Translations under genes and position numbers: made by a program
Part shown: piece by piece, positions 1 to 64,000 of the stretch
How the letters are laid out: each line of letters starts with the position of its first letter
Numbering within the stretch: position 1 is the first letter of the stretch
Origin: Moraxella ovis
GTDB taxonomy: Bacteria; Pseudomonadota; Gammaproteobacteria; Pseudomonadales; Moraxellaceae
Assembly: GCF_900453105.1 (NCBI RefSeq)
Contig: NZ_UGPW01000001.1
Location: 2,202,414-2,266,413, forward strand
Length of the DNA: 64,000 nucleotides
Reading direction: 5' to 3'
Notes under the pieces: generated by a model
The model's database searches: none
Told to the model about the DNA's origin: nothing
The model's input: the letters and a program-made list of their open reading frames with translations, nothing else

Positions 1-1
1 G

Positions 2-601
2 GCTGATCGCGGCATCGCTTATGTTGAATTCCGTGCCATCGACTTAGACCCTTATAGTGACATCGGCATTCGCGTACAGACAGCGTGTTTCCTAGAAGTA
101 TTGGCGGTGTATTGCCTACTGCTTAACTCGCCTGCCCTATATAAAGATGAAGAAAAACGCCTACAAGCCAACATCGACACTGTGGTAAACCATGGCCGTA
201 ATACGGATCTTGTCATTAACACCGAGATCGGCGACATGTATCTGCACGACTGGATCGTCAAGCACCTAACCAACATGCAGATCATCGCTGATGCCTTTGA
301 TGACCATCACGGTGGTAATGCCTATCGCGAAGCCTTGGCGATGATGCAAGGCAAGGCGACCAACCCAGAGTTTACGCTCTCCGCCCAAATCGAGACCGAC
401 AGTCGTAGACTTGGTAGCACATGGGCATTGGGCAAGCTACTTGCTAAGAAACACCAAAACGACCTTCTTAATCATGCGCTAAGCCAAGAGAACGAAGCGC
501 ATTTTGCCAAAGTCACCAAAGACTCCATCCAAGAGCAAGCCGACATTGAACAGGCGGATACGCTGTCATTCTATGACTATATCCAAAGCCATCGCCAGTA
601 A
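2..601 (+). CDS. gshA: Glutamate-cysteine ligase, C-terminal part (cut by window edge)
   Basis: The reading frame is open from the first bases of the window, so the start lies upstream; 199 residues are visible. GshA joins glutamate and cysteine with ATP, the first step of glutathione synthesis in the cytoplasm. The first visible stretch, YVEFRAIDLDPYSDIGI, matches the family segment where a conserved Arg-x-Leu-Asp-x-Asn/Asp-Pro run lies in the active site. The rest is the helical C-terminal part, ending in DTLSFYDYIQSHRQ. dsbB starts 21 bases downstream on the same strand. The internal ATG at 101 is not the start, because homology continues upstream of it. Confidence 0.88.
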   Translation, partial: ADRGIAYVEFRAIDLDPYSDIGIRVQTACFLEVLAVYCLLLNSPALYKDEEKRLQANIDTVVNHGRNTDLVINTEIGDMYLHDWIVKHLTNMQIIADAFDDHHGGNAYREALAMMQGKATNPEFTLSAQIETDSRRLGSTWALGKLLAKKHQNDLLNHALSQENEAHFAKVTKDSIQEQADIEQADTLSFYDYIQSHRQ

Positions 602-622
602 TTCATCATTTTTGAGAGTTTT

Positions 623-1123
623 ATGACTTATCGTCAAATCAACGCCTTCTTGGTATTCATCTGTGCGGTAGGCAGTGTATTTGCCATCGGCTACCTTCAA
701 AACACTCTTGGACTTGACCCGTGCCCTTTGTGTATTTTTCAGCGGATTGGGCTGTGGGCGATGGGCTTATTTGCATTCTTGGGGCTGATTTTTAACCCCA
801 AAGGCAAAGGATCTCGCCTAACATTATGGCTAGGCTCACTGCTGGGTACGCTGTGGGGCGCAGGTGTCGCTGCTCGTCATGTGTGGCTGCAGCATCTGCC
901 TGCCGATGAAGTGCCTGCCTGCGGACCGGGACTGAACTACTGGGTGGAGACGCTGCCTATAATGCAGGTCTTTGAGCAGGTGTTAAAAGGCTCAGGCGAA
1001 TGCGCACTCATTGATTGGACATTCCTAGGTCTATCCATTCCCATGCAGACACTGGTTCTGTTTGTTGTTATTTTGGTGATTTTATTGGTGCAACTCACCA
1101 AGATTCTTCAACATCGCCCTTGA
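623..1123 (+). CDS. dsbB: Disulfide bond formation protein B
   Basis: DsbB is the inner-membrane quinone reductase that reoxidises periplasmic DsbA. The 166-residue length fits the family. Four membrane helices can be seen (about residues 8-26, 41-58, 68-86 and 138-160). The first redox pair is C34-P-L-C37 after helix 1. The second periplasmic loop holds a cysteine in the PACGPG run and another in GSGEC, which form the second redox pair. It lies between gshA and mpl with short gaps and is probably co-transcribed with them. Confidence 0.93.
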   Translation: MTYRQINAFLVFICAVGSVFAIGYLQNTLGLDPCPLCIFQRIGLWAMGLFAFLGLIFNPKGKGSRLTLWLGSLLGTLWGAGVAARHVWLQHLPADEVPACGPGLNYWVETLPIMQVFEQVLKGSGECALIDWTFLGLSIPMQTLVLFVVILVILLVQLTKILQHRP

Positions 1124-1149
1124 TCCATTTATTATAAAAAGGTTATTTC

Positions 1150-2529
1150 ATGCACGTTCATATTTTAGGTATTTGTGGTACTTTCATGGGTTCGCTTGCC
1201 CTATTGGCGCGCGATCTGGGCCACACCGTAACAGGCTCGGACACTGCCATCTACCCGCCGATGAGCACTCAGCTGCATAACGCTGGTGTTGAGATCTTAG
1301 AAGGTTATAAAGCTGAACACCTACAACCTGCGCCAGATCTTGTCATCGTGGGCAATGCCAGCAAGCGCGGCATGGAAGCGGTCGAATACATGCTAAACGA
1401 ACGCCTGCCCTACACATCAGGACCGCAGTTCTTAGCCGAGCACGTCCTACAGCATCGTCATGTCTTGGCGGTGGCGGGCACACACGGCAAAACCACGACC
1501 ACAACCATGCTGTCATGGATTCTGCAATATGCTGGCATTGATACGGGATTTTTGATCGGTGGTGTGCCACAAGTTAGCAGTGATGATATGCGCCTGCAAG
1601 ATGCCTTTAAGCACAGCTCGCACCTGGGTAAAGATTATTTTGTCATCGAAGCGGACGAGTATGACTCGGCATTTTTTGATAAGCGTTCTAAGTTCGTGCA
1701 TTATCGCCCGACGACCGCCATCTTAAATAACCTAGAATATGATCACGCTGACATCTTCCCAGATCTAAAGGCAATCCAAACCCAATTTCACCACATGATT
1801 CGCATGATTCCTGCCAAGGGTCAGATTATCATGCCTGCCAACACCCAAAGCCTAGAAGATACTCTGGAGATGGGCGCATGGACGCCTGTGGTGCGTACCT
1901 CTCTAGGCGATGATGGCGATCACAAGGCACAGCTATTAAAAGAAGACGGCTCATCATTCAATGTGACCATCGCAGGCGACAGCGCCCAAGTAAATTGGGG
2001 CATGAGCGGTCTGCATAACGTCAATAATGCACTGGTTGCCATTAGTGCCGCTCATCATGTGGGCGTAAGCGTGGCGAATGCGTGTGAAGCGTTGTCGAAC
2101 TTTGGCGGCATCAAAAGACGTATGGAGCTGATCGGCGATGTTGGTGATATTCTGGTATTCGATGACTTTGCACACCATCCTACTGCCATCACCACCACAC
2201 TAGACGGCGCCAAAAAAATGCTGCAAAGTCGTAGAATTTGGGCGGTCATCGAGCCACGCTCCAACACCATGAAGCTGGGCAGTCACCGCGACCATCTTGC
2301 GCCATCGGCGTCGATCGCTGACTTTGCGCTGTGGTATGAGCCTGCCAATTTGGCATGGGGCTTGGCTGACGCCATTGGCAATGCACCAAACCAACAAGTG
2401 TTGACCAACACAGATGACATCATCGCCTGCCTAAAAGCAAACGCCAAAGCAGGCGATGCCATCATCATCATGTCAAATGGCGGCTTTGAGAGCATTCACA
2501 CCCGTCTATTGGACGCATTGTCTGAGTGA
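1150..2529 (+). CDS. mpl: UDP-N-acetylmuramate:L-Ala-gamma-D-Glu-meso-DAP ligase
   Basis: Mpl attaches recycled murein tripeptide to UDP-MurNAc, returning cell-wall fragments to peptidoglycan synthesis. The protein has 459 residues, the normal length, with the three Mur-ligase domains in order. The N-terminal Rossmann-like UDP-binding part starts HILGICGTFMGSLA, which is the Mpl form of the motif rather than that of MurC. The ATP-binding loop GTHGKTTT is at 110-117. The central domain contains EADEYDSAFFDKRSKF. The C-terminal domain has VFDDFAHHPTAI and EPRSNTMKLG. A stem-loop terminator follows directly. Confidence 0.94.
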   Translation: MHVHILGICGTFMGSLALLARDLGHTVTGSDTAIYPPMSTQLHNAGVEILEGYKAEHLQPAPDLVIVGNASKRGMEAVEYMLNERLPYTSGPQFLAEHVLQHRHVLAVAGTHGKTTTTTMLSWILQYAGIDTGFLIGGVPQVSSDDMRLQDAFKHSSHLGKDYFVIEADEYDSAFFDKRSKFVHYRPTTAILNNLEYDHADIFPDLKAIQTQFHHMIRMIPAKGQIIMPANTQSLEDTLEMGAWTPVVRTSLGDDGDHKAQLLKEDGSSFNVTIAGDSAQVNWGMSGLHNVNNALVAISAAHHVGVSVANACEALSNFGGIKRRMELIGDVGDILVFDDFAHHPTAITTTLDGAKKMLQSRRIWAVIEPRSNTMKLGSHRDHLAPSASIADFALWYEPANLAWGLADAIGNAPNQQVLTNTDDIIACLKANAKAGDAIIIMSNGGFESIHTRLLDALSE

Positions 2530-2542
2530 TTTCATAAGACAT

Positions 2543-2572
2543 AAAACCTCGATAAATTTCGAGGTTTTTTAT
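2543..2572. terminator. Bidirectional terminator between mpl and the thioesterase gene
   Basis: The 10-bp stem AAAACCTCGA/TCGAGGTTTT encloses a 6-base loop, with a run of T on the plus side and an A run on the other. It sits between two convergent genes and can serve both. Confidence 0.8.
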
Positions 2573-2590
2573 TGATTGCATTATTTAAGC

Positions 2591-3064
2591 TTAAAGCTCG
2601 CGACCTTCAAACTTAGCAAAGGCTGCTCGCTCACTGTCCGCCCACACTTGCTTTGCGCCATGTTCATCAGCGCGCACCATCACCGCCTCGGCTGTCGCTA
2701 CGATGGCGTCTTGAGCGGTGCTATAATAAGCATGTTCGAACACCACGCTTGTCGTGCCCAAGTTCTTAATGCGCACACCGACCAGCAATGTGTCTGGATA
2801 AGTGACGGGGCATTTGTACTGACAGCTGTTCGCCGCCAAGATGGTCGAAATATCAGTACGCGTCTTCACCAGCCCGGACGCGCGCAAATAGCTAATGCGC
2901 GCTGACTCAGCATAGCGGTAGAATACCACGTTATTTAGGTGGTGAAAGCCATCCATCTCGCCCCACGCCACAGGCTGAACATGGACGCTAGGATACTCCG
3001 CCAACACATCAGGGCGATCATCGCCCACCAATATCGGCTCATACACGCCAGTCACACTAAGCAT
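2591..3064 (-). CDS. Hotdog-fold acyl-CoA thioesterase (4HBT/FadM-like)
   Basis: This is a 157-residue single-domain hotdog protein. The run GEMDGFHHLNNVVFYRY (about residues 35-51) is the helix-start motif of the 4-hydroxybenzoyl-CoA/YbgC/FadM thioesterase group; D38 is in the usual catalytic acid region and HLNN in the CoA-binding loop. It probably hydrolyses acyl-CoA in the cytoplasm; the substrate cannot be told from sequence. Its start codon overlaps the stop of yggX by one base (TAATG), so the two are translationally coupled. Confidence 0.75.
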   Translation of the reverse strand: MLSVTGVYEPILVGDDRPDVLAEYPSVHVQPVAWGEMDGFHHLNNVVFYRYAESARISYLRASGLVKTRTDISTILAANSCQYKCPVTYPDTLLVGVRIKNLGTTSVVFEHAYYSTAQDAIVATAEAVMVRADEHGAKQVWADSERAAFAKFEGREL

Positions 3065-3357
3065 TAGGCATCCGCCTTTGGTTTATAGCCTGCGGGGCGT
3101 TCGTAATCGCCATTATCTAGGAATAATTCACGCTGTTCAGCGATGAATTTTTTGGCTTCTTTATCCACCATACTTAGGTGTTTTTCGTTGATGAGCATGG
3201 TTTGTAGTTCTAGCCACTCGCCCCATGCCTTAGCAGAGACGGTGTCTTGAATCTCCTGCCCTTTGGCATTAGGAAAAGGTGGGTTGGGTAGTTTGGGTAA
3301 TTCTTGTTTGTATTTACGGCACATCACAAGATTGGCTTTAGGGTTAAAGATTTCCAT
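3064..3357 (-). CDS. yggX: Fe(2+)-trafficking protein YggX
   Basis: YggX is a small iron-trafficking and oxidative-protection protein that helps protect labile Fe-S clusters. The family core is clear: CRKYKQELP with the conserved cysteine at 13, then [16 protein letters not shown] and LINEKHLSM. The start at 3357 gives 97 residues, about ten more than usual. It has a GGAAG ribosome site about 6 bases upstream. The in-frame ATG at 3324 would give the usual N-terminus but has no ribosome site. The longer form is therefore preferred, with some doubt. Confidence 0.88.
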
Positions 3358-3552
3358 GGTGCTTCCAAATGATAAAAAGGTATTATAACAAATGTGGGGA
3401 TGGATTTGGTGTTATCAATGATGAGTTTTCAGTTTATAAAAATTTAGATGCGATGGCAAGAGCTACCGTAATTAACACGGTACAAACTTAGTGTCCAAAT
3501 CTAGCCATCCTGTACATCTACCACCAATAATCCATCAGACATTTCACCCAAA

Positions 3553-3583
3553 CAAAAACCCAACGCTTAACACATTGGGTTTT
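3553..3583 (-). terminator. Terminator after argH
   Basis: The 8-bp stem AAACCCAA/TTGGGTTT has an 11-base loop; read on the minus strand it is followed by a T run. It lies just beyond the argH stop. The bases between here and yggX hold nothing recognisable. Confidence 0.7.
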
Positions 3584-3599
3584 ATCAATCACTTTTTAA

Positions 3600-5009
3600 T
3601 CAGCCTTTAACCCGACCACGCCCCCGCTCAATCGCTTTTACCACCTGCTCTGGGGCAGTACCCCCGATATGATTACGAGCGTTTAGCGAGCCTTCTAGGG
3701 TTAGGCAGTCAAAGACATCATCGCTAATCAGCGGACTAAACGCCTTTAACTCATCAAGGCTAAGCTCACTCAAATCCACGCCTTTTGATACGCCAAGTGC
3801 CACCGCACTCCCAACCACTTCATGAGCATCACGAAACGGCAAGCCCTTTTTGACGAGATAATCCGCCAAATCAGTCGCTGTGGCATAGCCTTTCATCGTG
3901 GCGGTACGCATATTTTCTACATTTGGCGTGATGTTTGGAAGCATATCAGCAAAGGCGATGAGCGAGCCTGTCAGTGTGTCCACGCAGTCAAACAGGGGCT
4001 CTTTGTCTTCTTGGTTGTCCTTATTGTACGCTAGGGGCTGATTTTTCATGAGTGTGAGCAGAGTTGTGAGCTGTCCGAACACACGAGCGGTCTTACCACG
4101 CACAAGCTCTGGCACGTCAGGATTTTTCTTTTGGGGCATGATAGACGACCCTGTACAAAAGCGGTCAGGGATATGGATAAAACCAAACTGTGCCGACATC
4201 CACAAAATCAGCTCTTCACTCATGCGAGATAGGTGCATCATCAAAATGCTGGCGTTGGCGGTAAATTCAATGGCAAAATCACGGTCAGACACCGCATCGA
4301 GCGAGTTCTCAGAAATGCCGTCAAAGCCAAGCAGACGAGCGGTGATTGTGCGGTCAATGGGATAAGTTGTCCCTGCCAGAGCCGCCGAGCCAAGTGGCAT
4401 TTGGTTAATGCGAGTGCGAGTCTGGGCAAAACGCTCGCTATCACGGCAAAGCATCTCAAACCACGCCATGACATGATGAGAAAAACTCACAGGCTGGGCG
4501 GTCTGCAAATGCGTAAAGCCGGGCATGATGGTCGTGGTGTGTTTGCTCGCCAAATCTAATAGACCATTTTGTAATTTGCCAATTAAGGCGATGATTTTGT
4601 CGGTCTCATCTCTTAGGTACAGGCGAATGTCGGTTGCCACTTGGTCGTTACGGCTACGCCCTGTGTGCAGTTTTTTGCCGACATCGCCAATCAAGGCGGT
4701 CAAGCGACTCTCAATGTTCATATGAACGTCTTCTAGCTCCACACGCCATTCAAATTCGCCACGCTCAATCTCGCCTTTGATTTGAGTCAGTCCGTCCACG
4801 ATTTGACGGCTCTCATCGGCGGTGATGATACCGCACTGTCCAAGCATGGTGGCGTGGGCGATAGAGCCTTGTATGTCTTGATTTGCCATGCGTTTGTCAA
4901 AATTGACCGAGGCGGTAAATTCGGCAACAAAACGGTCGGTGGCTTCGGTAAAACGTCCGCCCCACATTTGGGCGGTGGGTTGATCATTGTGTGTATTATT
5001 GGTCATCAT
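3600..5009 (-). CDS. argH: Argininosuccinate lyase
   Basis: ArgH splits argininosuccinate into arginine and fumarate, the last step of arginine synthesis. The 469 residues cover the whole family. The N-terminal motif is [11 protein letters not shown]. The conserved [16 protein letters not shown] lies near residue 110. The signature loop [12 protein letters not shown] starts at residue 287 and carries the catalytic serine. It is divergent from the AlgR-like gene. In pseudomonads argH also lies beside the fimS-algR-hemC cluster, so the order is ancestral, but fimS is missing here. The start could be either of the two first methionines. Confidence 0.95.
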
Positions 5010-5132
5010 AACACCTATATTCAGTCTAAAATCTCATGAATTATAACACAGCCCACCCCCAAAACCGCGCCAAAGATGGGAAAATTATCACAAAAATGCT
5101 ATGATGCTCGTAAATTATTCGCAAGTTTGGCC

Positions 5133-5882
5133 ATGCAGATTTTATTATTTAGCAATCATCGCGCGCTGATAGACCACGTTCGGCGATCCCTAGCGGATGA
5201 CAATAGCTCACACACGCTGATTCATGCTGGCACGCTCACAGACACCATCACATCATGCAGGCTAAACCAGCCTGCCATCATCATTATTGATGTCTATACA
5301 GCACCCATCACGTTCTTTGCTCACAGATTCATCGAGCACTATCATAGAAAGCTGCGCCCTGCCATTGTGCTGTTTAGCCAAGATGACAACCTGCCCATGG
5401 ACATCGCATCGCTTGGCGTGCAGGGCGTTCACGCGTATGGCGATAACAAATTCCCCTGCATGGCAGACATCATCGAGCGCTGCACCCAGCCCACCCTAGC
5501 GCAGCGCCAGTCGCACGAGTACATCATGATACACAGCCATCGCGGCGATGAGCGGATTTTTATTGATGATATTTTTTATTGCCAAGCGGAACAAAAATAC
5601 ACCAAGATTCTCCATCGCCACGGCACCACATTCACCGACGACACCTTAAAATCCCTAGAGTCTCTACACCCCGCCAAGCTGGTGCGCATCCATCGCCACA
5701 CCTTAGTAGGCATGGCGCACATCCGCGCCATCACGAGCGATGATGGTCATCAGCTGCATTTATACGGTGTCAGCGAATCACTTGACATCTCACGGCGCTG
5801 CCTACCAGCCCTGCATGATAAGTTAAAAAGCAGCCAAGATAACCAAAATAGGTCAGCATTTGCCCAAAGCTCATTAATGTGA
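5133..5882 (+). CDS. AlgR-like LytTR response regulator with degenerate receiver
   Basis: With the start at 5133 the protein has 249 residues, the length of AlgR. It has an N-terminal receiver-like half and a C-terminal LytTR DNA-binding half (about 135-235), recognisable by FIDDIFYCQAEQKYTKI and KLVRIHRHTLV. The phosphoacceptor position D53 is present (IIIIDVY). The acidic pair that normally follows strand 1 is replaced by S7-N8 (LLFSNHRAL), and the usual Lys-Pro motif of strand 5 is not visible. No sensor-kinase gene is adjacent, although argH and hemC flank it as in Pseudomonas. It is probably a DNA-binding regulator with weak or no phosphorylation control. An upstream ATG at 5076 would add 19 unrelated residues. 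Confidence 0.75.
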   Translation: MQILLFSNHRALIDHVRRSLADDNSSHTLIHAGTLTDTITSCRLNQPAIIIIDVYTAPITFFAHRFIEHYHRKLRPAIVLFSQDDNLPMDIASLGVQGVHAYGDNKFPCMADIIERCTQPTLAQRQSHEYIMIHSHRGDERIFIDDIFYCQAEQKYTKILHRHGTTFTDDTLKSLESLHPAKLVRIHRHTLVGMAHIRAITSDDGHQLHLYGVSESLDISRRCLPALHDKLKSSQDNQNRSAFAQSSLM

Positions 5883-5926
5883 TTAAATATGACCAACCAA
5901 ATAACTCTACGGAAAAATGAAAAATC

Positions 5927-6898
5927 ATGACAACTGCACTTAACATCCCTGCCACCCTAACCATCGCCACACGTCAAAGCCCGCTTGCGCTATGGCAGGC
6001 GAATTTTGTCAAAGATACGCTTGAGGAGCTGTATCCTACGATGAAAGTCGAGCTGCTTGAGATGGTTACCAAAGGCGATAAAATCCTAGACACCCCGCTT
6101 GCCAAGATCGGCGGTAAGGGCCTATTCGTCAAAGAACTCGAAAACGCCCTATATGAAAAACGCGCTGACATTGCTGTGCACTCCCTAAAAGACGTGCCGA
6201 TGGTTCTGCCAGAAGGGCTGACATTAGGCGCCTATCTAGAGCGCCACGCGCCGACAGACGCCTTCGTATCGAACCGCTATGCCAGCCTAGATGAGCTGCC
6301 TGATGGCGCAGTCCTAGGCACATCAAGCCTACGCCGTGAATGCCAAATCGCTCACACCAAGGGAAACCTAACCATCAAATCCCTGCGCGGTAATGTCGGC
6401 ACCCGCCTATCAAAACTCGATGCTGGCGAATATGATGCCATCATTCTGGCAACCAGCGGACTAGAGCGCCTAGGCTTGGGCGAGCGTATCCGTCATGAGC
6501 TCGATGATGAGCTTAGTCTGCCTGCGGTGGGTCAAGGGGCATTGGCGATCGAATGCCGAGCGGATGACGAGACGATTTTACAGTTATTAGCACCACTAAA
6601 CCACCTGGCCACACGTCTGTGTGTGATCGCAGAACGTGCGATGAACAAGACGCTAGAAGGCGGCTGCCAAGTGCCGATCGCAGGCTTTGCCACCATCGAT
6701 GGCGACACGCTCAGCCTTCGCGGCCGAGTGGGCAGCATCGATGGCAAGACACTACTAAAATCTCAAAACACCATCACCTTAACACACACCGCAGATGATG
6801 AACAAAATGCCGAAAACCTAGGTAAACAAATCGCCCAAGACCTACTATCCCAAGGCGCTGATCAGATTCTAAAAGAAGTCTATCAAAACAATGGCTGA
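5927..6898 (+). CDS. hemC: Porphobilinogen deaminase (hydroxymethylbilane synthase)
   Basis: HemC joins four porphobilinogen units into hydroxymethylbilane for haem synthesis. All family landmarks are present in 323 residues: [12 protein letters not shown] at the N-terminus, [23 protein letters not shown], and [10 protein letters not shown]. The cofactor-attachment cysteine is C247 in [10 protein letters not shown]. The stop overlaps the hemD start by 8 bases, so the two enzymes are made together. It follows the AlgR-like gene by 44 bases. Confidence 0.96.
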
Positions 6899-7688
6899 CA
6901 CTCTGTTCATCAATACCCGCCCCACGCACCGAAGTGATGCACTCAATCGCTTGAGCGTGCGTGTGGCAAATCTGCCCTTACTTGCCATCAATGATTTATC
7001 ACTGACGGCAAGCGAGCAGGCGATGATGGGTAAATTTTGTCACACCAACCCGTATAAAGTCCTGATCGTCACCAGTGTAGAGTCCGCCAAACGTGCCATT
7101 CGTTATCTAAGCAATCAAGGCTATAATGCCGCTCAAGAACTGACAGCCTTGTCAGAATGCACTATTGTCGCCGTGGGAAGTGCGACCGCCAGAGCCTTGA
7201 TCAATTTTGGCTTTACAGTGGTTCTGCCTGCCACCGCCAATAACGAAGGCATGTTGGCACTTGATGTCATCCAGCGCCTAACATCAGGCGATCAGGTCAT
7301 GATCTGGCGCGGTGTAGGTGGGCGCAGGCTACTGCATGATGACCTAATCGGCCGCGGCGTGCAGATAGATGCCATCGAATGGTACGAACGCACCGCCCCA
7401 CATGACCTGATTAACATTCATCATGCCATCGCACCACTCATCGATGATGCGATGGCAATGCGCACACCTGTATTTATGCTCATCGCCAGTCAGATGGCGT
7501 TCGAACATTGGCAAAACCTCAACAACCCACACGCCCCACAGCTGCACTATCTCACCCTAGGCGAGCGTTTGTTTGATATCGTCAAGACCGCGCACCCCGC
7601 CGCACAGGTACATCTGATTGATAATCTCGACGCCGACCACGTCAGCGCCATCATCACACACCTGCCTCAAGACCTCCTAGACTGCTAA
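6891..7688 (+). CDS. hemD: Uroporphyrinogen-III synthase
   Basis: HemD inverts ring D and closes hydroxymethylbilane to uroporphyrinogen III. This family is poorly conserved. The identification rests on the N-terminal [12 protein letters not shown], the loops [14 protein letters not shown] and [19 protein letters not shown] in the second domain, the 265-residue length, and the 8-base overlap with hemC. The hemX/hemY genes that often follow in other gammaproteobacteria are absent; grpE comes next. Confidence 0.88.
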
Positions 7689-7804
7689 ACTGCTAAATTT
7701 TCACCAATTTTTCGCAAATTTGTCCCACGCCCCTTGAAAAACACCCAAAAGCCTTTATCAAGATAAGGATTTTATTGTTATATCTTTTCACAGGCAGGAC
7801 AACC

Positions 7805-8326
7805 ATGACCGAACAAACTCAAGACATCACCAACGAAGAGACCACAGCCACTGAGCAGGTCGCAGGCGAAACTTGCGAATTGACCGCCAAAATTGCCGAA
7901 TTAGAAGCCCAAGTCAAAGAGGCCAAAGACGCGGCAGCCCGTGCCAATGCCGAGAGCTACAACGCCCAACGCCGCATGGAGCAAGAAACCGATAAGGCAA
8001 AAAAATTCGCTCTACAAAAGTTTGCCAAAGAACTGCTTGACGTGGTGGATAACTTGGAGCGCGGTCTAGAAGCCAGCGAAAAATCAGGAACGGATGAGAG
8101 CGTTCTTGAAGGCTTGCGCTTGACCCATAAATCTCTGCTTGGCGTCCTAGAACGCAATGGCGTGGTTGCCGTGGGCGAAGTGGGTGAGAGTTTCAACCCT
8201 GATTTGCACGAAGCGGTGGGCATTTTCCCTGATGCCGACAAAGACACCATTGGCCAAGTACTGCAAAAAGGCTACACGCTAAATGAACGCTCCATTCGTC
8301 CTGCGATGGTATTGGTGGGAGCTTAA
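7805..8326 (+). CDS. grpE: Nucleotide exchange factor GrpE
   Basis: GrpE releases ADP from DnaK and so drives the Hsp70 cycle. The protein has 173 residues: an acidic N-terminus, a long coiled coil (about 28-85), and the C-terminal beta domain with GVVAVGEVGESFNPDLHEAV and VLQKGYTLNERSIRPAMV. The start at 7805 is preferred because AGGA lies at a good distance before it; an ATG 30 bases upstream adds a non-family tail. dnaK follows after 277 bases, and dnaJ is not in the window. Confidence 0.95.
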   Translation: MTEQTQDITNEETTATEQVAGETCELTAKIAELEAQVKEAKDAAARANAESYNAQRRMEQETDKAKKFALQKFAKELLDVVDNLERGLEASEKSGTDESVLEGLRLTHKSLLGVLERNGVVAVGEVGESFNPDLHEAVGIFPDADKDTIGQVLQKGYTLNERSIRPAMVLVGA

Positions 8327-8603
8327 TCCCGTCCTTGAACGTTTGATTTATGCTTAAAACTTGGGTGAATTATAACTTGCTCAAGTTGGATAAGCATAAA
8401 AACACATGGGCGAAATTTTTATGATAGCCTGTGGATTTTGTTTTAAATTTCAATGGCTTAAAACAAAATTTTTATAAAAATTTTTTAAGAATTTGTCAAA
8501 TTTTCTCTTGAAAATACAAATTTGACACAAATATAACAGACAAGTGTGACAAAACTGTTTTGCAAATTTGTCAAAAATTCACTTAACAAATCGGAGAAAA
8601 ATT

Positions 8604-10517
8604 ATGGGTAAAGTTATCGGTATTGACTTAGGTACAACCAACTCTTGTGTGGCAGTCCTAGAAAATGGCAACGTCAAAGTCATTGAAAATGCCGAAGGTG
8701 CCAGAACCACGCCTTCTATCGTGGCATTCAAAGACGGCGAGACCCTTGTCGGTCAATCTGCCAAACGCCAAGCAGTTACCAACCCCCAAAACACCCTATT
8801 TGCCGTCAAACGCCTCATCGGTCGTCGTTATGACGAACAAGCGGTTCAAAAAGACATCGGTCTTGTGCCTTACAAAATCGTCAAAGCCGACAATGGCGAT
8901 GCGTGGGTAGAAGTGAACGGTAAAAAACAAGCACCGCCACAAATCTCTGCCGAAGTTTTGAAAAAAATGAAAAAAACCGCCGAAGATTATCTTGGCGAAA
9001 CCGTTACCGAAGCGGTCGTTACTGTGCCTGCTTATTTTAACGACGCCCAGCGTCAAGCCACAAAAGACGCAGGACGCATTGCAGGTCTTGATGTTAAGCG
9101 TATCATCAACGAGCCAACCGCTGCCGCCCTTGCTTTTGGTCTTGACAAAAAAGAAGGCGACCGCACCATTGCTGTCTATGACTTAGGTGGTGGTACCTTT
9201 GACGTGTCTATCATTGAGATTGCGGACGTGGACGGCGAACAGCAGTTTGAAGTACTATCTACCAACGGCGATACCTTCTTGGGTGGTGAAGACTTTGACA
9301 TTGCTTTGATCGACTACCTTGTGGACGAGTTCAAAAAAGAGCAAAACGTCAATCTAAAAGGCGACCCGCTAGCCATGCAACGCCTAAAAGAAGCTGCCGA
9401 AAAAGCCAAGATTGAACTGTCAAGCTCAACTTCCACCGAAGTGAACTTGCCGTACATCACCGCAGATGCCTCAGGTCCTAAGCACTTGGTAATCACCATC
9501 AGCCGTGCCAAACTAGAAGCCTTGACCGAAGAGCTGGTGGCTCGCACGATTGCTCCATGTAAGATTGCCCTAGAAGATGCTGGTCTGTCAGCTGGCGATA
9601 TTGATGACGTGATTTTGGTGGGTGGTCAAAGCCGTATGCCACTTGTACAGCAAAAAGTGCAAGAGTTTTTTGGTAAAGAGCCAAGAAAAGACGTGAACCC
9701 TGATGAAGCGGTGGCAATCGGTGCGGCGATTCAAGGGGCGGTACTTGCGGGCGACAAAAAAGATGTCTTGCTACTTGACGTAACTCCGCTAACGCTAGGC
9801 ATTGAGACCATGGGTGGCGTGATGACGGCAATCATTGAGAAAAACACGATGATTCCTACCAAAAAATCACAAGTGTTCTCAACCGCTGCTGACAACCAAC
9901 CTGCCGTAAGCATTCAGGTGTATCAAGGTGAGCGTAAGATTGCCAACCAAAACAAACTTTTGGGCAACTTTGACCTAACCGACATTCCGCCTGCACCCCG
10001 TGGCGTGCCACAGATTGAAGTTACCTTTGACATCAACGCAGACGGTATCATGAACATCTCCGCTAAGGACAAAGGCACAGGCAAATCACAATCTATCCAA
10101 ATCAAAGCCGACAGCGGTTTGACGGATGAAGAGATTGAACAAATGGTGCGTGATGCCGAAGCCAATGCTGAAGCGGACAAGAAGTTTGCCGAGCTTGCAG
10201 ATGCACGCAATGAAGCAGATGGTCGCATCAGTGCGGTGCAAAAAGCCCTAAAAGAAAATGGCGACAAAGCCACCGATGAAGAAAAACAAGCGGTAGAAAC
10301 GGCAATCAGCGAGCTAGAACTTGCGACCAAAGAAGATGACGTGGACGCAATCAAAGCCAAGCTAGAAGCCCTTGACAACGCATTCTTGCCAATCGGTACG
10401 AAGATTTATAGCACTGACCAAGGCGGTGCGGACGCAGGTCAAGCACAAGAGCAAGCCAAACCTGCCGATGACGGCGTGGTAGACGCTGAGTTTACCGAAG
10501 TTAAAGATGATAAATAA
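8604..10517 (+). CDS. dnaK: Chaperone DnaK (Hsp70)
   Basis: DnaK is the ATP-driven Hsp70 chaperone for folding and stress recovery. The 637 residues begin [18 protein letters not shown]. The actin-like ATPase domain has the phosphate loops [13 protein letters not shown] and [13 protein letters not shown]. The linker [15 protein letters not shown] leads into the peptide-binding domain and the helical lid. The tail ends in the usual acidic EFTEVKDDK. The start at 8604 has a GGAG site 8 bases upstream. Codon choice is strongly biased, as expected for a highly expressed gene. Confidence 0.98.
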
Positions 10518-10541
10518 TCTTTAGTCGTTAGGCAAAAACGA

Positions 10542-10576
10542 AACACCGCTCAATTTGATTGGGCGGTGTTCTTTTA
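10542..10576 (+). terminator. Terminator after dnaK
   Basis: The 13-bp stem AACACCGCTCAAT/ATTGGGCGGTGTT (one G-U pair, 3-base loop) is followed by CTTTTA. Confidence 0.85.
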
Positions 10577-10662
10577 TGGAAAATTTGTGAAAAATTTTCT
10601 TGTGCAGTATTTGTATCTAATTTTGACGTATAATATTGACATACCAACTAATACGCCATGCC

Positions 10663-11391
10663 ATGCACATTCTCATCATCGAAGACGACCCTGCCATTGC
10701 CACGACCTTGCGTTTTTCCTTAGAGCGCGAAGGCTATACCGTGTCATGGGCGGACACGATTGCCAAAGTCGCCCCCTGCCTTGATACGCCACGCCTTGAC
10801 GCTGTTGTGCTGGACGTGGGATTGCCTGACGGGGACGGTTTTGACGTGTGCCAAATGATACGCCAAGGCGACAGGCACGCCCACGCTCCCATACTGTTTT
10901 TGACAGCACGCACGGACGAGATAGACCGAATTTTGGGCTTGGAGCTGGGGGCGGATGACTACATCGCCAAGCCATTTAGCCCCCGAGAGCTGATGGCACG
11001 GCTAAAAGCGATATGGCGTAGAGAGAATATCTTTACCCAAAAATCGGACAAATCTGATACATCAGGCAAATCAGACCCCACCCACACCGATTTTACCAAA
11101 ACCACGGGCACGCATACTTGGCGTTATCAAGCCCATGATTATTCACTTTTTCTAAATAATCACGCCTTGACCTTATCAAAAACCGAGCTTGGTATCATGC
11201 TCACCTTGCTTGCCAATCCCACGCACATTTTGTCCCGTGAGCAGATTTTGGCAAGCATTTCCGGCCACCCCGAACACCGCCTATCACGCACCATTGACAG
11301 TCATATCAAGACTTTACGGCAAAGATTGGGCGATGTGTGCGATGATGAGATTATCATCACGCATCGGGGGCTTGGGTATGGGTTGGCTTAA
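10663..11391 (+). CDS. creB: OmpR-family response regulator CreB
   Basis: CreB is the response regulator of the CreBC system, which in enterobacteria and pseudomonads responds to carbon source or cell-wall stress and controls creD. From the start at 10663 the protein has 242 residues. The receiver has the acidic pair D8-D9, phosphoacceptor D51 (VVLDVGLPDGDG), T81 and K103 (DDYIAKPFS). The winged helix occupies about 150-240, with TELGIMLTLL and IDSHIKTLRQRLGD. A TATAAT box at 10629-10634 could be the -10 site. The call as CreB, not another OmpR member, rests on creC and creD nearby; it is separated from creC by 1.9 kb. Confidence 0.8.
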   Translation: MHILIIEDDPAIATTLRFSLEREGYTVSWADTIAKVAPCLDTPRLDAVVLDVGLPDGDGFDVCQMIRQGDRHAHAPILFLTARTDEIDRILGLELGADDYIAKPFSPRELMARLKAIWRRENIFTQKSDKSDTSGKSDPTHTDFTKTTGTHTWRYQAHDYSLFLNNHALTLSKTELGIMLTLLANPTHILSREQILASISGHPEHRLSRTIDSHIKTLRQRLGDVCDDEIIITHRGLGYGLA

Positions 11392-11621
11392 AAGATGAGT
11401 TTGGAACAAAATTTGCGCTAACACAAAATAAAATTGCCAAATACTTGCTTTTCTTTTTATTATATGCACTATCATTAAGGGATGCGGATGTTGATTTTAT
11501 GGCGAGCCAAAAGATTTAATCTCAATTTAATCAAAAGATGATAGTGTGATTTTATTGATTAATTTCTTTTGAAATACCATCCTATCTTTTAAATAAAGTT
11601 TTTGGAAATTAAGGCGGAATC

Positions 11622-11813
11622 ATGACACAAAAAAGACACCAGTTGTATTACAGAAAATTAATCCCCTTACATCTTGAAAAAGATGCAGATTTAATTGAGG
11701 CCATTAACAAAGACGAAGGCAGCTTCAATGATCTGATGAGGGTATTGCTATCAAGGCATTATCAATTAGGCGAATCCGCACAAGCGCAAAAATCAGAACC
11801 CAAAAAAGATTAA
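11622..11813 (+). CDS. Small ribbon-helix-helix-like protein, copy 1
   Basis: This 63-residue basic/acidic protein is not recognised by name. It shares a core of about 40 residues with the gene at 12022: KLI--H-EKDA-LI-AIN, then F--L-R-LL--HYQL. The pattern of one predicted strand (YYRKLIPLHL) followed by two helices is that of a MetJ/Arc ribbon-helix-helix domain, so DNA binding is a reasonable guess. AAGG lies upstream at good spacing, and a terminator follows. It lies between creB and creC together with its paralogue. Confidence 0.55.
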   Translation: MTQKRHQLYYRKLIPLHLEKDADLIEAINKDEGSFNDLMRVLLSRHYQLGESAQAQKSEPKKD

Positions 11814-11885
11814 AAACTGAAAGTTTATGGGTGAATTTATCCAATGCATTGCATGGCTCAGTCATGCCAACATCAGATAAAAAGT

Positions 11886-11916
11886 AAAGCCCTAAGCTAT
11901 AAACTTAGGGCTTTTT
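11886..11916 (+). terminator. Terminator between the two small paralogous genes
   Basis: The 11-bp perfect stem AAAGCCCTAAG/CTTAGGGCTTT has a 7-base loop and ends in a T run. Confidence 0.85.
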
Positions 11917-12021
11917 AAAAATCAAAAGGCAATGATTTTTATGTAAGCCAACATATAATATTGACTTGCTAAGCATTATAACACTTTCCCAAGAAAGCGC
12001 AAATTTTTTTAAGGCAATAGA

Positions 12022-12252
12022 ATGAGTAATTTTAAAAATCCAAATGAATTAAAAACACCTGATTATGTCCGCCGAGCCATCAAGAAGCGCGAAGAAAACA
12101 TCGTGAACAAATTGATTAACTTTCATAAAGAAAAAGACGCGGCATTGATTAAGGCAATCAACCAAGAAGCGCGCGGCAACTTTGCGCCATTGGCAAGAAA
12201 ACTACTACGTGAACACTACCAATTGCCAGCAGAAAACCGAAATGACAGATAA
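12022..12252 (+). CDS. Small ribbon-helix-helix-like protein, copy 2
   Basis: This 76-residue protein is paralogous to the gene at 11622 over its C-terminal 42 residues (KLINFHKEKDAALIKAINQ, then LARKLLREHYQL). It has an extra 24-residue basic N-terminus (TPDYVRRAIKKREEN). The predicted strand-helix-helix suggests ribbon-helix-helix DNA binding; the function is unknown. A separate transcript is likely, because a terminator stands between the copies and an AT-rich stretch precedes this one. Confidence 0.55.
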   Translation: MSNFKNPNELKTPDYVRRAIKKREENIVNKLINFHKEKDAALIKAINQEARGNFAPLARKLLREHYQLPAENRNDR

Positions 12253-12339
12253 AGAATAGTTGTCATCATTGCAGCATTTGCAAGTGATTTGTCTATGGCA
12301 TTGGTGTGCAAGCTTAATCTGATGTCCGTATTTGAATAT

Positions 12340-13203
12340 CTAGAACTGATTAACAGGAATGCGAACATACGGCTTGCCGTTTTGGGTGGTAAAAAACTCG
12401 CCTGCGTTGATATTGACCTGCACGGACGGAAGCATGAGTCTAGGCACGGATAGGGTTTTGTCCCGAGTGTCTCTCATGTTAATAAAGTCATCTCGGCTGA
12501 TACCGTCTTTGACGTGGATATTATGCCGTCTTTGCTCGCCGACTGTCGTGGTTGGGCTATACGTGCGGTGCTTTGACGGATAGTCATGGCACAGATACAA
12601 TACCGTCTCATCGGGCAGTGCCAGAATGCGTTGTATCGAATCATAAAGCCGACCACTATCACCAGCAGGAAAATCACAACGAGCCGTACCAACATCAGGA
12701 GCAAAGAGCGTATCACCCACAAAGACGATGAGCCGTGTGCCGTCCGTTACCTGATACGCCATGTCTGCAGGGGTATGCCCTGCCACGTGCATGGCGGTAA
12801 TGCTAAGACTGCCAAGTGCAAGAGTCGTGCCGTCATCGGTCAAATGGTCAAATTGAGAAGCATTGGGAATAAAGTCATCATCAAGGTCATAGATGTCCTT
12901 AAAAATATGCTGAACCGTGGCAATGTGTTTGCCGATGACCGTCTGCCCACCAAGTTGCTCTTTTAGATAATGGGCGGACGTAATATGGTCGGCATGGGCG
13001 TGGGTCTCAATGATGTATTTGACCGTCAAATCGTGCGTTGTGATAAAATTGATGAGTTTATCGGCATTATCATAACTCACCCGCCCCGACACAGGGTCAT
13101 AATCTAACACAGGGTCAATGATGGCACACAGTTTGGTATCATCATCGATGAGTATGTGGCTATACGTCTCGGTCTGTGGGTCTAAAAAAGAATGCACGTT
13201 CAT
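12340..13203 (-). CDS. Metallo-beta-lactamase-fold hydrolase, persulfide dioxygenase-like (Blh/ETHE1 type)
   Basis: The 287-residue protein has the MBL metal motif THAHADH (about 66-72), the next histidine in AGHTPADM, the bridging aspartate in VGDTLF and a late histidine in LCHDY. The pattern THAHADHITSAHYLK with AGHTPADMAY is that of the ETHE1/Blh branch, iron-dependent enzymes oxidising glutathione persulfide, rather than of glyoxalase II. No rhodanese domain is fused. The start has GGAG 7 bases upstream. It is read against its Cre neighbours and separates creB from creC. The substrate is inferred from family only. Confidence 0.75.
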   Translation of the reverse strand: MNVHSFLDPQTETYSHILIDDDTKLCAIIDPVLDYDPVSGRVSYDNADKLINFITTHDLTVKYIIETHAHADHITSAHYLKEQLGGQTVIGKHIATVQHIFKDIYDLDDDFIPNASQFDHLTDDGTTLALGSLSITAMHVAGHTPADMAYQVTDGTRLIVFVGDTLFAPDVGTARCDFPAGDSGRLYDSIQRILALPDETVLYLCHDYPSKHRTYSPTTTVGEQRRHNIHVKDGISRDDFINMRDTRDKTLSVPRLMLPSVQVNINAGEFFTTQNGKPYVRIPVNQF

Positions 13204-13318
13204 GTGTCCGCTCCCTGATATTCGTGGGTTTAGTTATTTATAGCATAATTTACCCACCCCTACAATGCTATTTTAGATAATTCTAAAATAAGAGGAATTA
13301 ATCAAAATAATTATCATC

Positions 13319-14779
13319 ATGCCAACTTTTCACACCCTACTTGACCGCATTTTTAAAAAACGCCTAAGTTTTAGCATTTTTGTGCGGATATGGCTCACCT
13401 TTGCCTTGATTACCCTGTTGTCATCGTCCCTTGCCCTATATTATGTCCAAAAAACCGTGCGACCGTCCGCCAAGCGTGTGGTAGAAGACAGCCTTGTGGA
13501 TACATCGATGCTACTGTCGCACATCGTGGCAGATGACGTGGCAGATTTATCAAAAGATGAGTTAAATCAATCCCTTAACGCCAAATTATCCCACGCCTTT
13601 ACCGACCCAAGCGAGCTTGCTGGCACGCCAATTTGGTATCATCAAAAATCCACAAGCACTTACCACATCTATATCACAGACAGCACAGGCGTGGTCATCT
13701 ATGACAGTCGTGGGGCGAGCGTGGGGGCGGATTTTAGCCGTTGGAATGACGTTTATCTGACCCTGCGTGGCAAATACGGGGCAAGAAGCACTGACATCGG
13801 CGGGCATTCGGTCATGTATGTGGCAAGCCCGATTGTCTCAGACGGGCAGATAATTGGCGTGGTATCCGTTGGCAAGCCCACCCAAACGCTTATTCCCTAT
13901 ATCAACAAAAGCACCGATGAGATTATTAAGATTATCTTAACAATTATGGTAATCACGCTTGCCACCGCCACACTCATGGCATGGTGGTTAAGACGCAGCA
14001 TAGACAGCGTAAACCGCTACACCAAAGGGCTTGCCAGCACCGCTCCGCCCCATTTTTATCTTGGGCGAGAGCTGAACGAACTCATGGCAAGCATTCACGC
14101 CATGAAAGACACCATAGAAAACAAGGCGTACGTCAGCGAGTACGTCCACACGCTCACGCATGAGCTAAAATCCCCCCTGACCGCCATTCGTGCCAGTAGC
14201 GAGATTTTGACGGACGAGCTGAGTCTTGCCGAGCGTGAGCAGTTTACGGGCATTATCCTATCGCAAACGGACAAATTAACCGCCTTGGTGGACAAACTTT
14301 TGACCCTTGCCAAGATTGAACAGCCCACCTTTAAACTTACCATGAGCGATGTTGATTTGGACGCACTCATTCAAACCTGCCTAAATCAGCAGTCGGCAAC
14401 CCTAAAACAGCTTGGCAAAACCGTGCAATTTGACAAAAGCGGTATTCATATCCGTGCCGATGAATTTTGGCTCACCCAAGCGGTGCAAAACGTCATTGAC
14501 AACGCCATTTATTATAGCAAAAGCACAATAGTCATTCATATAAGCCAAACCGAGACAGACACGTTTATCCATATCAAAAACGACAGCGACACGCTGGACG
14601 ACTTTATCATCAGGCGAGCCTTTGAGCGGTATTTTAGCATGGGCAACAGCCACCGCCAAAAAAGCACAGGGCTTGGGCTAACCCTTGTCAAGCAAGTGGT
14701 AGAGCTACATGGCGGGGCAGTGAGTTTTGGGCAGGATAAGGATAATTGCGTGATTATGGTGATGAGTGTGCCACGCTGA
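13319..14779 (+). CDS. creC: Sensor histidine kinase CreC
   Basis: CreC is the membrane sensor kinase that phosphorylates CreB. It has 486 residues. Two membrane helices (about 19-42 and 202-222) frame a periplasmic domain with the CreC-type start VRPSAKRVVEDSLVDTSMLL. A short HAMP-like segment leads to the dimerisation helix, with the phospho-accepting H281 in LTHELKSPLTAIRAS. The ATPase domain has the N box QNVIDNAIYYS and the G box STGLGLTLVKQ. A GG-rich ribosome site is not obvious, so the start is less certain. creD follows 93 bases downstream. Confidence 0.85.
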   Translation: MPTFHTLLDRIFKKRLSFSIFVRIWLTFALITLLSSSLALYYVQKTVRPSAKRVVEDSLVDTSMLLSHIVADDVADLSKDELNQSLNAKLSHAFTDPSELAGTPIWYHQKSTSTYHIYITDSTGVVIYDSRGASVGADFSRWNDVYLTLRGKYGARSTDIGGHSVMYVASPIVSDGQIIGVVSVGKPTQTLIPYINKSTDEIIKIILTIMVITLATATLMAWWLRRSIDSVNRYTKGLASTAPPHFYLGRELNELMASIHAMKDTIENKAYVSEYVHTLTHELKSPLTAIRASSEILTDELSLAEREQFTGIILSQTDKLTALVDKLLTLAKIEQPTFKLTMSDVDLDALIQTCLNQQSATLKQLGKTVQFDKSGIHIRADEFWLTQAVQNVIDNAIYYSKSTIVIHISQTETDTFIHIKNDSDTLDDFIIRRAFERYFSMGNSHRQKSTGLGLTLVKQVVELHGGAVSFGQDKDNCVIMVMSVPR

Positions 14780-14872
14780 TTTCACACATTTTCCATAAAA
14801 GTCCCACCTTTTTCCATCATTTTTGCATACAGGGTTTGTACTATTTGCATAAATTTCCCACAGGAGTAATTT

Positions 14873-16183
14873 ATGCAAAAGACCTTTACCATTAAACTGT
14901 TCATCATCGGCACGCTATGCTTTTTATTCGGCTTGGGAATGGTGTTTATAAACTCACTGGTTTACGAACGCTCAAATTACCACCAAAGCGTGATGGAAGA
15001 AATCAAAACCATGCACGCAGGCGATCAGTTCATGATTGCGCCATTTTTATTGGTCGGTGATGCGCCCATTTTTGCCCAAAGTAGCAACATCGCGGGCACA
15101 AGCGACGTACAGGATGATAAATATCGCCGCGGCATTTATCACGCCATCAGCCATCAAAGCAGCCTAGACATCTCTCAAAAATACCAACCCATCACCCCAC
15201 CAAAGACCGAAGGTAACGACGCAACCCCCGTCAGCCTGATCATCCCCATATCCGACCTTCGCGGCGCAAGCAACGCCAAAATCACCATCAATGGCAAAGA
15301 ATATCCGACCAAGTTCAACACTCAAGGTAAATATTACTTATCCTACATCGAAGCCATCATCGCCGACGATGCACACACTTTAGATAAGCCTCTGAACATC
15401 CGCACCAACCTGAACGTCTTAGGCATCGACAGCCTGCACATCGCACCGACAGGTGACAATGCCAAAGTCTCATTGGCGGGCAATTGGGCAGAGCCTAAGT
15501 TTTTGGGTGATGCGCTGCCAAATAATAAGCGCATAGACGCCACAGGATTTAGCGCGGACTGGCAGAATGATTTTTTGGCGACCGCCAACACACAAGCCAT
15601 CATCAGCGCCAGCGAATGCAAGAGCGAATGCAGCCCCAATCTTCATAACAACCTAAACCATTTGGCGGTGGCATTCGTCAATACCACAGACACCTACACC
15701 CTAACCGACCGCGCCATCAAATACGCACTGCTGTTCTTGGTTATTTCATTTGGTACTTTCTTTTTATTTGAGACCATGAAGAAGCTGCGCATTCACCCAC
15801 TACAGTACGGTCTGGTGGCGAGCGCCTTATTGATATTTTATGTGCTGCTGCTGTCGCTTGCTGAACACATCGCCTTCTATGCAGCCTATGGCATCGCGGC
15901 AGGTGCATGCGCCTTGCTCATCGGGTTCTATACCTACTACGTGTTGGATGGCGCCAAGCGTTCTGGCACATTTACGCTCTTATTATCATCACTTTATGCG
16001 GGATTCTATTTTATCCTATCGATCGACGAACTTAATCTACTGTTGGGCGCTGTTTTTTGCTTCCTACTGTTAGCGGCGGTCATGTTCATCACACGCAAGG
16101 TGAATTGGTACGCTCTAGAATTAAACCCAATGAAGCCAAACCAAACCCATCAACCAGAAGGAGATAACCATGCAAACCCATGA
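14873..16183 (+). CDS. creD: Inner membrane protein CreD
   Basis: CreD is an inner-membrane protein of unknown mechanism, the main target of CreBC, linked to envelope integrity and beta-lactam response. The 436 residues show one N-terminal membrane helix (8-29), a long periplasmic domain (about 30-280), and a block of five or six helices at the end. The early ERSNYHQSVMEEI matches the conserved Glu-Arg-x-x-Tyr segment of the family. A strong AGGAGT lies 6 bases before the start. Two copies of TTTGCATA, 22 bases apart, lie just upstream and may be a regulator site. Confidence 0.85.
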   Translation: MQKTFTIKLFIIGTLCFLFGLGMVFINSLVYERSNYHQSVMEEIKTMHAGDQFMIAPFLLVGDAPIFAQSSNIAGTSDVQDDKYRRGIYHAISHQSSLDISQKYQPITPPKTEGNDATPVSLIIPISDLRGASNAKITINGKEYPTKFNTQGKYYLSYIEAIIADDAHTLDKPLNIRTNLNVLGIDSLHIAPTGDNAKVSLAGNWAEPKFLGDALPNNKRIDATGFSADWQNDFLATANTQAIISASECKSECSPNLHNNLNHLAVAFVNTTDTYTLTDRAIKYALLFLVISFGTFFLFETMKKLRIHPLQYGLVASALLIFYVLLLSLAEHIAFYAAYGIAAGACALLIGFYTYYVLDGAKRSGTFTLLLSSLYAGFYFILSIDELNLLLGAVFCFLLLAAVMFITRKVNWYALELNPMKPNQTHQPEGDNHANP

Positions 16184-16331
16184 TCTGATCGGCTTGTCCA
16201 AATCTGCCATCATGCGGCATTTTGAAGGTGCGGTAGAGTTTTTGCATTGGCTGTATCTGCCAACATTGGGGCTGATTCTTAGCTTTGATAAACAAATCTG
16301 CTGCCAAGCAAACCCTTTATCAGACCACTAA
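16170..16331 (+). CDS. Unrecognised small protein overlapping the end of creD
   Basis: This 53-residue frame has a near-perfect ribosome site (AGAAGGAGAT) 4 bases before its ATG, better than most in the window. It overlaps the last 14 bases of creD in another frame. The protein starts MQTHDLIGLSKSAIMRHFEG, has a short hydrophobic stretch (LHWLYLPTLGLILSF) and two adjacent cysteines near the end. A terminator follows. No family is recognised. It is judged likely to be translated because of the ribosome site and its position as last gene of the creCD transcript. Confidence 0.5.
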   Translation: MQTHDLIGLSKSAIMRHFEGAVEFLHWLYLPTLGLILSFDKQICCQANPLSDH

Positions 16332-16350
16332 ACGCACCAAAACCATACAA

Positions 16351-16387
16351 AAATCAGCCACGGGTTTACAAATGTGGCTGATTTTTT
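16351..16387 (+). terminator. Terminator after the creCD transcript
   Basis: The 11-bp perfect stem AAATCAGCCAC/GTGGCTGATTT has a 12-base loop and a T run. Confidence 0.85.
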
Positions 16388-16447
16388 GTGCAAAAAAGCT
16401 TATAATAGAATAAATTTATCTTGCCATCTGAAAAAAAGGAGCAAGCC

Positions 16448-16696
16448 ATGACCGACATGTTTTATCAATTTTTACCTGTATTTGCGGTGACTTTTGGTAT
16501 TTTTTTGCTGTTTTTCTTATTCATGGGCGTGGGCTATTTGGTAAAAAAACAACCCCTAAAAGGCTCATGCGGCGGTGTCGCCAATCTTATGGGTGATGAA
16601 TATTGCCAGTTCTGCGGCAATGACCCCAATAAATGCGAAAGCAATATGGACAAGGCGACCAGCGATAAAGCCAAAAGCTTGGCAAAATCTGCATAA
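16448..16696 (+). CDS. nqrM: Na(+)-NQR maturation factor NqrM
   Basis: NqrM is a small membrane protein needed to insert iron into the Na(+)-translocating NADH:quinone reductase. It has 82 residues from the ATG at 16448, which has AAGGAG 6 bases upstream; a longer frame from 16421 would run through that ribosome site. One membrane helix (about 8-32) is followed by a cysteine-rich tail with C41, C53, C56 and C63 (GSCGG, CQFCGNDPNKCE), the diagnostic pattern. The NQR operon is not in the window. Confidence 0.88.
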   Translation: MTDMFYQFLPVFAVTFGIFLLFFLFMGVGYLVKKQPLKGSCGGVANLMGDEYCQFCGNDPNKCESNMDKATSDKAKSLAKSA

Positions 16697-16706
16697 AGCT
16701 GAATCA

Positions 16707-16722
16707 TGTTTCACGTGAAACA
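16707..16722. promoter_or_regulatory. parS site (ParB-binding palindrome)
   Basis: TGTTTCACGTGAAACA is a perfect 16-bp palindrome identical to the bacterial parS consensus. It is intergenic, after nqrM, and is the parS farthest from the origin in this window (about 47 kb). Confidence 0.9.
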
Positions 16723-16732
16723 CAATAAAAAT

Positions 16733-16765
16733 AATCGCCCAATCTCTTGAGTTTGGGCGATTTAT
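16733..16765. terminator. Bidirectional terminator between nqrM and rlmB
   Basis: The 10-bp stem AATCGCCCAA/TTGGGCGATT has a 10-base loop and lies between convergent genes. Confidence 0.75.
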
Positions 16766-16784
16766 TATGGTGATTTAACTAAGG

Positions 16785-17630
16785 TTATTTGGCGCGCTGT
16801 CTTGTTACTTCATACAGCGCCATGCCTGTGGCAACACTCACGTTAAGGCTCTGAGGTCGATCAGGATTATCCGCCATCGGGATATAGACCAGCGTATCGC
16901 AATACTCACGCGTCAAGCGTCTCATGCCATCGCCTTCTGATCCCATGATGATGGCAACCTTACCCGAGAAGTCACAATCATACAAAGGCTTGGCCGTCTC
17001 ATCTAGGGCGGTGCCAAAGACGAATACGCCTGATTTTTTGAGGGCATACAGACTACGAGCCAAATTCGTCACCGCCACCAATGGGATAACTTCTGCTGCC
17101 CCGACCGACACCTTGGCGACCGTCGGCGTGATGGAGACACTTTGATGCTTGGGAATGATGACCGCATCCACACCCATCGCGCTGGCAGAACGCAGGCATG
17201 CGCCCAGATTATGCGCATCGGTAATCTGATCTAACACCAAAAATAACGCATCTGCCTTATCACACAATGCCACCAGATCGCTCTCATCATACAGCTTCGG
17301 CGCTCGCGCAGACACAACCACACCCTGATGCTGATGACTGTCGCACAGCTCAGCAAGCTTGTCCTTGTGCGTCATCTGCACACTCACGCCCACATCTTTG
17401 GCAAGCTTGATGATGTCGTCATGCGTCTGGCTAGTCGCACCATCTTCGCGCAGCTGCACAAATAACGCCAACGCATCCTGTGGGCGGTGCTTTAATAATG
17501 CCATCACCGCATGAATGCCGTAGAAATGTGGCGTGCGATTGGGTTTGGCTTTTGATGAATTTGGCTTGCCCGACTTGTCTTTTTTGAATTTATCGGTAGA
17601 TTTGGCGAATGCTTTGGGTGCTTTTGACAT
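16785..17630 (-). CDS. rlmB: 23S rRNA 2'-O-ribose methyltransferase RlmB (SpoU/TrmH family)
   Basis: RlmB methylates the ribose of G2251 in the peptidyl-transferase region of 23S rRNA. The 281 residues have a lysine-rich N-terminal tail (1-33), then the substrate-binding domain starting FYGIHAVMALL, and the knotted SPOUT domain with DQITDAHNLGACLRSA, IIMGSEGDGMRR and the C-terminal LNVSVATGMALYE. The tail is longer than in E. coli. RlmB is the best match, although other TrmH-type enzymes share these motifs. Confidence 0.85.
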   Translation of the reverse strand: MSKAPKAFAKSTDKFKKDKSGKPNSSKAKPNRTPHFYGIHAVMALLKHRPQDALALFVQLREDGATSQTHDDIIKLAKDVGVSVQMTHKDKLAELCDSHQHQGVVVSARAPKLYDESDLVALCDKADALFLVLDQITDAHNLGACLRSASAMGVDAVIIPKHQSVSITPTVAKVSVGAAEVIPLVAVTNLARSLYALKKSGVFVFGTALDETAKPLYDCDFSGKVAIIMGSEGDGMRRLTREYCDTLVYIPMADNPDRPQSLNVSVATGMALYEVTRQRAK

Positions 17631-17909
17631 AAAATGGGCTTATTAAGAAGGTAAAATCTTTGATATTGTGGCAAATTTATGCCAAATTGTCAAAACATCG
17701 TCCGGTAATGGCAGATAATTTTAGCCAGCACTTTTGAATGGCAAGCATCATCCCCATTATAATCCCAAAGCACACAAAAATAACCGATGCCGCCCACGAT
17801 GGTATGCGTCATCATCTCACGCATGCATTAAAATTAACATTTCATAAATTGCTAAATCGGCATAAATTGATTATCATAAACCGCCGCCTTTTTACGGAAA
17901 AATGTCGCC

Positions 17910-19625
17910 ATGTTGGTATCTCTAAGCCTAAATAATCTTGCCCTGGTCCAGGAAAAAGAAATCAGCTTTGATGAGCGTTTTAACGTCATCACGGGTGAGA
18001 CAGGTGCGGGCAAGTCATTGATTTTAGATGCATTATCCTTATGCGCTGGGGAACGTGCTGACAGTGGCATCGTGCGTCATGGCTGTGATGAGGCGACGGT
18101 TTTTGGCGAATTTGACATCACCAATAACGATGAAGTCACCGCATGGTTCGCCGAGCACGAGCGCGAATTAGAGGAAGACACCCTGCTGATCCGCCGTAAG
18201 ATTAGCAGCCAAGGGCGTTCAAAGTCGTGGATCAACGGTGTGCCCGCCAGCATCAGCGAGCTAAAATCACTGGGGCAAATTCTCGTCAATATCCACTCTC
18301 AGCACGCAGGGCTTGAATTATTAAAGCCGCAATTCGTCATTGATTGGCTGGACAAAATTGGCGAACTCACCACCTTAAAGACCGCCACCAAAACAGCCTA
18401 TCAGAACTGGCAAACCATCAAAAAACAAGCCGATGACGCAAAAAGCCAATCTGTACAACGTGCCGATCGTATGGCATTACTGTCTGCCAAGCTTGCTGAC
18501 ATTGAACCGCTGTTGTCAGTGAATTTCGACGAGATCGAAAGCGAATATGACGAGCTGTCAAACCTTGAAGCCTTGATGACCGAGGCGATGACGGCGGTGA
18601 ATTTCTTGGATAATGACAGTGACGAGCCTAGCGTGGCAAGCCTGCTAGGTCGTGCGATGCGTATCTGCGATCACAGCGCGGATAAGAGCAAGGTATTTAG
18701 CGAATGCAGTCAGCTGCTGGCACTCGCCCAAGAGCAAATCATGGACGCCACCGCCAAGCTCTCCGACTATGCTGAACAGTCACTACCCGACGAAGAACGC
18801 CTGCATGAGCTGAACAAACTGCTGGACTTAGCGCACCAACTGTCTAATAAATACCACACGCCTGTCAATGAACTGATCGCGGATGCCTCGAACTGGCAAG
18901 CCGAACTTGATCATCTAGGCGGTCTGCCCGATAATGATACGCTTGACGCCAAGGTCAATGAAGCCTATGAAGCATATCTGTCAGCGGCAGAAGCGCTTGA
19001 TAACGCACGCATCGCCATCGCGCCTGACATCTGTGAGCGCCTAGAGGCAAGACTGCTACCACTTGCTCTGCCGAATGCACGCTGCGAATTTGCCTTCAAT
19101 GCCAAAGACGAAAGCCAATATAACGCACACGGTAAATACGACATCACACTCTTGTTCAGCGCCAACGTCGGCATGCCGCTACAGCCATTACACAAGGTCG
19201 CCTCAGGGGGTGAGCTGTCGCGTATGGCGCTCGTCATGCAGGTAATGGCAGCAGGTGATGGCAAAGGCAGCCGCCCAACGCTGGTATTCGATGAAGTCGA
19301 TGTGGGCATCAGCGGCGGCACAGCGCAGGTCGTGGGCGAACTGCTTCGCAGCTTGGGCAAGCATCAGCAGCTACTTGCCATCACCCACCAAGCCCAAGTC
19401 GCTGCCGCTGCACACCGCCACATTCTGGTCTATAAAGACCATGGTGAACAGACCACCAGCGACATCAGCGTCATCACAGGCGAACACCAGATCGATGAAC
19501 TGGCGCGCATGTCAGGTGGAGTGAACATCAATGAAGCCACGCGCAACCACGTCAAGAGTCTGCTGGCGGATATTGCCCATGCCGACCAGATTGGCGCGAA
19601 TGCTGATGCCAACTTAAATAATTAG
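17910..19625 (+). CDS. recN: DNA repair protein RecN
   Basis: RecN is an SMC-like ATPase acting on double-strand breaks. The 571 residues contain Walker A GETGAGKS (29-36), a central coiled-coil region (about 150-360), and the C-terminal ATPase lobe with the ABC signature ASGGELSRM and Walker B TLVFDEVDVGISGG. The N-terminus MLVSLSLNNLALVQ is the family start. No SOS-type operator was recognised in the 280 bases upstream, which otherwise hold nothing clear. Confidence 0.95.
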   Translation: MLVSLSLNNLALVQEKEISFDERFNVITGETGAGKSLILDALSLCAGERADSGIVRHGCDEATVFGEFDITNNDEVTAWFAEHERELEEDTLLIRRKISSQGRSKSWINGVPASISELKSLGQILVNIHSQHAGLELLKPQFVIDWLDKIGELTTLKTATKTAYQNWQTIKKQADDAKSQSVQRADRMALLSAKLADIEPLLSVNFDEIESEYDELSNLEALMTEAMTAVNFLDNDSDEPSVASLLGRAMRICDHSADKSKVFSECSQLLALAQEQIMDATAKLSDYAEQSLPDEERLHELNKLLDLAHQLSNKYHTPVNELIADASNWQAELDHLGGLPDNDTLDAKVNEAYEAYLSAAEALDNARIAIAPDICERLEARLLPLALPNARCEFAFNAKDESQYNAHGKYDITLLFSANVGMPLQPLHKVASGGELSRMALVMQVMAAGDGKGSRPTLVFDEVDVGISGGTAQVVGELLRSLGKHQQLLAITHQAQVAAAAHRHILVYKDHGEQTTSDISVITGEHQIDELARMSGGVNINEATRNHVKSLLADIAHADQIGANADANLNN

Positions 19626-19643
19626 ATAAAAATAACACACACG

Positions 19644-20210
19644 ATGAATAAAAAAACCAATCCAAAAAGCCTTGCGCATCATTTCTTGTTGGCAAGCCCA
19701 CAGATGGATGATGAGCGCTTTGAAGATACATTGATCTATGTCTGCCGTCACAATGCCGATGGCGCGTGGGGCTTTATTGTCAATCAGCCCCTATCCATCT
19801 CGGTAGGTGGACTCTTGCACGAGCTGGATCTACCAAGCTCACAGATCGCCATGAACACGCCTGCCATCAATGGCGGGCCAATGCGCCCTGATGCAGGCTT
19901 TGTGCTGCATACAGGATTGCCCGACTTCAAATCAAGCTTCGCCATCGGAGAGAATGTCTGTCTGACGACCAGCAAAGACATCCTAGAGCGCCTGTCAGAA
20001 GACAGCATGGCGCATTATCTGATGTGTATGGGCTTTTGTACTTGGGGTAAGGGTCAGCTTGAAGACGAGCTTGAAGCTGGAGACTGGCTGATTTGCCCTG
20101 CTGATTTGCAGATACTGTTCCGCGCACCGTTTGATGAGCGGCTGTCCTTAGCTTATGATAAAATCGGTGTCAAACCCACCGCCTTCGTCGCCACCCAAGG
20201 ACGCGCCTAA
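19644..20210 (+). CDS. YqgE/AlgH family protein
   Basis: This 188-residue UPF0301 protein has unknown biochemical function. Family marks are HHFLLASPQMDDERFEDTLIY near the start (written across 10-30), GAWGFIVNQPL and NGGPMRPDAGFVLH. It commonly precedes the ruvX (yqgF) gene, as here. The stop overlaps the ruvX start by one base (TAATG), implying translational coupling. Confidence 0.9.
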   Translation: MNKKTNPKSLAHHFLLASPQMDDERFEDTLIYVCRHNADGAWGFIVNQPLSISVGGLLHELDLPSSQIAMNTPAINGGPMRPDAGFVLHTGLPDFKSSFAIGENVCLTTSKDILERLSEDSMAHYLMCMGFCTWGKGQLEDELEAGDWLICPADLQILFRAPFDERLSLAYDKIGVKPTAFVATQGRA

Positions 20211-20698
20211 TGACTGACAAGCCAACACTCATCCTTGCACTGGATTTTGGTGTCAAAAAAATGGGGATGGCGCTGGGCAATAGCCTAAGTAAAGATGCGC
20301 GCCCCTTTGACATCCTAGCGATGAACAACGGTCAGCCCGACTGGGATAACCTGCTTGGCATCATCGAGACTTGGAAAATCGATGAAGTACTGGTGGGCTT
20401 ACCGCTGAATATGGATGGCACGGATTCGATGCTCTCGAAGCGCGCGCATAAATTCGCCCGCCGCCTATCGCATCGCCTTGGCGAACGCAAACACCCTGCC
20501 AAGGTCTTCACTTATGATGAACGCCTAAGCTCTGCTGAAGCACGTTCATTGGCGTGGGAGCGCGGCTGGATGCAGAATGAGCGTGACCCGATCGATGACA
20601 TCGCGGCTTGCATTCTGTTGGATGGCTATTTTTATGCGCCAGAGCTTGCCCAATATGTCGGCAGCTACCATGACAATCCCACCAAGGGCAAAGACTAA
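20210..20698 (+). CDS. ruvX: Putative pre-16S rRNA nuclease / Holliday junction resolvase-like YqgF
   Basis: YqgF matures the 5' end of 16S rRNA and has a RuvC-like RNase H fold. The 162-residue protein shows LALDFGVKKMGMALGN with the first catalytic aspartate, VGLPLNMDGTDS, the glutamate-bearing YDERLSSAEA, and the final aspartate in PIDDIAACILLDGY. Its ATG overlaps the yqgE stop. Confidence 0.92.
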   Translation: MTDKPTLILALDFGVKKMGMALGNSLSKDARPFDILAMNNGQPDWDNLLGIIETWKIDEVLVGLPLNMDGTDSMLSKRAHKFARRLSHRLGERKHPAKVFTYDERLSSAEARSLAWERGWMQNERDPIDDIAACILLDGYFYAPELAQYVGSYHDNPTKGKD

Positions 20699-20730
20699 CT
20701 TTATTTTGACAACATTTACCCAAGACACTC

Positions 20731-21192
20731 ATGACTCATACCGCCACACTCATCACTCGCACCAAAGAAGCCATCCGCCTTGCCAACATTAGCATCTATC
20801 TAGGCATGGCAGCCATTATCTGCTTTGGTGTGTTTGGCACATTGGCTAGCATGGCAAGCTTTAAGGATAACACACTCATCTATTACGCCTTTCACTACCT
20901 GCCTTATGTGCTGATCGGGCTTGGCATTCCGCTGAGTCTGTTTCATGCGATGTTCTTGCAGCGTTATCGCATCATGCAAGGCGGCATCTTGGCGACGATT
21001 CTACTAACTGCCGTTATCTTGGTTGCTTTTGCTGTTAGCGTCTATGTGCTACATGGCGCAACCACGACTTTCTTTATGAGTGTGTTTTTGGCGATGGTAG
21101 CTTGGTTTACCATGCCGTATGTTTTTCGAGTGAATTTAAAGAAATTTTTAAACTTTTTAGAAGACAAACAAAAAAGCGAAACCAACTCATGA
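20731..21192 (+). CDS. Unrecognised four-helix membrane protein
   Basis: This 153-residue integral membrane protein has four hydrophobic segments (about residues 17-40, 53-75, 83-107 and 111-130), a cytoplasmic-looking basic loop (QRYRIMQGG) and a charged C-terminus. No family is recognised. Its stop overlaps the tusA start (ATGA), so it is translated together with tusA, between ruvX and tusA. A role in that cluster cannot be inferred. Confidence 0.75.
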   Translation: MTHTATLITRTKEAIRLANISIYLGMAAIICFGVFGTLASMASFKDNTLIYYAFHYLPYVLIGLGIPLSLFHAMFLQRYRIMQGGILATILLTAVILVAFAVSVYVLHGATTTFFMSVFLAMVAWFTMPYVFRVNLKKFLNFLEDKQKSETNS

Positions 21193-21419
21193 GCGATCAT
21201 CAATTAGACACCACAGGACTCATCTGCCCAGAGCCCATCATGCTGCTGCATAAGACCATCCGTAAGGCGGCAGGCGGCGAGCGCATCGAAATCATCGCCA
21301 CCGATCCTGCGACGACGCGCGACATTCCGAATTTCTGTCGGCATCTGGGGCATACGCTAGAGAATCAAGAAACCCTAGCAGACGGCAAATACCGCTATCT
21401 GGTCATCAAAAAATCCTAA
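21189..21419 (+). CDS. tusA: Sulfurtransferase TusA-like protein
   Basis: TusA-family proteins carry persulfide sulfur, for example to 2-thiouridine of tRNA. The 76-residue protein has the hallmark LDTTGLICPEPIM with reactive C13, then the two-layer fold ending YRYLVIKKS. The start at 21189 overlaps the preceding stop by 4 bases. xerD begins two bases after its stop. Confidence 0.9.
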   Translation: MSDHQLDTTGLICPEPIMLLHKTIRKAAGGERIEIIATDPATTRDIPNFCRHLGHTLENQETLADGKYRYLVIKKS

Positions 21420-21420
21420 C

Positions 21421-22350
21421 ATGAGCAAAGTCCGCGCCAAAGAGCCTCGCACGCCCACCATCATCCATGTGATGGGCGATCCCGTCTATCTGACCGAATT
21501 TCGCACAGCGATGCTGGCACGCGGTCTGTCGGTGCGCACGCGTAACGCCTACATCAGAGACCTAAGATTATGCATGGCGACCACCGACAAGCCTTTGACG
21601 ACTTGGGATAAAGCGGACGTGTATCACTGCCTAGAATCTGCCCAATCCCAAGGCAAAAATCCGCGCACCATCTCTAGAATGCTCGCCAGCCTGCGCCAGT
21701 TCTTCTTGTGGCAGATTGGCAATGAAGTGCGCCTTGACAACCCCTGTCAAGACATCAAGAACCCAAAAGTCACCAAGCCTCTACCCAAGACCTTATCCGA
21801 AGCCGACATCACGCGCCTACTAGACACGCCAAACGTCGCCGCCATGTGCGGACTGCGCGACAAAGCGATGCTTGAAGTCATGTACGCCTGCGGGCTGCGC
21901 GTGAGTGAGCTCGTGAATCTATCGCTAGAGCAGGTCAATCTCAACGCCGGCTGGCTACAGATCACCGGCAAAGGCAACAAGACTCGCCTTATCCCACTGG
22001 GTGAATACGCCCAAAACGCCCTACAAGACTATCTCATCAGACGCGGTGAACTGCTGTCAGGCAAGAGCGACTGTCAAGCGGTGTTCCTCACCGAACAAGG
22101 CGGCTACATGACGCGGCATAATTTTTGGCACATGATTAAAAAATACGCTCTACTGGCGGGTATCAAAACCGACATCTCACCGCACACGCTTCGCCATGCT
22201 TTTGCCACGCACCTGCTCAACCACGGGGCGGATTTGCGTAGCGTTCAGCTTTTGCTCGGGCATAGCGACCTATCCACCACGCAGATTTATACCCACGTTG
22301 CCACGGCACGCTTACAGACGCTCCACGCTGAACATCATCCTAGAGGCTAA
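21421..22350 (+). CDS. xerD: Site-specific tyrosine recombinase XerD
   Basis: XerD works with XerC at dif to resolve chromosome dimers. The 309 residues include the SAM-like N-terminal DNA-binding domain and a catalytic domain with all six catalytic positions: R160 (ACGLRVSEL), K184, H255 and R258 (HTLRHAFATHL), H281 (LLGHSDLST) and nucleophile Y290 (QIYTHV). It is XerD-like rather than an integrase, given its length and its position among housekeeping genes. Its last 11 bases overlap, tail to tail, the end of the helicase gene of the accessory operon. Confidence 0.9.
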   Translation: MSKVRAKEPRTPTIIHVMGDPVYLTEFRTAMLARGLSVRTRNAYIRDLRLCMATTDKPLTTWDKADVYHCLESAQSQGKNPRTISRMLASLRQFFLWQIGNEVRLDNPCQDIKNPKVTKPLPKTLSEADITRLLDTPNVAAMCGLRDKAMLEVMYACGLRVSELVNLSLEQVNLNAGWLQITGKGNKTRLIPLGEYAQNALQDYLIRRGELLSGKSDCQAVFLTEQGGYMTRHNFWHMIKKYALLAGIKTDISPHTLRHAFATHLLNHGADLRSVQLLLGHSDLSTTQIYTHVATARLQTLHAEHHPRG

Positions 22351-24823
22351 GGTATTTTCTCGGTACCACTGTGTTATAAAGCCCCACATACTCATCTTGC
22401 CTGTCAATCCCTGCGTATTCAAGACTGGCATCTTCATAGCGTTTAAAATGCCAAACGGCTTGATTCATCACGCTTTCGTCGAAGACATTTAAAGACACCA
22501 ATAGCGAAAAATCAACCTGTGATAAGCCCGTAACCTTAGTAAACAGCTCAGGCTCAAGCTCTTGAATGACATCTTGCAAATTATGCTCACGGTAATCGCT
22601 TAAATACATAAAAATCGGAATGCGAGTGGCAAACTTGATGAGTTTTTCTTGGATTTGCTTGCGCAAGGATTTTTCTTTTTTCTCTTCGTCCGTCAGTGTT
22701 TTCTTTTCTTCTTTGGTCAGCTCTTCTTCGCCTGCTTTTTTCTTCAAGCCTTTGACTTTTTCTGAACGATTAATGACCACTTCAATATCATCATTAAGGC
22801 TTCTAAACTCTTCAATTTTCATCAAAGCGTCCATGGCATCTTGATTTTTCATCAGATTTTGCAAGGTAAAATCATCAACATTGACCAAAAGTGCCGACTG
22901 CCAACGGCGAGCCAGTAGCGTTGCCGTTGTGCCACTCATCGCCATATCAAGGAGTAGTTTTGCGTCCACTTGTTGCATTGCACTGCCGTCATAGGCAAGC
23001 ACAGGCAAAAAGGCGATAAATTCAGATACTTTACTCTCAGGGTTGCCCTCGGCTGGGTTTAGTTTATGGGCATAATCAGCGATTTGGCGTAAGGCACGAT
23101 TGGGAGCAAAATCAAAGATATAGCATTGATTTTTAATAATATTTATCCCATCATCACCACGCACCGTCCACGGAGTCTGCACCCGAAATCCCGCCTGAAA
23201 ATAAGTCTCAGGGCTGGCACAATTTCTTAGCATAAAAATCCCCGTCCACGCAGGCACGGAGACGCCCGTCATCAGCTTGCCACACGACAGCGTAATGGAT
23301 TTTGTCGCAAGTGGATTATTGCCAATCGCATTATTCACAGGAATTAACGCCCTATCGCCCATTCCTGCACTATTGCCTGCCGATACGATAATATCATAAT
23401 CGTGGTAAAATTTATTATTAGGGGCTTTTAATAAATTTGCCATTGCATAACAACTTGCCACGCTAGGCAAAAACCAAAGCGTATGTAATAAACTGTTTAA
23501 CAAATTCACATCGCTAAATGGCATTGGCGGTTTGGCATTGCCTTGTTTTAAATTGCTAACAATCATCTCATCAAGATTATCACGAATTAAATCCAGCCAT
23601 TTTTGCACATAATTTTCGTGTTTAAATTTAGCCGTTTCACCATTGCCATCTGCTTTAAAAAATTCGCCCAAATCAAATTCATTAAATTCGCCTTGTGTGG
23701 CAATATGGCGAATATTTTCTGGCAATTGATAAGTTAATAACATCATTTGTGGCAATGACAAATAAGGATTATCGCCTTTTGTCTTATCCCATTCTAATTT
23801 GGCTTTTTGTTCATCGCCATAAGTCCAATTAAAAATCTGCTCCTCTATAAATTCACCACTGGCAATCGCTCGAAATGGCGTACCTGATAAATACAAATAA
23901 TGCTCTGTGGTAATGGGCAATTCATTTTCATCAAAACTTTCTACCCCAATTTCCATTTCTTGATATTCATTTTGCATTTTTGCCAATTCATCATCTTTGG
24001 CAAAAAGCGATTTGGCGTTATCACGCCACGCCCCAAAATGGTATTCATCAAATACCACACAATCCCAATTGATGCTATGTATCCATTCATTTTTCGCCTT
24101 AATGTTGCCATATTTATCCCTACCCAGCACATCTTGAAATGAACCAAAATACACCATTGGGCGATTTTTATCATAATCATCAATCGTCAAATCACTATCA
24201 CGGCTGATAAATTGCCAACCATTAAAATCAATGTGGCTTGTCAAATCATCTTGCCACGCCATTTTTACCGCAGGCTTAAAGGTCAAAATCAAAATACGTT
24301 GCCAATTCATCTTTTTGGCAAGCTGATAAGTGGCAAAAGTTTTACCAAATCGCATTTTGGCATTCCACAAAAAATGCGGTGTGCGGTTGTTATTTTTATC
24401 TTGTTTAATAGAATTAAAATAATAAGCGGTTTTATTCACAGCGTCCAATTGCTCTGGACGCATTTTAAAATCTTGTGTGCGTTGCCGTTCAAAAGTTTTG
24501 GCTTTCTTAATATTTAAAATGGCATTTTTGATAGTATCAATATTACATTCAAACCATTCGCCTGCAATGCGGTTAATACCCATTGTTTCTAGCATTTTAT
24601 GCACGGCAAAATCTTTAAAATAACTGCCGTCATCTTTAATCGCCAAAATCTCAAATTCTAGTTTCCAACTTTGGCTTGGCGTAACGGTTGGATAATGCTG
24701 TTTCATTCGCTGGCTTACCGTTTCTTGGGCGGTATAGCCGACTTTTAGGGCGTTGGGATAACGGCTGTCGGAATAGACATAGATTTTTGGTGTGTGGATT
24801 TGGGTAAAGGTTGGGTTGGTCAT
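22340..24823 (-). CDS. T5orf172/GIY-YIG-like nuclease domain fused to DEAD-like helicase
   Basis: The protein has 827 residues. Residues about 13-105 resemble the T5orf172/MUG113 branch of GIY-YIG nucleases: KIYVYSDSRYPNALKVGYT supplies the paired strands, followed by R39 and an EWFEC segment near 89-93. Then comes a superfamily 2 helicase core: motif I MRFGKT (157-162), motif II DEYH (259-262) and the SGTPFRA motif III. A lysine/glutamate-rich coiled segment lies near residues 690-740. It is the last gene of the four-gene operon; its ATG overlaps the FRG gene stop (ATGA). It probably provides translocation and cleavage for a restriction or anti-phage system. The exact system type is unknown to me. 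Confidence 0.75.
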   Translation of the reverse strand: MTNPTFTQIHTPKIYVYSDSRYPNALKVGYTAQETVSQRMKQHYPTVTPSQSWKLEFEILAIKDDGSYFKDFAVHKMLETMGINRIAGEWFECNIDTIKNAILNIKKAKTFERQRTQDFKMRPEQLDAVNKTAYYFNSIKQDKNNNRTPHFLWNAKMRFGKTFATYQLAKKMNWQRILILTFKPAVKMAWQDDLTSHIDFNGWQFISRDSDLTIDDYDKNRPMVYFGSFQDVLGRDKYGNIKAKNEWIHSINWDCVVFDEYHFGAWRDNAKSLFAKDDELAKMQNEYQEMEIGVESFDENELPITTEHYLYLSGTPFRAIASGEFIEEQIFNWTYGDEQKAKLEWDKTKGDNPYLSLPQMMLLTYQLPENIRHIATQGEFNEFDLGEFFKADGNGETAKFKHENYVQKWLDLIRDNLDEMIVSNLKQGNAKPPMPFSDVNLLNSLLHTLWFLPSVASCYAMANLLKAPNNKFYHDYDIIVSAGNSAGMGDRALIPVNNAIGNNPLATKSITLSCGKLMTGVSVPAWTGIFMLRNCASPETYFQAGFRVQTPWTVRGDDGINIIKNQCYIFDFAPNRALRQIADYAHKLNPAEGNPESKVSEFIAFLPVLAYDGSAMQQVDAKLLLDMAMSGTTATLLARRWQSALLVNVDDFTLQNLMKNQDAMDALMKIEEFRSLNDDIEVVINRSEKVKGLKKKAGEEELTKEEKKTLTDEEKKEKSLRKQIQEKLIKFATRIPIFMYLSDYREHNLQDVIQELEPELFTKVTGLSQVDFSLLVSLNVFDESVMNQAVWHFKRYEDASLEYAGIDRQDEYVGLYNTVVPRKYLSL

Positions 24824-25872
24824 TTTGAGTTGTCCTTGTAGCGATTGATAATATGAGCGGATTGTTTATCCAATTCTGGGAATAAGGTTTGATGTCTAAT
24901 ACCAAAATATGCCAACTCTCTTAGAATATTGTTCTTACTGTCAGCATCAATAATAAACTTTGCCCTAACCCACTTTGGATTAACATCAGCTTGATTACTT
25001 TTATTATTTTGAATGCCAAAAATTAAAAACGCTCCGTGTTGCTTGGCAATTCTTGGATTGTTTAATTTTGGCTTGACACAAATAACTTTTTCTAAATCAT
25101 TTGAGTTAATAATTGGCATAAAGTAAGACTTATCTTTACGAATATCATTTAATAATCTCATTATTTGTTCTTGCTGATTAAATGTTTCAAGAAATTTTTT
25201 ATTGTATTCTCTATTTGATAAATGACTTAGTAAATCTTTTGGACTGGAAAAACCAAGCCTTAACATTTCATCTTTTATCTCAATATTAAACTCATTATTT
25301 TGATAAGTTGATTTTGAATTAAACTCTTTTACCATATAAAATGTTTGTGCAATTTTTGCTTGCTGGTCAGAAAAGGAAATAATTTCCTCTAAATCAAAAC
25401 TTTCATCTCTTAAACTTAAAGCTGATAAAATAGCAACCGTATCACTATCGTGATGTTTTATTTCATCATTAGGAATATCAAAAACAATCACCTCTCCGTC
25501 ATTTTTGTCTTTTAATTCATCTTTTGAATTGGAAATGGCAAAATATAAACCAACCAACGCATTATAAGAAATATCTAATAATCGTGTTGGATAATCATAA
25601 TGTTGCATTTTTACCAATTTATCAAAAAGTGTATCGTGTGGCGAAAAGTATTCGGCACATTCAGTTAAAACATCTTTGACAATACGATGTTCGTTTTGAA
25701 TATGCTCTTGCTTTCCAGTATTTTTGTCTTTTCTATAAATGCTTGACTCTAACAAATATTCTTTGTTAGAATGCCCACGAAAAAATCGTGATTTATCTCT
25801 ATCACATTCCCCTAACTCTGATAAAGCACTGACAAAATCTGCAACACTTTCAATTCTAATCGCATTACTCAT
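24820..25872 (-). CDS. FRG-domain protein
   Basis: From the second of two adjacent ATGs (25872; the other is 25875) the protein has 350 residues. It is a full FRG domain: the name motif F31-R32-G33 in SRFFRGHSNKEYLLESS, then MQHYDYPTRLLDISYNAL, GLYFAIS, and RIAKQHGAFLIFGIQ near the end. FRG proteins are common in phage-defence loci; their activity is not established. The start is set by GGAGAG just upstream; a longer frame to 25917 runs inside the preceding methyltransferase gene. It overlaps that gene by 8 or 11 bases and the helicase gene by 4. Very AT-rich compared with the flanks. Confidence 0.85.
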   Translation of the reverse strand: MSNAIRIESVADFVSALSELGECDRDKSRFFRGHSNKEYLLESSIYRKDKNTGKQEHIQNEHRIVKDVLTECAEYFSPHDTLFDKLVKMQHYDYPTRLLDISYNALVGLYFAISNSKDELKDKNDGEVIVFDIPNDEIKHHDSDTVAILSALSLRDESFDLEEIISFSDQQAKIAQTFYMVKEFNSKSTYQNNEFNIEIKDEMLRLGFSSPKDLLSHLSNREYNKKFLETFNQQEQIMRLLNDIRKDKSYFMPIINSNDLEKVICVKPKLNNPRIAKQHGAFLIFGIQNNKSNQADVNPKWVRAKFIIDADSKNNILRELAYFGIRHQTLFPELDKQSAHIINRYKDNSK

Positions 25873-27604
25873 CATCACTCTCCAAATCCAACTCTGATTG
25901 CGTGGTCTTTTTACCACGAGATTTTTTAGGTTTTTCGCCTGTATCGTTATCCATTGAACTTATTGTATTTTCAATTAAATTAATTTCATCTTTTGACAAC
26001 CCATATTTCAAATACAGTTTTTCATCAGACCAACTCTCATAAAAATTTTGCAAAGGCACGAATTGATAAACGCCCCTTGCACCATTTTGGGTTTTTTTCT
26101 TAATGCTTACTAAATATCTAAAAAATTTGGTTTGAATATAAGAAATGATATTTTCGCATTGCTCTTTTGTTAAAAAATGCTTTTTAGGGTCATAACCAAT
26201 AACAAGATAAGTTTGCGAACATACACTATTAGGTTCTCCATAAAAAGGTTTTCCCAAAATTAGATTATTAGAACCATTGGCGGCTGGAATATAAACTTTA
26301 TGTAAATCTTTGCTTGCCAAATTCTTTGGAATTTGTGTTTGACTTACCCAGCCAAATCCAACCGATGAGACATTTTTATTTAGATAATATTTGATATTAA
26401 AATCATCTGTTGGCGATTTTTTAAATCCTTTCCACTTTGAAGTTAAAAACTCTTTATTGGTAAAAAAGTCTTTTGGGCTAACTAATGATGAAAAGTTATT
26501 TTCTTCTTCCAAAAAATAATCTTTATGAATTTTTTTAATTTTATCAATAATTTTAAAAGAATTAGGGTCTCTAATAACAACACCTATTTTATTGGCATCT
26601 AATAAATCAAATCTGCTCAAAACATTTCCGCTTGTTGTGTGATAATTGTATTCACATTTACCATTATAATTACCGTCCCATAAAAAATAGTTTACACCAC
26701 CTTCAATAGGCTGTGCCAAATTTGGAAAACACTCTTTTGAGCTTTCAAAATCATGTATCACTTTAAATTTTGTAGAATTTAATATACCATCAATCCATTC
26801 TGGCGGAATACCTTCCACACTTCGTGTCATCCATCTGCTTGGTGTAATCATAACCAAATATTTAGGATTTAATTTTATTGCCTGCTCTATAAAAAGATGA
26901 TAAATTGCTTTTGCCTTAGAACTATTACCGCCATCATTACCAATATTTAATTGATAAGGCGGATTGCCAATAATCACATCAAATTTCATTTTTAAAATCT
27001 CTTTAAATTCATTGTCTTTATCGCTATGAATAAACGCATAAGCGTGGTTTTCTAAGCCTTGTCGATTACCAAAAACTTCTTGGCTTGCTCCACATTCTGT
27101 GCATTTGCCATTGTCAAATTGATGATTGACATTGCCAAAAATAATATTGCCACTTTCATTATCAAATTCATCACAGATAGAAAATGGCGAATTGGCAACT
27201 TTGGCACAATACACACTACGGCGGGATAATAGGGCGGTAAGTTGGGTAATAGCAATACCAAAAACTTGATGTTTTAGAATGTGGTTAATGCGGGTTTGTT
27301 TATCGGGTATTTGACTTGCCAAACCTTTATCCAAGCGTTTGACAATCTCTCGCAGGAACACGCCCGATTTGCACACAGGGTCTAAAAATCTGGCATTGGG
27401 ATTTTGCCAAATGTCGCTTGGCAATAAATCCAGCATTTGGTTGGCTAGTTTTGGCGATGTAAATACCTCATCATTGGATAGACTGGATAAACAATCCAAA
27501 ACATCAGGATTGTAGGCTTGCTCAAATAGCGATAATTGACCTTGATTAAGAACGTCTAGGTCTTTTGTGATGTTACTGTTTATTTGCAAGTTTAAATTGT
27601 CCAT
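25865..27604 (-). CDS. N6-adenine DNA methyltransferase (Eco57I-like)
   Basis: The 579 residues have the class of motifs seen in Eco57I-type methylases. NDEVFTSPKLANQMLDLLP precedes the SAM-binding motif I DPVCKSGVF (75-83), where a lysine replaces the usual first glycine of C-G-S-G. The catalytic motif IV NPPY is at 214-217, after FDVIIG. A CTEC pair lies at 168-171 and a lysine-rich tail ends the protein. The C-terminal half (about 380-520) is probably target recognition. It starts one base after the stop of the upstream methyltransferase-like gene. Role: most likely protective modification for the restriction system, but it could be part of a fused defence activity. Confidence 0.82.
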   Translation of the reverse strand: MDNLNLQINSNITKDLDVLNQGQLSLFEQAYNPDVLDCLSSLSNDEVFTSPKLANQMLDLLPSDIWQNPNARFLDPVCKSGVFLREIVKRLDKGLASQIPDKQTRINHILKHQVFGIAITQLTALLSRRSVYCAKVANSPFSICDEFDNESGNIIFGNVNHQFDNGKCTECGASQEVFGNRQGLENHAYAFIHSDKDNEFKEILKMKFDVIIGNPPYQLNIGNDGGNSSKAKAIYHLFIEQAIKLNPKYLVMITPSRWMTRSVEGIPPEWIDGILNSTKFKVIHDFESSKECFPNLAQPIEGGVNYFLWDGNYNGKCEYNYHTTSGNVLSRFDLLDANKIGVVIRDPNSFKIIDKIKKIHKDYFLEEENNFSSLVSPKDFFTNKEFLTSKWKGFKKSPTDDFNIKYYLNKNVSSVGFGWVSQTQIPKNLASKDLHKVYIPAANGSNNLILGKPFYGEPNSVCSQTYLVIGYDPKKHFLTKEQCENIISYIQTKFFRYLVSIKKKTQNGARGVYQFVPLQNFYESWSDEKLYLKYGLSKDEINLIENTISSMDNDTGEKPKKSRGKKTTQSELDLESDDE

Positions 27605-27605
27605 T

Positions 27606-28247
27606 TTATTGCTCGCTTAATTTTAGATAATGAATGGGCGGATAATCTTGGATATTTTTGGGAATAAATCCTTGATTGTCGGTTAATTGATTATTGGTTT
27701 TTTCTACCAAATGCTCATAAATATAATCACGCCTTTGAATGATCGTGTCGCTGATGAACTTCCATTCGCTAAATAGAATCGGATTATCATTTAAATCTTT
27801 TAAGGTTAGGGCATTGCCATTGACAATATTTTTTGACAACAAAAACTCTGCCGTTTGAATAACAGCAGAGTTAATTTTTTTAAAATGGCTTTGATAATGG
27901 TCTAGAAATAAACCCAATAATCGGCTACGGCATTCGGTGCAATTATCCGATAATAGCTCAATGCCATAAATGCTGGATATGGCATGAATGGCGTGCTTTT
28001 CGTAATGAAATTGGGAATATTTGGGGGATTTTTGGCTTTTGTTGATTTGGGATAATTTTAGGGAGGTTGTCAGTTTTCGGCTTAAAATTTCCGCCAAAAA
28101 ATTGCCCGTGCCACACGCAGGCTCCAAAAAGGTGCTGGCGATTTGTTCGGATTGGGCTTTGACCAAATCCAGCATTGCCTTAACTTCACGCTCAGCGGTA
28201 AATACTTCGCCGTGGTCGGCAACACGCTGACGAGATTTAACCTGCAT
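27606..28247 (-). CDS. Methyltransferase-like protein with SAM motif but no catalytic NPPY
   Basis: The 213-residue first gene of the operon begins with DHGEVFTAEREVKAMLDLV and motif I EPACGTGNF (42-50), both typical of N6-adenine methylases. The protein ends before any N/D-P-P-Y motif could follow. It may be a regulatory or specificity partner for the catalytic methylase encoded next, or a shortened relic. The ATG at 28247 has AGGGG 7 bases upstream. All three upstream frames were checked and none joins the repeat array in frame to this gene. An in-frame TAG lies 21 bases before the ATG. Confidence 0.75.
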   Translation of the reverse strand: MQVKSRQRVADHGEVFTAEREVKAMLDLVKAQSEQIASTFLEPACGTGNFLAEILSRKLTTSLKLSQINKSQKSPKYSQFHYEKHAIHAISSIYGIELLSDNCTECRSRLLGLFLDHYQSHFKKINSAVIQTAEFLLSKNIVNGNALTLKDLNDNPILFSEWKFISDTIIQRRDYIYEHLVEKTNNQLTDNQGFIPKNIQDYPPIHYLKLSEQ

Positions 28248-28327
28248 GGGATTGCCCCTTGCAAGCTAGTGGATGATAGGATTTAGAATAAGAAAAAGAA
28301 GTGGAATATCGGGCGGAAGTTAGGCTA

Positions 28328-28423
28328 GCAGGTACGCAGGTACGCAGGTACGCAGGTACGCAGGTACGCAGGTACGCAGGTACGCAGGTACGCAGGTACG
28401 CAGGTACGCAGGTACGCAGGTAC
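28328..28423. repeat. Tandem array of 12 perfect 8-base units (GCAGGTAC)
   Basis: There are twelve exact copies of GCAGGTAC (GTACCTGC on the minus strand), followed by a partial GCA. The array lies between a strong leftward promoter and the first gene of the restriction-like operon, so it is in the transcribed leader. Identical short units in this number are prone to slipped-strand changes and typical of phase-variable loci. Eight is not a multiple of three, so any reading frame through it would shift with copy number. Confidence 0.95.
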
Positions 28424-28425
28424 GC

Positions 28426-28453
28426 ATTATAGCGCGCTTGAGAATTTCGTCAA
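28426..28453 (-). promoter_or_regulatory. Strong sigma-70 promoter of the restriction-like operon
   Basis: On the minus strand, TTGACG (28453-28448), a 16-base spacer and TATAAT (28431-28426). The predicted transcript would start about 28420, inside the repeat unit nearest the promoter, giving a leader of about 170 bases before the ATG at 28247. With the array, it explains the gene-free stretch 28248-28588; nothing else is seen there. Confidence 0.75.
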
Positions 28454-28588
28454 TAAAATACATAACAAAACCGAGTAAATATTTATGAAAATTCTATCAT
28501 ATAGCGCTTATTTTCTAAAGTAAAATAAATAGGTTTTATGGCGTATGGCTTTTTGTTACAATAATCAAAACTTTTTTGGAAAAACATC

Positions 28589-29194
28589 ATGACCACCACC
28601 CTAGCCGACCTTCAAAATAAAGCCAAACAATGGCGACAAGACATCACATTTACCCAAGACGTGCTTGGCAAGCCCTTTACCTTTCACACCACTTGGGGGA
28701 TTTTTAGCCCAGAACGTCTTGATGACGGCAGCCTCATGCTCCTTGATTATATTGATTTTAAGGCTCATGATAATTCCATAGACCTAGGCTGTGGCTATGG
28801 CGTGCTGGGCATGACGGCGGCTCGCGAATGCCCCAATGGTCAGCACATCCTGATCGACAAGGACTTCGTCGCGGTAGAATACGCCCGCTTAAATTGCCAA
28901 AAAAACGGGCTGACTAATACCCACGTTCAACTCTCCAACGGCTTTTATCACGTGGATAAAGACAAAAAATTCAGCCTTGTCATGAGTAACCTACCTGCCA
29001 AGGCAAGTAAAGAACAGCATTATCTGTATCTGCTAGACGCTTATGAACGCATGGAAGCGGGCGGACGGTTTTATGTGGTTACCATTAACGGACTGCGTGA
29101 TTTTATGAAACGCTCATTTAATGAAGTGTTTGGCAATGCCGACAAAATCAAACAAGGCAAAACTTATACGGTGACGCTTGCGGTGAAGGAATAG
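28589..29194 (+). CDS. Small class I SAM-dependent methyltransferase (RsmC-like domain)
   Basis: This 201-residue protein matches the MTS methyltransferase domain of RsmC/RlmG: HTTWGIFSPERLDDGSLMLL, motif I DLGCGYGVLG, and motif IV SNLPA in place of the usual NPPF. The change at motif IV makes the target uncertain; rRNA guanine N2 methylation would be expected for the family. The ribosome site is a modest GGA. It is not part of the leftward operon that lies behind it. Confidence 0.75.
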   Translation: MTTTLADLQNKAKQWRQDITFTQDVLGKPFTFHTTWGIFSPERLDDGSLMLLDYIDFKAHDNSIDLGCGYGVLGMTAARECPNGQHILIDKDFVAVEYARLNCQKNGLTNTHVQLSNGFYHVDKDKKFSLVMSNLPAKASKEQHYLYLLDAYERMEAGGRFYVVTINGLRDFMKRSFNEVFGNADKIKQGKTYTVTLAVKE

Positions 29195-29233
29195 CACCAT
29201 TCGAGCAAACACCCACCAATAAAAGGAAAATTC

Positions 29234-30577
29234 ATGAGCTGGTCACAATTACTCTCCACCAATCGATTTAAGGTTGAACGTGGCGTCGTCAGTCCAAAGA
29301 TGGCCAGTCAAGATGGCATCGGTGTTCTGCGCACGCCCTTTCACGTGGATTCTGACCGTGTGGTCTTCTCGGGCGCCTTTCGCAGATTGGGTCGCAAGAC
29401 TCAGGTTCACCCCTTTGCCAAGCACGACCACACCCACAACCGCCTAACTCACAGCGTCGAGGTGGCGAGTGTCGGGCGAAGCCTTGGTAATCGTGTCGGG
29501 GTACAGCTCGAACAAGGCGGTCTTCTGCCCGATCCGTTCACCCCAAGCGACATCGGCACGGTGGTTCAAGTGGCGTGTTTGGCGCACGACATGGGCAATC
29601 CGCCCTTTGGACATACGGGCGAAGATGCGCTGCGGGCGTGGTTTCGCAATCCGAATCACTCGCATTTTTTGGCGAATCTTAGCAACCCTGAGCATGATGA
29701 CATCTGCACTTATGAAGGCAATGCTCACAGCCTAAGGCTGCTTGCCACGCTTGAGATGTATGCTGAACGCGGCGGCATGCGCCTCACCTCAGCCAGCCTA
29801 GGCACACTATTAAAATACCCTTGGACGTCCAGCCATCCCACCGCACGCACCCGAGGTAAATTCAACATCTATCAGACCGAACTGCCACTCATGCAGACAG
29901 TCGCCGAAGATCTGGGGCTTGCCAAGCTCGGCGATAACCACTGGGCGCGTCACCCCTTGTCATACCTGATGGAGGCGGCGGATGACATCTGTTATGCCCT
30001 GCTGGACTTGGAAGATGCGGTTGAGCTGGATTTATTAGATATCAATGAATTTGAGACCGTGCTGCACACCCTCATCCCTGTCGAGAAAACTTGGCGCATC
30101 ACCAACCAAAAAGAGCGCTGCGCTGCCTTGCGTGGCATGGCGATCGGTCAGGCGATTGAGGTGGTGTCAGATACCTTTATCCGCCATCAAAGTACACTCG
30201 TGGCAGGTGAATTCGCCGCCAAAGACCTGCTCGCTGTCTGTGATGACAACCTACAAGAAACCCTAGAAAACGCCAAAGACCTAGCACGGCGTAAGATTTT
30301 TAACCATCATAGTAAGCTTGCGACCGAAGTGGCGAGCTTTGGCTGCATTGGGTTGATCTTAGATTTGTTGGTGCCTGCAGTGCACGCCAAAGTCACCCAT
30401 CAATCATTATCCAACAAAGACGCGCTATGCCTACAGCTCATCGACACACCGATTGATCCTCATGACACACCTTATCAGGCATACATGAAGGTGCTTGACT
30501 TTGTGGGCGGGATGACCGACAACCGCGCAGCGACATTGGCCAGAGATCTGTCAGGCATGGGCATGATGTCGGTATAA
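29234..30577 (+). CDS. Deoxyguanosinetriphosphate triphosphohydrolase-like protein
   Basis: This HD-domain nucleotidase of 447 residues removes triphosphate from dNTPs. It has DRVVFSGAFRRLGRKTQV, the HD-motif histidine in NRLTHSVEV, and the His-Asp pair in CLAHDMGNPPFGHTGE, with YLMEAADDICYALLDLEDA carrying the last metal ligand. The length fits the dGTPase-like group rather than E. coli Dgt (505 residues). The next gene starts one base after its stop. Confidence 0.92.
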   Translation: MSWSQLLSTNRFKVERGVVSPKMASQDGIGVLRTPFHVDSDRVVFSGAFRRLGRKTQVHPFAKHDHTHNRLTHSVEVASVGRSLGNRVGVQLEQGGLLPDPFTPSDIGTVVQVACLAHDMGNPPFGHTGEDALRAWFRNPNHSHFLANLSNPEHDDICTYEGNAHSLRLLATLEMYAERGGMRLTSASLGTLLKYPWTSSHPTARTRGKFNIYQTELPLMQTVAEDLGLAKLGDNHWARHPLSYLMEAADDICYALLDLEDAVELDLLDINEFETVLHTLIPVEKTWRITNQKERCAALRGMAIGQAIEVVSDTFIRHQSTLVAGEFAAKDLLAVCDDNLQETLENAKDLARRKIFNHHSKLATEVASFGCIGLILDLLVPAVHAKVTHQSLSNKDALCLQLIDTPIDPHDTPYQAYMKVLDFVGGMTDNRAATLARDLSGMGMMSV

Positions 30578-30578
30578 C

Positions 30579-31088
30579 ATGATCAACTGGGCATTGCCAT
30601 GGCTAAAACTGCCATGGTTCATCAAAAAATACCAAAAAATCAAACCACCCATTCGCCACCTGACAGATGGCGAGGTGGCGTTGGCACGCGGTGTATTTGG
30701 CGAGCTCATGGATTATAACAGGGTGCGCGTGGTGAATTATCCTTACATTCCTTGGCAGTCTGACGATGTGTTTATTGCGCCTAATGGTTGGATTTTTGTG
30801 GGTGGTCGGCATTATCGTGATGATTTTAGCGCGCATGGCAGGCTGTATCAGCAGATTTTTATTCATGAGATGACGCACGTTCTGCAGTATCAGCACGGCA
30901 TCAATGTTCTGCTAAAGGGTGCATGGCTACAGACCCTGTACTACCTTAGCCTAAAAAAATACAACCCCTACAGATACACCTTCGATCAATACAAGAGCTT
31001 TTGGGATTATAACATCGAGCAACAAGGGCGCATCGCTGAGCACGTCTATCTGGGCAAGATTCCCAACATTCTGTGTAAAAGACACTAA
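30579..31088 (+). CDS. Putative zinc-metallopeptidase-like protein (HExxH)
   Basis: The 169-residue protein is not recognised by name. It contains a gluzincin-type motif H96-E-M-T-H100 in the run QIFIHEMTHVLQYQHG, preceded by GRHYRDDFSAHGRLYQ. Similar proteins are often listed as Vgr-related or DUF4157-like in other genomes, without shown activity. It has no signal peptide. Its start lies one base after the dGTPase gene stop, so the two are co-translated. A third metal ligand is not obvious; E133 or E142 in the C-terminal helices are candidates. Confidence 0.65.
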   Translation: MINWALPWLKLPWFIKKYQKIKPPIRHLTDGEVALARGVFGELMDYNRVRVVNYPYIPWQSDDVFIAPNGWIFVGGRHYRDDFSAHGRLYQQIFIHEMTHVLQYQHGINVLLKGAWLQTLYYLSLKKYNPYRYTFDQYKSFWDYNIEQQGRIAEHVYLGKIPNILCKRH

Positions 31089-31117
31089 AAAAGCAAGTCC
31101 GAAAACTTGCTTTTTTG
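31087..31117. terminator. Bidirectional terminator
   Basis: The 12-bp stem AAAAAAGCAAGT/ACTTGCTTTTTT with a 6-base loop overlaps the stop codon of the HExxH gene. It also lies just past the end of the convergent acyl-CoA synthetase gene. Confidence 0.85.
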
Positions 31118-31137
31118 TACTTTACATAGGCTAATGT

Positions 31138-32760
31138 TTATTCAAAAATATTGCCCGTTAGGTTGAACTCAACACGCATCAGCTCTTTTAACTTAAACTT
31201 CTGCGGCTTGCCCGATGCGGTCATCGGAAATTCCTTCACGAAGGCGACATAGCGTGGCACCTTGTGATGCGATACCTGCGATCGGCAGAAGTCTCTAATC
31301 TCGTCTTCGTTACCGTCCATACCGTCATTTAGGATGATACACGCGCACAGCTCTTCGCCATAGCGCTTGTCAGGCAGACCGATGACTTGTACGCTAGAGA
31401 CGGCAGGATGCTTAAATAGCAGATCTTCGATCTCTTTAGGGAACAGGTTCTCACCACCGCGGATCACGACGTCTTTGATGCGCCCTTTGATCTTCACGAA
31501 GCCATCTTCATCCATCTCAGCGATGTCGCCTGTGCGCATCCAGCCGTGCTTGTCCACGACTTCCTTGGTCTTATCTGGCTCGCCCCAGTAGCCCGCCATC
31601 ACCGAATAACCTCGCGTGTACAGCTCGCCCGCGACACCGACAGGCGTAATGTTGCCATTCTCATCGACGATCTTAACCTCTAGGTGCGGATGGATCTGTC
31701 CAACCGTGCTCACGCGCTTATCAATTGGGTCATCGACATGGCTTTGCATTGATACTGGTGATGTCTCGGTCATGCCATAGCAGATGGTGATCTCGCTCAT
31801 GTGCATGCGCTCAATAACACGCTGCATGATCTCGCGCGGACATGGCGAGCCTGCCATGATGCCTGTGCGCAGACTTGATAAGTCAAATTCTTCAAATCGC
31901 TTATCTTCTAGCATGGTGATAAACATCGATGGTACGCCATACAGCGCAGTACAGCGTTCATCGTGCACCGCTTGTAGCGTCTCGGTCGGATTATAAGCAA
32001 AAGACGGATACACTACGGTCGCACCATGTGTCATCGCCGCCAAGTTACCCATCACCATGCCAAAGCAGTGGAACAGCGGCACGGACACACAGATGCGGTC
32101 ATGCTCGGTCAGCTTAATGCCTTCACCAACAAAATAACCGTTATTAAGGATATTATGGTGAGTTAGCATCGTGCCTTTTGGGTTGCCTGTCGTGCCCGAG
32201 GTGAACTGAATGTTCGCCACGTCGTCGAATTGTAGCTTTTCGGCGACGTACTCGATGTGCTGGCGCTGCGCCAATGTCGGTGGGTTTAGCAGGTCATTAA
32301 AGCGATACACACCATCGTGCTCGACATCACTTGCCTTGATGACGACTTTTAGGTGCGGCAGATTATGAGACACCAGATGCTTACTGCGGTTGCTCTCAAG
32401 CTCAGGTGCAATACTGGCCAGCATCGCGTGATAGTCTGATGTCTTGAAGGCATCAGCGATCAGAATGCCACGACACTCAACTTTATTAAGAACGTATTCT
32501 AGCTCTTTGGCTTTATAGGCAGGGTTTAGATTGACCAAAATCACGCCAATCTTGAAGCAGGCGTACTGCGTGATGAGCCATTCGACACTGTTTAATGCCC
32601 AAACCCCTAAGCGGTCGCCCGTGTCGAACCCAAGCTCAATCAAGCTCGCCGCAAAGGCATTGACCTTATCAGCCAGATCCTTATAGGTTAGGCGTATGTT
32701 TTGATGAACGCTGACGATGGCTTCCTTATCAGCGTACTGCAGGCATGCACGATCAAACAT
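31138..32760 (-). CDS. AMP-binding acyl-CoA synthetase (N-terminus displaced by a frameshift)
   Basis: The 540 visible residues form an adenylate-forming enzyme. Motif A3 is [15 protein letters not shown], then the A5 region [14 protein letters not shown]7 [13 protein letters not shown] and [18 protein letters not shown], and the C-terminal catalytic lysine in [11 protein letters not shown]. It activates a fatty or branched short-chain acid to acyl-CoA. Its position behind the TetR gene and opposite the leucine-degradation operon suggests a branched acid or acetoacetate. This frame begins at an internal ATG ([14 protein letters not shown]) without a ribosome site; the true N-terminus lies upstream in another frame. 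Confidence 0.85.
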
Positions 32761-32828
32761 CTCACCGATGGTAAGACCAATGAGCGGTTATCGCTCGTGC
32801 CTGATAGGTAGCTTAGTTTTTGGTACAT
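32761..32828 (-). other. Out-of-frame N-terminal part of the acyl-CoA synthetase gene
   Basis: A strong AAGGAG precedes an ATG at 32828 that encodes MYQKLSYLSGTSDN. After about 32786 the family sequence continues in a different frame as [14 protein letters not shown], joining the main frame. One base appears to be missing at the CC run near 32786-32787. Restoring it gives an intact protein about 23 residues longer. It is either a real frameshift mutation or a consensus error. Confidence 0.8.
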
Positions 32829-32933
32829 GACACTCTCCTTAGATCATGATTTATCCGCCTGATGAACAGGGCAAGCAACACCCATGTCACTTTTTTCAAG
32901 TTAAGATACGCCAAACCACCTTACCACAGCGCC

Positions 32934-33542
32934 CTACTTTCCTTGATTGACCGCTTTGAGACAAAAGTCTGCCACTTGCGTGCTAAATACTTCCTTGTTC
33001 ATCGCTTGCGGATTTAGGCTTAAAGGTTCAATGACAGCAAACGTCATCGCTCCAACGATACACTGCGCAGTTACGCCCACATCCTCAAATTCAAACACCG
33101 CCTGCGCTTGACCTTCCTTTAGGATGTGCTCGATCGCCTCTTTGACGATTTGTTTGCTTTTAAATCGCGCCTCCTCCACCGCTGCATCTGCAGGTTCTAG
33201 CATGAGTGAATAGGCAAGTTTTGGGCTGTTTAGTGCCCGCTTTACAAAGACTCTCACCGCCTTGTGTAATTTGTCTTGCGCTAGCCCTTCTTGACCGGCA
33301 ATCTGCTTTAGAATATCGATCTCATGCATGATCGCCTCGGACAGCACTTCGATGATGATGTGGTTTTTATTATCGAAATAACGATACACCAGACCATTGG
33401 ACACGCCTGCCAAATCCGCCATCGCTTGGATTTGGGCGTCCTTAATGCCTCCTTGGCTAATGAGCTGCTTGGCTGCCTGTAAGATCGCTTCGCGATTTTG
33501 ACGTAGGCGCTCTTGCATTAATGCGGATCTTTTGTAATTCAT
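32934..33542 (-). CDS. TetR-family transcriptional regulator
   Basis: The 202-residue protein (from ATG 33542) has an N-terminal helix-turn-helix, IQAMADLAGVSNGLVYRYFDNKNHII, written over about residues 35-60, and an all-helical ligand domain. It is transcribed away from the isovaleryl-CoA dehydrogenase gene and upstream of the synthetase, so it probably represses this catabolic cluster in response to an acyl-CoA. The start is uncertain: 33560 is also possible but lacks a ribosome site, while 33542 has GAGAGAC 9 bases before it. Confidence 0.82.
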   Translation of the reverse strand: MNYKRSALMQERLRQNREAILQAAKQLISQGGIKDAQIQAMADLAGVSNGLVYRYFDNKNHIIIEVLSEAIMHEIDILKQIAGQEGLAQDKLHKAVRVFVKRALNSPKLAYSLMLEPADAAVEEARFKSKQIVKEAIEHILKEGQAQAVFEFEDVGVTAQCIVGAMTFAVIEPLSLNPQAMNKEVFSTQVADFCLKAVNQGK

Positions 33543-33791
33543 GATTTTATTGTCTCTCATTTAAAAATGAATTGCAAATCATTTTTTTAATAAAATTCAC
33601 TTTTTTTTGAAAAAATAGTGTGGTACAGTATGTAAAAGGCAAATTTTTAGGATAATTTTTTAGGTTGAGTGGCGTTATTGAAGATAACCTGACCGTTAAA
33701 AATGTGAAATTTGCCGATTGTAATGCGAGGCACATTGTAACATAAACCCCCGCCAGTTTTGGCATTTTCCAAGGACTACAAGGACGAAACC

Positions 33792-34973
33792 ATGAACCCA
33801 ATCACTCTATCTAACCTAACCTTTGGCATCGATGAGACACTGCTTGCAGTTCAAGATGAGGTACGCAAGTTCTGCCAAAAAGAAGTTGCGCCACTTGCTG
33901 AAGCCGCCGATAAAGAAAACCACTTCCCCGCCCAGCTGTGGAAAAAATTCGGCGACATGGGTCTGTTGGGCATGACCGTCTCTGAAGAATACGGCGGTGC
34001 GAACTTGGGCTATCTGGCTCATATCCTAGTGATGCAAGAGATTTCACGTGCATCGGCTTCTATCGGTCTGTCCTATGGCGCGCACTCTAACCTATGCGTC
34101 AACCAAATCAACCTAAACGGCAACGAAGAACAAAAGGCGCGTTTTTTACCAAAATTAATCAGCGGTGATTATGTGGGCGCGCTTGCCATGAGTGAACCAA
34201 ACGCAGGCTCGGACGTGGTGAGCATGAAGCTAAAAGCCGAACAAAAAGGCGACCGCTTCATCCTAAATGGCTCAAAAATGTGGATCACCAACGGTGGCGA
34301 CGCTGATGTTATGGTCGTCTATGCCAAAACCGACCCAAATGCAGGCGCCAAAGGCATCACTGCATTCTTGGCAGAAAAAGGCATGAAAGGATTTAGCCAC
34401 GGCACGCACTTGGACAAGCTAGGCATGCGCGGCTCGAACACCTATCCGATGTTCTTTGATAATGTAGAAATCCCAGCTGAGAACGTGCTAGGCGGTGTCG
34501 GCAATGGCGTTAAGGTACTGATGAGCGGTCTAGATTATGAGCGTGCGGTACTAAGCGGCGGTCCGCTAGGCATTATGGATGCTTGTATGGATCTGGTGAT
34601 GCCATATGTTCACGAACGTACTCAGTTCGGTGAAGCCATCGGCGAATTCCAGCTCATGCAGGGCAAAATCGCTGACATGTACTCGACCATGCTGGCATGT
34701 AAATCACTGGTCTATGCCGTAGGTGCCGCCTGCGACAAATCAAACCACGATCGCAGCCTGCGTAAAGACTGCGCCAGCGCAATCCTATACAGCGCCGAAA
34801 AAGCCACCTGGCTGGCAGGCGAAACCATCCAAACACTGGGCGGTAACGGCTACATTAATGAATTCCCAGCAGGACGTCTGTGGCGTGATGCCAAACTGTA
34901 CGAGATCGGCGCAGGCACTTCAGAAATTCGCCGCATGCTAATCGGTCGTGAGCTGTTTAGCGAGACCAAATAA
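33792..34973 (+). CDS. liuA: Isovaleryl-CoA dehydrogenase
   Basis: This FAD enzyme oxidises isovaleryl-CoA to 3-methylcrotonyl-CoA. The 393 residues show the acyl-CoA dehydrogenase fold: [19 protein letters not shown], the flavin loop [23 protein letters not shown], and a C-terminal [20 protein letters not shown]. The glutamate in [16 protein letters not shown] is at the catalytic position typical of isovaleryl-CoA dehydrogenase, not of medium-chain enzymes. The start at 33792 has AAGGAC; an ATG 33 bases upstream is not family-like. First gene of a five-gene operon divergent from the TetR gene. Confidence 0.92.
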
Positions 34974-34995
34974 TCATCATCGGTAGCCACCACAA

Positions 34996-35027
34996 GGATA
35001 AGGGTGCTGAGTTTCACGCCCTTATCC
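34996..35027 (+). other. Stem-loop between liuA and liuB
   Basis: The 9-bp perfect stem GGATAAGGG/CCCTTATCC has a 14-base loop and no T run, so it is probably not a terminator. It may protect or process the liuA message within the operon. Confidence 0.45.
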
Positions 35028-35089
35028 AAAAACCTAAGCTAAGTGATGAGCTAATATTATTTTCAAGGATAAAGAAAAAAGGATGCACC

Positions 35090-36703
35090 ATGACTGCCAA
35101 CCTAAACGTACTAAATTCCAAAATCAACGTCCGCAGTGACACCTATAAGACCAACCAATCCGCCATGCTGCCATTGGTGCAGGATTTGCAAAGCCTATCC
35201 GCCAGACTTGCGCTAGGCGGTAGCCAAAAAGCTCGTGAAAAGCACACAGCACGTGGCAAGTTATTAGCGCGTGAGCGTATCAATGCCTTGGTCGATACTG
35301 GATCGGCATTCTTGGAAGTTGGACAGCTTGCAGGGCTTAACGTCTACGAAGATGACGTGCCTTGTGCTGGTGTCGTGGCAGGCATTGGTCTGGTGAATGG
35401 CGTCATGTGCATGATCGTTGCCAACGATGCCACCGTTAAAGGCGGCACCTATTATCCTTTGACCGTAAAAAAACACCTAAGAGCTCAAGAGATCGCCAAA
35501 GAAAACCGTCTGCCTTGTATCTATCTGGTGGACTCTGGCGGTGCGTTCTTGCCATTGCAGGATCAAGTTTTCCCTGACAAAGAGCACTTCGGGCGAATCT
35601 TCTATAACCAAGCTCAGATGTCTAAGCTTGGCATCCCTCAGATCGCTGTCGTCATGGGCAGCTGTACCGCAGGCGGTGCGTATGTGCCTGCGATGAGTGA
35701 TGAGACGATCATCGTTCGTAATCAAGGCGCGATTTTCTTGGGTGGTCCACCGCTGGTGAAGGCTGCCACGGGTGAAGTGGTGTCAAGTGAAGACCTTGGC
35801 GGTGGTGATGTGCATACTCGTCTATCGGGCGTGGCTGACCATCTGGCAGAGAACGATGAACACGCGCTACTGATCGCGCGCAACATCGTCGCCAACCTAA
35901 ACTATCCTAAGCAATCATTGCCCAAAGAATTCGATGAGCCGCTATTTGACAGCGATGAGCTATACGGCGTCGTTCCTGCCGATGCCAAGACACCTTTTGA
36001 CATCCGTGAAGTCATCATGCGCTTAACTGACGGTTCACGATTTGGTGAATTTAAGGCACGCTTTGGCACGACATTGGTGACTGGCTTTGCGGAGATCTAC
36101 GGTCAAAAAGTCGGCATCATCGCCAACAACGGTATTCTATTCTCAGAATCCGCCCAAAAAGGCGCGCATTTCATCGAGCTGTGCTGTCAGCGCAAGATTC
36201 CACTGCTGTTCTTACAGAACATCACAGGCTTTATGGTCGGTCAAAAATACGAAAACGAAGGCATCGCCAAGCACGGGGCCAAGCTTGTCATGGCGGTCGC
36301 CACCGCGAACGTGCCGAAGATTACGCTGGTCATCGGCGGTTCATTCGGCGCTGGTAACTACGGCATGTGTGGTCGCGCGTATTCGCCACGCTTTATGTGG
36401 ACATGGCCAAACTCTCGCATCTCGGTCATGGGCGGCGAGCAGGCGGCGAGCGTGCTATCCACCATCAAGCGCGAACAGATCGAAGGTGCGGGTGGTACAT
36501 GGTCAGCCGAAGAAGAGAACACCTTCAAAAACCCAATCCGCGAACAGTACGAACATCAAGGCCACCCTTATTATGCTTCTGCCCGTCTATGGGACGATGG
36601 CGTGATTGACCCAGCTCAGAGCCGTCATGTATTGGGGCTTAGCCTTGCCATTGCCATGAACGCACCGATTGATGAGATGAGCTTTGGCGTGTTCCGCATG
36701 TAA
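35090..36703 (+). CDS. liuB: 3-methylcrotonyl-CoA carboxylase, carboxyltransferase (beta) subunit
   Basis: It transfers carboxyl from biotin to 3-methylcrotonyl-CoA. The 537-residue crotonase-fold carboxyltransferase has [19 protein letters not shown] near the start, [17 protein letters not shown], the oxyanion-hole glycines in [16 protein letters not shown], and [12 protein letters not shown] plus [16 protein letters not shown] in the C-terminal half. The last run is typical of the methylcrotonyl enzyme rather than propionyl-CoA carboxylase. AAGGA precedes the ATG. It works with the biotin subunit encoded two genes downstream. Confidence 0.93.
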
Positions 36704-36762
36704 TTGGCAAGTTTTGTAATTAGCATGACAGATCAACCGTTTGAATTTTATAAGGAAATAAG

Positions 36763-37554
36763 ATGAACAGTTATACCACGATAGAATGCATCATTGACAA
36801 CCAAATCGCCCATGTCTGGCTAAACCGCCCTGACGTGCACAACGCCTTTAACGCCGATGTCATCAGCGAACTTCATGCTTGCTTTGATGCGTTGGATAAA
36901 GAGACGGACGTACGCGTCATCGTACTTGGCGGTCGTGGTAAAAGCTTCTCGGCGGGTGCTGATCTGTCATGGATGAAAGAGATGGGACAGGCAGACTTTA
37001 ACACCAACTCAGCCGACGCCCTAAAGCTTGCCAAGATGTTAGAACGCATCGCCACCGTACGCCAGCCTACCATCGCTCGCGTGCATGGTGCTGCGCTCGG
37101 CGGTGGCATGGGTCTGGTCAGCGCCTGTGACATCGCGGTGGCAAGCCAAAATGCCAAATTCGCCACATCAGAGGTGCGCCTAGGGCTTGCGCCCAGCACC
37201 ATCAGCCCCTATGTGGTGCGTGCGATCGGCGCAAGACAAGCCAGCCGCTACTTCTTGACCGCTGAGCGGATCAATGCCGACAAGGCTCAGCAGATTGGGC
37301 TTGTGCATGAAGTTGCCGAAGATGATGACGGACTTGATGAGATCGTCAGCCAGATTATCAGCGAAATCAAAAAAGGCGCGCCCAACGCCCAAACCGCCAG
37401 CAAAGAACTGATCACCATGGTGGATCACGCCAGCATCGATGACAGCCTACTTAACAGCACCGCGAACCACATCGCCACCGTGCGCACGGGCGACGAAGCC
37501 AAATCAGGTCTGGATGCATTCTTAAACAAGCAAACGCCGCACTTGATTAAGTAG
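36763..37554 (+). CDS. liuC: Methylglutaconyl-CoA hydratase (enoyl-CoA hydratase family)
   Basis: It hydrates 3-methylglutaconyl-CoA to HMG-CoA. The 263-residue crotonase has the CoA loop GGRGKSFSAGADLSWMKEM, the second oxyanion region HGAALGGGMGLVSACD and the glutamate-bearing SEVRLGLAPSTISPYVV. The substrate is inferred from position between the two carboxylase subunit genes, the standard order in liu operons. AAGGA lies just upstream. Confidence 0.88.
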   Translation: MNSYTTIECIIDNQIAHVWLNRPDVHNAFNADVISELHACFDALDKETDVRVIVLGGRGKSFSAGADLSWMKEMGQADFNTNSADALKLAKMLERIATVRQPTIARVHGAALGGGMGLVSACDIAVASQNAKFATSEVRLGLAPSTISPYVVRAIGARQASRYFLTAERINADKAQQIGLVHEVAEDDDGLDEIVSQIISEIKKGAPNAQTASKELITMVDHASIDDSLLNSTANHIATVRTGDEAKSGLDAFLNKQTPHLIK

Positions 37555-37599
37555 CTGTACTTGACTGATAAATTTAATAATTTTAAAAGGACGATTGAA

Positions 37600-39576
37600 A
37601 TGTTTAGAAAAATTCTAATTGCTAACCGCGGCGAGATCGCCTGTCGTGTGATCAAAACTTGTAAAAATCTTGGCATCACCACCGTGGCGGTATATTCAGA
37701 CGCTGATAAGAACGCCCAGCACGTCAAACAAGCGGATGAAGCGGTGCACATCGGTGAATCGCAAGTCTCAAAAAGCTATCTGCTCATGGATAAGATCATC
37801 GAAGTTGCCAAGGCGACAGGCGCCGAAGCAATTCACCCTGGTTATGGCTTCTTGTCCGAAAATGACCAATTTGCCAAAGCTTGCGCTGACAACAGCATCG
37901 TCTTTATCGGCCCACCTGTCGAAGCGATTCTTGCGATGGGTCTAAAAGCCACCTCAAAAGCCCTCATGGAAAAGGCGAACGTACCGCTAACCCCTGGCTA
38001 TCACGGTGAGAATCAAGATCCGAACTTCCTAAAAGAACAAGCAGATCGCATCGGCTATCCTGTGCTGATCAAGGCAAGCGCTGGCGGCGGCGGCAAGGGC
38101 ATGAGCTTGGTTGAGCGTGCAGAGGATTTCCTAGAGAGCCTATCGTCTTGTAAGCGTGAAGCACTGTCTAGCTTCGGCAACGATGATGTCTTGATTGAGC
38201 GATACATCGTGAATCCTCGCCATGTGGAAGTACAGATTTTTGGTGACAGCTTTGGCAATGTGGTGCACTTATTTGAACGCGACTGTTCTGTACAGCGCCG
38301 CCACCAAAAAGTCATCGAAGAAGCTCCGGCACTGAACATCAGCGACGAGAAGTTAGCTCAGATGCGTACTGCCGCCATTAACGCAGGTCGTGCGGTCGGC
38401 TATGTCGGCGCAGGTACGGTCGAGTTCATCGTAGAACAAGACGGTACGGCGTACTTCATGGAGATGAACACCCGCCTGCAAGTCGAGCATCCTGTGACAG
38501 AGATGATTACAGGTGTGGACTTGGTGGAGTGGCAGCTTCGCGTGGCGTATGGCGAACCCCTACCAAAATCTCAAGACGAACTCACCTCGACAGGTCACGC
38601 CCTAGAAGCGCGTATCTATGCTGAGATTCCAGAACAAGGCTATCTGCCAGCGACGGGTAAGATTACCTATCTGTCATATCCTAACGTGACCGACAGCGTG
38701 CGCATCGACAGCGGCATCGTGGCAGGTGACGAGATTACCACTTTCTATGATCCGATGATCGCCAAACTCATCGTCTGGGGCAAGAACCGCGACGAGGCCA
38801 TCGGCAAACTTCGTCACGCGCTATCACAGACGCACATTGATGGGCTGGGCAATAACATCGCATTCTTGGAGCGTATCTTAAGAATCGACAGCTTTAAGGA
38901 TGTCAAACTAGACACCAACCTGATCGCTCGCGAAGAAGATTTCTTGCTTCGTCCGACCATCCAAGTAGATGATGAATTGATCGCCAAGACAGCATTCATT
39001 AAGCTACTAAGCGGACTTGGCAAGGGCAGCATTTGGCAAAAGTCCTCATTATGGCGACTAAATACCCCAACCATCCAAACCGTCAAAATCGTCCACCAAG
39101 ACGAGACGTACGTGGTGACATTTAGCCATGACAAGGACGTATGGACAGCGAATGTGGGCGATAAAAGCTTTACCCTGACAGGCAGCCTAACCGATGATCA
39201 CACCGCTGACATGACGATCGATGGTAAATGCCAAAGCGTGGCATTTAGCCAAAGTGCGGACGGAGTGACGGTATTTGATGATCGCTTCGGCGCCAACGCC
39301 ATCAAATTCACCCATCCTAAGGCTGACTACGGCACGGATGATGATGGCGACAGCGGCGGTCTGACCGCACCAATGCCAGGCGTGATCGTGGATGTGCGTG
39401 TCTCCTCAGGTCAAAGCGTCACAAAAGATGAGATCCTACTGACCATGGAAGCCATGAAAATCGTCTACACCATCAAGGCCCCAGAAGACGGCATGGTGTC
39501 AGAAGTGTATTATCAAGCAGGCGATCAGGTCAAAGCCGGTGATGAGCTCGTTGCTTTCACCCCAAATGACCAATAA
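37600..39576 (+). CDS. liuD: 3-methylcrotonyl-CoA carboxylase, biotin-containing (alpha) subunit
   Basis: This subunit carboxylates biotin using ATP and bicarbonate. The 658 residues include the biotin-carboxylase N-domain MFRKILIANRGEIACRVI, the ATP-grasp glycine loop KASAGGGGKGM, EMNTRLQVEHPVTEMITG, and the C-terminal biotinyl domain with the attachment lysine in MEAMKIVYT. The ATG at 37600 has AAAGGAC upstream; a frame opening at 37561 is not family-like. Fourth gene of the operon. Confidence 0.94.
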   Translation: MFRKILIANRGEIACRVIKTCKNLGITTVAVYSDADKNAQHVKQADEAVHIGESQVSKSYLLMDKIIEVAKATGAEAIHPGYGFLSENDQFAKACADNSIVFIGPPVEAILAMGLKATSKALMEKANVPLTPGYHGENQDPNFLKEQADRIGYPVLIKASAGGGGKGMSLVERAEDFLESLSSCKREALSSFGNDDVLIERYIVNPRHVEVQIFGDSFGNVVHLFERDCSVQRRHQKVIEEAPALNISDEKLAQMRTAAINAGRAVGYVGAGTVEFIVEQDGTAYFMEMNTRLQVEHPVTEMITGVDLVEWQLRVAYGEPLPKSQDELTSTGHALEARIYAEIPEQGYLPATGKITYLSYPNVTDSVRIDSGIVAGDEITTFYDPMIAKLIVWGKNRDEAIGKLRHALSQTHIDGLGNNIAFLERILRIDSFKDVKLDTNLIAREEDFLLRPTIQVDDELIAKTAFIKLLSGLGKGSIWQKSSLWRLNTPTIQTVKIVHQDETYVVTFSHDKDVWTANVGDKSFTLTGSLTDDHTADMTIDGKCQSVAFSQSADGVTVFDDRFGANAIKFTHPKADYGTDDDGDSGGLTAPMPGVIVDVRVSSGQSVTKDEILLTMEAMKIVYTIKAPEDGMVSEVYYQAGDQVKAGDELVAFTPNDQ

Positions 39577-39595
39577 TGACAGGATGGTAATTTAG

Positions 39596-39645
39596 CAGGG
39601 GTGTTTGGCAGATAACGAGCCAGACCACCCATCTGCCATCCCCTG
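39596..39645 (+). other. Long imperfect stem-loop between liuD and the HMG-CoA lyase gene
   Basis: CAGGGGTGTTTGGCAGAT pairs with ATCTGCCATCCCCTG across a 17-base loop, with a small internal bulge. No T run follows. It is another intra-operon hairpin, like that after liuA. Confidence 0.45.
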
Positions 39646-39680
39646 ATGGATGCACTTTAACCCTATTTTTAAGGATAAAA

Positions 39681-40580
39681 ATGAAACCTGACATCAAAAT
39701 CGTAGAAGTGGGCGCAAGAGACGGCTTACAAAACGAAAAAACACCGCTTAGCGTGGACGATAAGCTTACCCTCATTCAAGGGCTGGCAGATGCCAATCTA
39801 AAATTCATCGAAGCTGGCTCATGCGTCTCGCCAAAATGGGTGCCGCAGATGGCGGGCAGTACGGAGATTTTTGGAAGGTTGCCCACCGATACGGACGTGA
39901 GCTTTTCTCTACTGACGCCGAATCTGCGCGGTTTTGAAGATGCCCTGGCAGTTGGCTGTAAAGAAGTGGCCGTGTTCACAGGTGCAAGCGAGACCTTCAC
40001 CCAAAAGAACATCAACTGTAGCATCGATGAAAGCATAGACAGATTTGCAGACATCTTAGCGCTTGCCAAAGAGCATGACATCAAGGTCCGCGGCTATGTG
40101 TCGTGCGTGGTCGATTGTCCTTATGAAGGCGCAACAGACCCAAAAATCGTCGCCAAAGTCGCACGTCGCCTGTACGACATGGGCTGTTATGAGATCTCGC
40201 TGGGCGAGACGATCGGCACCGCCACGCCTAATCGCATCAAAGCCATGCTACAAGCCTGCATGGATGAGCTGGACATCAGCGTCATCGCAGGGCATTATCA
40301 CAACACCTACGGCATGGCGATCGCGAACATCCATGAGAGCCTAAATATGGGCGTAAGAATCTTCGATGCCAGCGTGGGCAGTCTTGGCGGCTGTCCTTAT
40401 GCCAAAGGCGCATCGGGCAATGTCGCCACCGAAGATGTGCATTATCTAATGACAGGGCTTGGTCTATCGACAGGCATTGACATTGATAAGCTCGTTAAAG
40501 TGAGTGCCGACATCTGCCAAAAACTCAATCGAGACAACGGCTCGATGGCGACCAAGGCTTATCTGGCAAATTGCAGCTAA
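39681..40580 (+). CDS. liuE: Hydroxymethylglutaryl-CoA lyase
   Basis: It splits HMG-CoA to acetoacetate and acetyl-CoA, the last step of leucine breakdown. The 299-residue TIM barrel has EVGARDGLQNEKTPL with catalytic R/D, SPKWVPQMAGSTEI, and the metal-binding GHYHNTYGMA. The flexible loop with the active-site cysteine is GGCPYAKGASGNVATED. AAGGA precedes the ATG. Last gene of the operon, followed by a terminator. No acetoacetate CoA-transferase is adjacent. Confidence 0.94.
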   Translation: MKPDIKIVEVGARDGLQNEKTPLSVDDKLTLIQGLADANLKFIEAGSCVSPKWVPQMAGSTEIFGRLPTDTDVSFSLLTPNLRGFEDALAVGCKEVAVFTGASETFTQKNINCSIDESIDRFADILALAKEHDIKVRGYVSCVVDCPYEGATDPKIVAKVARRLYDMGCYEISLGETIGTATPNRIKAMLQACMDELDISVIAGHYHNTYGMAIANIHESLNMGVRIFDASVGSLGGCPYAKGASGNVATEDVHYLMTGLGLSTGIDIDKLVKVSADICQKLNRDNGSMATKAYLANCS

Positions 40581-40609
40581 TCACCAGTCACCCATCACGT
40601 TCATTAGAT

Positions 40610-40655
40610 AAAAATAAGTCTGCCAAGATCATGTCTGTGGTGGGCTTATTTTTTG
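40610..40655. terminator. Terminator between the leucine operon and the LysR gene
   Basis: A stem of about 16 pairs with wobbles (AAAAATAAGTCTGCCA/TGGTGGGCTTATTTTT, 12-base loop) has a T run. It overlaps the stop of the convergent LysR gene. Confidence 0.7.
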
Positions 40656-41536
40656 GCGTCGATAAGTTCATTTTTCAAAAACCCAATCCACGCCTGCACT
40701 TTGGTAGGGAGCAGTCGGGTCGTGGTTAGGACATAGACCCAAATGGGCATAAGCTCCCAATCAGGCAGCACCCTGACCAGAGCACCTGCCTTGACGGCAC
40801 TGTCCACCACCATGTGTGGCAAGGCGACCACGCCAAGCCCCTGTAAACCAAGCCGTAGCGTAAACCCCAAACTGTTTGAAAACAGCGAACCTTCCGCATG
40901 AATGATTGTCTCTGCCCCTTGTTTGTCAAACAGCCGCCACTGCCGATTATAGCCCGCCTTGATGAAAATGAGCTTGTGTTGATACAGCTCATCAGGGTTT
41001 TGCGGATTGCCATGTGCATTTAGATAATCTGGCGAAGCGTATAGCCGACCGTCCAAATCAAAACTAAGATGATTCACCAAGCTATCACTGTCCGCCGTCC
41101 ACAGCCGAATGACCACATCATAAGGCTCACTCACCAGATCCACCTTACGAGAATTTAGGTCAAAAGATAGCCTGATATCAGGATAGCGTTCACAGAACTT
41201 AGGCACAATCGGAGCGATGAGTTCATAAGCAAAATCCACCGGCAACGAAATCCCAACTTCGCCATGCACCCCTTGCCCAAAGTCGCTAATCAGCTCATGG
41301 GTTGCCAATGCATCATCGATGATTTTTTGGGCTTTGTCAAAATACAGATCGCCTGCTTCGGTCAGCTCAATCTTGCGTGTAGTGCGGTTTAGCAGTTGCA
41401 CGCCAAGCGACTTTTCCAGTCGCTTGATACGCTCAGAAAGTATGGATTTTGGCATGGAAAGATGAACGCCTGCCTTTGACAAGCTTTTACTGCGTACAAT
41501 TTCCACAAAAATTGCCATGTCATTGAGATGCTGCAT
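40646..41536 (-). CDS. LysR-family transcriptional regulator
   Basis: The 296 residues have the N-terminal winged helix (DMAIFVEIVRSKSLSKAG, ILSERIKRLEKSLGVQLL, NRTTRKIELTEAG) and a periplasmic-binding-like effector domain. The hydrophobic DLNSRKVDLVSEPYDVVIRL is typical of the CrgA/DmlR branch. It is divergent from the MFS gene at 41665, which is the likely target. The effector is unknown. Confidence 0.9.
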   Translation of the reverse strand: MQHLNDMAIFVEIVRSKSLSKAGVHLSMPKSILSERIKRLEKSLGVQLLNRTTRKIELTEAGDLYFDKAQKIIDDALATHELISDFGQGVHGEVGISLPVDFAYELIAPIVPKFCERYPDIRLSFDLNSRKVDLVSEPYDVVIRLWTADSDSLVNHLSFDLDGRLYASPDYLNAHGNPQNPDELYQHKLIFIKAGYNRQWRLFDKQGAETIIHAEGSLFSNSLGFTLRLGLQGLGVVALPHMVVDSAVKAGALVRVLPDWELMPIWVYVLTTTRLLPTKVQAWIGFLKNELIDAKK

Positions 41537-41664
41537 GAGATATATTGATAAATTTAGAGTAATTGTTCGGCAGATCGAACACTGTTTTCCGATTTGTGAT
41601 ATTTACCTTATTATAAATGATTGCTAGAATATTTTGATCATTTATACCACCATTTTTTAACGCT

Positions 41665-42792
41665 ATGAAATCATCCGCCATCAAGAACGGACTTGAAGCC
41701 GCTCTCATACTTGCCCTTGTCATGGGATTTGGTCGTTTTGCTTATACGGCTTTGTACCCATACATGGTAACAGGCGGCATGCTGAGCGTGGCACAAGGGA
41801 GCGTTGTCGCATCAGCGAACTATGTCGGCTACCTAGTCGGGGCGCTCTTCGCTGTGCGCATCAAGGCGGACAAATCAAACGTCTTTACCTTAATTGCTCT
41901 GATTGGCACGAGCGTATGCCTTGGCTTGATGTCGATGCTCTCGGGGGCTTTGTGGCTTGGTGGTGTGCGGTTTTTGGCAGGGGTGTTTAGTGCCCTAGGC
42001 ATCGTGTCGGCATCAATGTGGCTACTTGCCAAACAAAAACACACCGGCACAACCCCGCTCATGTACGCAGGTGTGGGGCTTGGTATTGCTTTATCATCGG
42101 AGCTTGTCGTGTGGGGAGTAGGTGCGGGCATGGATTCATCTGGGCTGTGGCTATGGCTTGGGGTGCTTGCGGTCGTGTTGTCGTTATTTGTGCTACATGG
42201 ATTGTTTTTTCAAAAACCAGCCGACAGTCACCAATCAAATAATGCACTCATCGTCACGCCAAAACTTACCGCCAATGCACTCATCGCACTCTATGGGCTG
42301 GCAGGGTTTGGCTATATCATCACCGCCACGTATTTGCCCCTGCTGGTGAACATGGTGTTGCCTGATGTGAACGTAGGGCATATCTGGGCGGTGTTTGGTT
42401 TGTCAGCAGTGCCGTCTTGTTTTGTGTGGCACATGGTTCATGTTCGCCTGGGAACTCGTGTGGCACTGATTGCCAATTTCACCGCCCAAATCATCGGGGT
42501 CATGTTCCCCATTATCATGCCAAACATGGCAGGGTATCTGATGAGTGCCTTGCTCGTAGGCGGTGCGTTTATGGGGACGGTAACGATTGTCATGCCAGTG
42601 GCGCAGATGATCGCTAAAACCACTGGCAAAAATCTCATCGCCCTAGCCACGCTGTCATACAGCATCGGGCAGATTGTCGGGCCTTTGGTTGCAGGCGGCC
42701 TGTATGGAGCTACCCAAAGTTTCGCCCCTGCGCTTGGGCTTGCCACCCTAGCGTTAATATTGGGTGCGGTCATCTGCCACCAACGAGCGTAA
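41665..42792 (+). CDS. MFS transporter, YbfB/YjiJ family
   Basis: The 375 residues form about 12 membrane helices. The N-terminal ALVMGFGRFAYTALYPYMV is the YbfB/YjiJ-type signature (GxGRFxYT-x-x-xP). A charged loop (FQKPADSHQSN) splits the two halves. The substrate is unknown. It is divergent from a LysR gene that probably controls it, and followed by a tautomerase gene. Confidence 0.85.
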   Translation: MKSSAIKNGLEAALILALVMGFGRFAYTALYPYMVTGGMLSVAQGSVVASANYVGYLVGALFAVRIKADKSNVFTLIALIGTSVCLGLMSMLSGALWLGGVRFLAGVFSALGIVSASMWLLAKQKHTGTTPLMYAGVGLGIALSSELVVWGVGAGMDSSGLWLWLGVLAVVLSLFVLHGLFFQKPADSHQSNNALIVTPKLTANALIALYGLAGFGYIITATYLPLLVNMVLPDVNVGHIWAVFGLSAVPSCFVWHMVHVRLGTRVALIANFTAQIIGVMFPIIMPNMAGYLMSALLVGGAFMGTVTIVMPVAQMIAKTTGKNLIALATLSYSIGQIVGPLVAGGLYGATQSFAPALGLATLALILGAVICHQRA

Positions 42793-42857
42793 ACTTGTAA
42801 CCAAATAACGAATAAATTTATCTTTTTACCTTAACCACAACACAATAGGAGCATGTC

Positions 42858-43076
42858 ATGCCTTATGTCAATATCAAAGTAACGGGCGGCACTGAAGCCC
42901 CCACCACCGGACAAAAAGCCGAACTCATCCAAGGCGTTACCGAACTGCTTGGGCGAGTTCTCAACAAAAACCCTGCCACAACGGTGGTAGTCATTGATGA
43001 GATTGACATGGATAATTATGGCTTGGGCGGTCGCTCCATTACCGAAGTGCGAAAAGCCGCCAAAACAAAAGACTAA
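42858..43076 (+). CDS. 4-oxalocrotonate tautomerase family protein
   Basis: This 72-residue protein has the family start MPYVNIKVTGG; after Met removal the N-terminal proline is the catalytic base. The second half has TTVVVIDEIDMDNYGLGG, as in the subgroup with longer N-termini. The substrate is unknown. AGGAG lies before the ATG. It probably shares a transcript with the MFS gene and is followed by a terminator. Confidence 0.88.
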   Translation: MPYVNIKVTGGTEAPTTGQKAELIQGVTELLGRVLNKNPATTVVVIDEIDMDNYGLGGRSITEVRKAAKTKD

Positions 43077-43089
43077 CACCCCCAAAAGC

Positions 43090-43123
43090 ACAAAACGCCA
43101 TCTATGCATGGCGTTTTGTTTAT
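43090..43123 (+). terminator. Terminator after the tautomerase gene
   Basis: The 12-bp perfect stem ACAAAACGCCAT/ATGGCGTTTTGT has a 6-base loop, followed by a short T-rich tail. Confidence 0.8.
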
Positions 43124-43291
43124 TGACTTTTTGGTGGAATTATTTTAAATTTTAGGAACATGTGGCGATAATTTTTAGTGCTTTTGCTGTCAGAATCTTA
43201 CAAATCTTTGACAAGTATTTTGCCAGTTAAATTAATCCGCACAGCGAGACTTTTTATTTATCGATCCACACCCACACAAAAAGAAGTTTGT

Positions 43292-44100
43292 ATGCGTGCC
43301 TATTATGAGCCAATCAGTCGCAGCGTCAATGATGACACCACCACCGCGCACTATCAATCAACCGATTACGCCCAAGGTGCTTGGAATCCATTCGAGCAGC
43401 ACATGACTGTTGCCACAGGGTTAATGGCGCGCGAGCTTGAGCAGTTTTTTCCCCGAGATGATTTGGCGATCGCACGCCTAAGTTTAGACGTTCTGGGCGT
43501 GATTTATCAGGGCGAGACGGTCGTTCGTACACGCTTCATCCGCACAGGACGCACGATCGAACTGATCGAGAGCACTCTATCCACCTTTGATAAGAATGGC
43601 ACCGAGCGAGTTAGCATCATCATGCGTGCTTGGCGACTTGCTGTCAGTGACACGAGCGCGATTGCAGGGACTGAGGACGCTTCTTGTAGCCCCATTGACC
43701 TGCCGGACTGGGATGGCATGAGCGTATGGGACAGCGGCTATATTAATACACTAAAGGCGAAGGTCGCCCATCACCGTACCGGAAAAAGCCTAGTGTGGTT
43801 CGACACTGACATCGAGATGGTAGCAGACGAACCGACATCAGACTTCGTACACCTGATCGGCATGGTGGACACCGCCAACGGCATCGCCTGCGCACTAAGG
43901 ATAGAGCGTGGATTTTCCCAAGCATCGACCTACAGATTCATCTGTATCGTATTCCTACAGGGCGATGGCTGGGGTTAGATACCGTGCAGCAGATTGGCGA
44001 GAGTGGTGTGGGTCTGACGAGCAGTGTTCTGTATGACGAGCATGGTTCATTTGGGCGTGACGAACAGATTCTAACCGTTCGCCACATTGGCAAATCCTAA
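43292..44100 (+). pseudogene. TesB-like acyl-CoA thioesterase, interrupted by a single-base frameshift
   Basis: The gene starts at 43292 (MRAYYEPISRSVNDDTTTA) and reads as a double-hotdog thioesterase up to about 43912 (ALRIERG). The open frame then runs into an unrelated tail ending at 43978. The family sequence continues one frame over: SIDLQIHLYRIPTGRWLGLD, then ESGVGLTSSVLYDEHG, stopping at 44100. One missing base in the GATTTTCCC stretch at 43911-43919 explains it. Either a recent mutation or a consensus error. The enzyme would hydrolyse acyl-CoA. Confidence 0.78.
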
Positions 44101-44112
44101 AAGGAGCATGGC

Positions 44113-44711
44113 ATGGACGTTAATCAAGCCCATTTTTGGCAAGATCGCTACAAAGCCAACCAGACAGGTTGGGACTTAGGACAAGTATCACCCCCACTGC
44201 AGGCGTATTTTGACACACTCACCGATAAATCCGTGCGACTGCTCATTGTCGGAGCAGGTAATGCTCACGAAGCCCGTTATTTGCACGAGCTAGGATTTAC
44301 CAACGTCCATGTGCTTGACATCGTGCCATCTGTACTGGATAATTTTGCCAACGCCAATCCTACCTTTAATCCCAAGCATTTGATTTGTCATGACTTTTTT
44401 GATGTGCATATGCTTGGGTTGGGGCGGTTTGACATCATCATAGAGCAGACTTTTTTGTGTGCGATAGACCCAAGCCGCCGTGATGAATACGCTCGCCAAG
44501 TGCATCGCTTGCTACGTAATAAGGGCGACTGGTGGGTGTACTGTTTGATTGTGAGTTTGAGAGCAGTCCGCCGTTTGGGGGCAGTATGGCGGAGTATCGC
44601 GCGTTGTTTGAGCCTTATTTTGGCATGCAGACCATGGAGCGGTGTCATAATTCAGTCAAGCCTAGAGAAGGGCGAGAGCTGTTTATCAATCTTATGAAAA
44701 GGGGTGGATAA
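44113..44711 (+). pseudogene. Thiopurine S-methyltransferase-family gene, frameshifted near its 3' end
   Basis: The N-terminal 138 residues are a clear TPMT-type methyltransferase: FWQDRYKANQTGWDLGQVSP, the SAM motif LLIVGAGNAHEARYL, and EQTFLCAIDPSRRDEY. After AAGGGC at 44521-44526 the open frame runs to 44697 with unrelated, arginine-rich sequence. The adjacent frame gives the expected end: LVGVLFDCEFESSPPFGGSM, then a stop at 44711. One G appears to be missing at 44524-44528. The gene starts 12 bases after the thioesterase, which has the same kind of lesion. Confidence 0.8.
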
Positions 44712-44721
44712 TGGCATAATG

Positions 44722-44739
44722 GGGCGAAAGCCCTTTTTT
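44722..44739 (+). terminator. Short terminator after the methyltransferase gene
   Basis: GGGC-GAAA-GCCC, a 4-bp stem with a stable GNRA tetraloop, is followed directly by TTTTTT. Confidence 0.7.
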
Positions 44740-44828
44740 ATTTTGGTAATTTTCTACGTCAAACGACAATTAAAAATGTTAAAATTGGCGGTATTGTTCA
44801 ACAAAGATGTATTTTAAAATTTGGACGC

Positions 44829-44893
44829 GTAGGGGCGAATGACATTCACCCAAAAATTTGATATTTCAAAGGGCAAATGTGATTTGCCCCTAC
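44829..44893. repeat. 65-base imperfect inverted-repeat element, copy 1
   Basis: The 23-base arms begin GTAGGGGCGAATGACATTC and, read from the other end, GTAGGGGCAAATCACATTT; they match at most positions and flank a 19-base centre. A second element of the same size and similar arms lies at 56319-56383. No coding capacity; a small MITE- or REP-like repeat is likely. Confidence 0.6.
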
Positions 44894-44919
44894 AAGCCTA
44901 AAAAATAGTATAATACTCC

Positions 44920-45687
44920 ATGAAACCCATTTTTTCACCACTCGCCCCACGCACTTGTCCGCACAGCGACTGCGGTCAGGTCTTTGATAATGTGATTTAT
45001 GAAAATGGCATTATTTTTTGTCCGCATTGCCAAAAAAGTATTTTGGTTAATCCTTTTACGCCTGATTTGGAGCAAATAACCTTTTGGCAATTTACCAAAT
45101 ATTTTACCAAACATCAATATAAAATATATACTGTTGTTGCGGTTATGTTTGCAATTTTTTATGCCATCATATTTACCGTTTATAATTTTGATAAATTAAA
45201 TCTTGGTACAGGATTTTGGATAACATTTGCCATTATTATTGGCATTTTAATTGTTATGGGTATTTTTGCCATTGAAAATAATCTTAAATATTACCATGCT
45301 TATAAATTAAAAAACAAACTCATTGTAAAGGGCGTGGATATTTATGATACTATCAAAAATGATTTTAATGTATCGCTTGCTCATGATGAATTAAAAACCA
45401 CGTTTAATAGATTTACCGCTTATTGCCCACATTGCCAATCGCAAAGACTACATAAAACGATTGATGATGATTTTGTGTGTCAAAATTGCCATACAACATT
45501 ACGATTAAATCCAAAATTAAAGAATATCAGTCTAATACAGTTTATATTAAATTATCTTATTGCATTTCTCATGATAAGATATCTGGGGGCTGATTTTTAT
45601 TTCTTTATTTTATTTACCCCTGCATTATTTTTAATCAATTTATTGACAAACTACCATTGGTACAAAACTCCAAAATGGCTACTTTAA
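44920..45687 (+). CDS. Membrane protein with two zinc-ribbon motifs, AT-rich
   Basis: This 255-residue protein is not recognised. Two zinc-ribbon knuckle sets occur: C14-P-H-S-D-C with CPHC at about 34-37, and CPHCQSQ with CQNC around 168-190. Each set is followed by hydrophobic segments (about 70-90, 97-120, and 205-245). The arrangement looks like a duplicated unit of zinc ribbon plus membrane helices. Codon use is far more AT-rich than in rarA downstream, suggesting acquisition. Its end overlaps the rarA start by 13 bases. Confidence 0.7.
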   Translation: MKPIFSPLAPRTCPHSDCGQVFDNVIYENGIIFCPHCQKSILVNPFTPDLEQITFWQFTKYFTKHQYKIYTVVAVMFAIFYAIIFTVYNFDKLNLGTGFWITFAIIIGILIVMGIFAIENNLKYYHAYKLKNKLIVKGVDIYDTIKNDFNVSLAHDELKTTFNRFTAYCPHCQSQRLHKTIDDDFVCQNCHTTLRLNPKLKNISLIQFILNYLIAFLMIRYLGADFYFFILFTPALFLINLLTNYHWYKTPKWLL

Positions 45688-46949
45688 ACACCCCCCTTGC
45701 CGAACGAGTCCGCCCAAAGAGCTTATCCGACATCATCGGACAGACGCACCTATTGGGCGACAATGCCCCCATTAGCCGTATGATTGCTCATAACCACTTG
45801 CCAAGCCTGATTTTGCATGGCGAAGCAGGCATTGGCAAGACGACTTTGGCACGTCTACTTGCCCATGCTGTTGGGCGTGAATTTCATCTGCTATCCGCCC
45901 TTGATTTGACCGTCAAGGAGTTGCGTGAGCTGATAGACGGCGGAAAAGGCATGACAGGCGGTTTTGATTTTGGCTCGCCTGTGCTTTTTATTGATGAGAT
46001 TCATCGCTTTAACAAAGCCCAACAAGACGCTCTGCTTGGGGCGGTTGAGTCTGGCAAGATTACCCTGATTGGGGCGACCACCGAAAATCCGTCTTTTAGC
46101 GTAAACAACGCCCTGCTCTCTCGCTGTCAAGTGTATCGCTTGGAGCCATTGACCGTTGATGAATTGGTACAAGTATTAAAAAGGGCGTTGGCGACTGATA
46201 CATTTTTGAAAAATTTCACGGTACAAGGCGACCTTGCCAATATCGTACGCCTTGCCAGTGGGGATGCTCGTAAGGCACTCAATTTATTAGAAATCGCCTG
46301 CCAAAACTCAGACAATCACACCCTAATCATAGACGACACCCTGCTCCAAAACATCGCCCAAACCGTACTCCCACGCTACGACAGGGCAGGCGATATGCAC
46401 TATGATGTCATCTCGGCATTCATCAAATCGGTGCGTGGCTCGGACGCTGACGCCAGCATTTATTGGCTCGCTCGTATGCTGACTGCTGGCGAAGACCCCA
46501 CCTTTATCGCAAGGCGACTGGTGATTTTGGCAAGTGAGGACATCGGACTTGCCAACCCCAACGCCCTACTACTTGCCGACACCGCCTTGCGTTCGGTGCA
46601 GTCTATCGGTATGCCCGAAGCCCGCATTATCCTTGCCCAAGCGACTGTCTATCTTGCCACATCGCCCAAATCCAACAGCACCTACACCGCCATTAACGAA
46701 GCCCTTGCCTTTGTTAAAAACGACAACTCGCCCGTACCGCTTCATCTAAGAAATGGCGTAACCGAACTCATGAAACAATCAGGCTATGGTGTGGATTATG
46801 TCTATCCGCACGATTATGCCAATCATTATTATCCCCAAACCTATTTGCCTGATAATTTGATTGGCAAACGCTTTTATCATTTTGCCGACAATCAAAAAGA
46901 ACAAGCAAGTTTTAATTTTATGAATTGGCTAAAGGCAAGTGTTCCGTGA
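45675..46949 (+). CDS. rarA: Replication-associated recombination protein A (RarA/MgsA)
   Basis: RarA is an AAA+ ATPase acting at stalled replication forks. With the ATG at 45675 it has 424 residues. It begins [22 protein letters not shown], Walker [10 protein letters not shown], Walker [19 protein letters not shown], sensor 1 GATTENPSF, then the helical and tetramerisation domains with [14 protein letters not shown] 18 bases upstream is an alternative start inside the previous gene. Confidence 0.94.
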
Positions 46950-47005
46950 TGTAGTGAATCAATTGAAGATTTTATATTTAAAATAAATTACTTAACCAGC
47001 CTTAG

Positions 47006-48199
47006 GTGTTCCACGTGAAACAATCAAAAGCCGCAGCCGTCCCACTCGCCCTACTTGCCATCGCACTCATCCTACTTGCTGTTAACATGCGCGCGCCGAT
47101 TGTCATGTTAGGCTCGCTTGCGCCAATTCTAAAAGACACGCTGGGTCTGACAGACGGCATGATCGGCTGGCTTGGCGCGCTGCCAATGCCTGCCTTTGCG
47201 ATAGGCTCACTGTTATCACCTTATCTTGCAAGGCGTCTAGGGCTTGAGCAGAGTTTAATCTTGACGGTGGGACTGCTAAGCCTTGCACTTGGTGTGCGCG
47301 TCTTGGGTGATGCTGGGCTATTCTTCGTCGGCACGGGCGTGATGGCGCTTGCGATTGGTTTTATGAACACACTTGGCGCACCACTCATCAAAAAACACGC
47401 GCCCAACCACATCGCACTGATGACAGGCCTGCTTAGTCTATGTATGTCGCTTTTTGCAGGCGGAGTGGCGTGGGCGGTGCTGCCGATGACGCAAGCTTTT
47501 GGATGGCAAATTGGCATGGGCTCATGGGCGGTAGTCGGTGTGATGACGCTCATCATCTGGCTGATGATCGCCAAGCGCAGCAAGTCTAACAGCGCCGTAA
47601 CAAGCCAAGGCAAATCAAACTTCAATCCATGGGCGGACATTAATGCGTGGGCACTGGCAGCATTTATGGGCATTCAGTCGCTGCTGTTCTATGGGATGGC
47701 GGCATTCTTGCCGATGATCGGGGCTGCCAAGGGGCTGCCACTACATCGTGCGACTGAGCTTGCGCTCACCTTTCAGATTGCTGCACCGTTCACCATCATC
47801 GCGCTAACCTATCTCATCAAGCGCGGCGCGCCTGTGCGTGTCACGGCTGTGGTCGCTGCCATCTTGGATGCTGTTGGTGTGGCTGGTCTGATTTATATGC
47901 CAGAGTATCTGCATCTGTGGTCTTTATTAATGGGGCTGGGCGCGGCGTCTATTTTTACCCTATCACTTATGATGTTCTCGCTGCGCACACATGATGCCGA
48001 GACCGCTCGTGATGTGTCGGGAATGGTGCAAGCGGTGGGTTATACGATTGCGTTTTTTGGGCCTGTGCTGCTTGGCAAGCTGTTTGAGATTTATCAAGAT
48101 TGGCACATGCCACTTATGACATTTTTGGCGCTCATGGTTGCCAATATCTACTTTGCTTGGTTCGCCACGCGCCCTTATATGTTTGAAAGCAAATCATGA
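47006..48199 (+). CDS. MFS transporter, CynX/NimT family
   Basis: The 397 residues have 12 predicted helices. VNMRAPIVMLGSLAPILKDTL near the start (about 27-47) is typical of cyanate/nitroimidazole-type CynX transporters. The substrate is unknown. GTG codons at 47006 and 47015 both lie in a parS palindrome that covers the start region; AGG just upstream is better spaced for 47015. The last bases overlap the next gene by 4. Confidence 0.85.
   Translation: MFHVKQSKAAAVPLALLAIALILLAVNMRAPIVMLGSLAPILKDTLGLTDGMIGWLGALPMPAFAIGSLLSPYLARRLGLEQSLILTVGLLSLALGVRVLGDAGLFFVGTGVMALAIGFMNTLGAPLIKKHAPNHIALMTGLLSLCMSLFAGGVAWAVLPMTQAFGWQIGMGSWAVVGVMTLIIWLMIAKRSKSNSAVTSQGKSNFNPWADINAWALAAFMGIQSLLFYGMAAFLPMIGAAKGLPLHRATELALTFQIAAPFTIIALTYLIKRGAPVRVTAVVAAILDAVGVAGLIYMPEYLHLWSLLMGLGAASIFTLSLMMFSLRTHDAETARDVSGMVQAVGYTIAFFGPVLLGKLFEIYQDWHMPLMTFLALMVANIYFAWFATRPYMFESKS
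47007..47022. promoter_or_regulatory. parS site at the start of the MFS gene
   Basis: TGTTCCACGTGAAACA keeps the CACGTG core with one mismatch between the arms. It overlaps the start codon region of the CynX-type gene and encodes F-H-V-K-Q if the first GTG is used. Confidence 0.85.
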
Positions 48200-48771
48200 T
48201 CACCCAAAGGCACGCTTATATTCTGGACAAACCACACTCGCAAATCAAACTGCTAAAGCGCGATCATGCAGATAATCTGCCCATCATTAAGGCAAATCAT
48301 CAAAGTGCATGGCAGGATTTTAAGGCTTTCATCCTGTCTGTCTATGCCAATCTGCCCACACAATTCGCCACGCCACACATCGAAAAATGGTGCAACGGCT
48401 GGCAGATTCGCAATCACTTTTTTGCTTATTTTAAATACGATGCCTATCTTGGCAACGCACCGATCATTAGTGTTATTTTGAACAAAAAACGCCTCATGAT
48501 TCAGCTTGACTGGCACGCTTACAAGGCGGCACAATCAGCATCTACGTTGGCTAACTTTAACGCATGGATGGATGCTAACTTATCCAAAATCACGGATGGT
48601 GATTTGCCGTTTTATTATTGGACGAATGAGATTGATGAATATGGTGATTTTATGCCGATGAGCGGATTTTATCATGACTTTAATGATCAACATCTGGACA
48701 CCGACACCAATTGGTGCCGAGTTGGCACTTATATCTTGGCAGAGGATTTGGATGATTTTGATGCTGATTGA
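48196..48771 (+). CDS. Unrecognised cytoplasmic protein
   Basis: This 191-residue soluble protein is rich in aromatic residues and aspartate, beginning MITQRHAYILDKPHSQIKLL and ending ILAEDLDDFDAD. There is no signal peptide, membrane helix or recognised motif. It overlaps the MFS gene by 4 bases (ATGA), so it is co-translated with it. The function is unknown. Confidence 0.75.
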   Translation: MITQRHAYILDKPHSQIKLLKRDHADNLPIIKANHQSAWQDFKAFILSVYANLPTQFATPHIEKWCNGWQIRNHFFAYFKYDAYLGNAPIISVILNKKRLMIQLDWHAYKAAQSASTLANFNAWMDANLSKITDGDLPFYYWTNEIDEYGDFMPMSGFYHDFNDQHLDTDTNWCRVGTYILAEDLDDFDAD

Positions 48772-48926
48772 TTGGTGAGTTGGGCAGTGCAAACCATCAC
48801 GACGCTGTCTGATTTATACCGACATTGTCACGGCAAATTGACCGATTAAGATTTTGATCATCGCCCTTTATAAAATCTAAACCACCCCCATATTCTTATA
48901 AAATTATCAACTTAGGCAGACCTCCC

Positions 48927-50027
48927 ATGGCACTAAACACCGCACAAGAAATCATCGAAGACATCAAAGCCGGCAAAATGGTTATCTTAATGGATGACGA
49001 AGACCGCGAGAATGAAGGCGACATCGTTATGGCAGCAACGCACGTGCGCGCCGAAGACATTAACTTTATGATTAAATACGCACGCGGTCTTGTGTGTCTA
49101 ACCCTATCAGAAGAGCGTTGCAAACAGCTTGAGCTGCCGCTCATGAGCGACAAGAACGGCGCCAAATTCAGCACCAACTTCACCCTATCAATCGAAGCTA
49201 CCGAAGGTGTTACCACAGGCATCTCAGCGGCTGATCGCGCCCGCACCATTCAAGCTGCGGTCGCGCCATTTGCCAAACCATCAGACATCGTCCAGCCTGG
49301 GCATATCTTCCCCATCATGGCAAAAAAAGGCGGTGTACTGCATCGCGCTGGTCATACAGAAGCAGGTTGTGATCTAGCGCGCCTTGCGGGACTTGAGCCT
49401 GCAGCAGTGATCTGTGAGATCATCAAAGAAGATGGTGAGATGGCACGTCGTGCTGATCTTGAGGTGTTCGCAGCAGAACACGGCCTAAAAATCGGCACCA
49501 TCGCCGACCTAATTCACTATCGCATGACCAACGAACAAACCGTAGAACTCATCGATAGCCGTGAGTTTGACAGCGAATTTGGTCAATTTACCCTGCACCG
49601 CTTCCAAGAATATGGCGCAAGTGAGATTCATATCGCCCTAACCAAAGGCGAACCATCCGAAGGCGTAGCCACCGTTCGTGTCCACAGCCTAAACCCACTG
49701 CGCGACTTATTAGGCGCAAGCGACAGCACCACGGGCAAATCAGGCTGGGACATCCGAGCCGCCCTAAAAGAAATCGGTCAAAGCGACCGCGGTGTATTCG
49801 TATGGATCGATAATGGCGCACCTGTGGATCTAAGCGACGCATTGGATAAATGCAAAGCAAATAACAGTATCCACGAAGCACAAGAGCAATACCGCAGCAT
49901 CGGTGTGGGCGCGCAGATCCTAAGACTGCTAGGCGTTCGTGACATGCGTCTATTGTCTAGCCCTGCCAAATTTAACGTATCGGGCTTTGATCTAAATATC
50001 GTAGAGTCTGTTGGTGCACCAAAATAA
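48927..50027 (+). CDS. ribB: 3,4-dihydroxy-2-butanone 4-phosphate synthase with degenerate GTP cyclohydrolase II-like domain (RibBX)
   Basis: The N-terminal 200 residues are a complete RibB: ILMDDEDRENEGDIVMAA, RGLVCLTL, FTLSIEATEGVTTGISAADR and HRAGHTEAGCDLARLAG. It makes the four-carbon unit of riboflavin. The C-terminal 160 residues have the outline of GTP cyclohydrolase II (VRVHSLNPLRDLLG) but lack the zinc cysteines, so this half should not be active as RibA. This is the RibBX form found in many gammaproteobacteria. ribE and ribD are elsewhere in the window, on the other strand. No FMN riboswitch was found in the 155 bases upstream. Confidence 0.92.
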   Translation: MALNTAQEIIEDIKAGKMVILMDDEDRENEGDIVMAATHVRAEDINFMIKYARGLVCLTLSEERCKQLELPLMSDKNGAKFSTNFTLSIEATEGVTTGISAADRARTIQAAVAPFAKPSDIVQPGHIFPIMAKKGGVLHRAGHTEAGCDLARLAGLEPAAVICEIIKEDGEMARRADLEVFAAEHGLKIGTIADLIHYRMTNEQTVELIDSREFDSEFGQFTLHRFQEYGASEIHIALTKGEPSEGVATVRVHSLNPLRDLLGASDSTTGKSGWDIRAALKEIGQSDRGVFVWIDNGAPVDLSDALDKCKANNSIHEAQEQYRSIGVGAQILRLLGVRDMRLLSSPAKFNVSGFDLNIVESVGAPK

Positions 50028-50225
50028 CCCAAACTAACACCCAAAACCAACGCTAGTCACATAAGTTAACATTTTGGTTAATTTTTGGTCAGATAACGGA
50101 ATTTTGCGACACAGCTTATACAATTATCTGGCTGATTTGACTATCAAAACCATCTCAGTTATGTATAATGAAATCAAGGTTAATTGCTAGACCCCAATCA
50201 TTAACATAACTTGAGGAAATTAAAA

Positions 50226-50474
50226 ATGGCATGGCTTTGGACAATTATTATTGGATTTATCGTAGGTTTATTAGCACGTGCAATCAAGCCAGGCGCTAAC
50301 AGTATGGGATGGATTCTAACCATCATTCTAGGTATTGTAGGTGCATTCGTAGGTGGTCTAATCGCTAGCGGCTTAGGCATTCACACTGATGGTGGCCTTG
50401 GTGGCTTAGTGCTTTCTGTGATCGGTGCGATCATTGTACTGTTCATCTATGAGTTTATTGCTAAGCGCACCTAA
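50226..50474 (+). CDS. GlsB/YeaQ/YmgE-family small membrane protein
   Basis: The 82-residue, glycine-rich protein has three membrane helices (2-20, 27-48, 57-78): MAWLWTIIIGFIVGLLARAI at the start, then the family PGANSMGWILTIILGIVGAF. Members are called transglycosylase-associated proteins and are often stress-induced; activity is not established. The start at 50226 has GAGGAA 7 bases upstream. A TATAAT box lies at 50164-50169. Confidence 0.88.
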   Translation: MAWLWTIIIGFIVGLLARAIKPGANSMGWILTIILGIVGAFVGGLIASGLGIHTDGGLGGLVLSVIGAIIVLFIYEFIAKRT

Positions 50475-50491
50475 TTCATAGCATTTACAAT

Positions 50492-50521
50492 AAAAAAACA
50501 GGTTTTATGCCTGTTTTTTTA
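50492..50521 (+). terminator. Terminator after the GlsB-like gene
   Basis: The 11-bp stem AAAAAAACAGG/CCTGTTTTTTT has a 7-base loop and T-run tail. Confidence 0.85.
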
Positions 50522-50550
50522 TTTGCTTGTTACATTCATTATGGTTTGAG

Positions 50551-50566
50551 TGTTCCACGTGGAACA
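50551..50566. promoter_or_regulatory. parS site
   Basis: TGTTCCACGTGGAACA is a perfect 16-bp palindrome, in the gap between convergent genes about 13 kb from the origin region. Confidence 0.9.
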
Positions 50567-50571
50567 TTTAA

Positions 50572-51198
50572 TTATCTTAACACATCGCCTGTCATCAGAT
50601 CGATAATTTGACTCGGCTTGGTAAAACCTAAACCATCTGTGTTAAGATACGCTACTTGACTGCCAAAATAAGCCATCGCTTCATTAATTGTGGTGGCAGA
50701 TGATGCACCGCTGATATTACAGCTGGTAGATACCAAAAATCCAAAAGGGTTTTCGGCGCTGGTTAATTGATTGCAAATCTGCGCCAATATCGGATGATGC
50801 GTCACACGCACCGCCAATGTGTCAAAGCCGCCCGTAAGTATGTTGGGTAATTTTACCAACTTAGAGACTGGCATGAGATAAGTTTGGGCTTGATCAGCAG
50901 TGCGGACATCAAATTCGTCATTTGCTTTTTGAAGCTTTTGTAAAACATCGCTCTGTAGCTCTTGGGGTAGATCCTGTAATAGCGGCGCAACTTTGGCAGC
51001 ACTGTCAGTCAATACAATCAGCCCCTTGTGCTCAGGACGTGATTTTAGCTCAAAAATCCGCTCAATGGCCGATACATTAAAAGCATCACAGCCCAGCCCC
51101 CACACGCTTTCACTAGGATAGGCAAGCACGCCGCCTAAACGTAAGAAATTCACCGCATCAGGTATTTGATCAATATTAAAGATCTTAGGTTCGCACAT
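50572..51198 (-). CDS. tsaC: Threonylcarbamoyl-AMP synthase
   Basis: TsaC makes threonylcarbamoyl-AMP for the t6A37 modification of ANN-decoding tRNAs. It has 208 residues from the ATG at 51198; the core motifs are LRLGGVLAYPSESVWGLGCDAFN, written over about 18-40, and FGFLVSTSCNISGASS, with RVTHHPI. The start overlaps the end of dprA by 14 bases, with GGGGG before it. An upstream ATG at 51237 lies inside dprA and is unlikely. The dprA-tsaC pairing is common in gammaproteobacteria. Confidence 0.9.
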   Translation of the reverse strand: MCEPKIFNIDQIPDAVNFLRLGGVLAYPSESVWGLGCDAFNVSAIERIFELKSRPEHKGLIVLTDSAAKVAPLLQDLPQELQSDVLQKLQKANDEFDVRTADQAQTYLMPVSKLVKLPNILTGGFDTLAVRVTHHPILAQICNQLTSAENPFGFLVSTSCNISGASSATTINEAMAYFGSQVAYLNTDGLGFTKPSQIIDLMTGDVLR

Positions 51199-52378
51199 AA
51201 CGACCCCCGATTTGAGCCACCAACCCCAATAATTCAAGCTCCATCAGCTGAGCCAGCAGGCTGCCCGTATCCATGTCAGTACTTGCAACCAAAGCATCTA
51301 AATCCTTCGGCTCGCTGCCAAGCCTCGATATCAAAAGCGCCAAATGATTCGGCACCACAGGTACAAAGGGCTCAGCCTTGGCAGCGGGCTTAATTTCTTC
51401 TGACGAAACTTGTTCATCACTAAATGCTGAAACGCCACGCGAGAATGTCTTAGGCAGCGCAGTATAAGCGCTCTCATCTTGGATATCTTCTAAGATCTGA
51501 TCTGGATGATAGATGAGCGTCGCACCCTCTCGAATGAGATGATGGCAACCTTCAGCATTCTTATTATCAATCAAGCTTGGCACGGCGAAGACCTGTTTGC
51601 CTTGCTCAGCGGCCAGACGAGCCGTGATGAGCGAACCACTTTGAAGTGCGGCTTCTGTAACCACGGTCGCTAATGACAGTCCTGCCACCAATCGATTGCG
51701 ACGTGGAAAAGTATGCTTACTGGCAGGGGTGCTTGGCAGAAGCTCAGTAATCAGCACACCGCCATCTTGGATGATTTGTGCGAATAATGCGTTATGATTC
51801 TTAGGATAGCAGACATCGATGCCTGTACCCATCACGCCGATGGTGCACCCCAATACATCATCTTGGGACAAGGCACCAAGGTGTGCAGCACGATCTACAC
51901 CCTGCGCCAGACCGCTGGTGATACTAAAACCCGACTGTACCAAATATTGCGCCATATCAAAGGTGATCTTCTGTGCATGCTCTGTCGGATTACGGCTGCC
52001 AACGATGGCGATTTGTTTATCCATCAACCGAGCGACATTACCCCGATAAAACAGCACCGGCGGCGGATCATAGATATTGGTTAATTGAACAGGATAAGTC
52101 TCATCACCGCAGAATAACACGCCATATACACCACGATTGACGTCATCCGAAACTTTATTGACGAATGCCATCACATTATCCTCATCTTCCCATCTTTTGA
52201 TGTGGGCGGCATGAATCGACAATGAACGCCACGCATCGACAGGCTGGCTCAGTGCAGACTTAGGATCATCAAAAGCGCCCATCAGCTTATAATAAGACGA
52301 TAGCGATGTATTAACGATGTACCAAAGCGCTAAAGTGGCTGTATGCGCATTTAAAGTTTGATAAGACATATTTATCAT
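51185..52378 (-). CDS. dprA: DNA-processing protein DprA (Smf)
   Basis: DprA protects incoming single-stranded DNA and loads RecA during natural transformation. The 397 residues have a SAM-like N-terminus, the Rossmann core with IVGSRNPTEHAQ, ITSGLAQGVDRAAHLGAL, TIGVMGTGIDVCYPKNH and FPRRNRLVAGLS, and a C-terminal winged helix (LALLISRLGSEPKDLDAL). Natural competence is common in this bacterial family. The first ATG is weakly supported; an alternative is three codons later. Confidence 0.94.
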   Translation of the reverse strand: MINMSYQTLNAHTATLALWYIVNTSLSSYYKLMGAFDDPKSALSQPVDAWRSLSIHAAHIKRWEDEDNVMAFVNKVSDDVNRGVYGVLFCGDETYPVQLTNIYDPPPVLFYRGNVARLMDKQIAIVGSRNPTEHAQKITFDMAQYLVQSGFSITSGLAQGVDRAAHLGALSQDDVLGCTIGVMGTGIDVCYPKNHNALFAQIIQDGGVLITELLPSTPASKHTFPRRNRLVAGLSLATVVTEAALQSGSLITARLAAEQGKQVFAVPSLIDNKNAEGCHHLIREGATLIYHPDQILEDIQDESAYTALPKTFSRGVSAFSDEQVSSEEIKPAAKAEPFVPVVPNHLALLISRLGSEPKDLDALVASTDMDTGSLLAQLMELELLGLVAQIGGRYVRT

Positions 52379-52385
52379 AAGCAGA

Positions 52386-52424
52386 TAAAAACAGCCAAAT
52401 CATCATGATTCTGGCTGTTTTTTA
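52386..52424 (-). terminator. Terminator after thrC
   Basis: The 11-bp stem AAAAACAGCCA/TGGCTGTTTTT has a 14-base loop, with T runs in both readings. It lies between thrC and dprA, which face the same way, so dprA probably has its own promoter. Confidence 0.8.
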
Positions 52425-52432
52425 TGGTGGAT

Positions 52433-53848
52433 TTATTTGGCAGCAACTACATTTTTGATCTGTTCTGCTACCAGACGAGCATCATTTTCCAGAATGGTTA
52501 CGAACTGCTCTTTGTCTTCTAGTCCCACAGTGTGCTCAGGTCTTGGTAGGTCAATTTGACCTAAGGCTTCTGTCATGGTTTCTTCAAATTTAATCGGCAA
52601 GGCAGTCTCAGCCACGACGATTTTTTCATTGGCTTGCTTGACATCTAGTGCCACCTTGACGCCATCGGCTGTGTGCGGGTCGATAAGTCTGCCCGTCTCA
52701 GTGTGTACTTTTTTAATGGTGTCTAGACGGTCAGCATGAGTAGATTTACCAGATACGAAGCCAAATTTGCCATTGATGTCGCTTAATCTATCTTTTAGAT
52801 CAAAGCCCTTGCCAGTTCTCACATCGTTGAATAAGGCGTTAACCTTGCTGGTATCCTTATCAAGCAGAAGGTAAATAAAACGCTCAAAATTAGACGCTTT
52901 TGAAATGTCCATCGACGGACTAGACGTTACGAAAGTCTCGATTGCTTTTCTTGGCGCATAATTACCAGTGGCAAAAAATTCATTTAGCACGTCATTTTCG
53001 TTGGTCGCGACAATAAGGCGATCGATCGGCAAGCCCATCTCACGAGCAATGTGACCTGCGCAGATGTTACCAAAGTTGCCCGATGGCACGCAGAAGCTCA
53101 CTTTCTCATCATTACTATTCGTCACACCAAAATAACCCTTAAAGTAATAAACAATCTGAGCTAAAATACGACCCCAGTTGATTGAATTGACCGTGCCAAG
53201 GCTATATTTCGCCTTAAAATCAGCATCTTCTTGCAGAGCCTTTACGATGTCTTGACAGTCGTCGAACATGCCATTAATGGCAATATTATGAATGTTGTCA
53301 TCATCTAGGCTATACATCTGCGCGCGCTGAAAGGCACTCATCTTGCCATGTGGCGACATCATAAAGACATGGATATTATCTTTGCCACGCAGCGCATATT
53401 CTGCTGCGCTGCCTGTATCGCCAGAGGTCGCGCCAATGATGGTCAGTCTTTCGCCTTTTTGCTTTAAGACGTATTCAAAAGCATTGCCCAAAAATTGCAT
53501 CGCCATGTCTTTAAAGGCAAGCGTTGGACCATTGGACAGCTCGAGCAAATACACATCATCGTACAAGCGTGTTACTGGCGTGATGTCATCTGAGTTAAAC
53601 ACCGCCTTAGTGTAGGTTTTATCAATTAGAGCTTTTAAATCATCGCTTGGGATGTCTGTTGCAAACAGCGACATGATCTCAAAAGCAAGCTCGGTATAAG
53701 ACAGCGAACGCCATTTATCCAAAGTAGTACGGTCAATTTGCGGATACACCTCTGGCAGCATCAAGCCGCCATCAGGAGCAAGACCCATCAATAGAACGTC
53801 ACTAAACTGCATGGGAGCGGTATTACCACGAGTACTGATGTATTGCAT
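52433..53848 (-). CDS. thrC: Threonine synthase
   Basis: This PLP enzyme converts O-phosphohomoserine to threonine. The 471 residues from ATG 53848 begin MQYISTRGNTAPMQFSDV, the long-form ThrC start. The PLP lysine lies in GPTLAFKDMAMQF, followed by IGATSGDTGSAAEYALRGK and the phosphate-binding PSGNFGNICAGHIA. A frame opening at 53911 adds a hydrophobic non-family tail and is rejected. GGA lies upstream of the chosen start. Confidence 0.94.
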   Translation of the reverse strand: MQYISTRGNTAPMQFSDVLLMGLAPDGGLMLPEVYPQIDRTTLDKWRSLSYTELAFEIMSLFATDIPSDDLKALIDKTYTKAVFNSDDITPVTRLYDDVYLLELSNGPTLAFKDMAMQFLGNAFEYVLKQKGERLTIIGATSGDTGSAAEYALRGKDNIHVFMMSPHGKMSAFQRAQMYSLDDDNIHNIAINGMFDDCQDIVKALQEDADFKAKYSLGTVNSINWGRILAQIVYYFKGYFGVTNSNDEKVSFCVPSGNFGNICAGHIAREMGLPIDRLIVATNENDVLNEFFATGNYAPRKAIETFVTSSPSMDISKASNFERFIYLLLDKDTSKVNALFNDVRTGKGFDLKDRLSDINGKFGFVSGKSTHADRLDTIKKVHTETGRLIDPHTADGVKVALDVKQANEKIVVAETALPIKFEETMTEALGQIDLPRPEHTVGLEDKEQFVTILENDARLVAEQIKNVVAAK

Positions 53849-53917
53849 AAATTTTCCAAATAAAAAGTTTATAATAAAAGAAATTAGCCAAATTTTAGCA
53901 CAGTTTGGCAAATGCCG

Positions 53918-55243
53918 TTACACTTTTTGTAGCAACGCATAATAAAACCCGTCGCCGTCATCGTCATTTAACGGCAAACATTGATAACCCACCGCTTGCT
54001 TGATTTGATTGGGTAGGGTCAATTCAAAATCCACCGCTTTGGCGTTTGACATTTTGGCAAGGAAATTTGTGATTTGGCGTTCGTTTTCCGCCTTTAACAA
54101 GGAGCAGGTAATATAGAGCAAATGTCCGCCCACCGCCAGATTTTGCCATAGATTTTGTAAAATATCCGCTTGCAAGGCGACCGTTTGGGCGACATCTTGC
54201 TCGGCGCGAAGCAGGGCAATGTCAGGGTGTCGCCTGATGACCCCCGTGGCACTGCACGGAGCGTCAAGCACGATGACATCAAAGGGCGTGTCCGCCTGAT
54301 AACTCGTGCCATCCGCACAAATCACGTCCGCCTTGTCCGCCAACCCCAAGCGAGCCAAATTGTCATGCACACGGTTTAGACGTTTTTCGTCATTGTCTAA
54401 TGCCGTAATATGTTCCACGTGAAACACATCGTTTGACAACTCCAATAGTTGAGCTAATTTCCCACCAGGGGCGGTGCAAGCGTCCAGCAGTCTTAGGTTT
54501 TTGGGTAGATTTAATGCCTTTAAAATATGTCCGCAAAGCTGGGCATGGCGGTCTTGCACACTCACAAAGCCGTCTTGAAAATGTGGCAGGAATTGTACTT
54601 TTTGCGAAGCAGTCAGCTTAATCACACGCTCGTGTGCCACGCCAAGCGGTAGGATTTCATGGGCGATATTGGCAGAATTTAACAGATTGGCATAATATGT
54701 AAGCGTGCTAAATTTGCCATTCACACGCAAAAATATCGGAGCAGACTTTCGCAAATTTTGCCCCAAATTTTCATAATAATCGCCCCAATCTTGCTTTAAT
54801 TCTTTGGCAAGCCAATTCGGCAGGCTGTGATTTTTATTTGTCTTTTTGGCGAATTTTTCTTTTTTATCCGCCACTTTTCGCAATATGGCGTTAATAAGTC
54901 CCACGCCATAATTTTTATTTAAAGATTTGACCGCATTTAATGTTTCGTTAATAATGGCATAATCAGGCGTGTTCATATATAAAAGTTCATACAAGCCCAT
55001 ATTTAACGCACAAGCAATGCCAATATCGGTTGGGGGCTGTTTTATCAAACTCTCGCCAATGCGACTAATGGCGTGCCAATGACGAAGCGTGCCTAATAAT
55101 AATTCATGAGTAAAGCCTTTTTCATTATCTTTGACGGCAGTTAATAAATCGTTCAATAATAATGATAAAGATTGCCCTTGATTGATTTTTTCAAGGGTTA
55201 GAATAATATTGGCTCGGACGGGTAATTGTGGATTGATTTGCAT
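53918..55243 (-). CDS. rsmB: 16S rRNA (cytosine-967 C5)-methyltransferase RsmB
   Basis: RsmB methylates C967 of 16S rRNA. The 441 residues have an N-terminal NusB-like domain (1-140) and a C-terminal methylase domain: LLDACTAPGGKLAQLLEL, the catalytic pair of cysteines in DAPCSATGVIRRHPDI and YITCSLLKAEN. The ATG at 55243 comes one base after the fmt stop. A parS site lies inside the gene, coding for the F-H-V-E-H stretch. Confidence 0.92.
   Translation of the reverse strand: MQINPQLPVRANIILTLEKINQGQSLSLLLNDLLTAVKDNEKGFTHELLLGTLRHWHAISRIGESLIKQPPTDIGIACALNMGLYELLYMNTPDYAIINETLNAVKSLNKNYGVGLINAILRKVADKKEKFAKKTNKNHSLPNWLAKELKQDWGDYYENLGQNLRKSAPIFLRVNGKFSTLTYYANLLNSANIAHEILPLGVAHERVIKLTASQKVQFLPHFQDGFVSVQDRHAQLCGHILKALNLPKNLRLLDACTAPGGKLAQLLELSNDVFHVEHITALDNDEKRLNRVHDNLARLGLADKADVICADGTSYQADTPFDVIVLDAPCSATGVIRRHPDIALLRAEQDVAQTVALQADILQNLWQNLAVGGHLLYITCSLLKAENERQITNFLAKMSNAKAVDFELTLPNQIKQAVGYQCLPLNDDDGDGFYYALLQKV
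54411..54426. promoter_or_regulatory. parS site inside rsmB
   Basis: TGTTCCACGTGAAACA, with the full CACGTG core and one arm mismatch, lies within coding sequence. Confidence 0.85.
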
Positions 55244-55244
55244 A

Positions 55245-56246
55245 TTATTGCCCATTGTCAGCATTATTATCAAAAACTTGCCCGTCTTTTAATTTATCAC
55301 CCACCGCAATTTGTTCAGCGGTCAAAGGCTTACCCCCTGCCCATTGCATTTTTGTGATATTTATCAAATGCTTATCACCATTGTCATCAGCACCACATGC
55401 CACCAGCACCGCCTTTCGCCCAATGCTTACAATCTTACCTGCCGTCTCGGTCGTGGTTTGGTCAGGCTTTATGGGCGTACATTCTAGCACCTTGATACGC
55501 TCGCCATTTAAAAAAGCAAACGCATTTAACGCACGGATTTGACGGTTAATGTGATGAGCAGAATTTTGCCAGTTGATTTGCCCTTCATCGGTGCTTACTT
55601 TTTCGGCATAATTGGCAAGACTGTCGTCTTGTGGCTCGGCATTGGCTTGAAAAGTCGCCAACTCTTTTAATACCGTTATCATCGCCTGCCCACCAAGCTC
55701 GGCAAGTTTGTCATAAAGCGTTTGGGTCGTGTCAGTATCTATAATGTCGCAAGGGAGCTTGTAGAGCATATCGCCCGTATCAAGCCCTTGATTCATCTGC
55801 ATGATAGTAATGCCTGTGGTCGTATCGCCCGCTAAAATCGCCCGATGAATGGGAGCCGCCCCACGCCACCTAGGCAGGAGCGAGCCGTGAATATTTAGGC
55901 AACCATAGGTTGGAGTATTTAACACGCCAAGTGGTAAAATCAAACCGTACGCACAAACAATCATCACCTCAGGGCGATAATTGGCAAGTGTTTCACGTGA
56001 AACCTGTCCGTTTTCATGCTTTAAGCTAAAACTTATCGGCTGTTCCACAGGGATATTATGGCTAAGAGCAAGCTCTTTGACGGGACTGGCGGTCAATTTT
56101 TGTCCCCGTCCTGCCTTGCGGTCGGGCTGAGTATAGACCGCCACAATATCAAGATTTAGCTCATCTTGGCGGTCAATCAGGGCTTGTAAGGCGACTTTGG
56201 CAAAGTCGGGCGTGCCTGCGAAAATTAGGCGTAATTTATGGTTCAT
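55245..56246 (-). CDS. fmt: Methionyl-tRNA formyltransferase
   Basis: Fmt formylates initiator Met-tRNA. The 333 residues have the formyltransferase domain with LRLIFAGTPDFAKVAL, the active-site region LNIHGSLLPRWRGAAPIHRA, and GITIMQMNQGLDTGDML; the C-terminal domain binds tRNA. def (peptide deformylase), the common upstream partner, is absent. rsmB follows after one base. A parS site lies within the gene, coding V-S-R-E-T. Confidence 0.94.
   Translation of the reverse strand: MNHKLRLIFAGTPDFAKVALQALIDRQDELNLDIVAVYTQPDRKAGRGQKLTASPVKELALSHNIPVEQPISFSLKHENGQVSRETLANYRPEVMIVCAYGLILPLGVLNTPTYGCLNIHGSLLPRWRGAAPIHRAILAGDTTTGITIMQMNQGLDTGDMLYKLPCDIIDTDTTQTLYDKLAELGGQAMITVLKELATFQANAEPQDDSLANYAEKVSTDEGQINWQNSAHHINRQIRALNAFAFLNGERIKVLECTPIKPDQTTTETAGKIVSIGRKAVLVACGADDNGDKHLINITKMQWAGGKPLTAEQIAVGDKLKDGQVFDNNADNGQ
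55987..56002. promoter_or_regulatory. parS site inside fmt
   Basis: TGTTTCACGTGAAACC differs from the perfect palindrome only at its last base. Confidence 0.82.
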
Positions 56247-56318
56247 TTTTTACCTTTATAATATTGGGTAATTATCATAGATTTTTAAATTACCGCAATC
56301 CAATTTAATAATGTGAAT

Positions 56319-56383
56319 GTAGGGACGTGCTGAACACGTCCTTTGCTATTCTTATTTTATAGGCGTGTACAGCACGCCACCAC
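56319..56383. repeat. 65-base imperfect inverted-repeat element, copy 2
   Basis: The left arm GTAGGGACGTGCTGAACACG and right arm (read from the other end) GTGGTGGCGTGCTGTACACG flank a 19-base centre, the same size as the element at 44829. The left arm can also fold on itself (GGACGTG/CACGTCC). It lies between fmt and ribE, which face the same way. Confidence 0.55.
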
Positions 56384-56419
56384 AAATCCTATACCAAATA
56401 TTGAGTTCATTAAGTCTAT

Positions 56420-57079
56420 TTAAAAAAACCCACTTTTTATTAACAACTCTTCAGTAATTCTGCTTTGGGGTGTGTCGGCTTTTGCCCCGATAAGTCGCTC
56501 CAAATACCGTGCCACCAAATCCACTTCTATGTTCACCACTCGCCCCACCGTCCAATGTCGTGCGATGTTGGTCATCTCAGCCGTATGCGGAATGATATTT
56601 AGGCAGACGATATGTTCAGACGGCTTTATGCGGTTGGTCGTGAGACTGATACCGTCCACCGTGATTGAGCCTTTGTCAGCGGTGTATTTCATGAGCTCGG
56701 GCGGTAGGGTGATTTCTATATAGACCGAGCGAGCGTCTTTGGCGATTTTGACGATTTTGCCCACGCCGTCCACATGACCTGCCACGATATGCCCACCAAA
56801 ACGTGTGGTTGGGAGCATGGCTTTTTCTAGGTTTAGCGTGTCGCCCACCCTCCAGACGTTTAGGGCGGAAATGGCTAATGTTTCACGTGAAACATCTACC
56901 ACATAGCTGTTGCCGTCTATCGCCACCACCGTCAAGCAAATGCCGTTGGACGCAATCGAATCGCCCAATTTGACATCGCCAAAATCAAGCTCGGGGGCGG
57001 AAATGGTTAATCGCACATCGCCGCCTGTGGGCGTAATGGCGGTCAGCGTGCCTGTCGTCTCTATGATACCTGTAAACAT
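56420..57079 (-). CDS. ribE: Riboflavin synthase (alpha chain)
   Basis: It dismutates two lumazine molecules to riboflavin. The 219 residues contain the duplicated lumazine-binding barrel, with MFTGIIETTGTL at the start, SIASNGICLTV in the first half and GSITVDGISLTTN in the second, and HIVAGHVDGVG between them. The start at 57079 is fixed by the conserved MFTGII; an ATG 15 bases upstream is not family-like. A parS site coding V-S-R-E-T lies in the first half. Confidence 0.94.
   Translation of the reverse strand: MFTGIIETTGTLTAITPTGGDVRLTISAPELDFGDVKLGDSIASNGICLTVVAIDGNSYVVDVSRETLAISALNVWRVGDTLNLEKAMLPTTRFGGHIVAGHVDGVGKIVKIAKDARSVYIEITLPPELMKYTADKGSITVDGISLTTNRIKPSEHIVCLNIIPHTAEMTNIARHWTVGRVVNIEVDLVARYLERLIGAKADTPQSRITEELLIKSGFF
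56879..56894. promoter_or_regulatory. parS site inside ribE
   Basis: TGTTTCACGTGAAACA is a perfect 16-bp palindrome within coding sequence. Confidence 0.9.
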
Positions 57080-57207
57080 ACTTAGTCTCAACATCCTAAT
57101 TTTTAGATTATTAATATTATTTAAATCAAAATTTAATTGATATAACTCATTAAATTATTTATTCATAAAGTTATCAGATTAGCAAAATATATCAATGATA
57201 AAAATCC

Positions 57208-57463
57208 TGTGGATAACTCTAAATCTTTTGGATATTTAGGCAATTATACTGTAAAGACAATAAAAGTTATCCACAAACAAATAACGAATAAATAGCAACC
57301 AATATTAGGTCAATGTTTCACATGAAACATTAATAAAATCATGTATTTATTGAAAAATATCAGATAAATACGTCACTAATTCAATAAATTTATCCACAAT
57401 GATTCTTAACCTAAAAATTAATAGGAATGATGATTCGAATCATCTATTTTTATCTGTGGATAA
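57208..57463. other. Second DnaA-box cluster between ribE and ribD
   Basis: This 404-base gap (57080-57483) is AT-rich and holds four perfect DnaA boxes (TTATCCACA): 57208-57216 minus, 57267-57275 plus, 57390-57398 plus, 57455-57463 minus. A parS-like palindrome with CACATG core (57314-57329) and a perfect 16-base palindrome GATGATTCGAATCATC (57429-57444) lie among them. It is about 6 kb from the dnaA-side cluster. It may be part of the origin, a DnaA-titrating site, or DnaA-controlled promoter DNA. Confidence 0.75.
57314..57329. promoter_or_regulatory. Degenerate parS-like palindrome
   Basis: TGTTTCACATGAAACA differs from the parS consensus at one central base (CACATG for CACGTG), which is expected to weaken ParB binding. 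Confidence 0.45.
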
Positions 57464-57483
57464 CTTTATTTCTTACTGATTCA

Positions 57484-58545
57484 TCAGATCTTTTGGAATG
57501 CCAATTTTAGATCGTTGCCGATCTTTTTATACTCTATTAAATTAAATTTTTTTTGTGATGCCAGTGTTTCCAGCGTAAATTCAAATGCTGTTTTTGCAGT
57601 GTTGCCCAAAATACAAGGCGCTTGATATATAATAAGCTCATCTACCAGCCCTTTTTCAATAAAAGCACCCGCCAACACACTTCCTGACTCAACCAGCACA
57701 TCGTGACATTGATACTGGGCCGCCAGTACATCAAGTAGCGTCTCTAAATCATCTCGCCATAGCAGGGTGTTTTTATCTTTAAATACTTGATAATCATCAC
57801 AATAATCAAGCTTGCAGCTTCTATCAACCACCACTATCTTGGGCTGAATAATCTCATCTGCAGCAATCCCCAACATCTTGGAGCGTACATTTAAGGCTGG
57901 ATCATCTGCGATAACAGTACCAGAACCAGTGATGATAGCACCACTTTTTGCACGAAGTTTCTGGACGTCTTCTCGCGCTTCTACACCAGTTATCCATTTA
58001 GATTCGCCGCTACTCATGGCAATTTTACCATCTAGGCTCATTGCCATTTTTAAGCGTACATAGGGCTTTTTGGTTGCCATGGCGGTTAAGAAGCCTTTAT
58101 TTAATGCTTTAGCTTCATCTTCACACACGCCAACCGTGACTAAGATACCCGCTTGTATGAGTCTCTTAACACCGTTACCAGACACGAGAGGGTTAACGTC
58201 TAGCGTAGCGACAACAACGCGCGCTAGATTGGCTTTTACTAGCGCCTCGGCACATGGCGGCGTCCTGCCGGTATGACTGCAGGGCTCTAACGTCACATAG
58301 GCTGTCGCTCCTGAGACATCAATACCTTTAGATTCTGCATCTCTTAGCGCATAAACTTCAGCATGTGGCATGCCAGCCTTAGGGTGAAATCCAATTCCAA
58401 TTATTAAATTATTCTTAACAATAACACAGCCTACTGCAGGATTTGGTTTTGTAGTAAAACTACCTTTTTTTGCCTCCGCAATGGCAAGATTCATATAATA
58501 CACATCCTCTGATGTGTAATTTTTATCATAAGATAACTGGGTCAT
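57484..58545 (-). CDS. ribD: Bifunctional riboflavin deaminase/reductase RibD
   Basis: RibD deaminates then reduces the pyrimidine intermediate of riboflavin synthesis. The 353 residues have an N-terminal deaminase with MPHAEVYALRDAE and the zinc motif EPCSHTGRTPPCAEAL. The C-terminal reductase has RLKMAMSLDGKIAMSSGESKW and ITGSGTVIADDPALNVR. The start at 58545 is 4 bases after the nrdR stop, with GGAGAGG across the junction. The nrdR-ribD order is widespread. Confidence 0.94.
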   Translation of the reverse strand: MTQLSYDKNYTSEDVYYMNLAIAEAKKGSFTTKPNPAVGCVIVKNNLIIGIGFHPKAGMPHAEVYALRDAESKGIDVSGATAYVTLEPCSHTGRTPPCAEALVKANLARVVVATLDVNPLVSGNGVKRLIQAGILVTVGVCEDEAKALNKGFLTAMATKKPYVRLKMAMSLDGKIAMSSGESKWITGVEAREDVQKLRAKSGAIITGSGTVIADDPALNVRSKMLGIAADEIIQPKIVVVDRSCKLDYCDDYQVFKDKNTLLWRDDLETLLDVLAAQYQCHDVLVESGSVLAGAFIEKGLVDELIIYQAPCILGNTAKTAFEFTLETLASQKKFNLIEYKKIGNDLKLAFQKI

Positions 58546-58549
58546 GAAG

Positions 58550-59020
58550 CTACCTCTCCACAACTTCTACATCAGCATGAATGCTGGCAAGCTCAGCTTG
58601 GAATGCCGCGATGTCTTGAAAATCCCGATAAATACTGGCAAATCTTACGTAAGCCACGTCATCCAATCCTTTTAATTCAGACATGACCACCTCGCCCACC
58701 ATCTTACTAGAAATCTCACGCTCACCCATATTACGTAGCTTATGTTCGACACGCCCAATGGTGGCATCAATCTCATCACTGGTAACAGGGCGTTTTTGCA
58801 ATGGCAGTGAAATAGAGCGTCTTAATTTGTTCTGATCATAAGGCTCAATGCGCCCATTTGCCTTAATGATGCGCGGCATGACAACTTCCACCACTTCAAA
58901 TGTAGTAAACCTTTCACCACATTCTGTGCATTGACGCCGTCTGCGTACTTGAGCGCCTTCAGCTGCCAGCCTAGAATCGATCACCTTGGTGTCTAGCGCG
59001 TTACAATAAGGGCAATACAT
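58550..59020 (-). CDS. nrdR: Transcriptional repressor NrdR
   Basis: NrdR represses ribonucleotide reductase genes when dATP is high. The 156 residues comprise a zinc ribbon (C3, C6, C31, C34; CPYC and CTECGERF) and an ATP-cone domain with VVEVVMPRIIKANGRIEPYD. Length and both domains are complete. It is co-transcribed with ribD, 27 bases from mnmE. Confidence 0.95.
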   Translation of the reverse strand: MYCPYCNALDTKVIDSRLAAEGAQVRRRRQCTECGERFTTFEVVEVVMPRIIKANGRIEPYDQNKLRRSISLPLQKRPVTSDEIDATIGRVEHKLRNMGEREISSKMVGEVVMSELKGLDDVAYVRFASIYRDFQDIAAFQAELASIHADVEVVER

Positions 59021-59047
59021 CCGTCACTCCTTTATTATCCAATTGCA

Positions 59048-60436
59048 TTACTTACCAATGCAAAAACTGGAAAAAATCTTACCAAGCAGCTCATCGGCAC
59101 TCACCTGACCTGTAATCTCGCCCAATGCCTGCTGTGATGCTCTTAAACTCTCTGCCACCAATTCACCGGCAAAGAATACTGTCAGCTGTTCTTTGGCGTC
59201 GATAACATGCGCCTTAGCGCGTTTTAATGCATCAATATGGCGCGTACGGGCAATTAAGCTGTTCTCTGGCGGGTGAAAACCTACTTTTTGCTTCAAATAC
59301 TCAATCAAACGATCAATACCTTCACCAGTTTCACATGAAACATTGATTAAGTTCTCATACAAGGCATTAGTATCATCTGTTTCACGTGAAACATTATTCA
59401 ATAAATCAGATTTATTTGCCACCATGATAAGTTTCTTATTTAACCTCTTAAAATCTTCGGCCTCGAACAGTGATTTTGCGAGCGACACAGGATCATTCTC
59501 AGCAGTCACATCATACACCATCAAGAGAATATCAGCGCGATGGATGGCTTCTTTGGCACGGTGGATGCCTATCTGCTCTACTTTGTCATCAGTTTGTCTA
59601 AGTCCTGCAGTATCCGTTAAATGCACACTAAGCCCATCTAAATTCAGCTGCTCTTCTAGGGTGTCACGAGTTGTCCCTGCGATATCGGTTACGATTGCAC
59701 GCTCAGTGCCCGCCAATCGATTCAAAAGGCTTGATTTGCCAGCGTTGGGCTTACCTGCCAGCACCACATGTACACCATCGCGAAGCAGCTGCCCTTGATG
59801 AGCTGTGGCCAAAATCTCATCTAATTTCGACAAAATCTCATCAATCTTAGCTTCAATCACGCCATCTGATAAAAAATCCACATCTTCTTCGTCTGGAAAA
59901 TCAATGCTCGCCTCAACATATAATCGCAGGTTGGTTAATTTATCCAGCAGATCATTAATTTTGTTAGAAAATTCACCCGATAAAGAACGAATGGCACTGG
60001 TGGCTTGGGCGATGCTGGTTGCGCTAATGGCATCACTGATTGCCTCGGCTTGCACAAGGTCAATCTTATCATTTTCAAAGGCACGCATGGAAAATTCACC
60101 GGCAGTTGCTTGACGTGCACCCAGCTCAAAACAACGCGCAAGAAGCAGATTCTGAAGCACAACACCGCCATGCCCCTGAATCTCTACCACATCCTCACCA
60201 GTAAAAGAATGCGGCGCCTTAAAATAAATCACCACCCCTTCATCAATCACACCCGCATCGCCCATGAACTTAGTGAAATGCGCATGGCGTGGCGTCAAAG
60301 ATGACGTTTGGCTGATCTTACAGCCGATCTCATAAGCATCTTTACCTGATAAACGAATGACACCAACACCACCTTGCCCAATGGGCGTGGCGATGGCTGC
60401 AATCGTAGGGTTTTGAATGATTTCGGTGATAGTCAT
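59048..60436 (-). CDS. mnmE: tRNA modification GTPase MnmE
   Basis: MnmE with MnmG adds the carboxymethylaminomethyl group to U34 of certain tRNAs. The 462 residues have an N-terminal folate-binding domain (PTIAAIATPIGQGGVGVIRL), a helical domain split by the G domain (GKPNAGKSSLL; DIAGTTRD; NKSD) and the C-terminal FCIGK with the catalytic cysteine. Two parS-type sequences interrupt the G-domain part, coding V-S-R-E-T and V-S-C-E-T segments. Confidence 0.95.
   Translation of the reverse strand: MTITEIIQNPTIAAIATPIGQGGVGVIRLSGKDAYEIGCKISQTSSLTPRHAHFTKFMGDAGVIDEGVVIYFKAPHSFTGEDVVEIQGHGGVVLQNLLLARCFELGARQATAGEFSMRAFENDKIDLVQAEAISDAISATSIAQATSAIRSLSGEFSNKINDLLDKLTNLRLYVEASIDFPDEEDVDFLSDGVIEAKIDEILSKLDEILATAHQGQLLRDGVHVVLAGKPNAGKSSLLNRLAGTERAIVTDIAGTTRDTLEEQLNLDGLSVHLTDTAGLRQTDDKVEQIGIHRAKEAIHRADILLMVYDVTAENDPVSLAKSLFEAEDFKRLNKKLIMVANKSDLLNNVSRETDDTNALYENLINVSCETGEGIDRLIEYLKQKVGFHPPENSLIARTRHIDALKRAKAHVIDAKEQLTVFFAGELVAESLRASQQALGEITGQVSADELLGKIFSSFCIGK
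59327..59342. promoter_or_regulatory. Degenerate parS-like sequence inside mnmE
   Basis: AGTTTCACATGAAACA has one arm change and the CACATG core. It is 51 bases from a perfect parS. Confidence 0.4.
59378..59393. promoter_or_regulatory. parS site inside mnmE
   Basis: TGTTTCACGTGAAACA is a perfect 16-bp palindrome, the parS closest to the origin in this window (about 4 kb). Confidence 0.9.
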
Positions 60437-60552
60437 AAATTTACTAAAATTATTTTTTGATAACCTTTTATTGTAGCACTTTTGGCAGAAAAGTTATAGA
60501 ACTATCTGTTGTTCAATAAATCACCTTAAAACATTCGTAAACTCCAACCAAC

Positions 60553-60585
60553 AAAAAATCCCGCCAATTTGACGGGATTTTTTTT
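60553..60585 (-). terminator. Terminator after yidC
   Basis: The 11-bp stem AAAAAATCCCG/CGGGATTTTTT has a 9-base loop and T runs. It ends the rpmH-rnpA-yidD-yidC transcript before mnmE. Confidence 0.85.
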
Positions 60586-60601
60586 GGGTTTAATGGGATA
60601 G

Positions 60602-62263
60602 TTATGCACGTGCCTGCATTTGTCTTTCAACACGCTTATTTACCCAGTGCTGATGTGCCATGCTGAACAAGTTATTCACTGTCCAATAAAGCACCAAGCC
60701 TGCTGGGAAGAACAGCATAAACACTGCAAACACAAGCGGCATGATCTTCATCATCTTAGCCTGCATCGGATCTGTCGGCTGCGGGTTTAGTAACTGCTGA
60801 ACGAACATCGTGCCCGCCATGATGATTGGCAAAATAAACCAAGGATCCATCGCGGACAAGTCTTTAATCCATAGAATCCAAGGCGCATGACGAAGCTCAA
60901 CACTCTCAGCCAAACACCAATATAACCCAAGGAAAATCGGCATCTGAATTAAAATTGGCAGACAGCCTGCCATCGGGTTCACTTTCTCATCACGATAAAG
61001 CTGCATCATCTCTTGGCTCATTGCCATGCGGTCGTCGCCGTGCTTGTCTTTAAGCGCTTGTAGCTTTGGCGCAATGGCACGCATTTTTGCCATAGACATG
61101 TAGCTCTTGTTAGACAACCAGAACAGTGCAATTTTAACCAAAATTGTCAAGCCAACAATCGCCCAACCCCAGTTTCCAAGGATCTTATATAGCGCTTCTA
61201 GCACCATAAATAGCGGCTTAGAAATCGGCCAAAACACGCCGTAATCGACTGTTTTTTCAAGTCCGGTTGCTACAGGTTCTAGCTCTTTTTGAACTTTAGG
61301 ACCGGCGTATAGCGTAGCATCTAGCGTGATTTGTTTGCCGGCAGCCACATTAACTACAGGGCTGTTAAAGCCAATAAAATGATCATTGCCACTGGTGCGG
61401 CTGTAGAAGTGACCATCAAACTCGCCTGGCGTCCACGCTGACACGAAATAATGCTGAATGATCGCCACCCAACCATCACGACTTGTAATGTTAAGCTCGC
61501 CGTCATTAAAGTTGCCAAATTTTAGTTTGTTATAAGGATCATCAGGCGTACCCCAAGCACCACCTAGGTAGGTTGCCATGCTCATCATGCCCTTATCTTC
61601 AACACCAGGATCAGCACTGTTGTCACGCTTTAACTGCGCATACATCTGACCTTGCCAAGCAGAAGTAGAGGTGTTGTTAATGTTATAGCTTAGATTAATT
61701 GGGTATTCACCCGCCTTGAAGGTATAGGTCTTGGTGATGGTTACACCATCTTTTTGGTGTACCAAAGGCACTTGTAGCGTACCTGCGCCATTTAACTCAT
61801 AGCTATTACGCGGACTGGTATACGTAGCACGACCTTCAGCGGTATCGATGCCATTTTGACCGATCAGGCCTGACTGCGCCACATATGTACGCCCAGCATC
61901 GCTCTCAAGTAACACGAAGTGCTCAGCACTATCAAGTGTCGCATCGTACTGTTTTAGCGCCGCGTATACGATATCACCGCCGACAGGATTGATACGAATG
62001 TCATAGCGATCAGTCGATACCGTAATTAGATTGCCCGCAGCGGCTTGGGTCGTAGCTGTTGCATTTGCTGTCAACACGCCTGTGCTGCCTGCAGGGACAT
62101 CACCGCCGCCTGATGTCGTATTCGGGACATCAACGCTGCTGGTTTGTGTCGCTATAGGCGCAGGTTTTGGCGCATTCATTGTGTCATCACGCCATGCAAG
62201 CACGAGCAAATAACTCGTGATCAAGATGGCAATAATGATTAAAATCCGAAGAATTTTTTGCAT
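60602..62263 (-). CDS. yidC: Membrane protein insertase YidC
   Basis: YidC inserts and folds inner-membrane proteins alone or with SecYEG. The 553 residues have an N-terminal anchor helix (4-24), a low-complexity linker rich in Ala, Thr and Gly, the periplasmic P1 domain (about 80-340), and the conserved five-helix core from WGWAIVGLTILVKIALF to VLYWTVNNLFSMAHQHW. AGGA precedes the ATG. Confidence 0.96.
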   Translation of the reverse strand: MQKILRILIIIAILITSYLLVLAWRDDTMNAPKPAPIATQTSSVDVPNTTSGGGDVPAGSTGVLTANATATTQAAAGNLITVSTDRYDIRINPVGGDIVYAALKQYDATLDSAEHFVLLESDAGRTYVAQSGLIGQNGIDTAEGRATYTSPRNSYELNGAGTLQVPLVHQKDGVTITKTYTFKAGEYPINLSYNINNTSTSAWQGQMYAQLKRDNSADPGVEDKGMMSMATYLGGAWGTPDDPYNKLKFGNFNDGELNITSRDGWVAIIQHYFVSAWTPGEFDGHFYSRTSGNDHFIGFNSPVVNVAAGKQITLDATLYAGPKVQKELEPVATGLEKTVDYGVFWPISKPLFMVLEALYKILGNWGWAIVGLTILVKIALFWLSNKSYMSMAKMRAIAPKLQALKDKHGDDRMAMSQEMMQLYRDEKVNPMAGCLPILIQMPIFLGLYWCLAESVELRHAPWILWIKDLSAMDPWFILPIIMAGTMFVQQLLNPQPTDPMQAKMMKIMPLVFAVFMLFFPAGLVLYWTVNNLFSMAHQHWVNKRVERQMQARA

Positions 62264-62401
62264 GGAAACATCCTAACAATGCGTTTAGGCGCGCAAAATG
62301 ACGCACCATTAATCAAAATTCATCAATAAATTTGTGAATAAACCCTTTATTTTACTAAACTTTTGCATAAAATCATAGAAAATATTTACAAAAGCGCAAA
62401 C

Positions 62402-62731
62402 TTAGCCACTTTTCATTAGATGATTCAATCTGGCAGCATAGCTAAATTTATCCAAAAACACAGTCCGCCCTATCAGTAAAGCATCATCCGCCAAATCATA
62501 ACGATATCGATACATCGGCACAGGCACAAAATCTATGCCAGAGCCTCCCCAAGGGTGGCAGCTGCACACACGACGCACAGCCAAAGGTAATCCTCGGCGA
62601 ACACCATGCCACATTAACGCCTGTCGCCCATAGTGTGAACAGGTTGGATAATACCGGCAACGCGCTGGCAACATTGGACTGATGGCTTTTTGATAAATCT
62701 TTATCAAAAATAACAACAAATGCTTAATCAT
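62402..62731 (-). CDS. yidD: Membrane protein insertion efficiency factor YidD
   Basis: YidD is a small membrane-associated protein that aids YidC-dependent insertion. Its 109 residues include the family core KIYQKAISPMLPARCRYYPTC, written over about 11-31 with conserved cysteines, then SHYGRQAL and CHPWGGSGIDFVP. The C-terminal 30 residues extend past the usual 75-85-residue length. It lies 10 bases after rnpA and 138 bases before yidC; the latter gap holds nothing clear. Confidence 0.93.
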   Translation of the reverse strand: MIKHLLLFLIKIYQKAISPMLPARCRYYPTCSHYGRQALMWHGVRRGLPLAVRRVCSCHPWGGSGIDFVPVPMYRYRYDLADDALLIGRTVFLDKFSYAARLNHLMKSG

Positions 62732-62741
62732 AAATCCAAGA

Positions 62742-63107
62742 TTAGGACGACTTAGGGTAGTGATATTTTACTTTTTCAAAAATCTTAACAATATCACTCA
62801 TGATATCAAAATCTTTTGTAAAGCCAATCTTAACAATCAACACCAAATCCACATCTGCTATCTCATGTTGGTTTAGGCGAAAAACCTCTCTGGTGACTCG
62901 TTTGACTTTGTTGCGCATGACTGCCTGCTTAAGTTTTTTCTTGGTAATGGCAAGTCCCAATCGTGGCATATTTTTGTCATTGTGTTTGACAAAAATAATA
63001 CAGTGATCGCCATGTATTTTTTTTATTGGGGAATCAAAGACATGCTTGAAGTCAGCAGGGGTGAGTAAACGCTGATCTTTAGTAAAATGAAAATTTTGGC
63101 TGTTCAT
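62742..63107 (-). CDS. rnpA: Ribonuclease P protein component
   Basis: RnpA binds the catalytic RNA of RNase P for tRNA 5' maturation. The 121 residues have the family pattern: F-x-x-V-F near 23-29, PRLGLAITKKKLKQAVMRNK, and the RNA-binding RNKVKRVTREVFR helix. It follows rpmH after a terminator-like hairpin that may reduce its transcription relative to rpmH. Confidence 0.94.
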   Translation of the reverse strand: MNSQNFHFTKDQRLLTPADFKHVFDSPIKKIHGDHCIIFVKHNDKNMPRLGLAITKKKLKQAVMRNKVKRVTREVFRLNQHEIADVDLVLIVKIGFTKDFDIMSDIVKIFEKVKYHYPKSS

Positions 63108-63157
63108 GAAGGATTATATCGCTTAAAATAAGCAGTATATATGAAAAAGGGCAAATA

Positions 63158-63185
63158 AAAAAGCACCAACAATGTGGTGCTTTTT
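63158..63185 (-). terminator. Hairpin between rpmH and rnpA (terminator or attenuator)
   Basis: The 11-bp stem AAAAAGCACCA/TGGTGCTTTTT has a 6-base loop and, on the minus strand, a T run. It probably gives partial termination so that rpmH is made in excess over rnpA. Confidence 0.75.
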
Positions 63186-63197
63186 GATATGTGTCGT

Positions 63198-63356
<159 letters not shown>

Positions 63357-63465
63357 TCACTAAGCTCTGCAGAAGCCTGACAGTGACAACTTTTGTACCG
63401 CAGCTGACTGCTGTGGTGGGTTTAATAAATGAAAATTCACCAATATGAGGTGAAAAAACGGACCA

Positions 63466-63494
63466 ATTCTAGCAAAAGCAAAATTGATTGTCAA
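63466..63494 (-). promoter_or_regulatory. rpmH promoter
   Basis: On the minus strand, TTGACA (63494-63489), a 17-base spacer and TAGAAT (63471-63466), almost consensus. The transcript would begin about 63459, with a leader of some 125 bases before rpmH. Confidence 0.75.
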
Positions 63495-63873
63495 GATATT
63501 TACCATGATTTTCATAAAGACTTGTTTTATGGCAGATAATAGAAGTTTATTTGAATCCAATCTTTTGATGGAATAGTTAACCGTGAAAGGTTTGATTTTA
63601 GTAGGGTTTTAAAAGTTATCCACAGATTTAATCGGGGTCAATTATTATATTATAAACATAAATATAGTAGATATAATGAAATAATATTTCTGTGGAAAAA
63701 TCATAAAAAAATATAAAAATCATAAACTTAAATTGTGGAAAAATATGTTAATTAAATGTTTAAATTCTGTGAATAAGTTTAATTTTTAAGTTATCCACAG
63801 GATTTTCCATAAAGTTATCCACAGAAAAATTTGCTTTGAAATTTTAAATTTTTGTGCTAATATTCCCACACTT

Positions 63874-63906
63874 TTGAACAAATGGAAGGATTTTCCATTT
63901 GTTCAA
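63874..63906. repeat. Inverted repeat in the origin region
   Basis: TTGAACAAATGGAA and TTCCATTTGTTCAA form a 14-bp perfect inverted repeat around a 5-base spacer. It lies just right of the DnaA boxes. Confidence 0.75.
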
Positions 63907-63946
63907 TTAAAATTAAAAAAATAATTAATTTAACTACATAAAATTT

Positions 63947-63978
63947 TACTTAAATAATAGTTTAATATTATTTAAGTA
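63947..63978. repeat. AT-only inverted repeat in the origin region
   Basis: TACTTAAATAAT and ATTATTTAAGTA form a 12-bp perfect inverted repeat with an 8-base spacer, close to the expected dnaA promoter. It may be an operator or unwinding structure. Confidence 0.65.
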
Positions 63979-64000
63979 ATCTATTAGAGGTTGATCCAGC

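Follow-up and report, generated by a model that had tools for sequence, protein, structure and literature searches.

ModM, ModN and ModO are phase-variable methylases, as are the Campylobacter Type IIG enzymes (PMC4889913). CAAC repeats lie within the ORFs of modM and modN, whereas modO has CAACG repeats upstream of it (PMC6241649, PMC7302503). In M. catarrhalis, 2-28 copies of a tract similar to the one discussed here, with copy number reported to vary within the species, precede a 'restriction endonuclease subunit M' that was set aside as a truncated ORF (PMC7302503). Type ISP restriction-modification (R-M) enzymes are single chains whose nuclease is of the Mrr family (PMC4666363). As for effectors associated with R-M systems, the R-M enzyme EcoprrI keeps PrrC silent until an anti-restriction peptide of the phage releases it (PMC3506569, PMC2610378), DarTG2 is embedded in the hsd operon of EPEC (PMC12255303), and PDC-S15 is a 'guilt by embedding' candidate of the 2024 preprint of Payne et al. 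(cited in PMC12988326 and PMC12255303; catalogue used in PMC10855318). The passages on the embedding catalogue mention neither the Moraxella host operon nor a repeat switch, and PMC11868660 mentions neither translational coupling nor a leader. A literature search, judged by titles and abstract openings, found neither this three-gene system with a leader-repeat switch nor phase variation by a translationally coupled repeat tract, which is weak evidence of absence given the thin coverage of subscription papers and bioRxiv.

The locus considered here lies in a window of 64,000 nucleotides of the Moraxella ovis genome and consists of four leftward ORFs, M1, M2, FRG and R, preceded by a repeat array (table 1). 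It is a widespread, little-studied R-M system with an extra, possibly toxic FRG gene. With the ModM/ModN/ModO and Campylobacter enzymes it shares a methylase switched by simple repeats, but its repeats belong to a leader of their own which, when open, terminates at the start codon of gene one of several, modO being compared by tract position alone. A possibly toxic effector gene amid R-M genes recalls PrrC/EcoprrI and DarTG2/hsd; there, however, the hosts are of Type I, and the place of FRG is taken by a tRNA nuclease or DarT. FRG and other genes found at its position also match entries of the embedding catalogue.

Table 1. Features of the operon and of the region in front of it (window coordinates).
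Feature	Position	Strand	Remarks
Possible leader promoter, TTTACT-17-TATGAT or TTTAGA-17-TAGAAT	28491-28524	minus	consensus scan
Leader ORF, present 12-copy phase	28320-28463	minus	47 codons; first base of stop codon 75 bases ahead of M1 ATG
Promoter-like TTGACG-16-TATAAT in leader	28426-28453	minus	ends at array; consensus scan
Perfect tandem array (TGCGTACC)x12	28331-28426	minus	8-base unit; ends 83 bases before M1
M1	27606-28247	minus	213 aa; 1 base between M1 and M2
M2	25865-27604	minus	579 aa
FRG	24820-25872 from ATG	minus	350 aa; second ATG at 25875; overlap with M2 of 8 or 11 bases
R	22340-24823	minus	827 aa; 4-base overlap with FRG (ATGA)

The protein components

An earlier note, made from the letters of the window, had read these ORFs as a tightly coupled, defence-type operon for a methylase-like protein with a SAM motif only, an NPPY N6-adenine methylase, a full FRG-domain protein and a T5orf172/GIY-YIG-like protein with an SF2 helicase, and this description is borne out by the ORF coordinates and by the profile matches that follow. 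In M1, F-x-[EQ]-W replaces NPPY at the motif IV position, the Pfam matches stay below threshold (MmeI_Mtase, 26.6 bits for a cut-off of 27; N6_Mtase, 15.9 for a cut-off of 20.4), and the protein resembles the SAM domain of M2. A length of approximately 220 residues and 37 invariant columns hold across the 41 rows of the M1 alignment, two of which represent the same locus, so that M1 is a complete family and no fragment, and its interpretation as a truncated gene or pseudogene is ruled out. The AlphaFold model of M1 (pLDDT 89.6) gave nothing below E 0.001 in Foldseek; CamA and LlaGI, the latter an enzyme of Type ISP, were among the top rows, none of which is under E 0.1.

M2 contains the motifs DPVCKSGVFL and NPPY, the latter within the stretch matched by the Pfam Eco57I domain (E 6e-32). 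Its two halves are 78% and 42% identical to those of an M. haemolytica relative, and the divergent C-terminal half is presumed from its sequence to be the target-recognition part. R matches T5orf172 (Pfam, E 2e-9) and carries AKMRFGKT, DEYH, SGTP and QAxFRVQ, which we take to be helicase-type motifs and which vary little or not at all among 11 relatives; the Pfam matches of R in the four-protein scan include no helicase family, while some of its relatives have ResIII (PF04851). Comparison of R with solved structures by sequence yielded no match under E 0.001. R, with its T5orf172/GIY-YIG nuclease domain and SF2-type helicase, is presumably the restriction subunit.

The FRG assignment is well above the Pfam cut-off (PF08867, E 3e-18, 66.9 bits for a cut-off of 25), and the protein belongs to the PADLOC candidate family PDC-S15 (E 2.4e-91). 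Its predicted structure has an ADP-ribosyltransferase-like fold with a helical insert at approximately residues 155-250. Arg31 is invariant in A2, and the third motif region is without an invariant Glu. No solved structure was matched below E 0.001 by sequence (best row, an RNA-editing complex protein at E 0.1), nor did Foldseek with the FRG model return anything under E 0.001.

Relation to named systems

Scans of the four proteins with Pfam, NCBIfam and PADLOC gave matches to single proteins only and no named system that contains all four. Type I is excluded in that neither a Methylase_S nor an HsdR family is present among them, the MTase_I matches of M1 being weak (approx. 20 bits or less). 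The methylase plus helicase-nuclease logic of Type III is present, yet M2 is of the Eco57I type, R starts with a T5orf172/GIY-YIG domain, and M1 is extra. With BREX, DISARM and MADS the likeness is confined to scores far under the cut-offs, 22 of 400 bits for PglX and 30 of 720 bits for MAD2, with no other component of these systems in the same scans of the four operon proteins. The locus resembles the Type ISP enzymes LlaGI and LlaBIII in combining an SF2 translocase, a methylase and a recognition domain with no separate HsdS, and the two appear at ranks 2 (E 0.18) and 19 (E 0.8) of the M1 Foldseek search. However, its chains are split, its nuclease domain is of the T5orf172/GIY-YIG type and M1 is additional, which place it outside Type ISP; a single-chain relative of 1,427 residues with the order T5orf172-ResIII-Eco57I (L108; similar in L109) bridges the two. 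PADLOC PDLC03626 (REase_MTase_IIG) is a fusion profile whose 1,359 positions match R (131-822) and M2 (863-1356), whereas M1 was not matched in the PADLOC scan. Thus, the earlier statement that no named system fits stands for the four genes as a set, but not for their parts, FRG being catalogued as PDC-S15 and a fused R-M2 as PDLC03626.

The three-gene core and its accessory slot

Among 80 loci spread over many phyla, 66 have M1, M2 and R together, and contig breaks cut 11 of the 14 that miss the full set; on sequence grounds, M1-M2-R is a conserved three-gene R-M core. The slot between M2 and R, where FRG sits in the Moraxella locus, is filled in 23 of the 66 core loci. Elsewhere it holds genes for YhcG, RhuM, BRO-N, HEPN, Fic, AlbA_2 and AAA proteins, with matches to PDC-S02, S05, S13 and HEC-01; three of 20 slot proteins scanned with Pfam have no family, and the slot clustering omits three duplicates (L004, L002, L059).

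The order M1-M2-FRG-R recurs in eight genomes of two families, our own included and some copies not intact. This conserved order and the tight gene overlaps would suit a four-protein restriction machine with FRG as an obligate subunit, the four-part system that the earlier note had in mind. That idea has to be given up and is highly improbable, because most core loci are without FRG: an ORF of at least 100 codons is missing from the slot in 43 of 66, unrelated genes alternate in it, and other Moraxella genomes encode an R 79-90% identical to ours without FRG. A wide co-occurrence of FRG and R was rejected as well: in a protein search of 369 genomes of the class, our FRG matched 17 genomes and R 14, and both were matched only in our own, although the FRG query overlooks divergent members of the family, among them the one in the slot of genome G273.

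The repeat array and the leader ORF

Neither the 12-copy array nor the leader ORF that runs through it appears in the earlier note. No other site of the genome holds as many as three copies of TGCGTACC, and a draft genome with a 97% identical M1 has six copies in place of 12. Should the array hold 11 or 14 copies, the leader would reach a TAA that overlaps the M1 start (ATGCAGGTTAA). Arrays of six unit types precede M1 at 11 independent loci, our own included, and none of the unit lengths is divisible by 3. At all 11, one phase of three reaches the M1 start or enters M1. The other two stop upstream of it, a stop block counted in eight of the 11. At two loci (L237 and L238) the leader is fused in frame to M1, which has no ATG, GTG or TTG of its own in that frame. 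Units not divisible by 3, together with one open and two stopped phases, suggest phase-variable translational coupling. For the repeat loci a Fisher value of 2e-11 is obtained, which is descriptive and not a clean test, the statistic having been picked after looking and the loci being related. The reading covers 33 of 45 M1 loci, the other 12 (L256-L260, L269-L275) being weak or partial matches. L262, a near copy of our own locus, was left out of the tests; the geometry tests were done without L005, whose array meets a contig end, and L008, which belongs to neither family, the phase count without L238 (array at contig end, fused), and the hairpin test without L238 and the fused L237. A hairpin masking the M1 ribosome site was also considered and rejected, since predicted folding was no better than in shuffles in nine of 10 windows. 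The consensus scan for promoters is no evidence by itself, because it finds 24 sites in the region and 25.3 in shuffles; a scan of the repeat loci, without shuffle control, places a promoter-like site 45-98 bases before the array in eight of 10 repeat loci.

Arrays accompany FRG in seven of nine loci as compared with five of 23 others (hand tally, Fisher p 0.006; FRG remnant of G010 excluded, slot content hidden by contig ends in some genomes), an association that was not used because it is confounded by descent.

Proposed mechanism and alternatives

The best explanation of the locus, which we hold with somewhat more confidence than doubt, is a phase-variable, ATP-dependent three-subunit R-M system with an embedded FRG effector. 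M1 and M2 would methylate adenine, the C-terminal half of M2 specifying the target, and R would act as a GIY-YIG nuclease driven by its SF2 translocase. A change in array copy number would shift the frame in which the leader is translated. A ribosome on the leader would, in one of the three phases, terminate on the M1 start codon and re-initiate there, and in the other two it would stop tens of bases before M1; M1 levels would be high or low, with the rest of the operon following through the one-base spacing and the overlaps. The row of repeats at the front of the operon thus probably lets single cells turn the operon up or down. FRG, by its modelled fold a probable ADP-ribosyltransferase-type effector that may consume NAD or modify a target, would, by analogy with PrrC, stay silent as long as the complex or cell is intact and be freed once restriction has been inhibited or overwhelmed. 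The earlier note had supposed an effector that responds to failed modification; in the PrrC precedent it is the inhibition of restriction that sets the effector free. The chances are about even that the locus represents an unrecognised class, in which a leader repeat, stop-start coupled to the first cistron, switches a three-subunit restriction system and an ADP-ribosyltransferase-fold suicide effector all-or-none, with one frame design in two families and six units, and that it is also a hidden Moraxella phasevarion, excluded from the published survey as a truncated ORF.

It is unlikely, though worth weighing, that the array instead tunes transcription or the 5' UTR, with graded expression as reported for the upstream tracts of M. 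catarrhalis uspA1 and uspA2 and no relevance of the leader frame. Upstream tracts with altered mRNA levels in uspA1 and uspA2, and the upstream tract of modO, are reported in PMC7302503, and promoter-like sequences end at the array here and within 6 bases of it in six of 10 repeat loci (scan without shuffle control); yet the absence of any unit length divisible by 3 among 11 loci and six types, a phase that meets or enters M1 in every one of them, and the two in-frame fusions argue for a role of the frame. The sign of the switch could also be reversed, a leader that crosses the M1 start blocking M1 and an early stop permitting it. All 10 independent loci of the two families whose phase can be read sit in the early-stop phase, and in nine of 11 M1 comes with a start of its own behind a purine-rich site; against this, L237 and L238 should yield M1 only in the run-through phase, since M1 has no start of its own there, and the reversal seems improbable.

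A stronger competitor, to which we give slightly less than an even chance, is that FRG is a passenger in its own right. It would form an entire phage defence from a single gene, have no functional link to M1-M2-R and ride in the operon for the co-transfer and co-expression that embedding brings. Unrelated genes fill the same slot in other loci, PDC-S15 is a single-gene candidate in PADLOC, no M1, M2 or R profile match lies beside the FRG genes of L196-L202, and those of L203 and L204 adjoin methionine-synthase/Fic and carbamoyl-phosphate-synthase genes. A functional link is favoured by the tight overlaps of FRG (8 and 4 bases), by its recurrence in two kinds of R-M operon, and by the precedent of PrrC, where the coupling is real (PMC3506569).

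Concluding remarks

The present analysis suggests that the 'truncated methylase' of Moraxella is an intact, phase-variable restriction subunit. The design of the switch, with a leader repeat, a two-frame stop block and a stop-start overlap, could raise or lower as a unit the expression of an operon that encodes methylase, nuclease and effector and is possibly toxic to its own cell. An accessory slot like that of Type I R-M operons is also present in another, cross-phylum R-M family, which is of use in the search for effector genes of the FRG kind and for the question of whether they are guarded by the host complex.

The M1-M2-R core

A profile search with R, the protein joining a GIY-YIG domain to an SF2 helicase, retrieved relatives across many phyla at 80 or more loci, and 80 listed loci were then typed with profiles of R, of the Eco57I-type N6-adenine methylase M2, of the methylase-like subunit M1 and of the FRG-domain protein. 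M1, M2 and R follow one another in this order on one strand at 66 of the 80; at 11 of the remaining 14 the contig breaks off no more than 3 kb upstream of R, and at three (L012, L021 and L024) methylase genes are damaged or missing. The closest named R proteins are those of M. haemolytica and M. bovis, and identity of the Moraxella R with loci of Bacteroidota, Chloroflexota, Clostridia or Cyanobacteria is still 57–63% among the listed matches. Across 11 R sequences the helicase motifs are conserved together with Y15, Y17, G29, R39, H75 and E89, which we take to be GIY-YIG-type positions.

M1 is a full family of approximately 220 residues. Its alignment (A3; 41 rows, conservation viewed on every second row) shows conservation of FLEPACGTGNFL (presumably the SAM site), of YGIDIL.DN and of NI..GDAL, and F-x-[EQ]-W replaces NPPY at the place that we assign to motif IV, in agreement with the earlier note's description of M1 as carrying a SAM motif only. 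Within the window genome M1 resembles the SAM domain of M2 (E 5e-4). Its predicted structure (pLDDT 89.6) is nearest to CamA, followed by LlaGI, a Type ISP enzyme; LlaBIII ranks 19th, and all matches are at E ≥ 0.1. We infer that M1 and M2 form a heterodimer in which M2 would be catalytic and M1 a pseudo-enzyme. Two Moraxella genomes (G004, L108; G001, L109) encode a single chain of 1,427 or 1,435 residues that is a fused cousin of R-M2; in PADLOC, one profile (PDLC03626) covers both R and M2. An ORF of 306 or 324 residues precedes the fused relative, the 306-residue one giving no match in a Pfam scan.

Re-reading of the ORFs recovered the four tightly joined leftward genes described previously, with the same strand, spacing and overlaps: one base separates M1 from M2, M2 and FRG overlap by 8 (or 11) bases, and FRG and R overlap by 4. 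The 3' end of R lies within the last 11 bases of a recombinase ORF, and the R-proximal end of the operon sits at a fixed chromosomal site.

Coordinates of the features discussed
Feature	Locus	Position	Strand	Basis or remark
M1	window	27606-28247	minus	ORF
M2	window	25865-27604	minus	ORF
FRG	window	24820-25872	minus	ORF
R	window	22340-24823	minus	ORF
Phage-integrase-family (Xer-like) recombinase ORF	window	21421-22350	convergent to R	family scan
(GCAGGTAC)12.4 tandem array	window	28328-28426		TRF, 100% matches
R/convergent-ORF overlap	window; L100; L102; L106	22340-22350; 2026-2036; 2915-2925; 2662-2672		11 bases, 308-317-aa ORF, four Moraxella genomes; integrase-family recombinase in both scanned cases (window, L100)
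Fused R-M2 relative	L108	4477-9677		T5orf172-ResIII-Eco57I in one chain (Pfam scan)
220-221-aa slot protein	L084; L103; L104	195-860; 2438-3103; 5024-5686		at best weak DUF3223/HamC similarity
Slot transposase	L223	5894-6856		IS110 family
M2 of G015	L105	2272-4006		two overlapping ORFs
Decayed copy, G010	L107	123-629		FRG start fused to R end in one short ORF
Pfam-FRG gene flanked by hsdS and hsdR (Type I system)	L205	4332-11679
Pfam-FRG gene immediately 3' of hsdS	L206	3-3870
TGGCG x23 in M1 ORF	L005	1-113		Burkholderiales; read as M1 phase variation beyond the two families
CCAG x12 in M1 ORF	L008	from about 4133		Methyloglobulus; read likewise

The accessory slot

The four-part, FRG-containing system proposed in the earlier note did not hold as such: the FRG position is a variable slot between M2 and R, without an ORF of at least 100 residues in 43 of the 66 core loci and occupied in 23, and in 34 of the empty slots M2 and R overlap or lie at most 20 bases apart. 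Fifty-seven slot ORFs of at least 100 residues, a set that takes in Moraxella, Pasteurellaceae and loci cut by contig ends, were clustered; Pfam was run on 20 of them and PADLOC on 10, and Pfam also on 5 further slot proteins. PADLOC names were obtained for YhcG nuclease (PDC-S02), BRO-N (PDC-S13), RhuM (PDC-S05) and AAA + DUF4276 (HEC-01); further families are HEPN-AbiV, Apea-like HEPN, Fic, AlbA_2, a Ppl-type SMC protein, HARE-HTH and FRG, and some scanned proteins had no Pfam or PADLOC family match. The L223 ORF being a transposase, the slot also accepts insertion sequences. In Moraxella the slot is empty or holds FRG or the 220–221-residue protein, possibly a new embedded defence gene, and full-length R is 79–90% identical whatever the slot holds (64% for the G003 lineage).

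The co-occurrence check suggested earlier found the four-gene set with a slot FRG beyond the window genome (G000), not every copy being intact: in G004 (presumed M. haemolytica), G015, G432 and G523 (presumed Rodentibacter), with divergent FRGs in G394, G273 and G391 and remnants in G390 and G010. The G015 copy, which may be broken or mis-assembled, has a split M2 and an R that extends past the contig end; R is interrupted in G391, and the G394 slot has two additional ORFs beside FRG. In G010 the M1 and M2 ORFs are still long despite the FRG-R decay.

Between the window and M. haemolytica, identity is 90% for R, 65% for M1 and 52% for FRG, and within M2 78% for residues 1–300 versus 42% for residues 301–540; G+C is 29.7% in FRG, 29.4% in the C-terminal half of M2, 39.6% in R and 46.2% in the window. 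Being low in both, FRG, as cargo, and the C-terminal, presumed recognition half of M2 look like a cassette exchanged within a fixed locus.

A leader ORF across repeats upstream of M1, a proposed switch

TRF found three arrays in the 64-kb window, of which only that upstream of M1 exceeds three copies, and the window genome has no second site with three copies of its unit. A short leader ORF starting at 28463 crosses the array. With the 12 copies now present its stop lies 75 bases before M1; with 11 or 14, the computed stop falls at +8, in ATGCAGGTTAA.

M1 matches were found in 11 of 22 Moraxella genomes sampled and 28 of 140 presumed Pasteurellaceae genomes. The region before M1 was read at 33 of 45 retrieved loci, 12 of which carry at least three perfect copies of a unit: TGCGTACC (12 and 6 copies), TGCACACC (14), ACCTGCGT (12), AGCGTCA (7), AACGCAC (3), CACG (24 and 30), ACGC (8 and 19), GCAAC (15) and CGCAA (4). 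After rotation these are six distinct units of 8, 8, 7, 4, 7 and 5 bases, ACCTGCGT being a rotation of the window unit in a genome whose M1 is just 53% identical. In all nine independent loci where M1 has its own ATG, one phase stops either at +1, within ATGA, as in three of them, or at +8, as in the other six, against 3.7 of nine expected from dinucleotide-shuffled spacers (p 2e-4 if the loci are independent). M1 of L237 and of L238 lacks an ATG, GTG or TTG of its own, and the open phase there shares its frame; the L238 leader start is unseen because the contig begins with this locus. In 8 of 11 loci the two remaining frames are both blocked no more than 11 bases from the array, mostly by TAGNNTAA. 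The open-phase leader C-termini are alike in several loci (LACKGQSHAG, LACKAVRYAS, SACKEISYAS, LACKGLSYAS), partly because this stretch overlaps the ribosome site and start of M1 and the loci share ancestry.

We propose that a leader ending on the M1 start gives high M1. All readable arrays of both families are in the early-stop phase (10 of 10 independent loci, plus L262; chance 0.017), which in our reading reflects selection in culture for low expression. This uniformity is also the main warning on the sign of the switch, which would be reversed if a leader running over the M1 start blocked M1, a reading that we consider unlikely. At L008, outside both families, the in-frame array is in the open phase.

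Table 1 of PMC7302503 places a GCGTCAA tract 122 bp upstream of M. catarrhalis RS08500, a 'restriction endonuclease subunit M'; the paper gives 5, 28, 2, 12 and 11 copies for five genomes, considers phase variation through this tract highly likely, and leaves RS08500 out as a truncated ORF within a hotspot of R-M genes. GCGTCAA is a rotation of the AGCGTCA unit at L264, where the array ends 126 bases before M1; repeat, distance and name suggest that RS08500 is a member of the M1 family. PMC6241649 places CAAC within both modM and modN, and CAACG before modO; CAACG is a rotation of the L237/L238 unit.

Taken singly, the R-M core and the embedded defence candidate are ordinary; what is new is the combination, namely a conserved, frame-based leader switch, as predicted from sequence, placed before an R-M operon with toxic-type cargo.
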